64,000 nucleotides of DNA from Lepas anatifera (Eukaryota > Arthropoda > Thecostraca > Lepadidae): contig JAOTON010000896.1 of NCBI GenBank assembly GCA_034440635.1, positions 2,239,001 to 2,303,000 on the forward strand, written 5' to 3'. A program made the translations under genes and the position numbers. This document shows positions 1-64,000 of this stretch, piece by piece. Below the pieces are notes generated by a model that was not told the origin of the DNA, did not search any database, and saw nothing but the letters and a program-made list of their open reading frames with translations. The stretch's first letter is position 1. Each line of letters opens with the position of its first letter.

Positions 1-1476
1 TCTGTTCCAAGCTAGTGTGCTCTACCTCACAGTAAAAGAAAAGCCTTGGCTACGTCCACGCCATATTTGAAAGCTCTTCACATCTTTATTATCCCAGGAA
101 CAATATTCCACGTTGTCTTGTTTATAAAAGTTTTAAATGTGATATTTATGAAGCAGGGATAGCTCTAGATCACTGTGATTTTATTCAAACTAATTTATGT
201 GCCTTGGCTACGTTTACGCAAATTCAAATACCTCTGCAGGTTTCTGTTTTTGCACAAATCACGTTGCAATTTGCAGTGTTTAATATGTGTTCAACACGGA
301 GGAACAGTACAACAAAATTACGGGTATTAATATATGCTTCAAGAAAGCTCAAATGTGCATGAAATGAAACCGTTTTTTCGCTTTCAATAGTCAATGTCTT
401 CTTATAACGTTTCCATTAACCCCTGAACTCTGGAGGAAAGATATGCTGTCCTCAACCGTATTTAACAATGGGAAATGTACGGAGACTTGCTGCCATGCCC
501 ACCAAAAGCGTATCATATTTCTATCCTACCAATGTAATTGTATCCAGCCTAAGCACATTGTTTTGTCTATGTTGGCTCAGAATTCCAACCCTCTGCGTGA
601 CTTTGTGAGCCCAGGAACCATGTTGCAACTTGCAGGGTTCAATACAACTTTAATACGGTAAAAACAGTCAAACAGCCTTAGAAGCATTAATATATGCTTC
701 GAGAAACCTCAAATTGAAATGAAATGAAGTTAAGCGTTCGCTGTACATACATACCACAAGTGTCTCTGTCTCGTTTTATTTCAGGGGCAGACGCAGAACC
801 GAGTTTTGGGGGACCAAATCCATGTCTGCCTCTCCTCCTGGGGGGAGGGGGGACGTGCAATGTGGGTGCTCGACAGACCTAGTATAAGCTACCTCTCCAA
901 GTACAAGATTGCTCTGCCTGGGCAGGGATGGGGGAGCGAAGATTTGTTTGCTCGACAGACTCAGGGTAAACACCTTTTTCAAAAAAATATTCGGTGTTTG
1001 GGGGAAAAAGATAGTTTGGCCCCCCTTCCAGCGCTTTGGGGGGGCATGGCTGGAATGCCCCCTCCTTGCGTCCGCCAATGTTTTATTTGACCCCTGTCCT
1101 GTAGGGGAATGTAATAAGCAGCCCCCAACCTTCTTTACCATTAGCAGAAAAAGTCAATATCATGGCCATTCTCGTTAAAAACCAATCAGATCTAGAACGT
1201 TGTAGCTTTACTCAAGCTAAGTACATGTCTCTTACCACCTTCGCTCAGCATTTCCGCGCTCTAAACGCCTTTATTACGCAGGGACGATGCTGTAAGTTGT
1301 GGAACGTTGTATCTTTACTCAAGCTAAGGACATGTCTCTTACCACCTTCGCTCAACATTTCCGCGCTCTAAACGCCTTTATTACGCAGGGACGATGCTGC
1401 AAGTTGTGGTGTTTAATAAATACGGTTTTAGCACGGTAAAAAAAAACAGTCAAACAGCATTACAGGCATCAAGATA
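1..1476. repeat. Long-period dispersed/tandem repeat, left copy
   Basis: This block is nearly identical to 62341-63706 in the same orientation. Homology stops at about 1476, where the minisatellite begins. Inside the block, related motifs recur at irregular intervals of a few hundred bases: a segment like CCAATCAGATCTAGAAC, then CAGGGACGATGCTGCAAG, then ACGGTAAAAACAGTCAAACA, then TATTAATATATGCTTC. It is therefore itself a diverged tandem array. A further diverged unit lies at about 60080-60235. The short ORFs here (for example 443-661) are conserved in the second copy only because the whole repeat is conserved; I see no protein family in them. No terminal inverted repeats or tRNA primer site were seen, so I do not call it an LTR. 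Confidence 0.8.
1196..1409. repeat. Local 107-bp tandem duplication
   Basis: Two adjacent copies (1196-1302 and 1303-1409) of a segment running from AACGTTGTA to AAGTTGTGG differ at a few bases. The right-hand copy of the large repeat (about 63532-63638) has this segment only once, so the duplication happened after the two large copies separated. Confidence 0.85.
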
Positions 1477-1481
1477 AGGTA

Positions 1482-1553
1482 GCCTGCTCTCAGTAAGTGT
1501 ACTGCAGAACAGAACAATCTGAATTCAGTACCTTACGGAACAGCACACCATCA
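1482..1553. repeat. Minisatellite, left remnant (30-bp period)
   Basis: The text GCCTGCTCTCAGTAAGTG then ACTGCAGAACAG is the same unit found in the large array at 2755-3935. It is cut off at 1554 by a TTAA element, so this is the left part of one array split by the insertion. Confidence 0.8.
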
Positions 1554-2754
1554 TTAACCCTATTTCCGTCAGGCTCCCGGCTACCCCTATTTCCGGCAGG
1601 GGGCAATATCGGCCCCCTAAGATCTCGTAATCTAACCGGCCGATTTTGAAAATTCAAAGTGCTATAGATTCCCCTGACGCTAAACTTTATTTTGAAAAAG
1701 AAAATTTCAAAGTTTTGATCTTTAAGGAGAAAGTCGTGCAAAATATACAATTTTTGTGTATTTTTTAGATTTTCCATAACCCTTGTCTCTGTTGTACGAT
1801 TTTCACAAAACTAGTTCAGATTTACAAATAATTGACCCAAAATTGTCATATACTCGAGTTACGCAAAATTCGAAATTCAATGGCAGTTCCAGGACCAGGA
1901 CTATGAGGGGAAATATATACAACCTAAAAGTTTTTGTTACGCGGATTAGAAGCCGTGATATACTGTTGGCATCTTTGACACATAAATAAATGAAAAAGTG
2001 AAAAACTCATCAGGGGCGGATGCAGTAAGGTAAAACAGTGGGGTAAAATACATCCCAACAATATGCGAGTGGTATGCATGAGTATATTGGTCCTCGACTA
2101 GTTGAAATTTATTTCTGATAATTTTTACCCTCCATGGCGCTCTGGGAAGGGGTGACATAGGCGGATCAGGACTCTCGTCGTGGGGGGCGGGTGGGGGTGA
2201 TTGGAACACATTTTCAATATACAACGATATTGAGTCGCGGCGGTGATACTGGCTGGGAATATGCATTTTGAAAATGTGTAGTGACTGGACACGCCTCTGG
2301 TAATCTATTTGGTTATAACTATTTTGAATTTTCTATCCCAATTGTATTGCCTGGCCGGCTGTAAGCGTCTTCTCACTTACTAACGTTTAGTCTTCTTGTA
2401 ACATCCCCTTTTGAACTGCTGTAACCGCCCTGATGAATACAAATAGTGACTTGTGAATGCACTATCATCTCACATAAAAATGATATAATAAAACCATATA
2501 ACTGGTATCAGGATCAGCAGAGACGGCTTCCTTTTACAAAGAACCCATCGCATACGATAATACTTGGTTTGTGGATAGAACCTCCCCAAAACCCAGCCAT
2601 AGCTCCGCCCCTGGTAAATATATAATATTGACAATTTCGAAACCTGCCTGTACTAGTTTTGGAAAGTCAGGAAGTTTCAAGTTCTATCGAGCCGTTTCGG
2701 AGATATTCTTGAAAACCTTAGGGGGCAATATTGCCCCCTGCCAAATAGGGTTAA
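1554..2754 (-). mobile_element. TTAA element, family E
   Basis: The element is flanked by TTAA at 1554-1557 and 2751-2754. The right end carries one terminal repeat (on the minus strand TTAACCCTATTTGGCAGG) followed by the palindrome GGGGGCAATATTGCCCCC. The left end carries the same repeat twice in tandem (CCCTATTTCCGTCAGG and CCCTATTTCCGGCAGG), then GGGGGCAATATCGGCCCCC. The single end is therefore on the right and the element reads on the minus strand. It sits inside the 30-bp minisatellite, which resumes directly after it. It has no coding capacity. About 600 bp of the interior is a second element (2011-2613). Confidence 0.8.
2011..2613. mobile_element. hAT-like non-autonomous element nested in family E
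   Basis: The ends are CAGGGGCGGATGCAG on the left and TAGCTCCGCCCCTG on the right, an imperfect terminal inverted repeat of the CAGGGGCGGAT type often seen on hAT MITEs. I could not identify a clean 8-bp target duplication, so the boundaries are inferred. The same CAGGGGCG start recurs elsewhere in the window, for example at 35121. Confidence 0.45.
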
Positions 2755-3935
2755 GTGTACTGCGGAACAGCCTGCTCTCAGTTAGTGTACTGTGTAACAG
2801 CCTGTTCTCAGGTGGTGCATTGCGGAATATCCTGCTCTCAGTAAGTGCCTTGCAGAGCAGCCTGTTCTCAGTTTGTGTCTTGCAGAACAATATACCCTCG
2901 GCTAGTGCACTGCGGGACAGCCTGTTATCAGTTTGTGCATTGCGGAACAGTATATCTTCAGGAAAGGTACTGTGAACAGCCTGTTCTCAGTAAGTGTAAT
3001 GCGGAATAGCCTGTTCTCAAGTGGCTCATTGCGGAATAGCCTGCTTTTAGTAAGTGCCATGCAGAACAGACTTTCTCTTAGAAAGTGTCTTGCAGAACAG
3101 CATACTCTCGGTAAGTGCACTACGGGACAGCCCGTTATTATTTTGTGCATTGCAGAACAATATACATTCAGAAAAGGTACTAGTGGTGCACTGCGGAACA
3201 GCCTGCTCCCAGTATGTGTACTGCGGAACAGCCTGTTCTTAGGTGGTGCTTTGCGGAACAACCTGCCCCCAGTAAGTGCCTCGCGGAAAAGCCTGCATTC
3301 AGTGCCTTGCGGAACAGCATATCCTCGTTTAGTGTACTGCGGGACAGTCTGTTCTCAGTTGTTGTACTGCGGATAAGCCTGGTCTCAGGTGGTGCGCTGC
3401 GGAACAGCCTGCTCTCAGTAAGTGCTGTGAGGAACATCCATCCTGTTCTCACTTGGTGCATTGTGGAACAGTATACCCTCAGTAAGTGTATTGCAGAACA
3501 GCCTGTTCTCAGGTGGTGCATTTAGGAATAGCCTGCTCTCAGTAAGGGCCTTGCGGAAAAGCTTGCTCTCAGGTGGTGCATTATGGATCAGTATACCCTC
3601 AGTAAGTACCTTGCAGAACAGCATACCCTCGTCAAGTGTATTGCGGGACAGCCTGTTCTCAGCTCGTACGCTGCGGAACAGCCTGCTCTCAGTAAGTGCT
3701 TTGCGGAATAGCATTCACTCAATAAGTGTACTGCGGAATACCCTGCTCTCAGTAAGTGCCTTGCGGAACAGCATTCACTCAATAAGTGTACTGCGGAATA
3801 GCCTGCTCTCAGGTGGTGCATTGCGGAACAGTATACCCTCAGTAAGTGTACTGCGGAACAGCCTGTTCTCAGGTGGTGCGCTGCGGAGCAGCCTGCTCTC
3901 AGTAAGTGTACTGTGCGACGGGCTGCCGTTGTAGG
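2755..3935. repeat. Minisatellite, 30/60-bp units
   Basis: About 40 copies of a 30-bp unit alternate between two subtypes: GTGTACTGCGGAACAGCC TGTTCTCAG and GTGCATTGCGGAATAGCC TGCTCTCAG. Long open frames on both strands (to about 157 codons) arise because 30 and 60 are multiples of three and the unit lacks stops. They translate to monotonous Ser/Leu/Asn-rich strings and are not gene candidates. The array is followed by ATTT repeats at about 3943-3963. Confidence 0.9.
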
Positions 3936-3971
3936 CAAAACGTTTATTTATTTATTTATTTTTTCAAACAC

Positions 3972-4984
3972 TTAATCCTCTCCCCACCGGGGGCCATCGA
4001 TGGCCCCTAAGCTTTTTTGGGATAGCAGAAAAACAACGAGGCGCAGCACCGCGATTGAGGGCTCTATCTCTCACCCCATCATTTTCTCACCATCCCTGAA
4101 ATTTTTTATCCTGGGTCACACAAGGTCAGGTCACCAGGCGAGGTCAACTAGGGTCAACTCGATTCAACTTTTGAGCTCTACTATAGCTACATTTCTAAGC
4201 CGATTGATTTGAAATTTCCTTCACTTCATATCTAGAAAATCTATATCCGGGATTTTTTTCGATTTTGTGACCTGAGGTCAGGTCATGAAGTGACCTCCCA
4301 TATTGGAAAAGCATAGGGAAAAGCTTTCTTATGATCTAAAAGTCACACAAATTATTGAAAATGTTCAAATATCTCTGAGAAGCGTTCTTGGACACGTTTT
4401 CACGGATCCCAGGGGCGACCTTTGACCTATCTGAGGTCATTACAGGTCACCAGGGTCAAAAACAGTATTTTGGATGCTAACTTTTGACCTAATCAAGCTA
4501 GATCGCTAAAATAAACTTAATCGTGTATTTGTCGTCACTGGCTTTTATTCGGTGTACTGCAAGGTCACTTACTGACCTTTCGTGACCTCGTGTCATATTA
4601 GTTCACGAGGTGTCCTCTGGAGGTCAAATCAATGGCGGTGGGTCATTATGTTCCACATAGTGGAAAAAGGTCTGGAATTTTCCTATCAAATGTACTTTAC
4701 CAATTGCATTAGCTCTAACGGCATGAGAGCTATGCCAAGTTTCCTTACGCTTAGCATATTGTTAGTGGAAATAGCCAATCGTGACCCAACTTGCCCTCTG
4801 GAGGTCAAACCATTGACCTGAGCGCTTAAACATGCGGATTAATTTCTGGAGTAATTTATTTCTTGGCTTTCTAATGCGTTTTGCAGATTTGCGCTTACCC
4901 CCATACTTTAGGAGTAAGAGGGGGGCCATCGATGCCCCCGGCTGGGCAAAGGTGGCGCCGGAATCCTGGTGGGGCGCGGGTTAA
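3972..4984 (+). mobile_element. TTAA element, family A (copy A1)
   Basis: TTAA is present at both ends. The left end has a single terminal repeat (TCCTCTCCCCACCGGGGG) and a palindromic CCATCGATGG core. The right end has the repeat twice, but the inner copy is decayed. The interior contains many AGGTCA/TGACCT hexamers. It is the most diverged of the five family A copies. No coding sequence is supported. Confidence 0.85.
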
Positions 4985-5471
4985 GTTGCACAATCACCAC
5001 AGACGGCCAGCGACAGATTTTGAGCGTAAGTTGTTAATTGGGCTATTTCCTCGAATCCTGGCTGCATAATATAGCAAAAACATACTTAGTGATTATATAT
5101 TTTAACACAGCCCTTCCTCAGGATCCTCACGAAACGTATTGGTTGGAGAAGTTCTTGATCATGGTGTGGGCTGAGACTTCGAATTTCAGAATTCACTTAA
5201 TTTTGTGACAATCGCTTTTTTTGCTTCATTGTGCATCCTCAATTTAAGGAGATGGGCTAATGAACAATGTTTCTTCGCACAATCATGCTCCTCGGTGTGC
5301 ATACTGAAATCTAGCTACCGTTGAAAGAAGTTTCTCCCGAGGATAACAAAAATTAAGGTTTTTTTTCATTTTCTGAAAACGAGATTGGTTCTTAAGCAAT
5401 GTAATAGGTACACAAATGGCCTGTCATGTCGTAGTTGAGATATTTTAGGGGTATTCTGGCTAAAGCCCCTT
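4985..5471. other. Unannotated spacer
   Basis: I see no gene, repeat unit or splice-flanked exon in this stretch between family A and family B elements. Confidence 0.5.
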
Positions 5472-6321
5472 TTAACACGCGCATTGACGGGGGGCGGGTA
5501 CCCGCCCCCCTCTCGGGTTTTTCGGAGATAGGAGAAAAACGGCGGCGCGTAGCGCCGCCGTACTTAGTATACCTTTTCCCTAATCATTTTTACAACTTCT
5601 GTGAAAATTTTAAGGTTAGGTCATCTCAGGTCAGGTCACCAGTACAGGTCAAGTGACCCGACCTCAAAAAATGTTTAAGATAGCATAAGTCGGAGCAGAG
5701 TAAACTTATCCGATTGAAACTCATATCACATAATGGCCCCACCGAGTTCTCTAAAATATGTTCCGGTATTTTTGATATCGATGACCTAAGATCAGGTACG
5801 AGGTATGACCTCTCCATTGGAAATACATGGGAAAAATGGTTTTTACGGAATAACTCAGCAACGGATAGTGATAGAGCATTTATTTTAGCTGAATTAGACT
5901 GGCCTGGGCTTTGCAGTTTTAATGATATGCATTTTATATAATTTGACCCTGACCTGACCTCAGGTCAGGTCAAATCCTTGATTTGACCTAGCAAGGTCAA
6001 ATTATATATCATTCGATTTGGCTTGCTAAGAGGATTCATATAGTTCAAGTCGTTTTGCTCTATCTTTACTTGTTCAGATGTAATGTCCGAAAGACTGAAT
6101 TTACATGTTATACCTATGACGGGCATGTTTTGACCTCTCGTTACCTTAAATGTGACCTGACAAAAAAATGGTTCAAATGTTTTCGATGGAGAAGTGGATG
6201 GGCAGCCCAACGCCGTTTACCGTTTTTCGCTACCTACCGTGGTTCTCGAGATCTTAGGGGGCGGGTACCCGCCCCCCGTCAATGCGAAGGTGGCTCAGAC
6301 CCCCGTCAATGCGCGTGTTAA
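5472..6321 (+). mobile_element. TTAA element, family B (copy B1)
   Basis: TTAA flanks an 850-bp element. The left end is TTAACACGCGCATTGACGGG, then palindrome GGGGGCGGGTACCCGCCCCC, then a second hairpin GGCGGCGCGTAGCGCCGCC. The right end repeats the palindrome and then has two tandem copies of the terminal repeat joined by a GCGAAGGTGGC linker. A nearly perfect inverted cluster of four AGGTCA-type half-sites is centred at 5961. Small ORFs inside are shadows and their reading frames are not kept in copy B3. Confidence 0.88.
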
Positions 6322-6922
6322 GACTAGTTAACGCATAAACTGTGCTCGACGTCTTTTTTTACTCATCTTCATTTTTTGGTGTCCTTTTGGCGCCGTCGCA
6401 AGAGTCTTTCTCGGCACCGCACCCCCCCTTGAGTGAAATCATGGTTACGCCTCTGCCTAAGAACATCAGGCATAAGGACACAGGTATCCTGTTTGCGTTC
6501 GCAAGCAGGTCTGCTTGCGCACATTTGGCATACGAACGTCTGCGCTTACGAACATTTACCCTGGAATCTTCGGAGGGAGGGCTAGGTTTATGAAATACCG
6601 ACTGCTAAGGTCCTAAGGAAGCTTCCGGAGAGCATGAAATTTTATCGACGGGTTGCCGATACTCGCATCGGCGGGGAATGGGATTTTTTCACCTCGTAGT
6701 CCACGGAACATATTTCTAACTTAATGATGCTCGCTGGCAAATGCTAAAGAATAAAGAAATTAGATTGTGTTCCAGAGATGGAAATAATACAATCCGTATT
6801 CTAATATGGTTTTTCTTGGAATATTTGGAACAAATTTGATGTCATTGATGTAAGGCTTGAATGGTAGGCCTATGACGTTACTTAGGCGTGAATGCATCTC
6901 CTTGAAGGTATCATTCAATAAA
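6322..6922. other. Unannotated spacer between TTAA elements
   Basis: There is no recognisable gene. The ORF at 6342-6593 has no family signature and ends in low-complexity residues. Confidence 0.5.
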
Positions 6923-7956
6923 TTAACCCTCGCCCCACCGGGGGGCCATCGATGGCCCCCTAAGGTTTTTCCGGGATAGCAGAAAAACAACGAGGTGCAG
7001 CACCGCGGTTGAGGGCTCTACCTCTCACTGCATCATTTTCCCATCATCCCTGAAATTTTTTACCCCGGGTCACCCAAGGTCAGGTCACCAGACGAGGTCA
7101 ACCAAGGTCACCTCACTTCACCTTTAGAGCTCTGTAAGAGCTACGTTTCAAAGTCGATCGATTTAAAACTTCCTACACTTCATGATCCCTCCAGGGTCTA
7201 CAAGATGTATATCCGGGATTTTTTCGATTTCGTGCCCTGAGGTCAGGTCACGAGGCGACCTCTCCCATTGGAAAAGCATGGGGAAAAGCTATTTCATGAT
7301 ATAAAAGCCACAAAAATGATTGCAAATACTCAGACTGCTCAGAACAACGTTTTTGGACACCCTTTCACGGATCCCAGGGGTCGTATTTGCCCTTTGACTT
7401 TTCCAAGGTCATCCAAGGTCACCAGAGGTCAAAAACAGTATTTTGACAATAACTTTTGACCTAATTGAGCTAGAGCGGTGAAACAAACACCATCGTGTTC
7501 GTCTTGTCACTGGCTTTCATTTGATATACGGCAAGGTCACTTTTTGACCTTTCGTGACCTCAGGTCATATTAGGTCACGAGGTGACCTCTGGCGGTCAAA
7601 CCACTGGCAGGAGGTCTTTACGTTCCACATAGCGAAAAAAGTACTGGCAATTTGCTATCAAATGTACTTTACCAGGCCTCAATAGCTCTAATGGCATAAG
7701 AGTTATGCCCAGTTTGCTTAATCATTGCATATTTGAGTGAAAATAGCCGATCTTGACCTAATTTGACCTCTGGAGGTCAAACCATTGACCTGAGCACTAA
7801 AACATGCGAAGTAATTTCTTACTGAATTCACGCGAGCTTTCTATTGCACTTTGCAGATTTGCGCTAACGCCCATATTTTCGGAGTTAGAGGGGGGCCATC
7901 GATGGCCCCCCGGTGGGGCGAAGGTGGCGCCGGACCCCCGGTGGGGCGCGGGTTAA
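6923..7956 (+). mobile_element. TTAA element, family A (copy A2, best preserved)
   Basis: TTAA lies at 6923-6926 and 7953-7956. The left end has a single CCCTCGCCCCACCGG repeat followed by GGGGGCCATCGATGGCCCCC and a weaker hairpin GGTGCAGCACC. The right end repeats the CCATCGATGG palindrome, then has two tandem copies of CGGTGGGGCG separated by AAGGTGGCGCCGG. I count about 20 exact AGGTCA or TGACCT hexamers in 1034 bp, where about 0.5 would be expected by chance at equal base use. They occur as direct, inverted and everted pairs, most densely at 7530-7590 and 7755-7795. It is non-coding. Confidence 0.92.
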
Positions 7957-8099
7957 AGGTGTATCCGTGTCGTCCATGGTGTGGAAGATCGTTGGTGGCG
8001 GGAATTTTTTTAGTTTTGATGTGTGTTTTTTTGATATGTCTGCCTTCAAAGTATAATAAAGTGTTGTCTGGATCGGGACGGGCTAAAAGGCCGATGAAC

Positions 8100-9975
8100 C
8101 GTGCAAATGGACCAATACAGAAATAGCCAGGACCTATAGAGAAAAACGGTTTTCACTACACAAATTAGCACTAAAAATAAAAGATAGTGTTGTTTTCAAC
8201 CCAAAATTTGACATATATAGGCAAAACTTTGACATATACTCCAGATTCTGGAGGGTTTTACTTGCAGATGAACCGTGCAGAGGGACCAATACAGCCAAAA
8301 CCAGACCAGATAGAGAAAAACGGTTTTTACCATCGGAATCGGCGGCAAAAATAGGGGATACAGTTTTCTTTTCGTCACACTCCGTTACACCAGTGTGACA
8401 GTGTGTGAAAATTCACTTTAAAGGCCAATTTGCCATGTTGATGGACCAATACAGCCAAAACCAGGAAAGGTAGAGGAAAATGGTGTTTACCATCAGAATC
8501 AACGGCAAAAATAAGATATAAATTTTGGTTTCCGTCACGCCCCGTTACGCACTTGTCTACAAAATTGGCTAGACACAAGAAATCTAAAGGTTTTTTGTTC
8601 TGCAGAGGGACCAATACAGCCAAAACCAGGAAAGGTAGAACAAAACGGTTTTCACCATCACAGCCAGGGGCAAAAATAAGGGATAGAGTTTTGTTTTTGT
8701 CACGCCCCGTCACACGCATGTCTACAAAATTGCCTATTCAAAGAAATCTAGGTTTTTTGGCCTGCAGAGGGACCAATAGAGCCAAAACCAGGTAAGGTAG
8801 AGGAAAACTATTTCACCATCAGAATCAGCGGCAAAAAGGGATACAGTTTGGTTTCCGTCACGCCCCGTTACGTACTTGTCTACAAAATTGCCTAGACACA
8901 AGAAATCTAAAAGTTTTTAGTCGGCAGAGGGACCAATACAGACAAAACCAGGAAAGGTAAAGCAAAACGGTTTTCACCATCACAGCAAGGCGCAAAAATA
9001 AGGGATACAGTTTTGTTTTCGTCACGCCCCGTCACGTGCTTGTCTACAAAATTGCCTAAACAATTGAATCTAGAGGTTTTTGGTCTGCAGAGGGACCAAT
9101 ACAGCCAAAACCAGGTAAGGTAGAGGAAAACTGTTTTTACCATCAGAATCAGCGGCAAAAATAAGGGATACAGATTGGTTTCTGTCACGCCCCGTCACGC
9201 GCTTGTCTACAAAATTGCCTAGACACACTTGCCAAAAATCTTCAAAGCCAAAATGGTCCCAAACGTGAGATTTTGTCACACTGGCGTAACAGGGCGTGAC
9301 GAAATTCAAACTGTATCCCTTATTTTTGCCGCTGGTTCTGATGGTGAAAACCGTTTTCTTCTACCTTTCCTGGTTTTGACTGCATTGGTCCCTCTGCAGA
9401 CCCAAAACAATTCTAGATTTCTTGTGCTTAGGCAATTTTGTAGACAAGTGCATAACGGGTCGTGACGGAAACCAAATTGTATCCTTTATTTTTGCCGCTG
9501 GTTCTGATGGTGAAAGCCATTTTCCTTTACCTTACCTGAGCCCTGTTCCAGCTGTCAGCACAGTTTTGTCAGCACCAATCAGAGGGCCGCGTTGCGCCTA
9601 CGTCACAGGACTGTAGCCTCTCCCCGGGAACTAGTTCTAGAGGTTTTACGGGCTGATGGCCTGCTGTTTGCGCTGATGAAAAATAGTAAGTGCACGAAGT
9701 GGCAGCTTAATATTTTTTAATGGCATAAAGGTTTAATTTTCCTTTTCTTAGCACAAACAAGAGGCGATTGTGGCGCTGGTGTTTCTTTTCTGGAGGAGAG
9801 GTTAGAGGTCCTGCTGACAAAACTGTGCCGACAGCTGGAACAGGGCTCTGGTTTTGGCTGTATTGGTCCCTCTGCAGACCAAAAAACCTCTAGATTTCTT
9901 GTGTCTAGGCAATTTCGTAGTCAAGTGCGTGACGGGGCGTGACGAAAACAAAACTGTATCCTAGGTTGACGGGAT
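8100..9975. repeat. Tandem array of about 165-bp units with an orientation flip
   Basis: The landmark GGGACCAATACAGCCAAAACC occurs in one orientation near 8111, 8283, 8443, 8608, 8770, 8931 and 9093, a spacing of 160-172 bp. From about 9275 the same unit runs in the opposite orientation (TTGGTCCCTCTGCAG near 9387 and 9865). The units also share GTCACGCCCCGTCACG and CAAAATTGCCTAGACA. ORFs in this stretch on both strands are repeats of the same peptide and are not genes. The right arm is interrupted by the MITE at 9539-9847. Confidence 0.88.
9539..9847. mobile_element. Small Harbinger-like MITE
   Basis: This 309-bp element has terminal inverted repeats of more than 30 bp: AGCCCTGTTCCAGCTGTCAG at the left, mirrored by CAGCTGGAACAGGGCT at the right. 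CTG occurs on both sides (9536-9538 and 9848-9850), fitting a 3-bp target duplication. Removing the element restores the sequence of the surrounding 165-bp repeat unit, which confirms the boundaries. A 3-bp CWG duplication is typical of PIF/Harbinger elements; the family assignment is inferred from that alone. Confidence 0.8.
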
Positions 9976-10129
9976 CGTGGGAAGGGCGGATTGTGGTTCC
10001 CCTCGGGCGGGCTATTCCTGAGGGTTCCAACGCACCCCCTTTTACCCTGATATCTCGATATAACCGTGGGTAGGCCGCCCGATTGCTTCCGCGGGCGGCC
10101 TAGTAATGCAGCAGTGTCAATGGGTACTG
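9976..10129. other. Short unannotated spacer
   Basis: Unique-looking sequence with a GGCCGCCCG...CGGGCGGCC inverted repeat at about 10073-10102. No gene is supported. Confidence 0.4.
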
Positions 10130-10266
10130 TCGCAGGATCCAGCTGTGACCGGAGGATCACGCCCTGGGGCTGTGACGTCCTGGACCATGTGGTATGACCT
10201 CGCGGAAGGGGTCCTACGTGCCCCTCAGGCTGAGGGGAGAGAGGCGTCTCCTGAGCAGTTTGTGTA

Positions 10267-10634
10267 CTTCCGACGTTTTTTTATAAATTTTTCTCCTAGT
10301 TGTTCTCAGTTCAACTATCGGAGTCGGAGTCTCACTAAAGTCATCAAGGGACTTGTCACGGAGATCCCGACCCGACCACCCGAGCGAGCAACTACCACAA
10401 TGAAGGGTTGATTTAGAAGCCAAAGTTTAACGTCCCACAAAGCACAGGGACGGCCGCCCCGCTCAGGTCACCCTCTCACCAGTCAGTCGCCAGCCGACCT
10501 GTACGTCGGGTAAACTATTGAGCGCCGGAGCGTCTCAGGGGAACCGATCCCAAGCCTGGACATGCACTGTCACTGCATGCTTCTGAGCAGCGGGCCGGAG
10601 CCCAACGCTCTACCAACTGAGCTTCCGGGGTGGC
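10267..10634 (-). mobile_element. tRNA-derived SINE
   Basis: Read on the minus strand, it starts GCCACCCCGGAAGCTCAG and continues TTGGTAGAGCG, a clear tRNA A box. A degenerate B-box-like GGGATCGGTTCCCC follows. It ends in a short A-rich tail (TATAAAAAAACG). The direct repeat TTTGTGTA flanks it at 10259-10266 and 10635-10642. The homologous site in the other arm of the inverted duplication (about 23165-23185) has no insert, giving a natural empty site. A functional tRNA gene is unlikely because there is no 3' half-cloverleaf. Confidence 0.85.
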
Positions 10635-10933
10635 TTTGTGTAGTTTCGGAACGGGCTGGAACATATACCTATTGTCACCTCCTGGCGTGAAAGTATAGTT
10701 TTTAAGACCGATTTTAACGACGATTTTTCATTATTGTCATAAGCCAATAAATAAAAAGTGTTATCGGATACGCGTCATTACCCCTTATTGTATACTTGCC
10801 TCCCTCATGTCATGAATTGTGTATTCTGTCTTGGATCATATCCCTTGTAGAGACAACCACCGCACAAGCCTATGCCAGCTGACACTCGTCCCGTCCTCGG
10901 CTCTCCTACCACCACCTCCACGGAGCTGTGGCC

Positions 10934-11863
10934 TCATTGTCGAGGCTTACAGGTTGTTCGCTCGCCGGGCTGGAAAGAGAGTCCCGCCCCGCCCCGGTTG
11001 TACCTCCGACGGCCGTTGAGGGACTGGGTAGGGCGGGAGCTGGGAGGTAGCTGGTTCCCGTTAGTCCCCTGAAGCTGTCTCAGGAACGTCAGCTACACGT
11101 CCGTCACCGGCACTGTGTGTGTGAAAACCATCCAAGTGACCACCTCGTCACACAGGGGAGTGGGCAGCGAGCCGGAGTACTTGAAGAACTTGTCCGTGTT
11201 GACCGGCAGCAGCTTGGAGAGGTGCGGGGGTGAGGCTACTTGCGCCAGTGTCAGGGCCTCTCGGATCCGCGGAAGATCAGCTGCCAGACTGATAATTCCT
11301 CGATTTTTCAACAGTTTCAAAGGTTTTGTGGTCTTCTTTCCCAGTACTGAAAGAGCTATGTAGCCGTCCACACGATTCGACGCCATGACTGCAGAATCGT
11401 ATTTGGTGTTTCTGGCGTAGATTTGAATTTCCAGCGGGTACTTGATGCCTTTTATGGAGTGTGCCGACCCTTGGTCGTCCGTGGCCGCGAAGTGAAAAAC
11501 AACTCCCTCTGGCTGGTACTCTCCGACAAGGCCGCCTCCTTTGATGGTGGGCGTCCTGCCGTCGGCGGGGTTCAGTATTAGTCCAGCGCGCCGCCCGCCG
11601 TTGATCAGAGTCATATTCGGCGCCCGGTGGAAGTGGGTAAACTGGAGCGGCGACAACTCCACCTTGACGTCGCAGAGGTCGAGGTTGATGGGCGACTATA
11701 GGATTCCACAGCACTGAGGGCTCACGGCACCCCAATCATCCGTTTCTACCGTGCCACCGCTGTCTTTAAAGATTGTGTCGAGTGAGCCCCCGAAGTAACC
11801 TCCGACAATTTCACACAAAGCAAAGAGTATGATGCTAGTGACGCTAGCGAGATGAGCCGGCAT
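10934..11863 (-). pseudogene. Carbonic-anhydrase-related secreted protein, broken copy 1
   Basis: The frame starts with an N-terminal signal-like stretch (MPAHLASVTSIILFALCEI) and is followed by alpha-carbonic-anhydrase sequence: DDWGAVSPQCCG, SPINLDLCDV, DDQGSAH and NTKY. Compared with copy 2 there are two nonsense changes: TAG at 11696-11698, just before the SPIN motif, and TAG at 11093-11095 after HTVPVTDV. The middle section between them is open. Like copy 2 it has no introns and lacks two of the three family zinc ligands. The region around VASPPHLSKLLP is intact here, whereas copy 2 has a frameshift there, so the two copies decayed independently. Confidence 0.85.
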
Positions 11864-12271
11864 GTTTCTGCTGAAGAACTGCGTAGGCAGCTGGGCTTTC
11901 GGCACTCCTTCGGACTAATGAGATCTGCACTCTTTGACTTTTGATTGTAAGCTTCGTACGGAACAGGACACCTTCACTAACTCGTTTGGCTCGTACTACC
12001 GAGACCACCTTCGACACGAGCTTCTGCCGACTGACTGACTAATTAATCACCTGGTGGACGTTCTTATTTCGTCGGGAGGTTCATCGACCCCGTCCGTTTT
12101 TGTGTTAGGAGTCCAACCGGTGTTGGCTAGGTCCAGTTTTTGAGGAACAACGTTTCACATTTCACGATGACCTGTAGTTAATGTAAATACTGCTGCTGAA
12201 TGACCAAACTGCTAAGGTCATACAGTGTTGCCAACTTGCACTATTATAATCAGAATGTGGAAGATTTACTT

Positions 12272-13218
12272 CTAACCCTCGTCCCGGTGGGGGGGTTTTT
12301 GAACACCCCCTCGGGTGTTTCCGGCGGCACGAAAAAACCGCGGCGCTTCGCGCCGCCGTACTTAACTTAGATTAACCTTGATAAATTCCACAACTTTCCC
12401 AAAATTTTTCATTTGGTTCATTTCAGGTCAGGTCACCAGTGCAGGTCAAGTGACCTCACCTCCAAAAATGTTTAAGGTGGTATAAGTAAGAACTGGGTGA
12501 ATATATCGGATGGAACCATATACGACATAATAATGGGCCCACCGAGTGCTACAAAATTTGTTCCGGGATTTTTCATATCGATGACCTAAGCTCAAGTACG
12601 GACCATGACCTCTACATTGCAAATACACGGGCAAAACAGAAATTGGGATGTATTTGTTTAAATACAGTTGAGAATAACTTCATATTCTCCAAATCGTACT
12701 ACGTTCGGCCCCTTTCCAGGTTCGTGTTGAAATTTTTGACCTGTGACCTCTGATAGGTCATCAGGGAATATTTAAGCAGTTTTTAGTTAGGTCAATAACT
12801 TTGCATGAAACGATGATGCAGCTTTTATTTTGATATCATTGCGTTTGCATTACTATTACGAGTCGATTGATATGCATATTGGTTATTGGCTATGCTAGGT
12901 TAAAAGTGATCTTGACCTGGCCTGGGGTCAAGCCATTTTGTGTTTTGACCTGGTATGATCATACTATACATCATTCGATTCGCCGTGACGAGAGGAAGCG
13001 AATGTTACCTAAAAATGATTCTAACTCAATTCTGTCAGACCTTAGAGCCCAAAAACTTTTCTCAAAATCCCACTTTCTTTGACCAGTCATGACCTCAATT
13101 TTGACCTGAGCCAAAAAATGTGACCGATATAGCTTCTTCATGAATTTGTATAAGCTATCCACCAGCGTTCGTGTTTTTTTCGCTATCCCGAACAGGGGCC
13201 GTGTTCGAGGGAGTGTTT
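12272..13218 (+). mobile_element. TTAA-type element, family C (copy C2, decayed)
   Basis: The left end is CTAACCCTCGTCCCGGTGGG with a partly palindromic GGGGGTTTTTGAACACCCCC and a hairpin CCGCGGCGCTTCGCGCCGCC-like run. The next section matches family C at 52263-53468 (the same order of TCAAGTGACCTCACCT, TGTTCCGGGATTTTT, ATCATTCGATTCG). The right end is eroded and ends near TTTAA at 13216-13219. AGGTCA-type hexamers are frequent. It is non-coding. Confidence 0.65.
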
Positions 13219-15294
13219 AAACACCACCACCAGGGCAAAGCACAGTGATGGAGGAGGCCTGAAAAATGGGACGAAATTCATAGCTCAATAAATAATAATA
13301 ATAGAACAATGATTTTGGATTTAAATTGAGGCTCTTTGTCAGCCGGCTCAAACAAGCACACCTAATTTTGTTTTTCCTTTTAACCTTCCTTTTACTAGGG
13401 GTCGATTCTATCCTCCTCTTTATTTTTCGCAATGGGAGAAAAAAACGGCTCAGTTTATGCGCAATGCCGCGTAGCAAGTGCAAAGCACAATCAATTTGAT
13501 ACATCTTGACGAAATTTCAATCCAAGGTGAGGTCAGGTCACCGAGTTATGATGTCATTTCTAAACTGATGTGAGGCAATGTTGGGTCTCAAAACAAGGTT
13601 GACAAAAGCCGGAAGTAGCTCGGCTTCTAGAAGAGTTAGATCAAGTTTCTATAAACCATTCAAACTTTATTGCAAAGAAAAATCTAGAGAGGACATCCAT
13701 TTTGAGGTCAGTTCATAACGAAGGCACCAGGGCACCTATCGGCACCCATTGGGTGCGCTACTTCATGCAGAGGGTATCGAGGGTCTTAACGGCTCTGACC
13801 ATGACGGTAGCTTTATGAAATAATTACACAGTGGCAAATCGGACCATGCGGTAAGCTGAATAAAGGTAAAAGTAAGGAAACAATTCATAAGATTGATAAT
13901 TTGATTTATTGATTTGATTTCCCCAGACGTTAGACGGCAAACATTGCAAGTGAAAAATGCGTTCTCACCCCGTATTTATTAGCATTGGGAACACAGCATC
14001 AACACATCATCAGAAGATGACCACTGTTAAACTTTAACAGCCGGCAAACGCAAAAAGTGCGACAAGCGACTTTCTTCGAAATCCAAGAGAGGTAGCATAT
14101 ACAGTCGGTTCGGTACTGATTGAAAAGTATTAGGTGGCGGTTGTTTTTGCAAAATATATCTCAAGTGAAGGTCCTTGCCGACACCATTGTTGCCTCAGCT
14201 GCTGCGTTTTAACTGGATGCATGAACTGACGTGCAAAATACTTCATAAGGTCCAAAATTCGGAAGCCATTGAGAAAAGACAAAATCATTGGGATCGGCGA
14301 AAACAGTTTTTTGTCCATAATTTTCCAAATTGACGTCTCATCCAGATTGCAGGGTCCCAGATTTAAAGAGCCCGTCAAAATACATTGCTAGAGACGAAAC
14401 GTTTAGGCAAAGAGTAATCGTTTTTAAGATATTTATTAAGCGAACTGACACTAATATCTACCAATCACTCTGGAAACGGCTGCATATACCTGAAAGTCAG
14501 TTTTAACGGGGGGAGAGGTCAAAGATTAACGGAAAATTGGTTTAAGATTATATTTTACAAATGGGAAGGAAGTGAGCCGAAGTTAATATCTGATTTTTTA
14601 TTCACGGCTTGATCTCGCTGCGCCCTAATAGCTTTTGAACAACATGCTTTCGTTGTCTCAGTTTACCACCTTGCTTCTCAACTTTATTGCCTCCTTCAAT
14701 AAAAGGCAATCCATCAATAACGTTACCCATATTTGGTAACTTTTTACCCCCTTCCTCCCCCATTTAAATGTGTCATTTGATTGGAGAAATGAAATAATAC
14801 GCGTCGATTGGTGGATGCCGCGCGCGTCATTGCCACAACCGCCCGTCGACTACGGGTAGAACATGCGCTGACTAAAACTATCATAACTTTCTTACGGCCG
14901 TCGGTTCCCGACTTACGGATTCCGCCAATGTAAAGAAGATACTTGTCAGGCTACATGGTATGATTTTCTTGCTGATCCTGACTGTGCATTTTTTGCCAGT
15001 GTAAGGAAATATGATGTATGTTATACATTTTAGTTCCGAAACATGTGTTTGTTAAAACGAACTCACTGCATTCGCCGGAGCAGCTAGAACCGTATTTTTG
15101 TAACCAGGAGGTCGCAAAGATCCCAAGTGTCACGGTAGTATACGTTTTTTATGGATGGCGAGGTGTGAGCACCTGTTATTAACGTTTTAGATCATGCTAT
15201 TATTTCTGGTCAGATAACCGTATTTAGCGAGGCAGAATAAATTTCAAGTTTCAGCCCCTGTGAAACCAGTGTGGTACCCTAGAGGAAGAAAATA
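13219..15294. other. 2-kb stretch without a recognisable gene
   Basis: I see no convincing coding exon, RNA gene or terminal-repeat element. Short ORFs (13217-13504 minus, 14130-14378 minus, 14951-15133 minus) have no motif I recognise and no consistent splice context. An AAT-rich tract is at about 13290. Confidence 0.5.
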
Positions 15295-16991
15295 GGGGAA
15301 AGTGGGGGGGGTTCATGGACACCTTGGGTAAGACGGACACCCCCTGTTTGGGACGAACTTACAGTGCCACGACGGGGAAAAGCGTGAAATACGCTTCCTT
15401 TTACCGCGCTTCGGTCGCAGAGCAACGTTGGGTCCGGTAAGCTCTCTAAGTTATTTACAATTTTCATAATAGTAAAAACTGCAACTCATGTGTTTTTTCA
15501 CAATCGAATTTGTAAGGTCATTGCATGGATGTTTCAATAGATACTTTATTGGTATTACGTGATATGGCTCTTCAATGTTAAATTATGTTACATATGTTCA
15601 ATGTACATATGTATGTTCAATGTTACATATGTTACATTTTGTTCCCCGCAGTCGCTGACCGTGTAATCGCCATGGCGTCCAATTCATATCCAAGTTTGTT
15701 TAGGAAGAGCAAAGTGGGGTAAGACGGACGCCACGTGTGGGGCAAGATGGATATGGTGTCCATGCTACCCCGCACAAGAGTATATTTAATTTTATATAAT
15801 ATAAGCTTAAATAAATAAAGACTGATGGTTTGGGCCAGAAATGGACACAGGGCCAGAAATGCTGGAGAACATATAATTAAATTTGGGGGTCATCCAAGGG
15901 CAGGTGTACCCCTCGACCCTCAACACCCCTGAAATGGTCACGGTGTCCCTCTGAGAAATTGATGGGCCCCCTAAAGTGTCGCTTCCAACCCCACCCCTCA
16001 GGAGCGGGGGAGGGGTGCTCTTAGTCCTGCGAGAGGATCTGGCGCCCACCTGATATGTTTTGCGTTCCAAAAGTGCCACCCCCTGGCAGGCGCGCACCCA
16101 ATATTTTTATTTGGGGGGGCAGCTGACGAGAGGGGACACCAGGCCGGTGGAGGGGGTGGCATTTTACCTCCGGGGGCGCACTTGTTCGCCCAAAGGGCAG
16201 CCAATTTTCGCATCCTGGGGAGGGGGGAGGGTGAGAGCGGTGCATTGTTTGCTCCGCAGGCCTAGTGAAATTTTTTTAGGGGGCGGCGTGTTGGGTACAG
16301 GGTCAGCAAGGTCAGTGTAGAGGGGCGGCATGTTGGGTGCAGGGGCGGCAGTCAGTGTAGCACTGCCTCTAAAAGTCAGGTGAAGGGTCATCCTTCCCCT
16401 CGATTGGGCACCTTCGGCGCTCCACATGGATGGGGGCGGCACTTTTGAGCCAAAGTGTTTGGAGGCCTGCTTCCCCCTCTGGGTGCGCGCCCGCCCTTGA
16501 CCCGGATGGCGCCCCCGGCAAGGTGCCCCGCCCCCTGATCGTTGATCCTGGATCAACCTATGCACAGTTCCACTACAGTCCTCGATACTTTAATCCTCCG
16601 TCATTAACAAATTCAGAAAAGGCATGACCGGCTCTGACCCTTTGACGGAAAAAGTAAGAAAATGCCCCCTTCCCCGCGACGGAGGACAGTCGCCTAGTGG
16701 GTGGATGCAGATAGAAATCTTCAAGGCCTGGTTCGATCACTTTGTTCACCTTGTCCATCTTTCCCCATGGGGTGACCATGTTACCCCATTAGGTGGGGCG
16801 AAATGGACTTTAGCTACTTTTTCTAAACTTTAAGCAAATTTTAACATAATAAATACAGACACATGACTGCTTGCACAGAGGTAGATAAATGTCTAAAGTA
16901 TCTCTATAGCCACAATAGGAACCAAGCAAGCTTATTAAGTCATCGAAAACTCACACCATCGTTACGGTGTCCGTGACCCCCCACTTTCCCG
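15295..16991. mobile_element. TA-flanked terminal-inverted-repeat element, 1.7 kb
   Basis: The left end GGGGAAAGTGGGG and the right end, read on the minus strand, CGGGAAAGTGGGGGG form imperfect inverted repeats extending to GGACACC on both sides. TA flanks both ends (15293-15294, 16992-16993), as in Tc1/mariner. The interior holds more copies of a GTAAGACGGACGCC-like motif (15340, 15720) and, at about 16090-16320, a GC-rich insert. No transposase is readable, so it is non-autonomous. The TA could be chance. Confidence 0.5.
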
Positions 16992-17059
16992 TAATGATGG
17001 TTTTACAGGTTCCAAACAATGCTCAAACGCATTGCATACATTTGATATAAATTCTAGAA

Positions 17060-17154
17060 TGTCGTTTCTGGCATTCTCGTCCCGTTTTTTAGGCCCGCTG
17101 CATCACTGTGCGAAGGTGGCTCGGAGGCCCACCGGGGCGCGAGTTAAGTTCCAC
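17060..17154 (+). mobile_element. Orphan doubled end of a TTAA element
   Basis: GCGAAGGTGGCTCGGAGGCC followed by CACCGGGGCGCGAGTTAA matches the doubled right terminus of families A and C, including the linker. The matching left end is not seen, so this is a solo terminus or a badly truncated element. Confidence 0.6.
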
Positions 17155-17727
17155 CACCTATTTTAAAAGGTGGCGAGAGAGACGTTCACCACCAGAATAC
17201 GCTACCCGGCCACATTTGGGAGAATGTATACATGCGTCGATTGGCGAAAGAATTTTGAAAATTAGTCCGTAATCTCTTAACTTATAGGCTTTCAAAGTCA
17301 TATTTATATTTCGAGACAGCCGCAATCCCTCGGTCGCACCAGTTCGCCTGCACTGTAGACCGTGGCGTGTGTAATAGTGACGTAATAACGTCATAAAATC
17401 TGATCATATGTCAAGGTCACACGACATGAAGGACAAGGTCAAGATCAAAGGTCACAGGTCAGGGTCATTGACCCCAGTACTCCTGATGACTGGAGTTTTA
17501 GGGCGCTGCAGCTGCAGAGGCTATATGTGCCCGTCAGAATGGTATTACACCATTCCTAGATTGTCCTTATTAGCTAAAGCGCCCTTTTCAGAGTGTGTGA
17601 TATCTACCAATCTCTGACGGGGGTGTACATTACGTCAAAATGTATTTCTCTCAATACGATACAACTTTCCCAAAGTCTATGAACGCGTCATACCTAGAAT
17701 CTGTGCCAGCGGCAACAGTGGGTAGCA

Positions 17728-17928
17728 TCAGCGCTGACATCGTTTCAGCTGGTCGCAGCTGTCAGTTACAAATAAAACATGCTGCACAGTGAGGCGGCTG
17801 CCACAGTGAGGACACATGCTGGGGGCCGTGTTGGTTAAGTGATGGGTATGCGTCGCATAGTAGTGGCCGACTCGAAGCTTAGTGAGGCTCACCTCCATTC
17901 TGCTTCGCCTGCTGCTAGACTCCCAGAG
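17728..17928 (-). mobile_element. LINE 3' fragment (C-terminal zinc-finger region)
   Basis: On the minus strand the frame reads SLTKLRVGHYYATHTHHL, then PSMCPHCGSRLTVQHVLF. This TxLRxGH ... CPxCG ... TVxHxL pattern is the characteristic C-terminus of several non-LTR retrotransposon polyproteins that follow the RNase H domain (I/Jockey-like). The fragment is interrupted upstream by the family D element at 17930. No reverse transcriptase domain remains next to it. Confidence 0.7.
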
Positions 17929-17929
17929 T

Positions 17930-18385
17930 TTAAAGGGAAAGTGGCACCTAGGTCGAATCCTGGAATTTAGTGTAATTAGGTGTACTTTTAGCCGAACATA
18001 ATGAAACCACTCATGATTTCTCTGAAAAATGTACAATAAGCTCAATATTTTGATTTTTAAAATACTCCTCTAGGAAAAGAAATAAGCATCAGTCTGTGGA
18101 TGATGTCATGATTTCGCAACCACCACCATACTTGAAACGCTTCAAGGGCTTCAATTGGCTGATGCTCATCGTGACGTCAGCATATGTTGTCACACCAACA
18201 GCCATGACAACTGTGGCCTGCTGCTAGGGGTACAAGAGGGGTACATAGGTAGGATTTAGCTTTTTTTCTACGGAAATCTCTAATTCCAAGACAAATGATA
18301 TATTGAGTACCGGGTTTTCCGACTTGCTTTACAACTTGGCTATCTCAGTTAAAATCACGTCATGAAGGTGCCACCTTCCCTTTAA
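17930..18385. mobile_element. TTAA MITE, family D (copy D1)
   Basis: This 456-bp element has TTAA at both ends and about 20-bp terminal inverted repeats (TTAAAGGGAAAGTGGCACCT; right end AGGTGCCACCTTCCCTTTAA). It lacks the G5-N-C5 palindromes and doubled end of families A-C, E and F, so it is a separate TTAA type. It contains the conserved GGGCTTCAATTGGCTGATGC block also present in D2 and D3, and a TGACGTCA octamer at about 18173. Confidence 0.88.
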
Positions 18386-18950
18386 TCGATGACCGCAAAC
18401 GTTTCAAAAAGCAATCTTGCTTTGCAGTCCAACTGGGCTGTCACTCAGCATTTACAACATATTGTTGACAAGATGTTGCACAAGTTCACGGATAAAAGGT
18501 CAAACGTTTTTTTAAGGTCACACCCTTATTTCCCACCCAAAGGCTGCTATAGTGCCGATTATATTGTACATTATATGGGATATACCATATTGTTGTGTTA
18601 AAGGTCAGTGACCTTGAATGACCTTGACCTCAAATTTGCATTGCAAATTTTGTGGTACCTTCTCTTTATACCTTTAGTCCGGCTTGGCTATATTCCCGAC
18701 TTTTTACGCATAGTGACAGCATTTCCTCATAGGTCCCCGGCACGGCCCATATGTAACATTTACCGCTTTGTTTGACCTTGAAGATACTGACCTAGGTCAA
18801 TGAAACTCAGCCATTAGGTAGATCACTATGGCCCCCACACACCCTCCAACGGCTGAAGTTCTAACCCTTTTGGTTTCCAAATATAAGTTGGGGCGGGGCG
18901 TTTAGACCCCTCCACTGCACGTTGACAACAGACCCTCTCCACTGCGTGTG

Positions 18951-19985
18951 TTAACCCGCGCCCCACCGGGGGTCCGGCGCCACCTTCGCCCCACCGGGGG
19001 GCCATCGATGGCCCCCCTCTAACTCCGAAAATATGGGCGTTAGCGCAAATCTGCAAAGTGCAATAGAAAGCTCGCGTGAATTCAGTAAGAAATTACTTCG
19101 CATGTTTTAGTGCTCAGGTCAATGGTTTGACCTCCAGAGGTCAAATTAGGTCAAGATCGGCTATTTTCACTCAAATATGCAATGATTAAGCAAACTGGGC
19201 ATAACTCTTATGTCATTAGAGCTATTGAGGCCTGGTAAAGTACATTTGATAGCAAATTGCCTGTACTTTTTCCGCTATGTGCAACGTAAAGACCTCCCGC
19301 CAGTGGTTTGACCGCCAGAGGTCACCTCGTGACCTAATATGACCTGAGGTCACGAAAGGTCAAGAAGTGACCTTGCCGTATATCAAATGAAAGCCAGTGA
19401 CAAGACAAACACGATGGTGTTTGTTTCACAGCTCTAGCTCAATTAGGTCAAAAGTTATAGTCAAAATACTGTTTTTGACCTCCGGTGACCTTGGATGACC
19501 TTGGAGAAGTCAAAGGGCAAATATGACCCCTGGGATCCGTGAAAGGGTGTCCAAAAACGTTGTTCTGAGCAGTCTGAGTATTTGCAATCATATTTGTGGC
19601 TTTTATATCATGAAATAGCTTTTCCCCATGCTTTTCCAATGGGAGAGGTCGCCTCGTGACCTGACCTCAGGGCACGAAATCGAAAAATCCCGGATATACA
19701 CCTTGTAGACCCTGGAGGGGTCATGAAGTGTAGGAAGTTTCAAATCGATCGACTTTGAAATGTAGCTCTTACAGAGCTCTAAAGTGAAGTGAGGTGACCT
19801 TGGTTGACCTCGTCTGGTGACCTGACCTTGGGTGACCCGGGGTAAAAAATTTCAGGGATGATGGGAAAATGATGCAGTGAGAGGTAGAGCCCTCAACCGC
19901 GGTGCTGCGCCTCGTCGTTTTTCTGCTATCCCGGAAAAACCTTAGGGGGGGGCCATCGATGGCCCCCCGGTGGGGCGAGGGTTAA
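18951..19985 (-). mobile_element. TTAA element, family A (copy A3)
   Basis: This is the reverse complement of A2 with high similarity along its whole 1035 bp: doubled terminus at the left, single terminus at the right. Its left TTAA is also the last TTAA of family F copy F1, and its right TTAA is also the first TTAA of family D copy D3, so three elements are chained through shared TTAAs. It is rich in AGGTCA/TGACCT. Confidence 0.9.
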
Positions 19986-20336
19986 AGGTAATGCAGCACC
20001 TTCATAACATGATTTCAACTGAGATAGCCAAGTTGTAAAGCAGGTCAGAAAACTCAGTATTCTATATATCATTTGTCTTGGAACTGGAGATTTCCGACTC
20101 GAGATCAGCCAATCGAAGCCCTTGAAGCGTTTCTAGTATGGTTGTAGTTGCCAGATCATGATATCATTCACAGGCAGATATTTATTTCTTTTCCTAGAGG
20201 AGTATTTTAAAAATAGAAATATTGAGCTCATTGTACTTTTTTGGAGAAATCATGAGTGGTTTCATTATTCTTGGCTAAAAGTACGCCTAATTACACTAAA
20301 TTCCAGGATTCGAGCAAGGTGCCACATTCCCTTTAA
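19982..20336 (-). mobile_element. TTAA MITE, family D (copy D3, internally deleted)
   Basis: It starts TTAAAGGTAATGCAGCACCT (a decayed terminal repeat) and ends GGTGCCACATTCCCTTTAA. Its orientation is opposite to D1. It is about 100 bp shorter than D1 and D2. Confidence 0.8.
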
Positions 20337-20639
20337 GCATGGTCCAACACTATATCATGTGCCCTCTGTGAAAGACCGACTAAGGGTACTGCTTAGTTCA
20401 GCTGAGGGACCTTAGACCCGGGCCCGGACATTTCCTGACGCAAAGCCGTGCCGTCAGCCCTGGTCTCTAATACCCCTCTAGAAAAAAGATGCACGGGGAC
20501 ATATGACTAAGTCAATCCAAAAGGCCGATATGGTGTCTGTTCAGTGTCAGCAAGATGATCACAATACACGCGCATTGTAAGATTAAGTTGATACGGAGAC
20601 ATCGAGACGGTGGCAAACGAAGTTTCCAAAAAAGTATTC

Positions 20640-20668
20640 TCTCTCCCTCCCTCCCTCCCTCCCTCCCT

Positions 20669-20707
<39 letters not shown>

Positions 20708-20720
20708 CTCTCCCCTCCCT

Positions 20721-20763
<43 letters not shown>
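20640..20763 (+). repeat. (CCCT)n/(CT)n simple repeat
   Basis: A pure pyrimidine tract on the plus strand. The open frames across it (Ser/Leu/Pro or Arg/Glu repeats) are artefacts. It lies directly downstream, in minus-strand sense, of the probable exon at 20803-20924. Confidence 0.95.
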
Positions 20764-20767
<4 letters not shown>

Positions 20768-20802
20768 TCATCCAATCTTTCTGCCCCGTCCTGTCTCCTT
20801 AC

Positions 20803-20924
20803 CTGCATCGGAGCAGATGTTCTTGTCGAGGCGAGCGCATCCCTGGTCAGGGCCGTACATGCTGGAGAGTAGCAGGTCCTTCAGTCTGCTCTCGCGGAAC
20901 ACCGGCAGTTCGCACCAGGCCGAC
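20803..20924 (-). CDS. Probable single host exon, gene unknown
   Basis: Read on the minus strand, CTCTGTTTCCAG precedes and GTAAGGAG follows a 122-nt open segment, both good splice consensus sites. The frame through it is open and reads like a real globular or cysteine-rich domain: AWCELPVFRESRLKDLLL, SSMYGPDQGCARLDKN, then ICSDA. Three cysteines are spaced across about 40 residues. I do not recognise the family. I found no convincing neighbouring exon within the window; the next would have to lie beyond the surrounding repeats. The plus-strand frame over the same bases lacks splice support. Confidence 0.5.
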
Positions 20925-20974
20925 CTGGAAACAGAGGGTTAGTTCAGAGCCCCACCAATTAGTTTCGTTTTGCG

Positions 20975-21030
20975 TCTAGGACGTGACCGTGTCCGCCCTG
21001 GTCACCCGTCTGGTCCTGAGCGTTGGAGAG
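20975..21030 (+). CDS. Possible small plus-strand exon (weak)
   Basis: TTTTGCGTCTAG precedes an open segment reading DVTVSALVTRLVLSVGE, followed by GTACTTATG. The donor is weak and nothing else supports it. Confidence 0.15.
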
Positions 21031-21529
21031 GTACTTATGCTACGTGGTTCGGTCTTTGCAGGTGTACCTCAGCGGAATCTCCTGGTAAGCACGTCCTTGC
21101 ACCAGCGAGGTTGGAATTGCACACTGAATGCAGAGTGTACTGCATCCTCACCCAGCCTGTATTCAGATGCTGAGTGGCAGACCAGGTGGACTGCAGATAC
21201 AATACTCACCCAGCTTCGAGTCACATCCGACATACATCCGAGCCAGGCTTTTATCCTTCTCCCCTATGTTAAACAGTCATTATTGTGTAATGACTAAAAC
21301 TTCTTAAAGTGTAGATTGTGTCCAATGTGAGAATGTTTTCTATTTGCTGTCAATAAACATTTTTGAAGTCAAATTATTTCGGGTCTAGGGGTGAGCCAAC
21401 TTGTGTGGTCATATAGCGCCCATATCTCTCCTCTTTAGCCGAGGCTTATAACAAACTGTTCCCGAATAGTCATTAATTCCTCGGAGAAGTGCAGTCTGTA
21501 ATAAATTCCATTTCAAATTAAATATTCCA

Positions 21530-23312
21530 CATTGTGGTTACAATAGTGCGAGCTGGCAACGCCGTATGACCTTAGCAGTTGGGTCTTTCAACAGCAGTAT
21601 TTACATTAATTAGGGGACATCGTGAAATGTGAAACGTTATGTTCCTAAAAAACTGGACCTAGCCAACACTGGTTGGACTCCTGACACAAAAACGGACGGG
21701 GTCGATGAACCTCCCGACGAAATAAGAACGTCCACCAGGTGATTAATTAGTCAGTCAGTCGGCAGAGGCTCGTGTCGAAGGTGGTCTCGGGAGTACGAGC
21801 CGAACGAGTTAGTGAAGGTGTACTGTTCCGTACAAAGCTTACAGTCAACAGTCAAAGAGTGCAGATCTCATAAGTCCGAAGGTGTGCCGAGAGCCCAGCT
21901 GCCTACGCAGTTCTTCAGCAGAAACATGCAGGCTCATCTCGCTAGCGTCACTAGCATCATACTCCTTGCTTTGTGTGAAATTGTCGGAGGTTACTTCAGG
22001 GGCTCACTCGACACAATCTTTAAAGACACCGGTGGCACGGTAGAAACGGATGATTGGGGTGCCGTGAGCCCTCAGTGCTGTGGAATCCGACAGTCACCCA
22101 TCGACCTCGACCTCTGCGACGTCAAGGTGGAGTTGTCGCCGCTCCAGTTTACCCACTTCCACCGGGCGCCGAATATGACGATTGTAAACGGCGGGCGGCG
22201 CGCTGGACTAATACTGAACCCCACCGACGGCAGGACGCCCACCATCAAAGGAGGCGGCCTTGTCGGTGAGTACCAACCGGAGGTAGTCATTTTTCACTTT
22301 GCGGCCACTGACGACCAAGGGTCGGCACACTCCATAAAAGGCATCAAGTACCCGCTGGAAATTCAAATCTACGCCAGAAACACCAAATACGAATCCGGAG
22401 ACACGGCGAACACTCGTGTGGACGGCTACATAGGCCTTTCCGTACTGGGAAAGAAGACCACAAAACCTTTGAAACTGTTGAAAAATCGAGGAATTATCAG
22501 TCTGGCAGCTGATCTTCCGCGGATCCGAGAGGCCCTGACACTGGCGGAAGTAGCCTCACCCCCGCACCCTCCAAGCTGCTGCCGGTCAACACGGACAAGT
22601 TCTTCAAGTACTCCGGCTCGCTGCCCACTCCCCTGTGTGACGAGGTGGTCACTTGGATGATTTTCACACACACAGTGCCGGTGACGGACGTGGAGCTGAC
22701 GTTCCTGAGACAGCTTCAAGACCCTAACGGGAACCAGCTACCTCCCAGCTCTCGCCCTACCCAGTCCCTCAACGGCCGTCGGAGGTACAACCGGGGCGGA
22801 GCGGGACTCTCTGTCCAGCCCGGCGAGCGAACAACCTGTAAGCCTCGACAATGAGGCTACAGCTCCGTGGAGCTGGTGGTAGGAGAGCCGAGGACGGGAC
22901 GAGTGTCAGCTGACATAGGCTTGTGCGGTGGTTGTCTCTACAAGGGATATGATCCAAGACAGAATACACAATTCATGACATGAGGGAGGCAAGTATACAA
23001 TAAGGAGTAATGACGCGTATCCGATAACACTTTTTATAGATTAGTTTATGACAATACTGAATAATCGTCGTTAAATTCGGTCTTAAAACTATGTCTTCAC
23101 CCCAGGAGGCGACAATAGGTAACGCTATACGTCCAAGCCTGTTCCGAAACTGCACAAAACAGGTGGGAACTACACAAACTGCTCAGGAGACGCCTCTCTC
23201 TCTCCCAGCATGGAGGGCACGTAGGACCCCTTCCGCGAGGTCATACCAGAACGTCCAGGACGTCACAGCCCCAGGGCGTGATCCTCCGGTCACAGCTGGA
23301 TCCAGCGACAAA
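21530..23312 (+). repeat. Inverted duplication, right arm
   Basis: Partner of 10130-12245. Homology begins at a segment like GGCAACGCCGTATGACC and ends near GTCACAGCTGGATCC. It lacks the SINE found in the left arm, so that insertion postdates the duplication. Confidence 0.9.
21926..22854 (+). pseudogene. Carbonic-anhydrase-related secreted protein, broken copy 2
   Basis: The ATG at 21926 begins a signal-peptide-like hydrophobic segment (MQAHLASVTSIILLALCEI); an in-frame ATG at 21812 is further upstream. The alpha-carbonic-anhydrase fold follows: SPIDLDLCDV, GGLVGEYQPE, FHFAATDDQGSAH, NTKY, and at the C-terminus SSRPTQSLNGR. In active enzymes the zinc ligands are the two His of FHFHWG and the His of ELHLVH. 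Here the first is kept, the second is Ala and the third is Gln (LEIQIYAR), so it should not bind zinc normally, like vertebrate CARPs. A 1-nt deletion near 22566-22572 shifts the frame; the rest continues to a TGA at 22852. It has no introns, which suggests a retrocopy. Confidence 0.85.
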
Positions 23313-23850
23313 AAGCCGATGGAACATCAAACTTTAACCCACGCAGTAACAGTATCCCGAACAAACTGAGAAATCAACTCTTAAAAAAAATTGGCAAGAT
23401 GATTTGGAATGTGGGATGGGACCCTTGCTTTGACCCCTATATAGGCGTTTGCATGTCTACCACCACCTTTTCCACATGTTATCGTTTGATTCCCATGCTT
23501 CATCATAACTTTTAGCGTGAGCAGCAGTTTCAGTGGGGGGGGGCGACACTGAGGGGAAACAGCGGTCAGCGGTTCCAAAAATAGATCCGTACTCAACGGG
23601 TAGGATTGCTAATGACTGTGAACACTCTTTTTATGAAAATGGGAGCACCCGTTCCCAAATAGGTATGCGAACGCTGCAGACCATTTTCCAAAAAATGTTA
23701 CAATCGCGCCTCAGAAAATAGATCACCTTCTGCTTGATCGATTCACACTATTTTGTGATATTTTTGGGGATTTATAATCTAAATTAGGGAATCAACCGTT
23801 GAACTTTACCTTCTAATATTCATTTGAAATTCACGATCTCGCACCATAAG
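23313..23850. other. Unannotated spacer with a poly-G run
   Basis: A run of nine G at about 23536-23545; no gene is seen. The sequence just before 23850 runs into the truncated start of the LINE. Confidence 0.5.
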
Positions 23851-25860
23851 AAAATAGCTGCGATCTGTCCCAACGGTTTCACGTTCCAAACGATTTCCTC
23901 CCTGGTTTGACCGGGACGTGCAGCGTGCTCTTAGGGACAAAGACCATGCACACCGTGTAAAAAAGCGCGACCCTTCTCCAGAAAGCGATCTTGTACTTAG
24001 TAGAGCAAGAAACAATTTTAAAGCTTTATCTAACGCGAAATATCGTAATTACTTACTGGGCATCGTTGGTGACTTCCGTGAAAACCCAAAACGTTTCTGG
24101 TCCTTTATAAACTCATTGAAATCGTCTCATCAACGTCCACGCGTTCTTGTCGCAAACAGTCAACAATTTTCAGATCCCACCAAATGCGCAAATATTTTCA
24201 ACGAAACCTTCGCTTCCAAATTTTCGGATCCCAACGTTGACACGCTGCCAAACGCCCCGGACTTTCACTGTTCCATTCTTCGAGAGTTTACAGTTCCCCC
24301 AGGCAAAGTTCAGGCCCTGCTATCTAGCATTGGAAAGCACAAAGCGTGCGGGCCCGACAATCTGAGCGCCAGAATTTTGCATGAGTGTGCTGCCGAATTG
24401 GCAGTGCCTCTCGAAATCATTTGCAAATTGTCAGTCACTCAAGGTGTTTTCCCACATATTTGGAAGGATGCAAATGTCATTCCCATTCACAAAAAAGGAG
24501 ACAAAAAGAACCCAGGCAACTACCGCGGTATTTCGCTTCTTCCTCTTTGTTCGAAAATTTAGAAAAGGTAGTCTGTGACTCTCTTTTGGCCCATTGTCTA
24601 CCATCTATTCCCAGCAGTCAACATGGATTTCTCCCAAATCGTTCATGCGTCTCAAATCTTGCCAACTTTCTAAAACACAGCTGGGATTCGATCCAGGAGG
24701 GCGTGCAGACTGACTCTGTCTACACTGATTATTCTTCGGCTTTTACGAGTGTAAACCACACGCTTCTTCTTCACAAACTAAAATCTTTCAAAATTACTGG
24801 TCGCGCGCACTCCTGGATTGAATCCTACCTGACTGGTCGTCGCCAACGAGTTATACTAGAGGGCCAATCTTCCGAATGGTGCGCTGTAAGGTCCGGGGTG
24901 CCTGAGGGCAGCGTGTGTGGCCCGCTCTTGTTTATCTGCTACACAGCAGACATCCCCCTCATCATTCGAACCAACTGTATAAGCTTCGCCGATGATCTTA
25001 AGTTGTACCACCGAATTTCGACAAAAACAGACAGTGATGCCCTTCAGGCTGACATCAACAATTTAGTAGAATGGTCTAAAATTTGGCGTTTAAAATTGAA
25101 TCCAGATAAATGTAGCGTTATATCTTTTTCTCTCCGAAAATCTCCGATCCTTACCACCTATGTACTGGATGGTACGCCGCTGGAGCGCCGTACAGAGACT
25201 AGGGATCTCGGTGTTATACTCGACAGTAAGCTGACTTTCGCTCCACACATAGACCACACCGTGGCCAAGGCCAATAGAATGCTTGGCCTCCTCATACGAA
25301 GTTTTCAGACCTCGCGCCAGTGCTGCCGAGTCAGCTTCAAGCACACTTCTATTCTTTGTGCTTATTATGCCCATGTAAGATCCATCCTGGAGTATGGTTG
25401 CGTTGTATGGGCAGGGTCTGCTGCATCCCACCTGAAGCGCCTAGAAAGGGTGCAGCATAAACTTCTCATCTGGTTGGCCTCATTTTCGGACCGTCCGTCA
25501 GCCAGGCTTGACTATCCATCTCTTTTGACTCACTACAAAGTGCGTAGTGTTAAGGCTCGTTTTGCTCAGCATGACCTCTTGTTTTTGTTTAATCTTCATC
25601 ACGGAAAGTTGGATTGTTCCGATCTGGTTTCCGAGTTCGGTTTGTCTGTGCCGCGTCGAACGTCGCGTTCTTCCTCTTTGTGGGCAGTTCGGTTTGCGCG
25701 TGTTGGTACTGTGCAGCGCAGCCTCTTCATCCGCGTGGCCGTCACATGTAACAGTTTCTTCAACGCATTTCGTAATGTTGATTTCTTCGCAGACACGGGC
25801 TACACATTTAAAACTAATGCTATCAAATTCACGGCAACCTTAGGAACTTTCTCAGGATAG
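23850..25860 (+). mobile_element. Non-LTR retrotransposon reverse transcriptase (CR1/Jockey-like), one frameshift
   Basis: The frame is open from about 23850 and shows the RT N-terminal blocks KACGPDNLSARIL and VIPIHKKGDKKNPGNYRGIS. At about 24558-24560 a T is missing from the run before AGAAAAGG, and the sequence continues in the next frame with SQHGFLPNR, YTDYSSAFTSVNH (motif A), GVPEGSVCGPLLF (motif B) and FADDLKLY (motif C, the catalytic DD pair) to a TAG at 25858. The endonuclease domain is missing, so the element is 5' truncated, as is usual for LINEs. Apart from the single indel the RT frame is intact for about 650 codons, suggesting a fairly young copy. Confidence 0.9.
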
Positions 25861-26362
25861 GCATTTGTGCAAATGTTGTGCGTTATGGATGTTCGTGGAA
25901 TGCTTCCATTGCTGAATGTATTTATTATCTGACCTTACTGTTTTAAATCACATGACTGCATCAGTAATTGGGCAATGCCTGTTGATGTTTTTTACCAATA
26001 CAGAATACAGAATACTTAACTGGATTCTTGAATATCATTCCATAAAAATATCCTATTTTAAAGTTCTACTCCCCGTGCGCCACAACAGCGGTGGTATTTA
26101 TTACATCAAGATCTGGAGAGTATGAAATCAGATAAAAGATGCGTGATGAGAACGATGACTTACACAAGTCATATTAAACCAGGTGCGAAACGGCAGATGT
26201 TACAGAACCCCTCCCCAGCCCCTCAGCGCCCCCACGTAGTCAGTGCTCGGCGTGGGGACGTACGACTGCCCCACAGGGGTCAGGGCTAAGAGCCTGATCA
26301 CTGCCCTCACCAATGCTCCCACCGGCGCAACCCCCGCCTCAATAAACAGACGAGCGCCAGCG
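25861..26362. other. LINE 3' region and flank
   Basis: It probably includes the LINE 3' UTR. A segment at about 26005-26100 (GAATATCATTCCATAAAAAT and following) resembles 28300-28375, so it is a dispersed repeat, possibly a shared LINE tail. No gene is seen. Confidence 0.4.
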
Positions 26363-27835
26363 TTAAAGGGAATGTGGCACCTTGGTTGAATGCTGGAATT
26401 TAGTGTCATAAGGCGTGCTTTTAGCCGAAAATGATGAAACCACTTATGATTTCTCTGAAAAATGTACAATAAGCTCAATATTTTGTTTTTAAGAATACTC
26501 CTCTAGGAAAATAAATAAATATATGCCTGTGGATGATGTCATGATCTGGCAACCACTACCTTACACGAAACGCTTCAAGGGCTTCAATTGGCTGATGCTC
26601 ATCGTGATGTCAACATATTTCGTCACACCAGCAGCTCACAACAATGGCCGCCTGGCGAGAGGTACATAGAGGTATATTTCGGGTAGGTTTCAGTTTTTTT
26701 CTTCGGAAATATCGAGTTTTAAGACAAATTATATATAGAATACTGGGTTTTCCCACTTGCCTTAAAACTTGGCTATCTCAGTTAACCCTCGCCCCACCGG
26801 GGGGCCATCGATGGCCCCCCTAAGGTTTTTCCGGGATAGCAGAAAACGACGAGGCGCAGCACCGCGGTTGAGGACTCTACCTCTCACTGCATCATTTTCC
26901 CATCATCCCTGAAATTTTTACCCCGGGTCACCCAAGGTCAGGTCACCAGACGAGGTCAACCAAGGTCACCTCACTTCACCTTTAGAGCTCTGTAGAGCTA
27001 CATTTCAAAGTCGATCGATTTGAAACTTCCTACACTTCATGACCCCTCCAGGGTCTACAAGGTGTATATCCGGGATTTTTCGATTTCGTGCCCTGAGGTC
27101 AGGTCACGAGGCGACCTCTCCCATTGGAAAAGCATGGGGAAAAGCTATTTCATGATATAAAAGCCACAAAAATGATTGCAAATACTCAGACTGCTCAGAA
27201 CAACGTTTTTTGACACCCTTTCACGGATCCCAGGGGTCATATTTGCCCTTTGACTTTTCCAATGTCATCCAAGGTCACCAGAGGTCAAAAACAGTATTTT
27301 AACAATAACTTTTGACCTAATTGAGCTAGAGTGGTGAAACAAACACCATCATGTTTGTCTTGTCACTGGCTTTCATTTGATATACGGCAAGGTCACTTTT
27401 TGACCTTTCGTGACCTCAGGTCATATTAGGTCACGAGGTGACCTCTGGCGGTCAAACCACTGGCGGGAGGTCTTTACGTTCCACACAGCGGAAAAAGTAC
27501 TGGCAATTTGCTATCAAATGTACTTTACCAGGCCTCAATAGCTCTAATGGCATAAGAGTTATGCCCAGTTGACTTAATCATTGCATATTTGAGTGAAAAT
27601 AGCCGATCTTGACCTAATTTGACCTCTGGAGGTCAAACCATTGACCTGAGCACTAAAACATGCGAAGTAATTTCTTACTGAATTCACGCGAGCTTTCTAT
27701 TGCACTTGCAGATTTGCGCTAACGCCCATATTTTCGAGATAGAGGGGGCCATCGATGGCCCCTTCGGTGGGGCAAGGTGGCGCCGACCCCGGTGCGGGTT
27801 AAAACCATGTTATAAAGGTGCCACATTCCCTTTAA
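26363..27835 (-). mobile_element. TTAA MITE, family D (copy D2), host of A4
   Basis: The left end is TTAAAGGGAATGTGGCACCT and the right end GGTGCCACATTCCCTTTAA. Subtracting the family A element at 26782-27802 leaves about 452 bp, the length of D1. The insertion is at an internal TTAA after CTTGGCTATCTCAG, the same site that reads TCAGTTAAAATCACG in D1. Confidence 0.9.
26782..27802 (+). mobile_element. TTAA element, family A (copy A4), nested in D2
   Basis: Full length and close to A2, with a single terminus at the left and a doubled terminus at the right, the latter slightly eroded. TTAA is duplicated on both sides. Because the host sequence is known from D1, this is direct evidence that family A inserts at TTAA and duplicates it. 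Confidence 0.93.
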
Positions 27836-29264
27836 AGTAGTCGGCTGCTCCCAGTCAATCCAATGCAGTGGTATCGGCGATCCGAGTTGACAACAGCAGC
27901 CCCTTCCGAGAGCATCATCATTGGAGGGCACCACCGGTTGTATATAATTTTAGCCCTCACCCGCCAGACTCCCGTATAGATAACCACCCCCAGAAACACC
28001 TGGCACCCCACTTTTCTACTGAACAGGTAAGGGTTTCGTTAACGGTTGTATGCGCTGCATCAGTCACAGACAATAAACATTTACTATCAACATATCGTGC
28101 TTACAGCAATCAGCTCACTATCGCCCTGCAGCAAGGCACGGACACCGCAGCACGGCCGCCTTACGCTTCCCACCACTATAAAGCAGAGAAGTGAGGAGTG
28201 AAATGCCCAGCGTCCTCCAGTCAGCAGCCTCCACGAAGAGGAAAATAGCTAAGAGAAAATAGGAAAATAGCGGCGATCTGTCCAAGCCCGAACTGGATTA
28301 TTGAATACATTTCCATAAAAATGTATTTCTTAACTTCTATCCCCCCACCGCAGCGGCGGGGCATTTATTAGACAAGCTGCAGGGTCTTGCGTTCACACTA
28401 AGCCCACCAGACGTCGCCAACGCGGCAGCGTCGTCGGCGACAGATCGCACGTATCAGCGATGATGGCGTCAGTGACGCGTCACACCCGATCCCGCCTTCG
28501 GCGCATCCGGAGCGCGCAAATAGAAGAAGGCAACAATTTTCCCCGCAATGAGAAATGTCAACTACAAATTCTGGGACAACATACTATTCAGGGGGATGAG
28601 TGGTTCAGTGCGGAGGATCCTGGTCTTCTAAGCCGCAGGTTCCAGGTTAAGAAATCGGGAACTGTGACTGAGCCTCTGAATAAGTTTATTTGATCCCCCT
28701 TCCCCCAGTGGGATGATAGTTGGTGGTGCTGTGTTGGAACGCCGTTAAATTACCACAATTATAACAACTTTTCGGGATGAAATATTTATCTTCTACTATT
28801 GTGTATATTCTCTTCTGTGCAAAAAAACAAGAAACCAATTCAAGTTTAAAAATACCTTTTTGACGCAATGGTTGTCACTTTTCAATGGAGCGAGATCATG
28901 AGCTTTCAACAAATATTTAAGGAACATCCAAAGGGGGCTTAATAATTCAAAGCAAAACTCCTCCCCTCAAAAGTTTCACAAAAAGTGGAGATTGACCAGG
29001 CAGAACCCAGTCTGCTAAGCATGACACTTTCTCGACGAGACTTCGTCGGTGCCAGAGCCTTTCGAGACAGGAGCGAGTGGTGCGAATTTTGCTACCCTGG
29101 TGCAAAATTGCGAGACTGGTGCGAGTGAGGCGTTTTGCTGTCAGGGAGGTGACATTAAGCACAGATGGAATTATGAGGAAAGAGGGAAAAACTGGCTAAA
29201 ACATAAAAAACTACCAAAGCCATTGCGCGGATTAACACGTGCGCTGGAGGGGAGGGCCTGGGAG
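27836..29264. other. Gene-poor region with possible SINE
   Basis: No supported gene. At 28598-28690 there is a tRNA-like head (GATGAGTGGTTCAGTGCGG ... GCCGCAGGTTCCAGG) suggesting an A box and B box of another SINE; I cannot define its ends. The segment at 28240-28375 repeats parts of 23850-23880 and 26005-26100, so it is probably a LINE scrap. Confidence 0.4.
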
Positions 29265-30152
29265 GACCTGGGAGGCCTCGCCCCACCTACCTATTTTTCC
29301 GAGGTGGCCAGAGAACTGCTCGTAGCCGAAAAGCGATACTCCGCCACATTCAACGGAATTTAATGCCGCGTCGATTGGTGTAAAAGTTTGAAAAATCGGG
29401 AGAAAAAGTTTTGAAATAATTTTTTGGCTTTCAAAGGCAGACCTACATTTTGAGATCGCCACAATCGCACGGTCGGACCAGTTCGCTTGCATTAGAGACC
29501 GAGTTGTGACGTCAAAACGCCATGCAAGCGGAATGATATGTCAGGGTAACATCACATAAACGTCAAGTCATATAAGCACTTTCAAGGGTATTGGCCCCAG
29601 TGCTTTCGGTCAAATGGCGTTACGCAGTCTGACGTAGATTATGCTTTGACGTCATACTTAAGGTAACTTAATGTCAAGGTCAAAGGTCGTGGGTAAAGCT
29701 CAATTCTCATTTCCAGCCCAACAGTTGCCATTGTGCCAGTTAAAGTGTAGATTATAGGGTGTTCAGTGTATTGCATATTGTGACTTTATAGGACAATGAC
29801 CTTTTATGACAATGACCCCAAAATTCTAGGGAAAATTGTTTGCGACCTAATTTTTATGACCCAGGTCCTCCTTTAGCATATTCCCAACGTTTTCCCGCAT
29901 AATTGCGGTACTTCCCAATAGATTCCAAGCATGGCCAGGGTTTGAAATTTATGACCTCGTTTGACCTTTAAAATATTTACCTAGGTCAATGAAAATAGTA
30001 TTTTATGTAAATCACCATAGTCTCCACTTACCACCGCCCCTCCCCCACCGGCGTTTTTCTACGCCTCTTAGTTTCGGATATCTCAGGAGGGGCCTAACAG
30101 GCCCCCTCCAATGCACGTTAGTGCCAGACCCCTCTCCAATGCGGGTGTTAGC
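29265..30152 (+). mobile_element. TTAA-type element, family F (copy F2)
   Basis: Collinear with parts of 17155-18954. The right end has the palindrome-like GGGGCCTAACAGGCCCC, then a terminal repeat twice (CCAATGCACGTTAG and CCAATGCGGGTGTTAG), matching the doubled-end plan of families A, B, C and E. The terminal TTAA is mutated to TTAG. AGGTCA hexamers are present but sparser. The left end is not resolved. Confidence 0.55.
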
Positions 30153-30719
30153 CAATTGGGCCAGAATTGCCGCAAACAGATACGTATCTGGTTGTTAGTT
30201 GTGCAACATTATGGATTAACCAAAAGTATGTGGATGGTTGCAAATGCAACAACAGCTGTTTTGCGGTTTTGATTACTTACAGTTGGTTTTTGGTAGAACG
30301 GTTGCATTATGTTGCAAAATGGTGGCAAAACATTTCACGAACGACAGTTTTTTGGTGGTAAAATCCCGCTCCAACAAAACGTTACGGTGATAGGAACCAC
30401 AAACTCTACAAACTGAGTCAATATTTGTATTGAGAGGAAACGAGGTTTAGTACACATTAACTCCAGTGAAATTCAATATGACAATGTGTTGACTACATTG
30501 GTTGCTACATTGGTTGACTACATTGGTTGGTCGATATATCGGCTGATTAGAGGTGGTGGAAAGACGACCACGTGCAGCGTATGGAGGGGGGATGAACGGT
30601 TGTAAAGACGCCATGGGGTAGGGGGGAGGGATGAGAGGTAGCACTGCATCCAGATGTAGGAGCTATTGATAAGCACGCACGTCACTAAGCCGAAATATTT
30701 GCTATAGAGCTGATGCATC
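30153..30719. other. Unannotated spacer
   Basis: Low-information sequence with a short direct repeat (GACTACATTGGTTG) at about 30490-30535. No gene is supported. Confidence 0.45.
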
Positions 30720-32020
30720 ACCGGAATCAAGATGCTTCACTCTCTTCGCTTCAGTGGATATGGTCCGTAAATTCCTTATACTTCGAAATTGCATGGGAAG
30801 CACGCATATTTTCACATCCTTAGCGCAGTACAAACCAGACGGCGCCCTACCACGAGTGGTACTAAACGGCAGAGAAGCCCATGCTCCGTAACCACAGTAG
30901 CTAGAGGCTTGCGGTTTTCGCAAATCGTAAATTCTGATCAGTGGTATTCTTGGGTTTCATGTCCATCCTCCCATAAACAACAACGTTATAACGTAAAACG
31001 TTACTTTTAGGCCGCGGAGAAGCCCATGCTCCGCAACCAGCACAGATAGCGAATCGCGGTTTTCATTAATAGAATATGCGTGGGCAGGAGTCTTGAGTTT
31101 CATGTCGATCCTGTTATAAATAACCGCAGGCCAAACGTGACAGTTTACGTTATAACGTTGTTGTTTATAGGAGGATGATCATGAAGCTCAAGAATACCAC
31201 TAAACGGCATTTATGATTTTTGCATGAAAACTGCAAAGCTCTAGCTGCTGTAGTTCGGAGCATGAACTTCGCAGGCCAAAAATTAACGTTTTTCATCATA
31301 ACATTGTTATTTATGGGGGAGCAGAACGAAACTCAAGAATACCCCGTTCCTGACCATGCAGATTCCATAAGTGAAAACAGCGAGTCGCTATCTGTGCTGG
31401 TTACAGATCATGGGCGTCTCCGCAGACCAAAAAAGTTACTTTTTACGTTCTACGTTGTTATTTATGGGTCGAAAACCCGACTATTTTGGCATTCTAAATG
31501 GTGACAGCCCAGGGTGGTCAAAGTGACAAAAATGAGAATAAATGTTTCCTCCAGACCAATGACGGAACAAGTCGTCGAAATTGGCACCAGTGATTTTAAC
31601 TCGCAATATTTTTCAATAATTAGGATGGTCCATGAGTATCGATTACCATCCTATTCAAGCAAAACGTGCAAAGTTTTGCAGCTTGGGGTGGTGACACATT
31701 AATGGTTTGATATTTTCAATGGTGACACGCTGCAAATTTTTCGGCCTCTCGAAAATAACTCAAAATCGAAATGAATCTCAAGAATTCCCGTTCCTGACCA
31801 CGCGGATTCTATAAGTGAAAACCGCGATTCGCTAGCTGTGCTGGTTGCGGAGCATGGGCTTCTCGGCAGCCCAAAAAGTAGCGTTTTACGTTATAACGTT
31901 GTTTATTGAGGGACGGACATGAAACTCAAGAATACCACTGACCAGAATTGATTAATTTGTTGAGTGGAAACTGCAAGCCTCTACCTGCAGTGGTTGGGGA
32001 ACATGGGCTTCTCCACCGTT
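30720..32020. repeat. Mixed-orientation repeats around TTATAACGTT palindromes
   Basis: Blocks containing GAGAAGCCCATGCTCCG, a nearby GCGGTTTTC, CAAGAATACCACT-like text and ACGTTATAACGT recur at about 30865, 31015, 31145, 31250, 31430, 31780, 31860 and 31985, in both orientations. The spacing is irregular. ORFs crossing it are not conserved between blocks. Confidence 0.7.
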
Positions 32021-32391
32021 TAGCCCCAGCCCCTGCCACAGCGTGGTTGTTGCCGCTCAGGTTTTAGGAGGGTACCACTGACATTGCATTTGTTCCTTTA
32101 AAAAAGGAGCAGTCTTAAGATGAGTTTGACACAGTTTGATGGCTATCATATGAATTGTTGCATTTTTATTAGTGGCCTGTGTTCTTTATTTTGTCGATCA
32201 CCCAGGAAGGGATGAATGCATTTTTCTACCGAGTTTGTCGCAGATTGGTGAACATTTTAGGTCACTGGAGGTGTGAAAATTCTAGATGGCTGGTGTGCTT
32301 CATCTGGCCTGTTACCATTCTTAGGGAACTGGGGAAGAGGGTGGGCCACTTATCTAATTTACTAGCAGCCTGTTGGCTTTTCTGCAGGGGC

Positions 32392-35000
32392 GCAACTTTA
32401 TATTTTAGATTGGGGGGGCACCCGGCTCGAAAGGGGCCCGTGCATGATGGGGGCCCGTATTTTTTTAATGAAAATGTGACCGAAAAAAACGTATTTTCTT
32501 CCGTTTATGTTTGTCAAATTCTCTGAAGTGGCACCGACCGCCGAAAGAATCTGGGGAATGATGTACCGAGCTTCGAGAGATGCGTTATTTTACTGTTAAA
32601 AGCAAACTTTGTGCAAATCATTCGCCTCGGCGAATGCGACAAGAGAGCCGGGAGCATGCCTTAGCTTCCTTCGCGCTGCGCTGACAAGCCCGGGAAATTA
32701 AGAGGCTACCATTCGCCGGCGGACGCACATTATTTGACCCAGATTTGACGACAAGATATGATACACTTTTTGACAGACAAATTTAAGAGTCTTAAATTTG
32801 TCTGTGTTTAAACTTCCACTGGAACTAAAAAGGAAAACTTCATGCACATTTCTGACAAAAATACCTAGAAATATATCAATGAAGAAAAGTAGTGCCGACG
32901 GAGAGATGCCAAAATAACAAACATGCCAATTTATTAAACCAGTACTTATCGGAAGGGGCCCCGCTGCGCACGGTGGGGGGTCGTAAGCAAGACAAGGAGC
33001 CCGGCTAAAGCCAGAGGAGGCCTGGGTAGCCCAGAGGGAGCCCGAAATTATAGCACGGGAGGAGGAGTGGAGGTGGGAGTGAAGTGGGAGGAGTGGAGTC
33101 AGGGGCGGATTCAGGCCGATGGTGGGGGGAGAGGGGCAACGGGGCCCCAAATCGTGAAAAACATATGGTTTTTTAAAGAAAATCCGTAAAAATCGGCAAA
33201 ATCTGGGAATTTGGGGAGGATTGCCCCGTCCCCCCCCTAGATCCGGTAGTGCTGTGGTTCCTTGCAGACCACAGGGACACAGACAAACCATAGGAGCCCG
33301 GGAAAATTGCAGGGGGCCGGGCAGACCGCAGGGGGCCGTGTAGACTACAGGGGGCCCGGGCAGACCACAGAGGGCCCGGGCAGACTAAAAGGAGCCCAGA
33401 CCGCCCACAAGGGGCCCGGGAGGACCACACAGTACCCAGGCACACTACAAAAAGCCCAGACCACCTACAAAGGGCCCGGGCAGACCACAGGGGCCCGGGC
33501 ATACTAAAAGGGGCCAAGGCAGAATACAAAGAGCCAGGCTGCAGTCCCAGAGGGCCCGGCTGAACCAAAAAGGTCCCGAGACTGCCAGAAATAGGGGGCC
33601 CGGATGAAGCCAAAATGGGCCTGGTTAGGGGCCCGTTTGCGAACACAGCGATTTTGGGTGGTCATAAAGGGGACTGCACCCAAGCAAGCATGCCAGGCAA
33701 GCATGCCAGGGAACCCGGCCGCAGCCACAGCAAGCCCAGATAGACCACGGGGCCCCGCACTCATCGCAAGGGCCCGTCCATGACATTAGAGGACCCGCGC
33801 CTCCTGGACCACAGGGAGCCCGGTTGCAGTCACAGGTCCCGGTTGCAGTCACAGGGGGCCCGGGTGGATCACAGGCGCCCGGATGCGGTGATAGGGGCTC
33901 GGGCGGATCACAGAGGGCCCGGTTGCAGTCACAGGGGGCCTGGGTGGATAACAGGGGGCCGGGTGGATTCCAGGGGCCCTGTTGCAGTCACAGGTGGCCC
34001 GGTTGGACCACAAGGAATCCGTTTGCAGTCACAGGGGGACCGGGTGGATCTCAGGGGGCCCGGTTGCAGTCAAAGAGGGCCCGTGTGGATAACAAGGGGC
34101 CCCAGGTGGATCACAGATGGCCCGGTTGCAGTCACAGGGGGCCCGGGTGGATCATAGGGAGCCCGGTTGTAATTACAGGGGGCCCGGGTGGATCACATGG
34201 GGCCCGGTTGCAGTCACAGGGGGCCCGGGTGGCTCACAAAGGGCCCGGTTGCAGTCACAGGGGACCCGGTTGGATCACAGATGGCCCGGGTGGATCATAA
34301 CTGGCCTGGGTGTAATCACAGGGGGGCCCGGGTGGATCACAGGGGATCCGGTTGCAGTCACAGCGGAGCCGGGTGGATCACAAAGGGCCCGGTCGCAGTC
34401 ACAGGGGGCCTGGGTGGATCATAGGGAGCCCGGTTGTAATTACAGGTGGCCTGGGTGGATCACATGGAGCCCGGTTGCAGTCACAGGGGGCCCGGATGGA
34501 TTACAGGGGGCCGGTTGCAATCACAGGGGGCCGGGTGGCTCACAGAGGGCCCGGGTGGATCACAGATGGCCCGGGTAGATGACAGGGGGGCCCGGTTTCA
34601 GTCACAGGGGGCCCGGGTGGATCATAGATGGCCCGGTTGCAGTCACAGGGGGCCCGGGTGGATCTTAGGGGCCCGGTTGTAATTACAGGGGGCCGGGTGG
34701 ATCGCAGAGGGGGGCCCGGTTGCAGTCACAGGGGCCCTGGTGGATCACAGATGGTCCGGGCCCAGTCACAGGGGGCCCGGTGGATCACAGATGACCCGGT
34801 CCCAGTCACAGGGGCCCCGGTGGATCACAGATGACCCGGTCCCAGTCACAGGGAGCCCGGGTGGATCACAGGGGGCCCGGGTGGATTACAGGGGGCCCGG
34901 TTGCAGTCCACAGGGGGCCCGGGTGGATCACAGAGGGCCCGGTGGGTTGACAGGAGGCCCGAGACTGCTGGAATTAGGGACCCGACTGCAGTCAAAGTGG
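32392..35000 (+). repeat. GC-rich minisatellite (GGGCCCGG units) in a repeat starting CAGGGGCGCAA
   Basis: At 32392 the text CAGGGGCGCAACTTTATATT marks the start of a dispersed repeat whose opposite end is seen at 48247 (minus). From about 33260 to 34990 it becomes a minisatellite of roughly 19-20-bp half-units, alternating GGTGGATCACAGGGGGCCC and GGTTGCAGTCACAGGGGGCC, about 40 bp per pair. Long ORFs in it (up to 158 codons) translate to Gly/Arg/His repeats and are artefacts. The array lies just upstream of the first recognisable DAGL exon. Confidence 0.85.
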
Positions 35001-35120
35001 GCCTGAAAATTTATTTATTTATTACGCCGGCCCACCCATGTGAACCTCTCCCCGCCGTAAGACCCCTCACACCTCCCCTCACTGGTTTTGTGCCCGTGCG
35101 AACCGCTGCTCAGCTGAAAC

Positions 35121-35281
35121 CAGGGGCGGATCAAGACGGAAAAATCCGGTCTTGGCCACCGAAGCGATAAAATTATGGTCGATTTTAGTCAGCTTTGACC
35201 CATTTTCTGAAAAGAAGACTGTTTCTTACATACTTTGTTGGATTGCCCCTTCTTTAAACATCTGTCCTAGATCCGCCCCTG
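35121..35281. mobile_element. hAT-like MITE, 161 bp
   Basis: Terminal inverted repeats CAGGGGCGGATC and CTAGATCCGCCCCTG. The flanking octamers GCTGAAAC and TCTGTGAC agree at 5 of 8 positions, so the target duplication is decayed or absent. It separates two similar stretches (35055-35118 and 35285-35345) that look like a duplicated segment before the first DAGL exon. Confidence 0.65.
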
Positions 35282-35364
35282 TCTGTGACACCTCTCACCT
35301 TCCGTCTGTCAGGTTCTGCGTCCGCGGGAGCCTCTCCTCGGCTGTGACCTCGCTCCTGTTCCAG

Positions 35365-38300
35365 GTCTGGTGGCGTGTAACTGGCTACGCTTCCTCATCA
35401 TCGTGATCGGCGTGGCGGTGGTGTTCGACCCCCTGGGCTCGGTCAGCCTGCGGTCCGGCGGATACAGCGCTGCCTGTCGCCGCAGAAGGCGAGTCTCAGT
35501 CCTGCCGCCAGTCTCATGAGACTGCGGCGACTCTGGCGAAGTGTTCTTGTTATTGTTTGCAAACAAACAGCAGCTGCGATGGTCATTTATCGTTGCCTGC
35601 TCGCAGAGTGTCGGTAGGAATTGCGGTGATCGTACCACGCCTTCGAACGTATTTGCAACACAGGATCTGTCAGGGCTTGAACCCCGCCTGCCTGTCACAT
35701 CAAGGTGTGTCAATTTTAGACTGCCTTAATTTCCGCAGCATTTTCAGCGATATCAACACATGCACAAATGTGTACACACCTGGCATGGCTGGATATTTAA
35801 TGTCGACCTATGCAAGCGAACTTACACTCACAAGGTGATACAAATCGTAGGGAAAGTAATAAAAGCAGGGAGGGACCCCGAACCCTCCACCCCCTCCCCT
35901 CTGTCGGGATCTCAGCGCATGCCTCCCGGTGTCACTCTGTATCGCTGTCCCCATAGTGCCCTGTCCAGAAGCGGTTCCGTCTGCTCTGTTGTTGTCACAC
36001 TGTGCCTCTGTGTCCGCAGTGCCCTGCGGCGCAGTCTGCGGCAGAAGCGGTTCCGCCTGCTCTGCTGTTGTCACACTGTGCCTCTGTGCCGGCAGTCTGT
36101 GGCAGAAGCGGTTCCGCCTGCTCTGCTGTTGTCTGTACGCTGACGACACCGCGGAAGCTCTCCGAGATGTGGCCAGTAAGTAATGACCGTGTAGTCACCA
36201 GGATTGGAGGGGGCGTGATGACGAGGTGTCTATTCCATGGCTCCCCCAAAACGATGAGGGGATTGGGGAAGCGTTGAAGGCGCCGCTCGAATACGCGGGT
36301 TGTCGGTAACAGTGCCCGCCCTCTGCAAACTTTCCAATAACGTCACGGGTAAAAAATTGGAGAGCTGTGAAAAGAGCGTCGCCACTGAAACTTCACTGGG
36401 AGGAAACTACCCCATTTGGATTAAACAATTGTTCGAACTTGGCACCTTGTACAATTGTGTTTATGCCGCAATTAAGAACTTTCACCTTTTGTCCGAACGC
36501 GGCTGAGATAGGAAATTTTCGGACGAAAAGTGGAGGGCCACCCTCTCCCCTCCCCCCCTGTGGCGATGCCCAAGAAAGCTAGTGCATTGTTTGGTGCGCT
36601 GTACGTTTGGAGCCGAATGAAGCTGGACGGTCAGGAGATTGTGCTGATCTCACTGTCATGTCCCCTATGTGACTGGCAGCACACATGGCCACGCTGATCG
36701 GGGAGGTGGACCTGGTACCATCGGACGTGTTGCCATGTCCCCTCTGTGACTGGCAGCACACATGGTCACGCTGATCGGGGAGGTGGACCTGGTACCCTCG
36801 GACGTGGTGCCATGCCTTTTTTGTGATTGGCAGCACACATGGCCACGCTGATCGGGGAGGTGGACCTGGTACTTTCGGAAGTGGTGGCTGGTCTGATTCT
36901 GCTCCAGCAGAGGCACGCCACAGTGTTCAGGGTCCCGGCGCCAGAGGTCGCTGCTACTAGTCGTGGTGAGTACGGTCGGAATCTGGAGATAGCCTACAGA
37001 GAATGTGGGGAGCATGAGGTAGGCTATGTACAAATAGTTGGAAGATATGGAAGGATAGCCAGGAATGCTGTAAAAACCGAAAAGAGTGCAGGCAGTTTGC
37101 TGCTTCCCGAATAACATGCTAATGAATTGTTTGGTTTGTATCATGCTGGGGAATATTATAACTGGCACACCCTCACGAAAAAGAATCGACTCCAATACCC
37201 TCAAGAGTTCTATTTCCACCTATACAATCGAACGCCAAGCTCCCCTCATGTTTATCATAATTTTTTTTAGACGTAACGTTTGGAAAGTTTCCGTCTGTTT
37301 CGGATGTAATCTTGGAAAGCTGTGGGAATGTTATGTCGAAAAGATGGAAAAGTTGTCATGCCTTCGCGAAGGGGAAGAAACGCCGATCAGCTGCTCATCT
37401 CACCAATACAAATCATTTAGCTCCATTATTGGTTTTATACTTGTGCATCCTTCCAAAAAGATGAGGGGAGGCGTGATGAGGTGGAGGAATGCGTAGGACT
37501 TGGTTAGAGGAGCCTAGAAAGGATTGGAGAAGGCACTGGAACAGACCCTTTGTCTGCACATCCTAAACTACAATCACCCTGCCCCTCCCCGTCCACCCCA
37601 GTCCCATTGTCCCTCTCACCATGCCTCTCCCCGTCCATCTCAGGTCACCTCCCCTCTCAGCCTGCCCCTCCCCGTCCATCTCAGGTCACCTCCCCTCTCA
37701 CCCTGCCCCTCCCCGTCTACTTCAGGTCACCTCCCCTCTCACCCTGCTCCTCCCCGTCTACCTCAGGTCACCTCCCCTCTCACCCTGCCCCTCCCCGTCC
37801 ATCTCAGGTCACCTCCCCCTCTCACCCTGCCCCTCTCCGTCTACCTCACGTCACCTCCCCTCTCACCCTGCCCCTCCCCGTCTACCTCAGGTCACCTCCC
37901 CTCTCACCCTGCCCCTCCCCCGTCTACCTCAGGTCACCACCCCTCTCACCCCGCCCCTCTCCGTCTACCTCACATCACCTCCCCCTCTCACCCTGCCCCT
38001 CTCTGTCTACCTCAGGTCACCTCCCCTCTCACCCTGCCCCTCCCCGTCTACCTCAGGTCACCTCCCCTCTCACCCTGCCTCTCCCCGTCCACCCCAGTCC
38101 CATTGTCCCTCTCACCCTGCCTCTCCCCGTCTACCTCAGGTCACCAGTCCCCTCTCACCCCGCCCCTCCCCGTCTACATCAGATCACCTTACCTCTCACC
38201 CTGCCCCTCCCCCTGTCTACCTCAGGTCACCTCCCCTTTCGCCCTGTCCCTCCCCATCTACCTCAGGTCACCTCTCTCACTCTGCCTCTCTCCGTCTACC

Positions 38301-39570
38301 TCAGGTCACCTCCTTTCTCACCCTGCCCCTCCCCGTCTACCTCAGGTCACCTTCCCTCTCACCCTGCCCCTCCCCGTCTACATCAGGTCACCTCCCCTCT
38401 CACCCTGCCCCTCCCCGTCTACATCAGGTCACCTCCTCTCTCACCCTGCCTCTCCTGTCTACCTCAGGTCTCCTCCCCTCTCACCCTGCCCTTCCCCGTC
38501 TACCTCAGGTCACCTCCTCTCTCATCCTGTCCCTCCCCGTCGACCCCAGTACCCTTGTCCCTCTCACCCTGCCCCTCACCGTCTACCTCAGGTCACCTCT
38601 TCTCTCACACTGCCCTTCCCCGTCTACGTCAGGTCACCTCCCCTCTCACCCTGCCCCTCCCCGTCTACCTCAGGTCACTAGTCCCCTCTCATCCTGTCCC
38701 TCCCCGTCCACCCCAGTCCCCTTGCCCTCTCACCCTGCCCCTCCCCGTTTACCTCAGGTCGCCCGGCCTGGATGTCGGCGGCGCGCGCCAGTCACTACAT
38801 GCGGTTCGCGCTGGGCGTCTACGGCTGGCCCTGGTTCGTGCATGGCCGAGTGACGTCATCAGTGGCTAGACTGTGCCGCCGAATCACCTGCTACGCCTCC
38901 TGCAGGTCAGCCTGTGACGTCATAGTCACCTCCGCAGGCGCATCCTGGGACTTCAGAGACCGGGGGGCCGTTTCACTAGGATGTGACATATGGAAAAGAG
39001 TGGCGCCTCGTGTAGATTGAAAAAAATGCATCGGGGTAGGGGCAGAGGGGAAAGAGGTTAGGCGGGAAACGAAAGGGAGTTTGGAGGCACGATGTTCGGT
39101 GCTGGTGGTCGATTTGAGGTGAGTCATTCTTGATCCGCGAACACACTCGCAGAAATGACTGGCAGTATTCGATAATGTCCACTGACACGCCTTGTAAGCT
39201 GTTCATAAATGACGTACAAACGCCCAAATTGGACTGTGACAAGCCTCATATACACTCTGGATTTGTAAAGTAGGTAAAAATCGTTTTCACACGCTGTTTG
39301 CGACTTGTAACTTGTCTCTGCTCCAGGAGTAAGGCAGTGCCTTCAATAGGCGACAACTGCTGCCTCTGTAATACGGCGGCGCTGCAATAATGCACCCTGC
39401 TCGAGGACAGGGACCTCCTGTACGTGTCCTTTGTCAACAAGCTGTACCAGGTAACTGGCGAGGGACTTTGACGGGAAGCCTGACAGCTACAGGCTGGAAC
39501 TTGCCCCCGATATAAATGTCTATGTATCGTAATACTGCATTGTGTTTGACATTGATATTGTGACGCAAAA

Positions 39571-39625
<55 letters not shown>

Positions 39626-42600
39626 AGGAATTCTTACGCAGTGGGCTTTCAGACAATTATCAAATTTCCGCCGTGCGCCAGACTAGAAAATGTACGCAGC
39701 ATAAGAAATATTTTTAATTTTTACGTATTTTCGTAAATATCAAGTAAATACACTTTGCTTATATATTTTCCATTTTCCTTGACAATTCTGTAACACTTTC
39801 TATGGAGCCATTCCCAAATCAAATAACATTTTCATCAATCCTTAATACTGTCGGAAGTTACCTACGATTTCAAAGTAGTCCCATCTTACGTTACGGATTT
39901 TTGCTTACTTTATACCCAAAAGTCTCGGGAAAACATAGAGGACTCCGACTGGTTCGCCCTGAATGTTTTTAAGGCGATGCCTCCGCTCTACCCTGTACGC
40001 ATCTTTACTTTATGTATTATATTCTGGAATGGAAAACTTAAGCATATGCCCGGAGCTTCCAAATTTTACGCCGTGGTTTCTCGGCGCAAATCAACTTTTA
40101 TTTCCCCCTGCGTTTTCGTGTCCTTTCGAGACACTGCGCTCTCACAGGTGGCGTTCACAGTCGCATTGGACCACCGAGCTGAGAGTGTGGTGGTGGCCAT
40201 CAGGGGCACACTCTCTGTCACCGACGCCCTCACCGACCTCTGCTTAGACTCGGCTCTCATCTCCGGGCCCGACGCGCCCGAGGACAGGGTAAGAGATGGT
40301 GGGAGATTGGTAACCAACACTGGTATTATATCTCATCTCCGGGCCCGACGCGCCCGAGGACAGGGCAAGGGAATGGTGTGAGATGGGTAACCAATACTGG
40401 TATTAGCTCTCATCTGCGGGCCCGACGCGCCCGAGGACAGGGTAAGAGATGGTGGGAGATGGGTAATCAACACTGGTATTATATCTCATGGTTTATCGTA
40501 GGCTAAGGATAGGTTATGTTAGGCTAGCTTTGAAATCAGGTTAGGTTAAATAGGTTAGATTTCTTCACCGCAGTGATACCTTTCACTGCGGGTCTATGCT
40601 AACCACACTTTTACTCTTACTAACAATCTAACTATCCTCTCACACTTCTTTTCCTCTGCGCGGCATCTGCCCAGCCGGAGAGGGGAGCTGCAACCTCACC
40701 TCCGGGTTGCAGGGTAAATTCGCGGCACCCTGGCCAGGTGTTTAGCGCACTTTCTAAACTACAAAAATTATTGAGTTAACGGAGGATTTCGAGTAACGTA
40801 GACAAACGGACATCAGTAGCTGACACACAAAATTCTAAATTCTAAATTCCAATTCTAAATTTAAGGTCTTCAACCACAGAAATAACCTTCGCACTCTGCG
40901 GGTCTAAACTTATTAAAAGACCTCCCTTGGCATGGCTATGCCATTGCCACGACACGTCCATTCGCAAGCTAAAATATCTTGCAACCCATTACTTGAAATA
41001 ACTCCCCTTGCTTTAACAGACTAACGTAGCTTGCCCTCACGCAAAATTCTAAAAATTCTCCCACACACTCCTTTAGAGGCGGGCAAAGGTGCTATGCACA
41101 GAACGCCTAATAAAAAGCCATAAGCAAGTATCTCATCTCCGGGCCCGACGCGCCCGAGGACAGGGCAAGGGAATGGTGTGAGATGGGTAACCAATACTGG
41201 TATTACTTCTCATCTGCGGGCCCGACGCGCCCAAGGACAGGTAAGGGATGGTGGGAGATGGGTAACCAACACTGGTATTACTTCTCATCTGCGGGCCGGA
41301 CGCGCCCGAGGACTGGGTAAGGGATGGTGTGAGATGGGTAACCAACACTGGTATTATATCTCATCTCCGGGCCCGACGCGCCCGAAGACAGGGTAAGAGA
41401 TGATGTTAGATGGGTAACCAACGCTGTATTAGTTCTCCTATCCGGGTCCGACGTTCCCGAGGACAGGGTAAGGGGGATAGTGTGGACGGGAGGATTGACG
41501 CAAACGAAGCGGCTCTTGTAACGTGATAATAATAGTGTACGTGAATGAAACTGTCTGAGTGTAACAGCCCACAGCTACCGTTTAGGGTCGCAGTTATGCC
41601 CTTTAAAACATCGAATGATAGAATTTATTCCGCCAGTACTTCCCCGTATTTTTCGAACACATATATTTGGTTTTGGGCTACTTATATAATTGCTCCTTCT
41701 TTAAGTTCATTGTCACACTGTTAGAACTTCTGAACCACCTCTTCTTTTAATGCTTTGGTGTATTTCTGATTGCTCAGGCACACAGGGACATGCTGGAGTC
41801 GGCCAAATACGTGATGCAAACTCTAGAGAAGAGCGATATTTTGAGCACCGCCGCGGGGCAGTTCCCTGACTATGATCTCATCATCACAGGTACGTGCTCT
41901 GTTCGCGCGGGAGAAATGTACATTTGTACCAAGCTTACTTCTGTGCTCATTCCAAGGTCATTTAATGCAACATTAGTATGTAACTGAGTGGTATAATTCT
42001 CTGGGTGGAAACCCTGCAACTTGCGGCTAAAATAAATAAATACTTTTTTTGGAATGATGAAGTTTTCATATCAGCGAAGGTTATTGACATAGATGGATTT
42101 GATGTGTCCCTATTAAGCAAGAGGTTTCCGTGAAATTTAACATAATTGGAGGATTATGACAGTCAATATTCTCTCAAGTTAGTGCGGTGAACGAAAGGGG
42201 AACTGTCGCTGAATGAACTGGCTGACCGAGATGCTGGTATGATCGGGTCGACCCATGATTTCCTCAGGGCTATCCACTCTGTGGTCGTATAGGACCCAGG
42301 ATAAAGCTTCCGTGCCCGGGGAGACATCGTGTTCTCCCTGCCTAGATCACTGAGTGGAACTGTATCTTATGTTAGCCACGTAACATCAGATATCTATTTA
42401 ACCATGTGTCCAGTCAGTAATGCGCTCTACCATATTCAGTGGCTATCAACCCCATCGATCGGTTATGCGGACATCCCATTACACAGGCAGTAGCCTTCAC
42501 TGCGTCGCTGTCCAAAGTCTCCGGGCCGGCCGTTATCCCAGTGTGTTTCCTTTCAGGCCATGGTCTGGGTGCTGGGGCGGCCGCACTGTTAGCTCTGCTG

Positions 42601-43157
42601 CTCAGGCCCGCCTACCCGCACCTCAAATGTTTCGCATTCTCGCCACCAGGTGAGTTTCTGGTGCCATTGATCATGTTGGGCGCTCTAAAAACGAAGTTAA
42701 TTTCCTTCCGATCCGTACAAATTAGCTAATTTCGTTTCTGGGCGTGGTGAGTCGTGTAATTAATCTGCAGAAATGTTTGTGCTGATTACCATTAATCCAT
42801 ACCGCTTATTCTGTTTTTATGCATGTTTCCTGTGGCTTGTTGCCGCCAACATATTTTGTTTTGTTTCGTGTTTAGGAACACTACATACTATTTATCATTC
42901 TTTATAAATTTCGGTAGAACTGATGCTCTAATGGAGCCATCTCGAAGCAGTCGGTCTTTTCCACGTTTGGCGTGCCCGCTGAGTGTGAGTTTTCGCCGCC
43001 AGGGGGCCTGGTCAGCAGGTCGGTCAGCGAGCTTATGCAGGAGTTCGTCATGTCGGTGGTGTGTGGGGACGACCTGGTGCCCCGGCTCTCCGTAGCCTCC
43101 GTGGAGTGGCTCAAATACGAGCTGCAGGAGGTGCTGTTTCAGTGCAGGCTTAGCAAG
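35365..43157 (+). CDS. sn1-specific diacylglycerol lipase-like gene (nine exons, C-terminus not in window; probably decayed)
   Basis: DAGLs are membrane lipases that release 2-arachidonoylglycerol. Exons seen: 35365-about 35490 (last membrane segment, [20 protein letters not shown]; donor unclear), 36096-36175 ([12 protein letters not shown]), 36834-36965 ([12 protein letters not shown]), 38758-38905 ([12 protein letters not shown]), 39327-39450 (GDNCCLC), 40148-40288 ([17 protein letters not shown]), 41778-41889, 42557-42649 ([11 protein letters not shown], then CFAFSPP), 43003-43157 ([11 protein letters not shown]). From 36096 onward every junction is GT-AG and phases match. The N-terminal membrane exons and the C-terminal part are missing. 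Two lesions: an in-frame TAA at 39388-39390, and Gly where the family has the nucleophile Ser (GHSLG); the acid Asp is kept. It is either a pseudogene or a dead paralogue. Confidence 0.88.
35960..36095 (+). repeat. Tandem copies of a DAGL exon start with its acceptor
   Basis: The segment CAGAAGCGGTTCCGCCTGC with the following CTGCTGTTGTCACACTG occurs at about 35966, 36042 and, as the real exon, 36103. Possible acceptors are CAG ending at 36019, 36034 and 36095. Only the last joins the GTCTGTACGCTGACGAC part of the exon. Confidence 0.85.
36658..36833 (+). repeat. 77-bp tandem copies of a DAGL acceptor plus exon edge
   Basis: Acceptors TGACTGGCAG end at 36679 and 36756 and the functional one (TGATTGGCAG) at 36833, exactly 77 bp apart. 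Each is followed by CACACATGG, a few variable bases and GGGGAGGTGGACCTGGTAC. Because 77 is not a multiple of three, use of a single upstream acceptor would shift the frame. Confidence 0.92.
37575..38757 (+). repeat. 41-bp intronic minisatellite made of splice-acceptor copies
   Basis: About 28 copies of a pyrimidine-rich 41-bp unit (GTCACCTCCCCTCTCACC then CTGCCCCTCCCCGTCTACCTCAG). The final unit ends at CAG 38755-38757 and is the acceptor of the exon at 38758. Every unit thus has a polypyrimidine tract plus CTCAG|GTC. The 439-, 410- and 385-codon ORFs over it are repeat artefacts. Confidence 0.93.
39571..39623 (+). repeat. (CT)n simple repeat in DAGL intron
   Basis: About 26 CT dinucleotides ending TTTCTCAGG, which resembles an acceptor, but no exon follows in frame. 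Confidence 0.95.
40252..40487 (+). repeat. 76-bp tandem copies of a DAGL exon end with its donor (block 1)
   Basis: Starting inside the exon 40148-40288, the unit TCTCATCTCCGGGCCCGACG then CGCCCGAGGACAGGGTAAGAG is repeated three times. The first copy contains the functional donor (AGG|GTAAGA at 40288/40289). The second has GGCAAGG in place of the donor GT; the third keeps GTAAGAG. Confidence 0.92.
40488..41130. mobile_element. Sequence inserted into the 76-bp donor array
   Basis: The array stops at 40487 after TCTCAT and resumes at 41131 with the same unit. The 640 bp between have TAGGTTAGGTT-like repeats, two similar GCGGGTCTA-ending segments (about 40570-40600 and 40875-40905) and no ORF. 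It is probably a mobile element, but I see no terminal repeats. Confidence 0.45.
41131..41480 (+). repeat. 76-bp tandem copies of a DAGL exon end with its donor (block 2)
   Basis: Five more copies of the unit, of which several retain a GGTAAG donor core. The last two are more diverged. Exon-derived bases GGGCCCGACGCGCCC are conserved in most units although they are not needed for coding there. Confidence 0.9.
41890..42556 (+). other. DAGL intron
   Basis: Ordinary intron between GTACGTG and TTTCCTTTCAG. I see no embedded gene or repeat array. Confidence 0.6.
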
Positions 43158-45383
43158 GTGGGTGACGTGATCTTCGTGATAACGGGTAGGATTTTTATAA
43201 TGACCTCCTCACACACTCGTAAAAAGATCAGGCTAAATCGTTACAATGGGTAGTATTCTAAGGTTGCCTGGTCGTCAGATCGGGTCGAAAAACTCAATGT
43301 AGAGTTTTTTTGTATTTATCGCCAATATTCTTTATTGAATTTATTCGATCTTATCTGACGGGCAGGCGACATCGACCTATCGATTTCAACGAACTTGTCT
43401 TTTGTCTTTTTATCAATGTTTGAGGAATCCATTGCAAACAGTATTTTATGAATATGTCTCATATTCAAACAAATTTCGAATTTCTTAGATACCTGGGTAG
43501 AACCATATGATTTGTCTGCTGATGTTTATTTATTTATTTATTTATTACACGTTATCTGGTTCCTCCTCTCTAAATAGGGCTATTCAGGAACCATCGTCAT
43601 ACAAGCCGTACAAAGGTCACAGTCAACAATACAAAATCAATTACGCGAAATAAAATCACGAACAGTCTTCTTAAAAGATGGCAGACTAATGCAACGAATA
43701 TTGTTGGAAATGACAATCTGGTTATACAGATGAGAAGCACGGGAAATGAAGCGTCGCTTTCCGTGGTTGTTTCTTTGGCATGGTAGCGATAGATGAAATG
43801 ATTGACGAGTTGCGCGGCACACGTTTTGGTGGTTGTATACAAAATTGCAACGCAAGGATGGTGGTACATCTGTAGTTAGTATCTTATGGGTCATGCACAC
43901 ATCGAAATAATCAATAAGTTTCGCCATGGATAGCCATCCCAGCTCATGCATTACATCAGAAATATGTTCAATTTTTTTTCTTCCAGAGATAACACGAGCA
44001 GAGAAGTTTAAAACCTTCTGAAGATGGGAAATCACACTTGAGTTTGCACTGCCGTAGACTTGAATGCAGTATCTAAGATGAGATATCACTAATGCGTCGA
44101 TTAAACGAGGTACTGTACATGGAGGTAGGACGTGTTTGGCATGAATTAATCCTATGAGTATTCCAAAACAACGGTTAGATATCAATTTAACATGTTGGTC
44201 CCATGACAGGTAAGGATCCATGATAACACCCAAGTTTCTGACGGACCTTGAGGATTGAATTAGCTCACCCATAAAACTAATTGTGACACGTTCATCAATA
44301 CGATCAAGCTGACGTTTATCACCGCATAGTAGCAACTCAGTCTTGGCAGCGTTCACCATCATCCCGCGCTGTAAAAACCATGTGCTAAGAGTCTCTAAAA
44401 CTGTTTCCATTGACTTCTGAACTAAGGCCAACTTATAGCGTGGTCCAGTAATGGCAACCTGTGTGTCATCCGCGTAGCGTACAAAGGTAACCGGAAATCC
44501 ATTTATTTCTTCGGGAATATGACACGAAATATCGTTGCATAGGACGTTGAACAGCAAGGCTCCTAAAACTGTATGTACCTTGAAAAGTGCCAATAGTGAT
44601 TGGAAGAGGTTTCGATAGTGTGTCGCCAACTCGAACTCGTTAAGTGTGCCCAGAAATGAAGCTATTAAACCAGCCGGGGGAGACTTGTAATAGCTGAAGT
44701 TTAGTAACAATTGTTTCATGGTCCACAACGTCAAAGCAGCGACTCAAGTCCAATAGTGTTAACAAAGAAATTTCTGACCTATTCATTCCCGCCAAAATTT
44801 CGTCAGTTACAGTTAAAAGAGCTGTAGCAGTAGAGTATTGTGAGATGAAGCCATGTTGATCAGAGCCAAAGAGGTATTGATTTTTCAAATATTTTGTCAG
44901 CTGGTTGTGCACTATTTTTTCTATAATTTTGCAGATCGCTGGAACGATTGTGATTGGCCTGAAATTTGCGGGGTCTGCCGGACTACCCTTTTTGTGAATT
45001 GGTATTACCTCGGCTCGTTTTCAACTTGCTGGGACCGTTTCCCGTAAAGATACTGACGTTTATGATCTGAAGGAGGGTTCTTCCAATGATACCGAAACAC
45101 ATTTTAATAATTTTAATGGGTATATCTCCTACACAGGAGTTTTTGTTGGGTAGAGAAGAAATAATTTTTCCAAGTTCACTCAGCGTAATCGGCGTTAAGT
45201 TAAGTGCACCCGCATTTACTTTAGGCAGGCGCACACTGAGTGGGGAAATGTTAGACTGCTGAAATTGATTCATTACTGTTGCTCTGGTTTTTCTACCCAC
45301 TGAAGTGAAGTATTCATTAATTTGGTCGGGTGATAGATTTCCTGGATGAGTTAGAGGACCACGTTTTGGGGCAATTACTGGTT

Positions 45384-47844
45384 TTAACCGTTTAGATGCC
45401 GAATTACCTTCCCTCATTGGCATGTGTCTGAAAATTTGGTCATTTGCTGTTTAATGGCTCCGGATTTTATTTCTGTTTTCAAAATTCGGCAAAAAAATAT
45501 TTTTGATAGTTTTTTCTTGTGTTCCAAAAATGGAACACTGGCACCTAAAGGTACCAGATTGTTCAACTTCTGGTCTGATTGGTTCCAAGCATAGTAGGTC
45601 ACAACGATCCTTTTTGGACTATTTGTGCTCATAATATTTTATCTTTTGTTATAGTTGTTATTGTTTTTAAGGAAACATTTAACATTAACTGGATCATAAA
45701 AACAATTGTAGCAAATTTTTAAGTCATAACATAAAATGTCCTCTCGTCCCATGTTTCCGGTTCTCAGTTCTTTTCAAATTTTTGCTCATCCGACGGTCTG
45801 CTCTCTGTCAGCGTCAGTTCACACGAATATAAAATTGTTTGACCAAGAAACTGTATTAAAAAACAAATAGTTTGTAGCACTGAACAATGAACACTTAACA
45901 GGAACTGTGATTTTCAACTGACATCGAACAATCACTGCCTTCTGCTAGTGCTGTGGTTGGAAACGCGAGCCAACAGCCCACAAGGATATTGCTGATGCAT
46001 CGCCTCACTTGCCTCTGTCACTTGATGCTTCCTCCTACTCAGTCGCTTTGACGCCGTGGTATGCAGCGAAACATGCCATATAAAGCCTTTTGTCACAGAT
46101 CAGACACTTCTTCGTGACATTCTTCTTACACTGGGCACATCGTCCTTGTGATATGGACAAAAGTGCGTGGTTCGCCTTCCGAGCTGACATTGGCAGGTAA
46201 GACTTCGGTCCTGCCTTAAGCGACGTCATCAGAGTACCCCTGTGGAGCAGTGTCAGAGTGACATCATGGCGGAAATCAATGTGGGCTACCTCGGGCTCGG
46301 AACCCCTGTGCAGCTAGTTCGAGCTAACAAAGTCACAATTGTGCAGGAGGTACCCTGCGGCAACAGCGATGTTTAGCGCATTGGCGAAGAGGCTCCACCA
46401 TCATTTGTTACTACGCAGCCTGGGCCGGTATGAGGAGAGATACTTGTCCAGATTGTCCACTCCTCCCATTCCGTCGTTGTACCGGCAGAGAAGAAGCGGT
46501 TGTTGAACGGGTACCTTTGTCCTCGCCATCCTCGAGTACCTCTTGCCCGGTGCCTCTGGTGACACACCGAAGTTGTTGGAAGCGCATGTGACTACGCTGC
46601 TATCGTTCCAGCGACAGACTACGGCCCGACCGTTGGAGCGGTAGTCATAGCTGTCTCGCTCTTGTTTTTTCATTTCCTTCTGGTCTTTTATAGGACACTT
46701 TGACGTTCTTCCTTCTCTGACCATTCTAGTTGCCTTGAACCCCTAATCAGCAAGCCCTTCCAGCAGAGGCACGGAAGTGAAAAAGTTATCGAAAAAGTCT
46801 GAGTGTCTGCCCGGCCCCTTGACCACAGACAGCAGGCCTTTTAACACTCGACTTCCTAGTGACTGCACTGGTTGCCCCCTTCCTTCCCTGCATACAGCTG
46901 CATGTTGAAAGGATAGCTACCGGCAGAACAGAACATTCAGATATTGAAGCCGAACCTAATCGACTTTCCTTTTATGTACATTTTGGCCGAATGGTGCCCA
47001 TAATAGGGTACCATGGCTTCATCGATGCTAAATTCCTGACTAAAAACACGATACTGCTGCAGCTGCAGCACAAGCGCGTCGAAGAGGCGTCGCACCTTCG
47101 CCATCTTGTCGCCGGCTGGCAGCTCCTGGTTATTGACCAGGTGGAAGCAGCTCTTCAGGTCTCTGAACATCTGGCGAGAAATGATAGTCGGGACGATCGG
47201 CACAGCCATGTCTGAAGCTGTGCTGCAGCACCACTCCTCTTTTGGTACCTGATGGTACCCGCTGAGATGTGGGAAATAGAAGCACCAGAGGGTGCTCTGA
47301 GCTCACGGGTAATGCCCACACACCCACCACACCCGCCTGGCTACGGGCCTGCGGCGAAACTTTGCTATGTCAAAGACACGCGGCTGCCGTGGCAGCAACC
47401 AACAACCACCGAATTCCGCGCGCAACACGTCGCTGGTAAGAGTGAATTCAGCTCAGTGAAGGGCGCCAATATTCCATTTTTGAAACATGAAATTGAAACC
47501 CAGTTTCAAAAGCTTTGTAAGAAACAATGGAATTCGCGGCTAAAAAACATGTTTATTCGGTTTATGTATTGTCGTGTTCAAACAAAAATTTAATGATTTT
47601 TATTATATTACGGATGGGGCTAACGTTTCAACTTTGGAATGTCACAAAGTGAAAAATTGTAATTTTCAAAAATCATTTTCTCAACTTTAAGATCATATTT
47701 TGGAAAGTCTTTGATATGAAAAATAGGTTCCATTCATTGTCTTGCTCGTGAGCACAAGAAATTGTTAATAAGATATTCCATATAATAATTATGGGCCCAC
47801 ATAGTTGTGTTCCAATTTTGGAACATTGGCTATTAAACGGTTAA
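45384..47844 (-). mobile_element. piggyBac-type DNA transposon inserted in the LINE
   Basis: TTAA is present at both ends (45384-45387, 47841-47844). The terminal repeats match: left TTAACCGTTTAGATGCC, right on the minus strand TTAACCGTTTAATAGCC. Palindrome-like GTTCCAAAATTGGAAC near the right end is echoed by GTTCCAAAAATGGAAC near the left. The element is 2.46 kb. Dropping it and one TTAA gives a continuous LINE frame (FRQL joined to KPVIAPK), so the boundaries and the TTAA duplication are directly supported. Confidence 0.92.
46035..47215 (-). pseudogene. piggyBac transposase, multiply broken
   Basis: The DDE-type blocks are recognisable in order: FSIDEAMVPYYGHHSAKMY (first catalytic Asp), DFFDNFF (second) at about 46790, and YNDGMGGVDNLDKYLSSYR (third). 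A C-terminal cysteine-rich finger follows (CAQCKKNVTKKCLICDK, then CFAAYH). Several stops and frame changes lie between 46937 and 46720, and a further stop before the finger, so no active enzyme is made. The protein family cuts and pastes at TTAA. It is unknown whether it ever mobilised the small TTAA elements here, whose end sequences are different. Confidence 0.88.
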
Positions 47845-47997
47845 TTGCCGAAACAGATCTGATGATGGGGATTCGGCAACCCTACGCGCTATGTCCTCAC
47901 GTGTGTCTCGTCGGATTGCTCTTTTGACTAATGTATTTAAACGGATGTATTCTGCTGAATCTGAGTTGGATTTAGCTATCGTTAGTGGCATAAAATA

Positions 47998-48247
47998 TCG
48001 TTAGGGGCCCGGTTGCGGACACCGAGGTTAAGGGTGGCCCACAGGGGACCCGCAAGCATGCCAGGGAACCTAGCCTCAGCCAAAGCTAGCCCAAGTAGAC
48101 CACTGGGGCCCGCAATCGTGGCAGGGGCCCGGCTGTGTCCATAGGGGCCCGTAACTTGGGATTGGGGGGCTCGTCGGGTCATTGGGGGGCTTCTCCGAGC
48201 ATTGGGGGGGGCTCGGGCCCCCAAATATATGGAAACTTGCGCCCCTG
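47998..48247 (-). repeat. Second copy of the GGGCCCGG-type repeat (short)
   Basis: Its text parallels 33630-33780 (GTTAGGGGCCCG, GCATGCCAGGGAACC, GTAGACCAC) and it ends at 48247 with GCGCCCCTG, the inverse of the CAGGGGCGC start at 32392. It truncates the LINE at about 48000. Here the minisatellite part is not expanded. Confidence 0.7.
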
Positions 48248-48900
48248 TTTTTCTGTAAAATGGTTTCAGGCATTCCCATAATTGGGAATGAGATCCCATG
48301 CTTGGAAATGGTGTTCCCAATTATGGTTCATTGTATCAATCCTTCCGTTGACATGGTATCACATGGTCACATGGTCCGTTCATTGACATGGTATCCGTCA
48401 TTTCATTGTAAATAAAATGTCTTTGTTTTACTTATTTGACTTGAGCTGTTAGTGGGTTATACCTGTTGCTCATTTACATGAATAGATACAAATAAATACA
48501 AATACAAATAAAAGCACAAAAAACGATGAAAGGCACAAAATCACAATGACACAAAAGGATCAGAGCGGAGCTGCACAACAGGGCCAGGTGATGCGGGTAA
48601 ATCAAATTAAACATGTCTGCGTTGCTGCATCCAGTGTTATAACACGCTGTTGGTGTATATACGTAAAACAACCATTTAAAAAAATCCTAGGGAACATAGT
48701 ATTTTTGCCAATGTTGACCAACTTCCCCACTGGTTTGGAAATCAAGATATCTTATCATTTTTAGAATTCCTACACATCAGGCATGTTCCTTATCCCCTAC
48801 GCCTACCGTAAACTGGTCCCTGACTCTTCCCTACTTGAAGATCCAAACTAGCAGTTAAAGAAATGATAGATGTTTTACACATACACTTTAATTGACTCAC
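48248..48900. other. Unannotated spacer
   Basis: Contains A/T-rich imperfect AAATAC repeats near 48490-48515 and no supported gene. Confidence 0.45.
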
Positions 48901-48929
48901 CAGTCACCCAGTGTCAGGTACAGAAGTTG

Positions 48930-49135
48930 TGACATGAGTGAGGCATACCATTATTAAGCTGGAAGTAGGTATCATACTTGCTGGGGACCTCTTCATAGCT
49001 GCGTGGGTCATCAATAAACATCAGTTGAGGCAAAAAAATGTTGTCAATCATAAGCTGTGCCCATCACTTTGGGTTTGCATTTTCAAGGTACCAAACCCTG
49101 TACATTAGGGTGTGTCGCATGTCGTAGTCACATGT
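48930..49135 (-). pseudogene. Possible coding remnant, family unknown
   Basis: On the minus strand one frame reads CDYDMRHTLMYRVWYLENA, a TGA stop, then WAQLMIDNIFLPQLMFIDD and PRSYEEVPSKYDTYFQLNN. The composition and length look protein-coding, but I do not recognise it and it contains a stop. It could be an exon of a host gene or a scrap of a transposon protein. Confidence 0.3.
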
Positions 49136-50043
49136 GCTCCTATGATTTTCTTTTGCCCTGAGCGTGTAGAAACATGATGGCAACACTCATTTTGTCAGAA
49201 TTTCTAACTCCAGCCAGCGTAGAGAGAGAGATAAATTTCCCAATCTCAATGGCTTAGCGGCACTAGTGAACCTGGTGGCGGGAGCAGGTACTAATGTGAA
49301 TATTTTTGCTAGGCTGGTCAGGAGCTATCCTCAAAGCTCCGAAATGTTTCAAACAACTTTAAAATAATATAATAACGTTTGGGCTATTATTTTTGACTGT
49401 ATTGTTCTACACTGACCGTTAATAAGCCTTCCAGCGGCCCTGCGCGGTGCCGCCGGAACCAGGGTGACGCAGCTGTTTTGAGTTTGACTATGAAACCGAT
49501 GGAAGGAATGCGTGCTGTCATCAGTCATCGATTTCAACAGACTGGAGTCTAATATCAGGTGTTATATTCGGTGTTAGCATGGTTCTAATATCAATATCGC
49601 CTCACCTAATATCACCGGCACGCAAACAAGATACTGCGATTGGTCTTGTTTGAGGCGATGCACGTCTTAGAGATAACCACACGGTGGTTATTCTAAACCA
49701 TGATCTATTCTGAATTTTAAGTTTTATAACCATTGGCGGATCCAGGACTTCATTTGGAGGGGAAGGCTTGGGGGCTGTAACCTCCCATGCCATTACTCCG
49801 AAACAGCCTCCGGCTATGCATTTACTATAGACACTCTGACATTTCGGGTGAGGGGCTTGGGCCCCTTTGCTCCAGTCACTGGTTCCAACACACCTGGTCG
49901 AATCTTATCACGCCATCGCAACAATCGCAGACTAGAGATATAGCCTAGATGCTGAAAGCGCCCTATAAACCCCCTATACACACACAATCGTAGACAAAAG
50001 TTGCACGTGAGCATTGCATCCCGTATGCTGCGCTATTCTTGTG
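49136..50043. other. Unannotated spacer
   Basis: A GGCGGATCCAGGACTTC motif at 49736 looks like the end of a hAT-type element; the partner end was not found. No gene is supported. Confidence 0.45.
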
Positions 50044-50890
50044 TTAACACGCTCATTGACGGGGGGCGGGTACCCGCCCTCCCTCAGGTTTTTCGGAGAG
50101 AGCAGAAAAACGGCGGCGCGTAGCGCCGCCGTACTTGGCATACCTTTTTCCTCATCATTTTGACAACTTCTGTGAAAATTTTAAGGTTAGGTCATTTCAG
50201 GTCAGGTCACCAGTACAGGTCAAGTGACCCGACCTAAAAAAAGTTTAAGATAGCATAAGTCGGAGCAGGGTGAACTTATCCGATTGAAACTCATATCACA
50301 TAATGGCCCTACCGAGTTCTCTAAAATATGTTCCGGTATTTTTTATATCGATGACCTGAGGTCAGGTACGAGGCATGACCTCTCCATTGGAAATACATGG
50401 GAAAAATGGTTTTTACGGAATAACTCAGTAACGGATGGTGATAGAGCATTTATTTTAGCTGCATTAGACTCGCCTGGGCTTTGTGGTTCTAATGATATGC
50501 ATTTTATATAATGTGACCCTGACCTGACCTCAGGTCAGGTCAAATCCTTGATTTGACCTAGCAAGGTCAAATTATATATCATTCGATTCGGCTTGCTGAG
50601 AGGATTCATATAAGTTCAAGTCGTTGTGTTCTATCTTTACTTGTTCAGATGTAATGGCCGAAAAACTGAATTTACATGTTATCCCTATGACGGCATGTTT
50701 TGACCTCTCGTGACCTTAAATGTGACCTGACAAAAAAATGGTTCAAATGTTTTCGATGGAGAACTGGATGGGCAGCCCAACGCCGTTTACAGTTTTTCGC
50801 TACCTACCGTGGTTCTCGAGATCTTAGGGGGCGGGTACCCGCCCCCGTCAATGCGAAGGTGGCTTAGACCCCCGTCAATGCGCGCGTTAA
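50044..50890 (+). mobile_element. TTAA element, family B (copy B2)
   Basis: Very close to B1 along its whole length, including the 5' hairpins, the central palindrome of half-sites and the doubled right end. TTAA is at both ends. The strong similarity of B1 and B2 implies recent activity of this non-coding family. Confidence 0.92.
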
Positions 50891-50984
50891 ATAACTGGCC
50901 CACGTCTGTTTGCTAGAAGCGAACGCCAACTGCTGACGGTGGCGGAGTAAGGTGCAGATGAAGCCGTGCCACTGATCTTCCACA

Positions 50985-51300
50985 ACTACTGGCTTGGTGG
51001 CCTCTTGTCACCACTTTCACCGTAGGCTCCACCGCTACCGTGTGAACCGGGTAGCCTTCCACTTTCAGTGGCTGGCTGCAGATCTCTTCCAACTCCTCGT
51101 TGTTGAGGCCAGTTTAACGGGCGCCTCAGTGATGAGGTCATGCTCCCAGTGAAACAGCCCCGAGATACTGTCGGCTGCGAGGTTTTTGACCGGCAGAATG
51201 CAAGGCCGGACCTTTGCATTCAGTTTTCGGCGACACTCTTGTATGGCCAGCCCGGTCCGACTGCGCACCGTCTCCTCCCGATCAGCAGTCATCGCCAACA
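50985..51300 (-). pseudogene. Possible coding remnant, family unknown
   Basis: The minus-strand frame is open and reads MAMTADREETVRSRTGLAIQ, then RPCILPVKNLAADSISGLF and HWEHDLITEAPVKL. It resembles an ordinary globular protein more than a repeat shadow. I do not recognise it; frames upstream and downstream are closed. It may be part of an unidentified transposon protein. Confidence 0.3.
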
Positions 51301-51640
51301 GTACCGCCTCAGGGTGTGCCCGGAAAGCATTGTGCTGAGTCCTTCAACACGGCGGTTCCGGATCTGAAACCACATCGGGACATAGTGCCCAATCAGAAAC
51401 TTTACGATCTAGCTCAGTGAAGCAGCTGTGGCCATGTACAAGCGCAGTAGTCGTAACGCCAACGTCAGCTACCGACGTAAAAAGAGTAGCGATGGAAGAT
51501 GATGGAAAATTGTTTATGATACATGATTTACCACATCTCTATTTGTAGGAAGCTGTCTGACGGGTGTTGAGGCCGGGAACCCAGGGGAGAAATGTCTAGT
51601 TTTACTTCTCAAGGGCATATTACTTTTTCTTCTCAAGGGC

Positions 51641-51860
51641 CTGGGGTGGCCTAGTGGCTTCGTTGCCAGTCTTCGGATCGGATAGCATGGATTAACGTGG
51701 ACGCAATCCCCACGGCGGAAAACCACCTTCCGTGTCCGCTCTGACCCGGTGGAGAGGATCCTTAAACACCCATACCAATACTCCCTGTAATTGGGCAAGT
51801 GTGCCTGTTGAGAGTGGCCCTAATAAAATAAAAATAGATAAAAATAAAATGAAATATTAA
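51641..51860 (+). mobile_element. SINE-like element
   Basis: It starts with a tRNA-like A box (GGGGTGGCCTAGTGGCTTCG), has a weak B-box-like GGATCGGATAG, and ends in an A-rich AATAAAATAAAAATAGA tail. No clear target duplication was found. It is unrelated in sequence to the SINE at 10267-10634. Confidence 0.55.
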
Positions 51861-52262
51861 ACGGTAACAGAAACTGGAAAACGCAGGGAACAATGGTTAA
51901 TGATATGGAATGGGAACAGGAAGAATGTTTCCGCCAGATAATACGAAAGGAAATAAGCCAGATAAAACGAACGAAAATACGAAAAAATTTTTACATGAAA
52001 AAGTTGGGCCTGTCTTCGCCTTATACCGACACGTTTGAATGTAGATCAGAATATCTCACGTAAAAAGTGAGCACAAAACAACAGTTAGATAACAAGTACA
52101 AGCACCATTGTTTCTATAAGGCTCACGGGCTCTCCCCCCTGCCCATTCGTTCAACCATACTTTAGTCGGTGGATCCGGAAAAACACCGTACCACCTCCCC
52201 ACTCCGTCATTTGGCCGCAACGTGTAGTTGCAGGCTAATCCACATAAGCGCCTCTTTGTCCT
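51861..52262. other. Unannotated spacer
   Basis: No gene or repeat recognised. Confidence 0.45.
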
Positions 52263-53468
52263 TTAACCTTCGCCCGGGTGGGGGTCTTTTAGACCCCCCT
52301 CGGGTTTTTCCAAAGTGACCAAAAAACGGCGGCGCGCAGCGCCGCCAAACTTGGTCTAGCTGTTCTTCCATCATTTTTACATCTTTCCTGAAAATTTTGG
52401 CTCAAGGTCATATCAGGTCAAGTCACCAGGCTAGGTGAAGTGACCTCACCTCAAAAAATACTTAGGACCGCATAACTAAAAGAAGGGTTAATCGATCAAG
52501 TTGAAACTCATACCACATATTGGGCCCACCAGGAACTACAACATTTGTTCCGGGATTTTTTATATTGGTGACCTAAGGTCATGTGCAGAGCATGACCTCC
52601 CCATTGTCAATACATGGGGAAATCACGAAATGAGCTTTTCTCAGTAAGTATGGATGGAAGCAACTTCAAACATCGGTTGCGACTTGCTCTTAGCCCATTT
52701 CTGAAGCTGATGCCAAAATGTTTGACTTGTGACCTTTAAAAGGTCACCTTAGGTCAAATAAACATTTAATAAACATTTTTGGTGTTTTCTCTATAAATTT
52801 TGAATAAACAAAGATAGAGCTTTTATTTTGTCACTTAAGTGTTTGTATAGTCACTGGAAGTCAAATGATATACATCATGACTATACCAGGTCAAGTTGGG
52901 TCAGACCGTTGACCTGGGTCAGGTCAAATTCTTAAAATTGACCTGGCATAGCAATATCATATATCATTCGATTTGTTTTGACGAGAGGATTGCAATGGTG
53001 CATAAACTATGGCTGTATCTTGTTTGGTTTGGAAGCTATTAGCGAAAAAGGAAACGCCCTTATGCATGGGTGGCTATGGACATTCCCAAGAATATGCCCA
53101 ATATTTAGTGACCTGTAGCTCCCTAGGCTTTGACCTGACACGAAAATAAATGGCACTGTAATGAAAGCGCATCTCAAGAGCTTTCGAATGGTGTTAGAAA
53201 AATGTTTCTAGCTATCATAGTTTCTGAGATATATGAGGTTTGCTTAGTACACCTCATATTAGCGATTTTGACCTGTTTTGACCTCTGGTGACCTTGATAT
53301 TGACCTGACAAGAAAAATGACCGAAGTATTTTCGATATAATTTTCGAAGAGCTTTCGATTGCGGTTTTGCACTTTTTCTAGCTCTCTTAGTTTTTGAGAT
53401 CGTGGGGGTCTTTTTAGCCCCCCACCGGGGCGAAGGTGGCTCGTACCCGCCACCGGGGCAAGAGTTAG
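52263..53468 (+). mobile_element. TTAA element, family C (copy C1)
   Basis: The left end is TTAACCTTCGCCCGGGTGGG with palindrome GGGGGTCTTTTAGACCCCC and hairpin GGCGGCGCGCAGCGCCGCC. The right end has GGGGGTCTTTTTAGCCCCCC followed by CACCGGGGCGAAGGTGGC and a second CCACCGGGGCAAGAG before TTAG (mutated TTAA). The interior is rich in TGACCT/AGGTCA. It has the same architecture as A, B and E with a third end sequence. Confidence 0.88.
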
Positions 53469-53982
53469 GCTGTGATTACCGTGATGAATGTTTCCAAATA
53501 ATAGTAATTGAAAAACATCGTACTGTATCCGGCTTTTTGGCTTAAAGGTCTGGCGGCGGGTTTGAGACACATTCTTTAAAAGTGAGGACGAAAAGTGTTT
53601 CAAGCCTCAGTGTTCATTCTGTACTGCAACGGTGCAAAGCTTCTTCCCGATATTGATTAATTTCAGGAAGGCAGAAACGACACCGAATATCGACGTCTAG
53701 AAAACATTATATAGGGCTGATATAACAGTGGCTGTGGAAAACACGGAATATCATCAAACTGTGGAGAGCCCGTCATACACTGGTTAAGAATTGTGGGAAT
53801 AAGTGTTTTTTCAGACTTTTTTATTGACGTCCGTACCTACACATATCCATCATATTACACAGTGAATGCAATTTCTAAGCACATCAGCATAACACATACA
53901 AACTTAGCTGGAACAAGGGGGCGGAGATACCGCTTGTTAAACATTCGTACAAGTGGTTAACTGGATACTCGATTCACCAGCA

Positions 53983-55470
53983 ATGACTCCAGCCCGCATT
54001 CTCCGATTACTGTATTCTCTGACTGAAATTCTGTGCGTAGTAGGTCTTCTTGCACTCTGCGCCCTCGAGATACAACTGTACCAGTCGGAACCTGTATATA
54101 CATCTGTGTCGTATCAGCGACCTAGATTTCCGAACATTACCATTTGTCATGATCTAGTTCACATGGGTAGACTTAGTTACCTGATTGCCGATAATGTTGA
54201 CCTTGAAAAGGAAAACATTTCCAATGTTAATTCTTATAAAGATGCACTTCTTAAACGTTTTCTTACTGACGAGCCTCATGGATTAGTATACAAGGCACAG
54301 GAAGAATTTTTCACTTTTGTAAAGGGCATCACGTGGGAAAAGTTACTGGAAGAAGCAAGTCTAAAGCCAGATTAGTTTATTATCGGCGTGGGGCATCAGC
54401 CCGGTCATCGTAGTATGCCCCAGAATGTCAGATTGCATCGCTACATCTCGCCAAAAATCCATGAAACATGCTACACTATTCAGACTCTGGATTCTTCGAG
54501 AGAAAGAAAATTATAGATCACTTTGATAGGCTCTTCGTCCAAGCAATATCCGATGAAATTTTATCCTCACATTGGATTCTCAGAGTACATGCCACTTGCA
54601 CATTTTGTTACGAAGAGAGGAGACCTGAAAAAGGCTCCAAACGCAGAAATGGACAGCACAGTTGGAATGAACTTGACAAAACCACATCAGTTTGAAAGGT
54701 CGAAATTTCCAATCCACTCTAGCATTCAATATTACAAAGGAAGGATGAAATTGCGTCAATTGCCTGAGGGAAGAGGACGCTTTTTAACAGGAAAGGAAGA
54801 CTTCCGCATATTAAATCACTCATCTAGCCCTATACTTTTTCCTTGGGTTGAATCTCGGAAACCACAGCTTACCACGTACAACTTTTCTTATCGTATGTCG
54901 TCTAACAAGGCTGTTGTTAAGGTTCTTTTTGATCAGCTTTCAGCTGTAAATCGCGCCAAACAGCCCTTTGAGGCTGACCCAGCGTATAGCGAAGCTGACT
55001 GCATACACGCTTGCCACACCAAGTTCTCCCAGCTGACTGCCGGCTGTCAATTCAACCGCATATGGCTTTCTCGTCCACCCAGCAAGCTACCGCTCTGCTG
55101 GCTTAAACCACCTCTTCTTAGAAGTGGTTTTCGGAAAACCAACTGCTCTCCATGCCCGCAGCCTTGCATGCAAAGAATGATATCGGCTTCTGTGCAGTAC
55201 TCAAACATAACTGGTACACAACGCTTCAAACATAACATCCTGATTCTCGTTTCACTGGAAAACTTGATGCTGGTGCTGGAGGAAAGGTTGGCCTGCACTG
55301 TCTGGGAAATGGTGACAGACTTTGGCGGCAACCTCGGTCTCATGCTGGGAGCCTCCGTACTCAACATCGTTCATATGCTGAAGAAGGCTTGCAGGTTTTG
55401 TGGAGATGCAGTGGAAAACTCCGAGCGAAAAGAACAGCACTCAGAGCCCGAGCCCGAGGCATTGTCATAG
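53983..55470 (+). pseudogene. DEG/ENaC-family (amiloride-sensitive) sodium channel, broken
   Basis: The ATG at 53983 gives a hydrophobic first membrane segment (ILCVVGLLALCALEIQLY), then the FPNITICHD motif after TM1 typical of the family. An in-frame TAG at 54373-54375 interrupts it; the same frame continues with YISPKIHETCYTI. Another shift near 54500 leads into the long final frame to TAG 55468, with extracellular cysteines (CIHACHTKF, CSPCPQPC), and a second membrane segment FGGNLGLMLGASVLNIV that keeps the GxS selectivity motif. It has about 490 codons and no introns. Family members are ligand- or proton-gated cation channels in the plasma membrane. The break and lack of introns suggest a retro-pseudogene or a recently inactivated intronless gene. 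Confidence 0.82.
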
Positions 55471-56038
55471 ATAAGAGTTGCTTATTTCCATTGCGCGCTG
55501 TTGTGATAATACAGCATCCGCCTCTGTGATGCTTTCTGCCCATGTGTATATATAATCCCAACTTAAAACACACATCAGTGTTTCTTGTAGAAATAAGCTT
55601 AACTCCGGTTTTATTCATGTATTGACCTGAAATATACCCTTAGTCAGACGCAGTGGTTTACGCGGATGTGTGAAGTCTTATGCATATTGCGTAAATCGTT
55701 AATGTGAATTGAATCCAGTGTCCGCATGCAGGTAATTATCTAAATTATTGCCAAGAGGCACTAAGACATTGTTTTTTGTGCTGCTGCTTTGATTGTGTTG
55801 TGGTAAAATCCACAGAATGCTAAAGCGACAACAATTAAATAATCTCACCTTTCGTATACACTGCACACTAGGGTACAGTGTACTGTCTTCAAAACGAATT
55901 TTTTTTTAAATGGCTCAGGCAGATTCTGGTAGATTTGTGTATTTTATAACCTTTTTATTCTTGACCATTTTTTTATTTGCGACAATCTTGCTAGGTAAAA
56001 ATGGGATCAAAGTTTGATATATTTTGCTATCGTTTCAG
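55471..56038. other. Intergenic spacer
   Basis: AT-rich; contains AATAAA-poor sequence after the channel. The end (TTTTGCTATCGTTTCAG at 56022-56038) looks like a splice acceptor for the next gene. Confidence 0.45.
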
Positions 56039-56040
56039 AC

Positions 56041-58582
56041 ATGGCGTCGCCTAGCACTTCAGGGCCTCGGACGAGGCAGAAGAGCGAATGTCATCTGTCC
56101 GCCTTTGTCGGTGCTCCAAAGGAGTTCTCTATCGCTGATGTGCCAAGAAATAGGGCTGTTATACAGAGGGCGTTGCTTCTGAGAGAGACCAAGCAATTAA
56201 AAGGGGTCGACTACAGGAACTACTCTTCAAAGGAGATCGCCTCAGATCTCGTCCCCCTGGTAGAGGCTCAGTGGCAGAAATTCAATGTTCTTTTCACAGC
56301 GCCAGTTACAGTGGGCAGAAAAAGTCTCGCACAGAAAATCGAAAGGTTGTTGAACCGAGCGATCAACGCTGCCCACGGCAGGGGGAAGACTGGGGAGAGG
56401 GCAGAGGTGGAAATCAGTCTCGACATACTGTTTGACATTGTGCTCTGCAGCCACACTATCTACCTGTGTCACGAGTCTGATTCCGGCTGCCCAAACACTA
56501 AACAATGCAAGAAGGAGGTCCACATCAGTTGCACCTGTTCACGAGATATGAAGGTGCAGTGGAGGAATTGGCATGGCTCCACAGTCAGAGACTGAAGGTA
56601 GGAGAACGCGGAGGAATGCAGATGTCGGTAGCAGATACCAAGGCAACCAGAAAATATGACAAGATTCTGGAAAACAAGGCAGCTAAAGCTGAGGCCAGGA
56701 TGAAAATGAAGAGGAAAATGGAGTCAGAGAAGGAAAACTTGAAAAAGCGAACACTGGATATCGAGGATGATGACATCGAACTGACAGAACAGTGTGATGA
56801 GATGGAGTATGAGCCTCCTACAAGACGTCTTACCAGGGAGGAAGAGTGTGAGGTGAGGAGTTTAGTCAACAAGCTGCTAGTGGAGAAACTGGGGGCAGAA
56901 CACGTGTACCTAGTGATGAGGTACTTAACGACGCCGGTACTGAAGAGAAACTACATGAGCATCACGAAAACGGCCTCAGAAAGTCTAAGGTTCGAGGTAT
57001 CACCTGCAGCAGCGGCCGCCGTGGTCTCCGGCTTTCTGAAAGATCTCATTGCTGCAGGTCACCTCAGTGAGGAAATGTCATACCTGGCAGTCGACCCCAG
57101 TAAGCTGCGCAGTGCCAGAGAGGCTGTCATGTCTGCAGCACGGGAGACAGATGATGTCAGAGCCAAGGGAGAATGCATAGAGGCAATATACTTCGATGGC
57201 AGGAAAGACAGTACCAGGACATGGGTGCCAAATACCTGTGGACGCCTTCACCCCAAGATCATAAAGGAGGAACACATCACTGTGACAGCAGAACCTACGG
57301 GGCGCTACCTCTCCCACTTCACCCCAGAGCCTGCTGTTCAGCCTGAAAAGCCTGCCAAGAAGGTGGCTGAAGGATTGTACGAAGTTCTAGGAACTATGGT
57401 GCCACGGAGACCTGTACCACGTTGGGTGGCGACTCATACAACGGAAACACGGGATGGAGGGGCGGGACAAATGCACACTTGGAGAGGATGCTGGGACACA
57501 AGTGCCACTGGAGCGCGTGCCTCATCCACACCAACGAGTTGCCGCTTCGCCATCTCATAGAGAAGCTTGATGGTAAAACATCCAGCAAGGATGGCTTCAC
57601 TGGCGAAATCGGAAAACTTCTCTCCAAGGTATCTGAGATGGAGTTAAATCCCAACTTCCGCGCCCTGCCTGGTGGAGAAGACCTCATAGCTCTTCCTGAA
57701 GACGTCGTCAAAACCCTCTCCACTGACGCTTGCATCAGCTACAAATACGTGCAGGCTGTCAACGCCGGCATCCTACCTCCGCAGTTGGCCGCTCTGAAGC
57801 CTGGTCCCATCGTGCACTCCAGGTGACTCACCACTGGCGAGGCTCTCCTCATGATGTGGACCAGAGAGCACGGTCTGACGGGTGAACCGCTGAAGACCCT
57901 GGAACTGTTTGTGCAGTTCTGTCTGCAGTTCTATTTCAAACTTTACTTTGATATCAAAGTGAAGCACCACCTGATCGACGGGCCTCACCACGTGCTCACG
58001 CAACTACGGATCCTCCACACCCTCCCTGAGAAGGTGCAGAAAATTGTGGTGCCATATGTACGCAATGGCGCATGGTACAGCCACAGTGAGCGTCTCCTTC
58101 TCTCTCTGCTGGGAAGCCCGACTGTAGCGGACAGAAAGTTTGCAGCGGATATTATCCGGAAGATCCGAGGCAACAACGAGCTGGGGGACAACTCGGTGAG
58201 GGCCAGGAAGATGCCTAAGCTGAGCTTGAAAGCGACCTCACTGAGGAACATGATTGTTTGGAAGATGGAGGAGGCGCACGAGCCAGTGTTCACCTGCAAG
58301 TTCAACACGGAGGAGCTGAAGACCCTGGTGGAGAAACCGTGTGATGTGCCCAAGCTCTCCGTCACTACTGTGTCCACTGAGAACACCGTGAAGATTGTGA
58401 CTGAGGCGTCTAGTGCTGTGGTGGGTCAGGAGAGGAGAGATGGTTACGTGCGTGCTAGGGTCCATAGCAGGGAGCACCAAGGAAGTCTTCAGGACCAAGA
58501 AAGACATCATGGCCATATTCTAGTTGCATTCTCACGCATGCTGTTGCTTGATGTGAACTGTTTACTTTCAAAGCAGCTGTGA
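56041..58582 (+). pseudogene. Transposase-like or domesticated-transposon protein, unknown family, broken
   Basis: The ATG at 56041 follows an acceptor-like TTTCAG, hinting at a spliced leader exon. The N-terminal frame (MASPSTSGPRTRQKSE) runs to about 56520, then shifts. The second frame has a basic coiled stretch (KAEARMKMKRKMESEKENLK), an acidic IEDDDIELTEQCDE segment and IEAIYFDGRKDST. A third frame reads GGDSYNGNTGWRGG, HKCHWSACLIHTNELPLRHL and GEDLIALPEDVV, ends at TGA 57824 (HSR|LTTG, where a Trp would be expected), and resumes as LTTGEALLMMWTREHG to LPEKVQKIVVPYVRNGAWY. I recall similar uncharacterised proteins scattered in many invertebrate genomes; the DGRKD and GDSYNGNTG blocks could be DDE acidic sites, but this is inference. 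Confidence 0.6.
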
Positions 58583-59535
58583 CTGTGGATATTCATTAAT
58601 TGTGTGTTATTTAGTGTTATCTATGCCTTGTTGGTAAGTGGTATGTTTCTGTCAAAGGCTCCTGGTTAAGCGCTCGTATGTGGTTAAGGCCGTGATCCTG
58701 GTGGGTGCGAGCCGTGAGGTCCGACGTAACGTGACACTTGTACGGGTCGAATGATGGTGGTGATTCATCTTAAAGTCGATGTGCAGCTCGTAGTAAGACT
58801 CAGAACTGGACAAGCAGTTCCAGGATCTTCAGCCACTTACTAGTTAGCCTGCGATTTCTTGTCCACATGATAAGCAGTGGTATGCCATTGGTATGCCACC
58901 TGGCCAATAGGACCAGGTTTTAGCTCAGCCAAGATGCAGCTTTTGGCTGTCTGCACGTATTTGTAACTGGAGCAGGATGATTACGGGGTCGGGGAAGTAG
59001 CAGTGGCCAGACAAGGTTTGTGGAAGACATTCCGCTGTTCAAATGACTGACGGCAGTGTGTCGGACATTTCTTAGGACCTTGACAACAATACTCGCCCTC
59101 TGTTGTTTTTGTGTCTGTTTGGGCACAGCAGACATGTTTGTACCTGCTTCAGCCTTTTTAGTTCATGAGTGCCCTACTCAACTAAGATCTCATGTGTTTT
59201 GCGCAGCAGACAGGCCGTATTGGTCACGCTCCGTGCGCAGATGCGGCTTTAATTCTGGCATACGCATATCAATAAAACATGCCTAACTTTAGACCAGTTT
59301 TTACCCAGCAAGATGATCTTAAATAAAAAATGCTTGAAGTAAAAAGCTTCTAGAATTTAAAAATATATAAGAATATGCCTGAGCCATGTTGATGAAATGA
59401 ACTTGACACACATGCTGTACCCTACTGCACACTGTACATAGGTTGTTTCACATTATCAGAACTAGACTAGATCAACATTATATGAACTAGATGCCACTGT
59501 ATTACCGTATCCTAATGGCACTCAGTTCAAAATGC
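58583..59535. other. Intergenic, no gene recognised
   Basis: Possibly the 3' UTR of the preceding element. An inverted pair of GGTTTTAGCTC/GAGC...AACC-like segments was not convincing as a terminal repeat. Confidence 0.45.
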
Positions 59536-59540
59536 GGGCA

Positions 59541-59857
59541 GTCACCGCTGTTGTTAAGCCGTTCAACTCTAATCTGGCCACACATGCCCCCTGGAGCGAC
59601 CTGACTACGCTTTCATGGACAACACGCCACCCTACGACATCTGCTGTCGCACACTGCACAGCGATCGCCCATTTTGCGCCGACCTCGGCTACCTGCTTGG
59701 CCGGATCGTCTCCTCCGCTTCGATGGTGCCCGCAACGTTGATCTCGCCGAGCTCCAGACCATCCTGGTGCCGTACCCGCGCATCCGCTTGCCGTTGGTGA
59801 CGTGCGCCCGGTCATCTCTGCCGAAAGGGCGTACCACGAGCACCTGTCTGTATTATT
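59541..59857 (+). pseudogene. Alpha-tubulin pseudogene fragment
   Basis: Reading through three frames gives [64 protein letters not shown] and [13 protein letters not shown], in order, matching about residues 165-285 of alpha-tubulin. At least three frame changes and substitutions show it is dead. There are no introns, and both ends are cut, so it is a truncated retrocopy. Confidence 0.85.
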
Positions 59858-59879
59858 AACTTCTGCTTCGAGTCCGTCA

Positions 59880-60241
59880 ACTAGACGAACAAATGTTCCT
59901 GAATTTCGCACCAGACAGGGCCCTCTTAAGCCCTCTACAGCACTCTGTTCGGTAACAAAAAGGGCCCTTTTTACCCATCAAGGCCCTTTTGGTGCTGTCG
60001 CAGAGACCCTTTTCGGGGGCCGCCCCCCTTAGCAAAATCCTGGCTACGCCCCCGGATAAGACCACCTTACTCAACGCTACAAAACTGAGTTTAGCTCATG
60101 GCCATGCTCGCGAGAAACCAATCAATTTTACACAAATGTATATTGACTGCAGCCAAGTTTAAAGCTTTGGCTTTGTCTACTCATTATTTCACAGCCCTGC
60201 GGTATTTATCAACCCAGCAGTGATGTTGCTAGCTGACATGC
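59880..60241. repeat. Spacer with one diverged unit of the window-bracketing repeat
   Basis: Text at 60080-60235 (CATGGCCATGCTCGCGAGAA, ACCAATCA, CCAGCAGTGATGTTGCTAGC) parallels 1158-1400 and 63830-64000, so the large repeat family is present here too. The AGGGCCC-rich stretch at 59920-60010 is unexplained. Confidence 0.5.
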
Positions 60242-62102
60242 TTAACACGCGCATTGACGGGGGTCTAAGCCACCTTCGCTTTGACGGGGGGTACCATCCC
60301 CCTCTAAGATCTCGAGAACCACGGTAGGTAGCGAAAAACAGTAAACGGCGTTGGGTGAGCCCATCTACTTCGCCATCGAAAATATTTGTACCATTGTTTT
60401 TGTCACGTCACATTTAACCCGCGCCCCACCGGGGGTCCGGCGCCACCTTCGCCCCACCGGGGGGGCCATCGATGGCCCCCCTCTAACTCCGAAAATATGG
60501 GCGTTAGCGCAAATCTGCAAAGTGCAATAGAAAGCTCGCGTGAATTCAGTAAGAAATTACTTCGCATGTTTTAGTGCTCAGGTCAATGGTTTGACCTCCA
60601 GAGGTCAAATTAGGTCAAGATCGGCTATTTTCACTCAAATATGCAATGATTAAGCAAACTGGGCATAACTCTTATGTCATTAGAGCTATTGAGGCCTGGT
60701 AAAGTACATTTGATAGCAAATTGCCAGTACTTTTTCCGCTATGTGGAACGTAAAGACCTCCCGCCAGTGGTTTGACCGCCAGAGGTCACCTCGTGACCTA
60801 ATATGACCTGAGGTCACGAAAGGTCAAAAAGTGACCTTGCCGTATATCAAATGAAAGCCAGTGACAAGACAAACACGATGGTGTTTGTTTCACCGCTCTA
60901 GCCCAATTAGGTCAAAGTTATTGTCAAAATACTGTTTTTGACCCCTGGTGACCTTGGATGACCTTGGAAAAGTCAAAGGGCAAATATGACCCCTGGGATC
61001 CGTGAAAGGGTGTCCAAAAACATTGTTCTGAGCAGTCTGAGTATTTGCAATCATTTTTGTGGCTTTCATATCATGAAATAGCTTTTCCCATGCTTTTCCA
61101 ATGGGAGAGGTCGCCTCGTGACCTGACCTCAGGGCACGAAATCGAAAAATCCCGGATATACACCTTGTAGACCCTGGAGGGTCATGAAGTGTAGGAAGTT
61201 TCAAATCGATCGACTTTGAAATGTAGCTCTTACAGACCTCTAAAGGTGAAGTGAGGTGACCTTGGTTGACCTCGTCTGGTGACCTGACCTTGGATGACCC
61301 GGGGTAAAAAATTTCAGAGATGATGGGAAAATGACGCAGTGAGAGGTAGAGCCCTCAACCGCGGTGCTGCGCCTGTTTTTTCTGCTATCCCGGAAAACCT
61401 TAGGGGGCCATCGATGGCCCCCGGTGGGCGAGGGTTAAGGTCACGAGGGTCAAAACATGCCGTCATAGGGATAGCATGCAAATGAAGGTTTTCGGCCATT
61501 ACATCTGAACAATTAAAGATAGAGCAAAACAACTTGAACTGTATGAATCCTCGCAGCAAGCTGAATCGAATGATATATAATTTGACATTACTAGGCAAAT
61601 CAAGGATTTGACCCGACCTGAGGTCAGTCAAGGTCAAATTATATAAAATTTATATGTTTCGAACCGCAAAGGCAAGGCAAGTCTAATGTAGCTAAAATAA
61701 ACGCTCTATCACCATCTGTTACTGTGTTATTCAGCCAAACCATTTTCCCATCTATTTCCAACGGAGAGGTCATGGCAGGTACCTGACCTTAGGTCATCGA
61801 TATAAAAAATACCGGAATATATTTTAGAGAATTCGGTGGGCCCATTATGTGACATGAGTTTCAATCGGATAAATTCACCCTGTTCCGACTTATGCTATCT
61901 TAAACTTTTTTTGAGGTCAGGTCACTTGACCTGTACTGGTGACCTGACCTGAGATGACCTAACCTTAAAATGTTAACATAAGTTGTAAAAATGATGAGAG
62001 AAAAGGTATGCTAAGCACGGTGGCGCTACGCGCCACCGTTTTTCTGCTATCTCCGAAAAACACGAGGGGGCGGGTACCCGCCCCCGTCAATGCGCGTGTT
62101 AA
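60242..62102 (-). mobile_element. TTAA element, family B (copy B3), host of A5
   Basis: The doubled end is at the left (TTAACACGCGCATTGACGGG, then CTTTGACGGGGGG) and the single end with GGGGGCGGGTACCCGCCCCC at the right. Without A5 it is about 836 bp, close to B1 and B2. It is more diverged than they are. Confidence 0.9.
60414..61438 (-). mobile_element. TTAA element, family A (copy A5), nested in B3
   Basis: Reverse complement of A2 with high similarity. It is inserted at a TTAA in B3; in B1 and B2 the same position reads CCTTAAATGTGACC, so the TTAA was pre-existing and is now duplicated. Single end at the right, doubled at the left. Rich in AGGTCA/TGACCT. Confidence 0.93.
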
Positions 62103-62340
62103 TGCATATTTAGTAGGTACCTACTACAAAATAATGAGGCAGGGCTAGGGGCATTAAAGTAAGCTTCAAACATATTCAAACGGTAGCCAGATGAAGGAGA
62201 GATACAGCTTTTCCTCATACAATCGTCCCCTGTAGTGTCCTGTTTAGCCACTAGCCTCTGGAGGAACTAAACGGCACCCCCCATCTTATTCAAAAATTAC
62301 AAAACTGAGCACAACTTGTGGTTATGCGCCCCAAAAACCC

Positions 62341-64000
62341 ATCTGTTCCAAGCTAGTGTGCTCTACCTCACAGTAAAAGAAAAGCCTTGGCTACGTCCAC
62401 GCCATATTTGAAAGCTCTTCACATCTTTATTATCCCAGGAACAATATTCCACGTTGTCTTGTTTATAAAAGTTTAAATGTGATATTTATGAAGCAGGGAT
62501 AGCTCTAGATCATTGTAATTTTATTCAAACTAATTTATGTGCCTTGGCTACGTTCACGCAAATTAAAATACCTCTGCGGGTTTCTGTTTTTGCACAAATC
62601 ACGTTGCAATTTGCAGCGTTTAATATGTGTTCAACACGGAGGAACAGTACAACAAAATGACGGGTATTAATATATGCTTCAAGAAAGCTCAAATGTGCAT
62701 GAAATGAAACCGACTTTTCGCTTTCAATAATCAATGTCTTCTTATAACGTTTCCATTAACCCCTGAACTCTGGAGGGAAGATATGCTGTCCTTAACCGTA
62801 TTTAACAATGGGAAATGTACTGAGACTTGCTGCCATGCCCACCAAAAGCGTATCATATTTCTATCCTACCAATGTAATTGTATCCAGCCTAAGCACATTG
62901 TTTTGTCTATGTTGGCTCAGAATTCCAACCATCTGCGTGACTTTGTGAGCCCAGGAACCATGTTGCAACTTGCAGGGTTCAATACAACTTTAATACGGTA
63001 AAAACAGTCAAACAGCCTTACAAGTATTAATATATGCTTCGAGAAACCTCAAATTGAAATGAAATGAAGTTAAGCGTTCGCTGTACATACATACCACAAG
63101 TGTCTCTGTCTCGTTTTATTTCAGGGGCGGACGCAGAACCGAGTTTTGGGGGACCAAATCCATGTCTGCCTCTCCTCCTGGGGGAGGGGGGACGTGCAAT
63201 GTGGGTGCTCGACAGACCTAGTATAAGCTACCTCTCCAAGTATAAGATTGCTCCGCCTGGGCGGGGATGGGGGAGCGAAGATTTGTTTGCTCGACAGACT
63301 CTGGGTAAACACCTTTTCAAAAAAATATTCGGTGTTTGGGGGAAAAAGATAGTTTGGCCCCCTTCCAGCGCTTTGGGGGGCATGGCTGGAATGCCCCCTC
63401 CTTGCGTCCGCCAATATTTTATTTGATGCCTGTCCTGGAAGGGAATGTAATAAGCAGCCCCCAACCTTCTTTACCATTAGCAGAAAAAGTCAATATCATG
63501 GCCATTCTCGTTAAAAACCAATCAGATCTAGAACGTTGTAGCTTTACTCAAGCTAAGTACATGTCTCTTACCACCTTCGCTCAAAATTTCCGCGCTCTAA
63601 ACGCCTTTATTACGCAGGGACGATGCTGCAAGTTGTGGTGTTTAATAAATACGGTTTTAGCACGGTAAAAAAAACAGTCAAACAGCATTACAGGCATCAA
63701 GATATGCTCCAAGAAAACTGAAATGTATATGAGATGAGGCTAAAAGCTTGTTTTAGATAAAAGGTGTATTTGTGGCGTTGTATTTTACCCCTGGCCTGTG
63801 GCAGGAGGATAAGTTGCGACAACCTTAATTATCATTGTAAAATTAGTTAATATTGTGGTCATGCCAACCAAAAAACCTATCAGATCTAGAACAATGAAGT
63901 GATACCAAAACTAAGTGCAGATCATTGGGTACCTTCACGAAAAAGGTATAAGCTCTACACGTGGGTATTAGCCCAGCAGCGATGTTGCAGGTTGGCGTAC
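62341..64000. repeat. Long-period dispersed/tandem repeat, right copy
   Basis: Matches 1-1476 base for base over most of its length up to about 63706, with only scattered differences and one copy of the 107-bp segment that is doubled at the left. From 63706 it continues with a further diverged unit (AAACCTATCAGATCTAGAAC at about 63870; GCAGCGATGTTGCAGGTTGG at the end), so the array runs off the window edge. Confidence 0.85.

Follow-up and report, generated by a model that had tools for sequence, protein, structure and literature searches.

In Trichoplusia ni piggyBac, the left end includes a palindromic internal repeat (bp 17-33, axis near bp 25), and the right end contains an insertion and a duplicated segment, bp 34-63 being nearly identical to left-end bp 7-35 at a shift of 27 bp (PMC7351741). 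The palindrome is bound sequence-specifically by a dimer of the C-terminal zinc domains of the transposase, and the lopsided ends of piggyBac are termed puzzling and enigmatic (PMC7351741). An older description of the same element gives a 13-bp terminal and a 19-bp subterminal repeat, with a spacer of 3 bp or 31 bp (PMC2532691). TIRs vary widely inside piggyBac clades (PMC10813416), and subterminal inverted repeats, whether identical or different in sequence, have been described in piggyBac-like elements (PMC12324416).

The window analysed here, a stretch of 64,000 nucleotides from Lepas anatifera, contains several families of TTAA elements that resemble T. ni piggyBac (IFP2, LE35/RE63) in their TTAA, a terminal unit, a palindrome centred near bp 25 and a second unit at one end with a 27-bp shift. 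The letters of unit and palindrome are different from those of the moth element; the palindrome is longer, with G5/C5 arms, a second hairpin lies inside the single end, and the elements measure about 4.3 kb (element G, described below) or, as MITEs, about 0.85-1.2 kb. The first-pass annotation had stated that no described family has this combination, which overlooks T. ni piggyBac (PMC7351741, PMC2532691). The families are very probably non-autonomous MITEs of one T. ni-type piggyBac clade, not a new class.

Other described systems share parts of this layout. The piggyBat element of Myotis lucifugus belongs to the same superfamily and has asymmetric ends in which unit motifs recur and C-terminal domains bind the palindromes, but one of its ends bears three unit-palindrome pairs, spaced in 44-bp steps, and the other lacks a corresponding palindrome (PMC11707139, PMC13405395). 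Human MER75, MER85 and Looper are comparable in their TTAA and in the inner inverted repeats near their ends, and the passages that describe them mention no doubled terminal unit (PMC12324416). Coral MITE families with differing TIRs around a related interior were tied to piggyBac in 2010 (PMC2872659). These Acropora CMITEs are, like the families described here, TTAA piggyBac MITEs with several TIR types and a related interior, and one CMITE family was traced to a piggyBac element; they differ in their size of about 100 bp and in copy number (an estimated 18-737 copies per family in A. millepora), and the parts consulted describe no doubled unit (PMC2872659).

Anatomy of the window elements

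Two adjacent MITEs, one of family B and one of family A, display the layout in full:

5472..6321, + strand: family B copy B1, a MITE of 850 bp from TTAA to TTAA
5472..5510, + strand: single end of B1, with TTAA, unit CACGCGCATTGAC and the 22-nt palindrome GGGGGGCGGGTACCCGCCCCCC at 5489-5510, its axis 24 bp from TTAA
5540..5560, + strand: second hairpin of B1, CGGCGGCGCGTAGCGCCGCCG
6257..6321, + strand: doubled end of B1, with a 20-nt palindrome at 6257-6276, the inner unit from 6273, a linker with GCGAAGGTGGC, the outer unit from 6300 and TTAA at 6318-6321
6923..7956, + strand: family A copy A2, a MITE of 1034 bp from TTAA to TTAA
6923..6960, + strand: single end of A2, with TTAA, unit CCCTCGCCCCACC and palindrome core CCATCGATGG, axis 24
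6994..7004, + strand: second hairpin of A2, GGTGCAGCACC
7890..7956, + strand: doubled end of A2, with a palindrome at 7890-7911, inner and outer units (7904, 7932) 28 bp apart and TTAA at 7953-7956

The single end of family B at 5472 reads TTAACACGCGCATTGACGGGGG; at the opposite end, CCCCCGTCAATGCG occurs at 6273 and again at 6300, an offset of 27 bp. A B-type doubled end comprises an outer unit, a linker, an inner unit and a CGGGTACCCG palindrome. The palindromes are perfect both in B1 (22 nt and 20 nt) and in A2 (6941-6960 and 7890-7911), and at both ends of both elements the palindrome adjoins the inner side of the innermost unit. AGGTCA/TGACCT motifs, which we take to be nuclear-receptor half-site-like, are abundant in the interiors of A and B, and equally so in the 5' regions of two transposase-bearing relatives, K and the candidate parent of B. 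Two B copies carry a 23-nt palindrome, TGACCTGACCTCAGGTCAGGTCA, at window positions 5950-5972 and 50520-50542.

Eleven copies were examined in the window (five of A, three of B and one each of C, D and E), together with a remnant of family F. Apart from B1 and A2, they are:

3972..4984, + strand: family A copy A1, doubled end degraded
18951..19985, - strand: family A copy A3
26782..27802, + strand: family A copy A4, doubled end degraded
60414..61438, - strand: family A copy A5, nested in B3
50044..50890, + strand: family B copy B2
60242..62102, - strand: family B copy B3, split by A5
52263..53468, + strand: family C copy C1, palindrome core TCTTTTAGA, TTAG for TTAA at the doubled end, offset 28
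12272..13240, + strand: family D copy D1, only the single end recognisable, 3' limit approximate
1554..2754, - strand: family E copy E1, core CAATATTG, doubled end at 1554, offset 27, single-end axis 21
17112..17147, + strand: family F doubled-end remnant, with linker, outer unit and TTAA

By eye, a doubled end can be made out in every copy except D1 (10 of 11), in degraded form in A1 and A4. TTAA stands at both ends of 9 of the 11; D1, mutated and truncated, has CTAA at one end and no recognisable end on the other side. The insertion of A5 is younger than that of B3, since A5 splits B3. The family E copy is apparently inserted into a 30-bp tandem-repeat array (2752-3913, TRF), and similar repeat letters flank it on the other side. 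The window also contains two similar open frames in opposite orientation, at 11093-11735 (- strand) and 21743-22660 (+ strand), which from their residues presumably encode proteins resembling carbonic anhydrase.

Families A, B, C and E thus bear one layout, as the first-pass annotation had proposed: TTAA, one unit and two units at opposite ends, and a G5-N-C5 palindrome inside each. For family F the claim stands in part, the doubled end with its linker being present as a degraded remnant; at this remnant, the family's sole trace in the window, the palindrome was not found. The families had also been said to have no obvious common terminal sequence, yet most of them have TTAAC-x-C-x-CGC and GGGGG. 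Agreement of the three terminal copies within a family is exact in the best A and B copies, and gives way to 1-3 mismatches or a short gap in C, D, E and decayed copies. The second hairpin near the single end is present in A, B and C, as had been noted, and also in D and G copies; element K, compared with these copies, lacks it. Although it lies outside the repeated unit, the linker GCGAAGGTGGC recurs in families A, B, C and F, and one D copy (L024) has it with a single change; G and E have other linkers. Contact between transposase and linker would explain such sharing across families. In published work the piggyBac terminal motif is given as CC[C/T]T (PMC2872659), against which the single ends of A, D and E begin with CCCT, C with CCTT, G with CCCG, and B and K with CACG or CACA; family B, with CACG, departs from the motif.

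Transposase-bearing relatives

At least 120 matches to PF13843 (piggyBac transposase family, DDE_Tnp_1_7) are present in the genome, and the loci examined here are a minority of them. At the eight transposase loci examined first, the ends are those of other piggyBac families or were not found; the reading that these loci suggested, that the MITEs have no link to piggyBac transposases, was rejected.

A longer relative with both a doubled end and a transposase open reading frame, which the first-pass annotation had proposed to search for, exists in element G (L029, 876-5149). It has a single end, a doubled end with an offset of 27 bp, a G5-N9-C5 palindrome at each end, the second hairpin and a 711-codon open frame that matches PF13843 at 2e-64. 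In the PDB, its transposase matches T. ni piggyBac best (3.4e-70) and piggyBat at 5.9e-26, so that of the two solved transposases it is nearer that of T. ni piggyBac; both have a cysteine-rich C-terminus. The C-terminal stretch of G alone scored below zero against T. ni piggyBac. Among relatives of G, C658, C661, C684 and C687 are invariant and C692, H695 and C705 nearly so, a residue pattern that predicts a cross-brace cysteine-rich domain. The transposase of piggyBat is more distant from G, and its zinc domain has a different fold (PMC11707139, PMC13405395). The best named transposase relative, at 51%, comes from the barnacle Amphibalanus amphitrite.

The doubled end recurs in 7 of 10 loci with a G transposase (L029, L032, L035, L037, L038, L039 and L042), while L034 has the single end only and L033 and L036 show neither end within the stretch read. 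Four of these seven doubled ends have units that match exactly throughout the scored stretch, and in L029, L038 and L039 the units differ; in L042, one of the four, both units carry the same variant. A further TTAA end with a GGGGGGCCAATTGGCCCCC palindrome, unassigned to any of the families, lies at 5162-5250 of L039. Likeness between E and G is limited to the doubled-end side (91 bp, 66%).

Element K (L040) joins the MITEs to the transposase from another side. Its transposase, 56% identical to that of G, has stops in frame and lies on the same strand as the recognised end, and this 5' end comprises a unit, a G5-N-C5 palindrome and a GGTTTTTC...AAAAAC stretch as in the MITEs. The first 380 bp of K match B (60%, 1e-16), A (59%, 1e-12) and also C and D, and do not match E; the other end of K was not found at L040.

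On contig 417 (L041), a family B single end extends over 649 bp, 81.7% identical to B positions 1-647, and just downstream of it lies an in-frame start resembling the N-terminus of G. The transposase of this element, identified by PF13843 and protein matches, is 40-46% identical to that of G, has stops in frame and lies on the same strand as the B end. Beyond the inverted end repeats, no match to the right part of B was found in the stretch read. Known from its single end, it is best read, on sequence grounds, as the parent of B. For A, C, D, E and F, the loci examined yielded no parent element with matching ends. At L011 (1083-6856), a large inverted repeat surrounds a piggyBac transposase match, each arm bearing one type of end (TTAACACGCGCCCACCC..., at 1482 and 6459); this locus was rejected as an ordinary element, its two alike ends and large inverted repeat marking a rearranged copy.

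Among the piggyBac families examined in this genome, the doubled end goes with the T. ni-like transposase. When one domain from each of eight families was scored against the T. ni piggyBac and piggyBat transposases, G was the sole family closer to T. ni piggyBac (217.9 versus 93.6 bits), and P1, P2, P3, P4, P5, P6 and P8 were each closer to piggyBat. Ends were compared in 19 elements with both ends recognised, leaving out loci that gave no pair, such as L013, L015, L016, L025-L028 and L030, and the further P4 loci L020 and L021. A unit repeated at 27 bp was found at 0 of 30 ends in the 15 elements of the seven piggyBat-like families (the P8 end pair resting on a short terminal match), and all four G elements with both ends are doubled at 27, one of them weakly. 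A palindrome with its axis at 23-24 also occurs at an end of P2, P3 and P4, and is not the best palindrome in P1, P5, P6 or P8. With three piggyBat-like families also showing it near bp 24, the palindrome is the more general feature and does not by itself indicate the T. ni lineage; the doubling is the special feature.

Taken together, the T. ni dimensions, the transposase of G, the homology of K and the position of the B end upstream of a transposase frame identify the families as piggyBac MITEs with the canonical asymmetric end. The first-pass annotation had allowed for ordinary piggyBac MITEs as the outcome contrary to its own proposal, and in substance G, K and the candidate parent of B bear this outcome out, in a comparison made outside Repbase and Dfam. 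Kolobok or another TTAA superfamily as the source of the MITEs is scarcely credible, given that, in searches directed at piggyBac transposases, the ends of family B, K and G were found to adjoin these, even though the TTAA target site and the high copy number fit Kolobok as well.

Geometry, abundance and divergence of the ends

Of 25 doubled ends measured in A, B, C, D, E, G and H, 23 have their units offset by 26-29 bp, 19 of them by 27 or 28 bp; the two misses are the decayed copies A1 and A4. Among 20 single ends, 17 have the palindrome axis at a distance of 21-25.5 bp from TTAA, the three misses being D1, the D copy of L024 and the G copy of L038. With the search restricted to 15-30, the axis falls at 25 in D1 and at 23.5 in the G copy of L038, and the D copy of L024 is still off. 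The same script places the axis of the published T. ni piggyBac LE35 letters at 24.5. Element H, a TTAA element at 6718-8203 of L023, repeats its unit at 27 bp (CGCTCTGCCGGCA / CGCCCTGCCGGCA), and no G5-C5 palindrome was found there at the expected place.

A blind scan, in which each TTAA was searched for a repeated unit at an offset of 15-59 with a downstream palindrome, covered 38 sequences (the window and the loci; 341,769 bases) and returned 14 matches. Ten of these have an offset of 27 or 28, and all ten are ends of A, B or G; the remaining four are simple or weak repeats. Three shuffled versions of the sequences gave no match. An initial, stricter scan returned six matches, namely five such ends and one AT repeat, with none in three shuffles.

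Genome-wide, the linker pattern with GTTAA directly after it has 39,207 matches (19,010 and 20,197 by strand), against 3 for the reversed control. The first 60 matches listed comprise 23 of B, 20 of A, 11 of C and 6 of F, two of the F entries overlapping at the same place. The exact single end of B occurs 9,205 times, with 0 for its control. The listing for contigs 1-14 contains 17 exact B single ends, and 11 of these are paired with a correctly oriented doubled end bearing the exact linker, in elements of 842-855 bp; for the other six, the linker may be mutated or missing. Absence of the doubled end from most genomic copies, the other finding that would have told against the proposed architecture, is therefore not what these 17 listed ends show.

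The ends had further been described as fast-changing. Identity was compared between families with one copy per family, the interior being taken as the DNA inside the palindrome. When B is set against A, C and D, the units are 38-46% and the interiors 68-75% identical; between B and K, the values are 62% and 63%, and among A, C, D and K they range over 53-77% for units and 58-73% for interiors. Faster replacement of the ends, and with it the CMITE-like trait of an interior better kept than the TIRs, thus finds support only where B is compared with its MITE sisters A, C and D; neither appears between B and K or among A, C, D and K.

The B comparison also speaks for end swapping, in which one common interior would have captured the ends of other piggyBac families instead of all parts diverging by descent. 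Such capture is compatible with piggyBac membership and has a parallel in coral CMITEs, whose differing TIRs surround a conserved interior (PMC2872659). It appears unlikely all the same: among A, C, D and K, and between B and K, units are about as alike as interiors, all families keep the geometry and the TTTTTC...AAAAAC stretch, and the element that bears the B end has a transposase of the same clade.

Recognition of the ends and its implications

The earlier proposal of a transposase that recognises structure amounts to a new transposon class, whose transposase reads palindromes and doubled repeats instead of sequence; differing ends would thereby be explained. Several end sequences do occur in one layout, the palindrome cores differ between families, and one B copy (L025) has a two-sided core change, AGGGTACCCT. 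In the second hairpin, though, the arms of 14 copies (126 cells) show 1 two-sided against 14 one-sided changes, which gives no good evidence that selection keeps the pairing. The layout moreover belongs to G with its T. ni-type transposase, and the solved relative binds its palindrome by dedicated DNA-binding domains. Structure reading is accordingly very improbable, and the claim is better recast as sequence-specific binding of the palindrome by a dimer, as shown for T. ni piggyBac and inferred here.

For the piggyBac reading, the steps of a mechanism can be modelled on T. ni piggyBac and set beside the anatomy, geometry, transposase linkage and TTAA sites observed in this genome; the sole trace of the mechanism itself is the TTAA at both ends. 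By this analogy, the catalytic core of a transposase dimer would hold the terminal unit, and the two C-terminal cysteine-rich domains, acting as a dimer, would bind the palindrome. The doubled end would supply a second complete unit and palindrome site, on which an inner, non-catalytic dimer would sit and help pairing. Synapsis would then bring together one single and one doubled end, cleavage would form TTAA hairpins, and the ends would be joined to a new TTAA. The letters of each family would be those read by its own transposase lineage, and the geometry (about 27-28 bp, axis at about bp 24) would be fixed because the protein complex fixes it. A second complete site at the doubled end would explain both the presence of three units but two palindromes and the position of the linker, in place of a palindrome, after the outer unit.

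The literature consulted, Repbase and Dfam apart, contained no account of such MITEs with doubled ends. What may be new is the family set itself, its abundance and the fixed spacing across differing letters. As a tentative interpretation, held at somewhat less than even probability, the families represent a T. ni-type radiation within one genome, in which the letters of unit and palindrome core were replaced more than once, in all three units and both palindromes together, with spacing and symmetry kept. That the spacing is kept despite quite different letters, even in non-coding MITEs, argues that transposition selects for the geometry itself.

Evidence on the lopsided ends of piggyBac has so far come mainly from one moth element. 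If the radiation is real, each transposase would read only its own ends, and the genome would hold natural, mutually blind pairs of transposase and end, with MITEs in tens of thousands. In conclusion, the families would form a ready set for testing which residues of the transposase read the unit and which read the palindrome.
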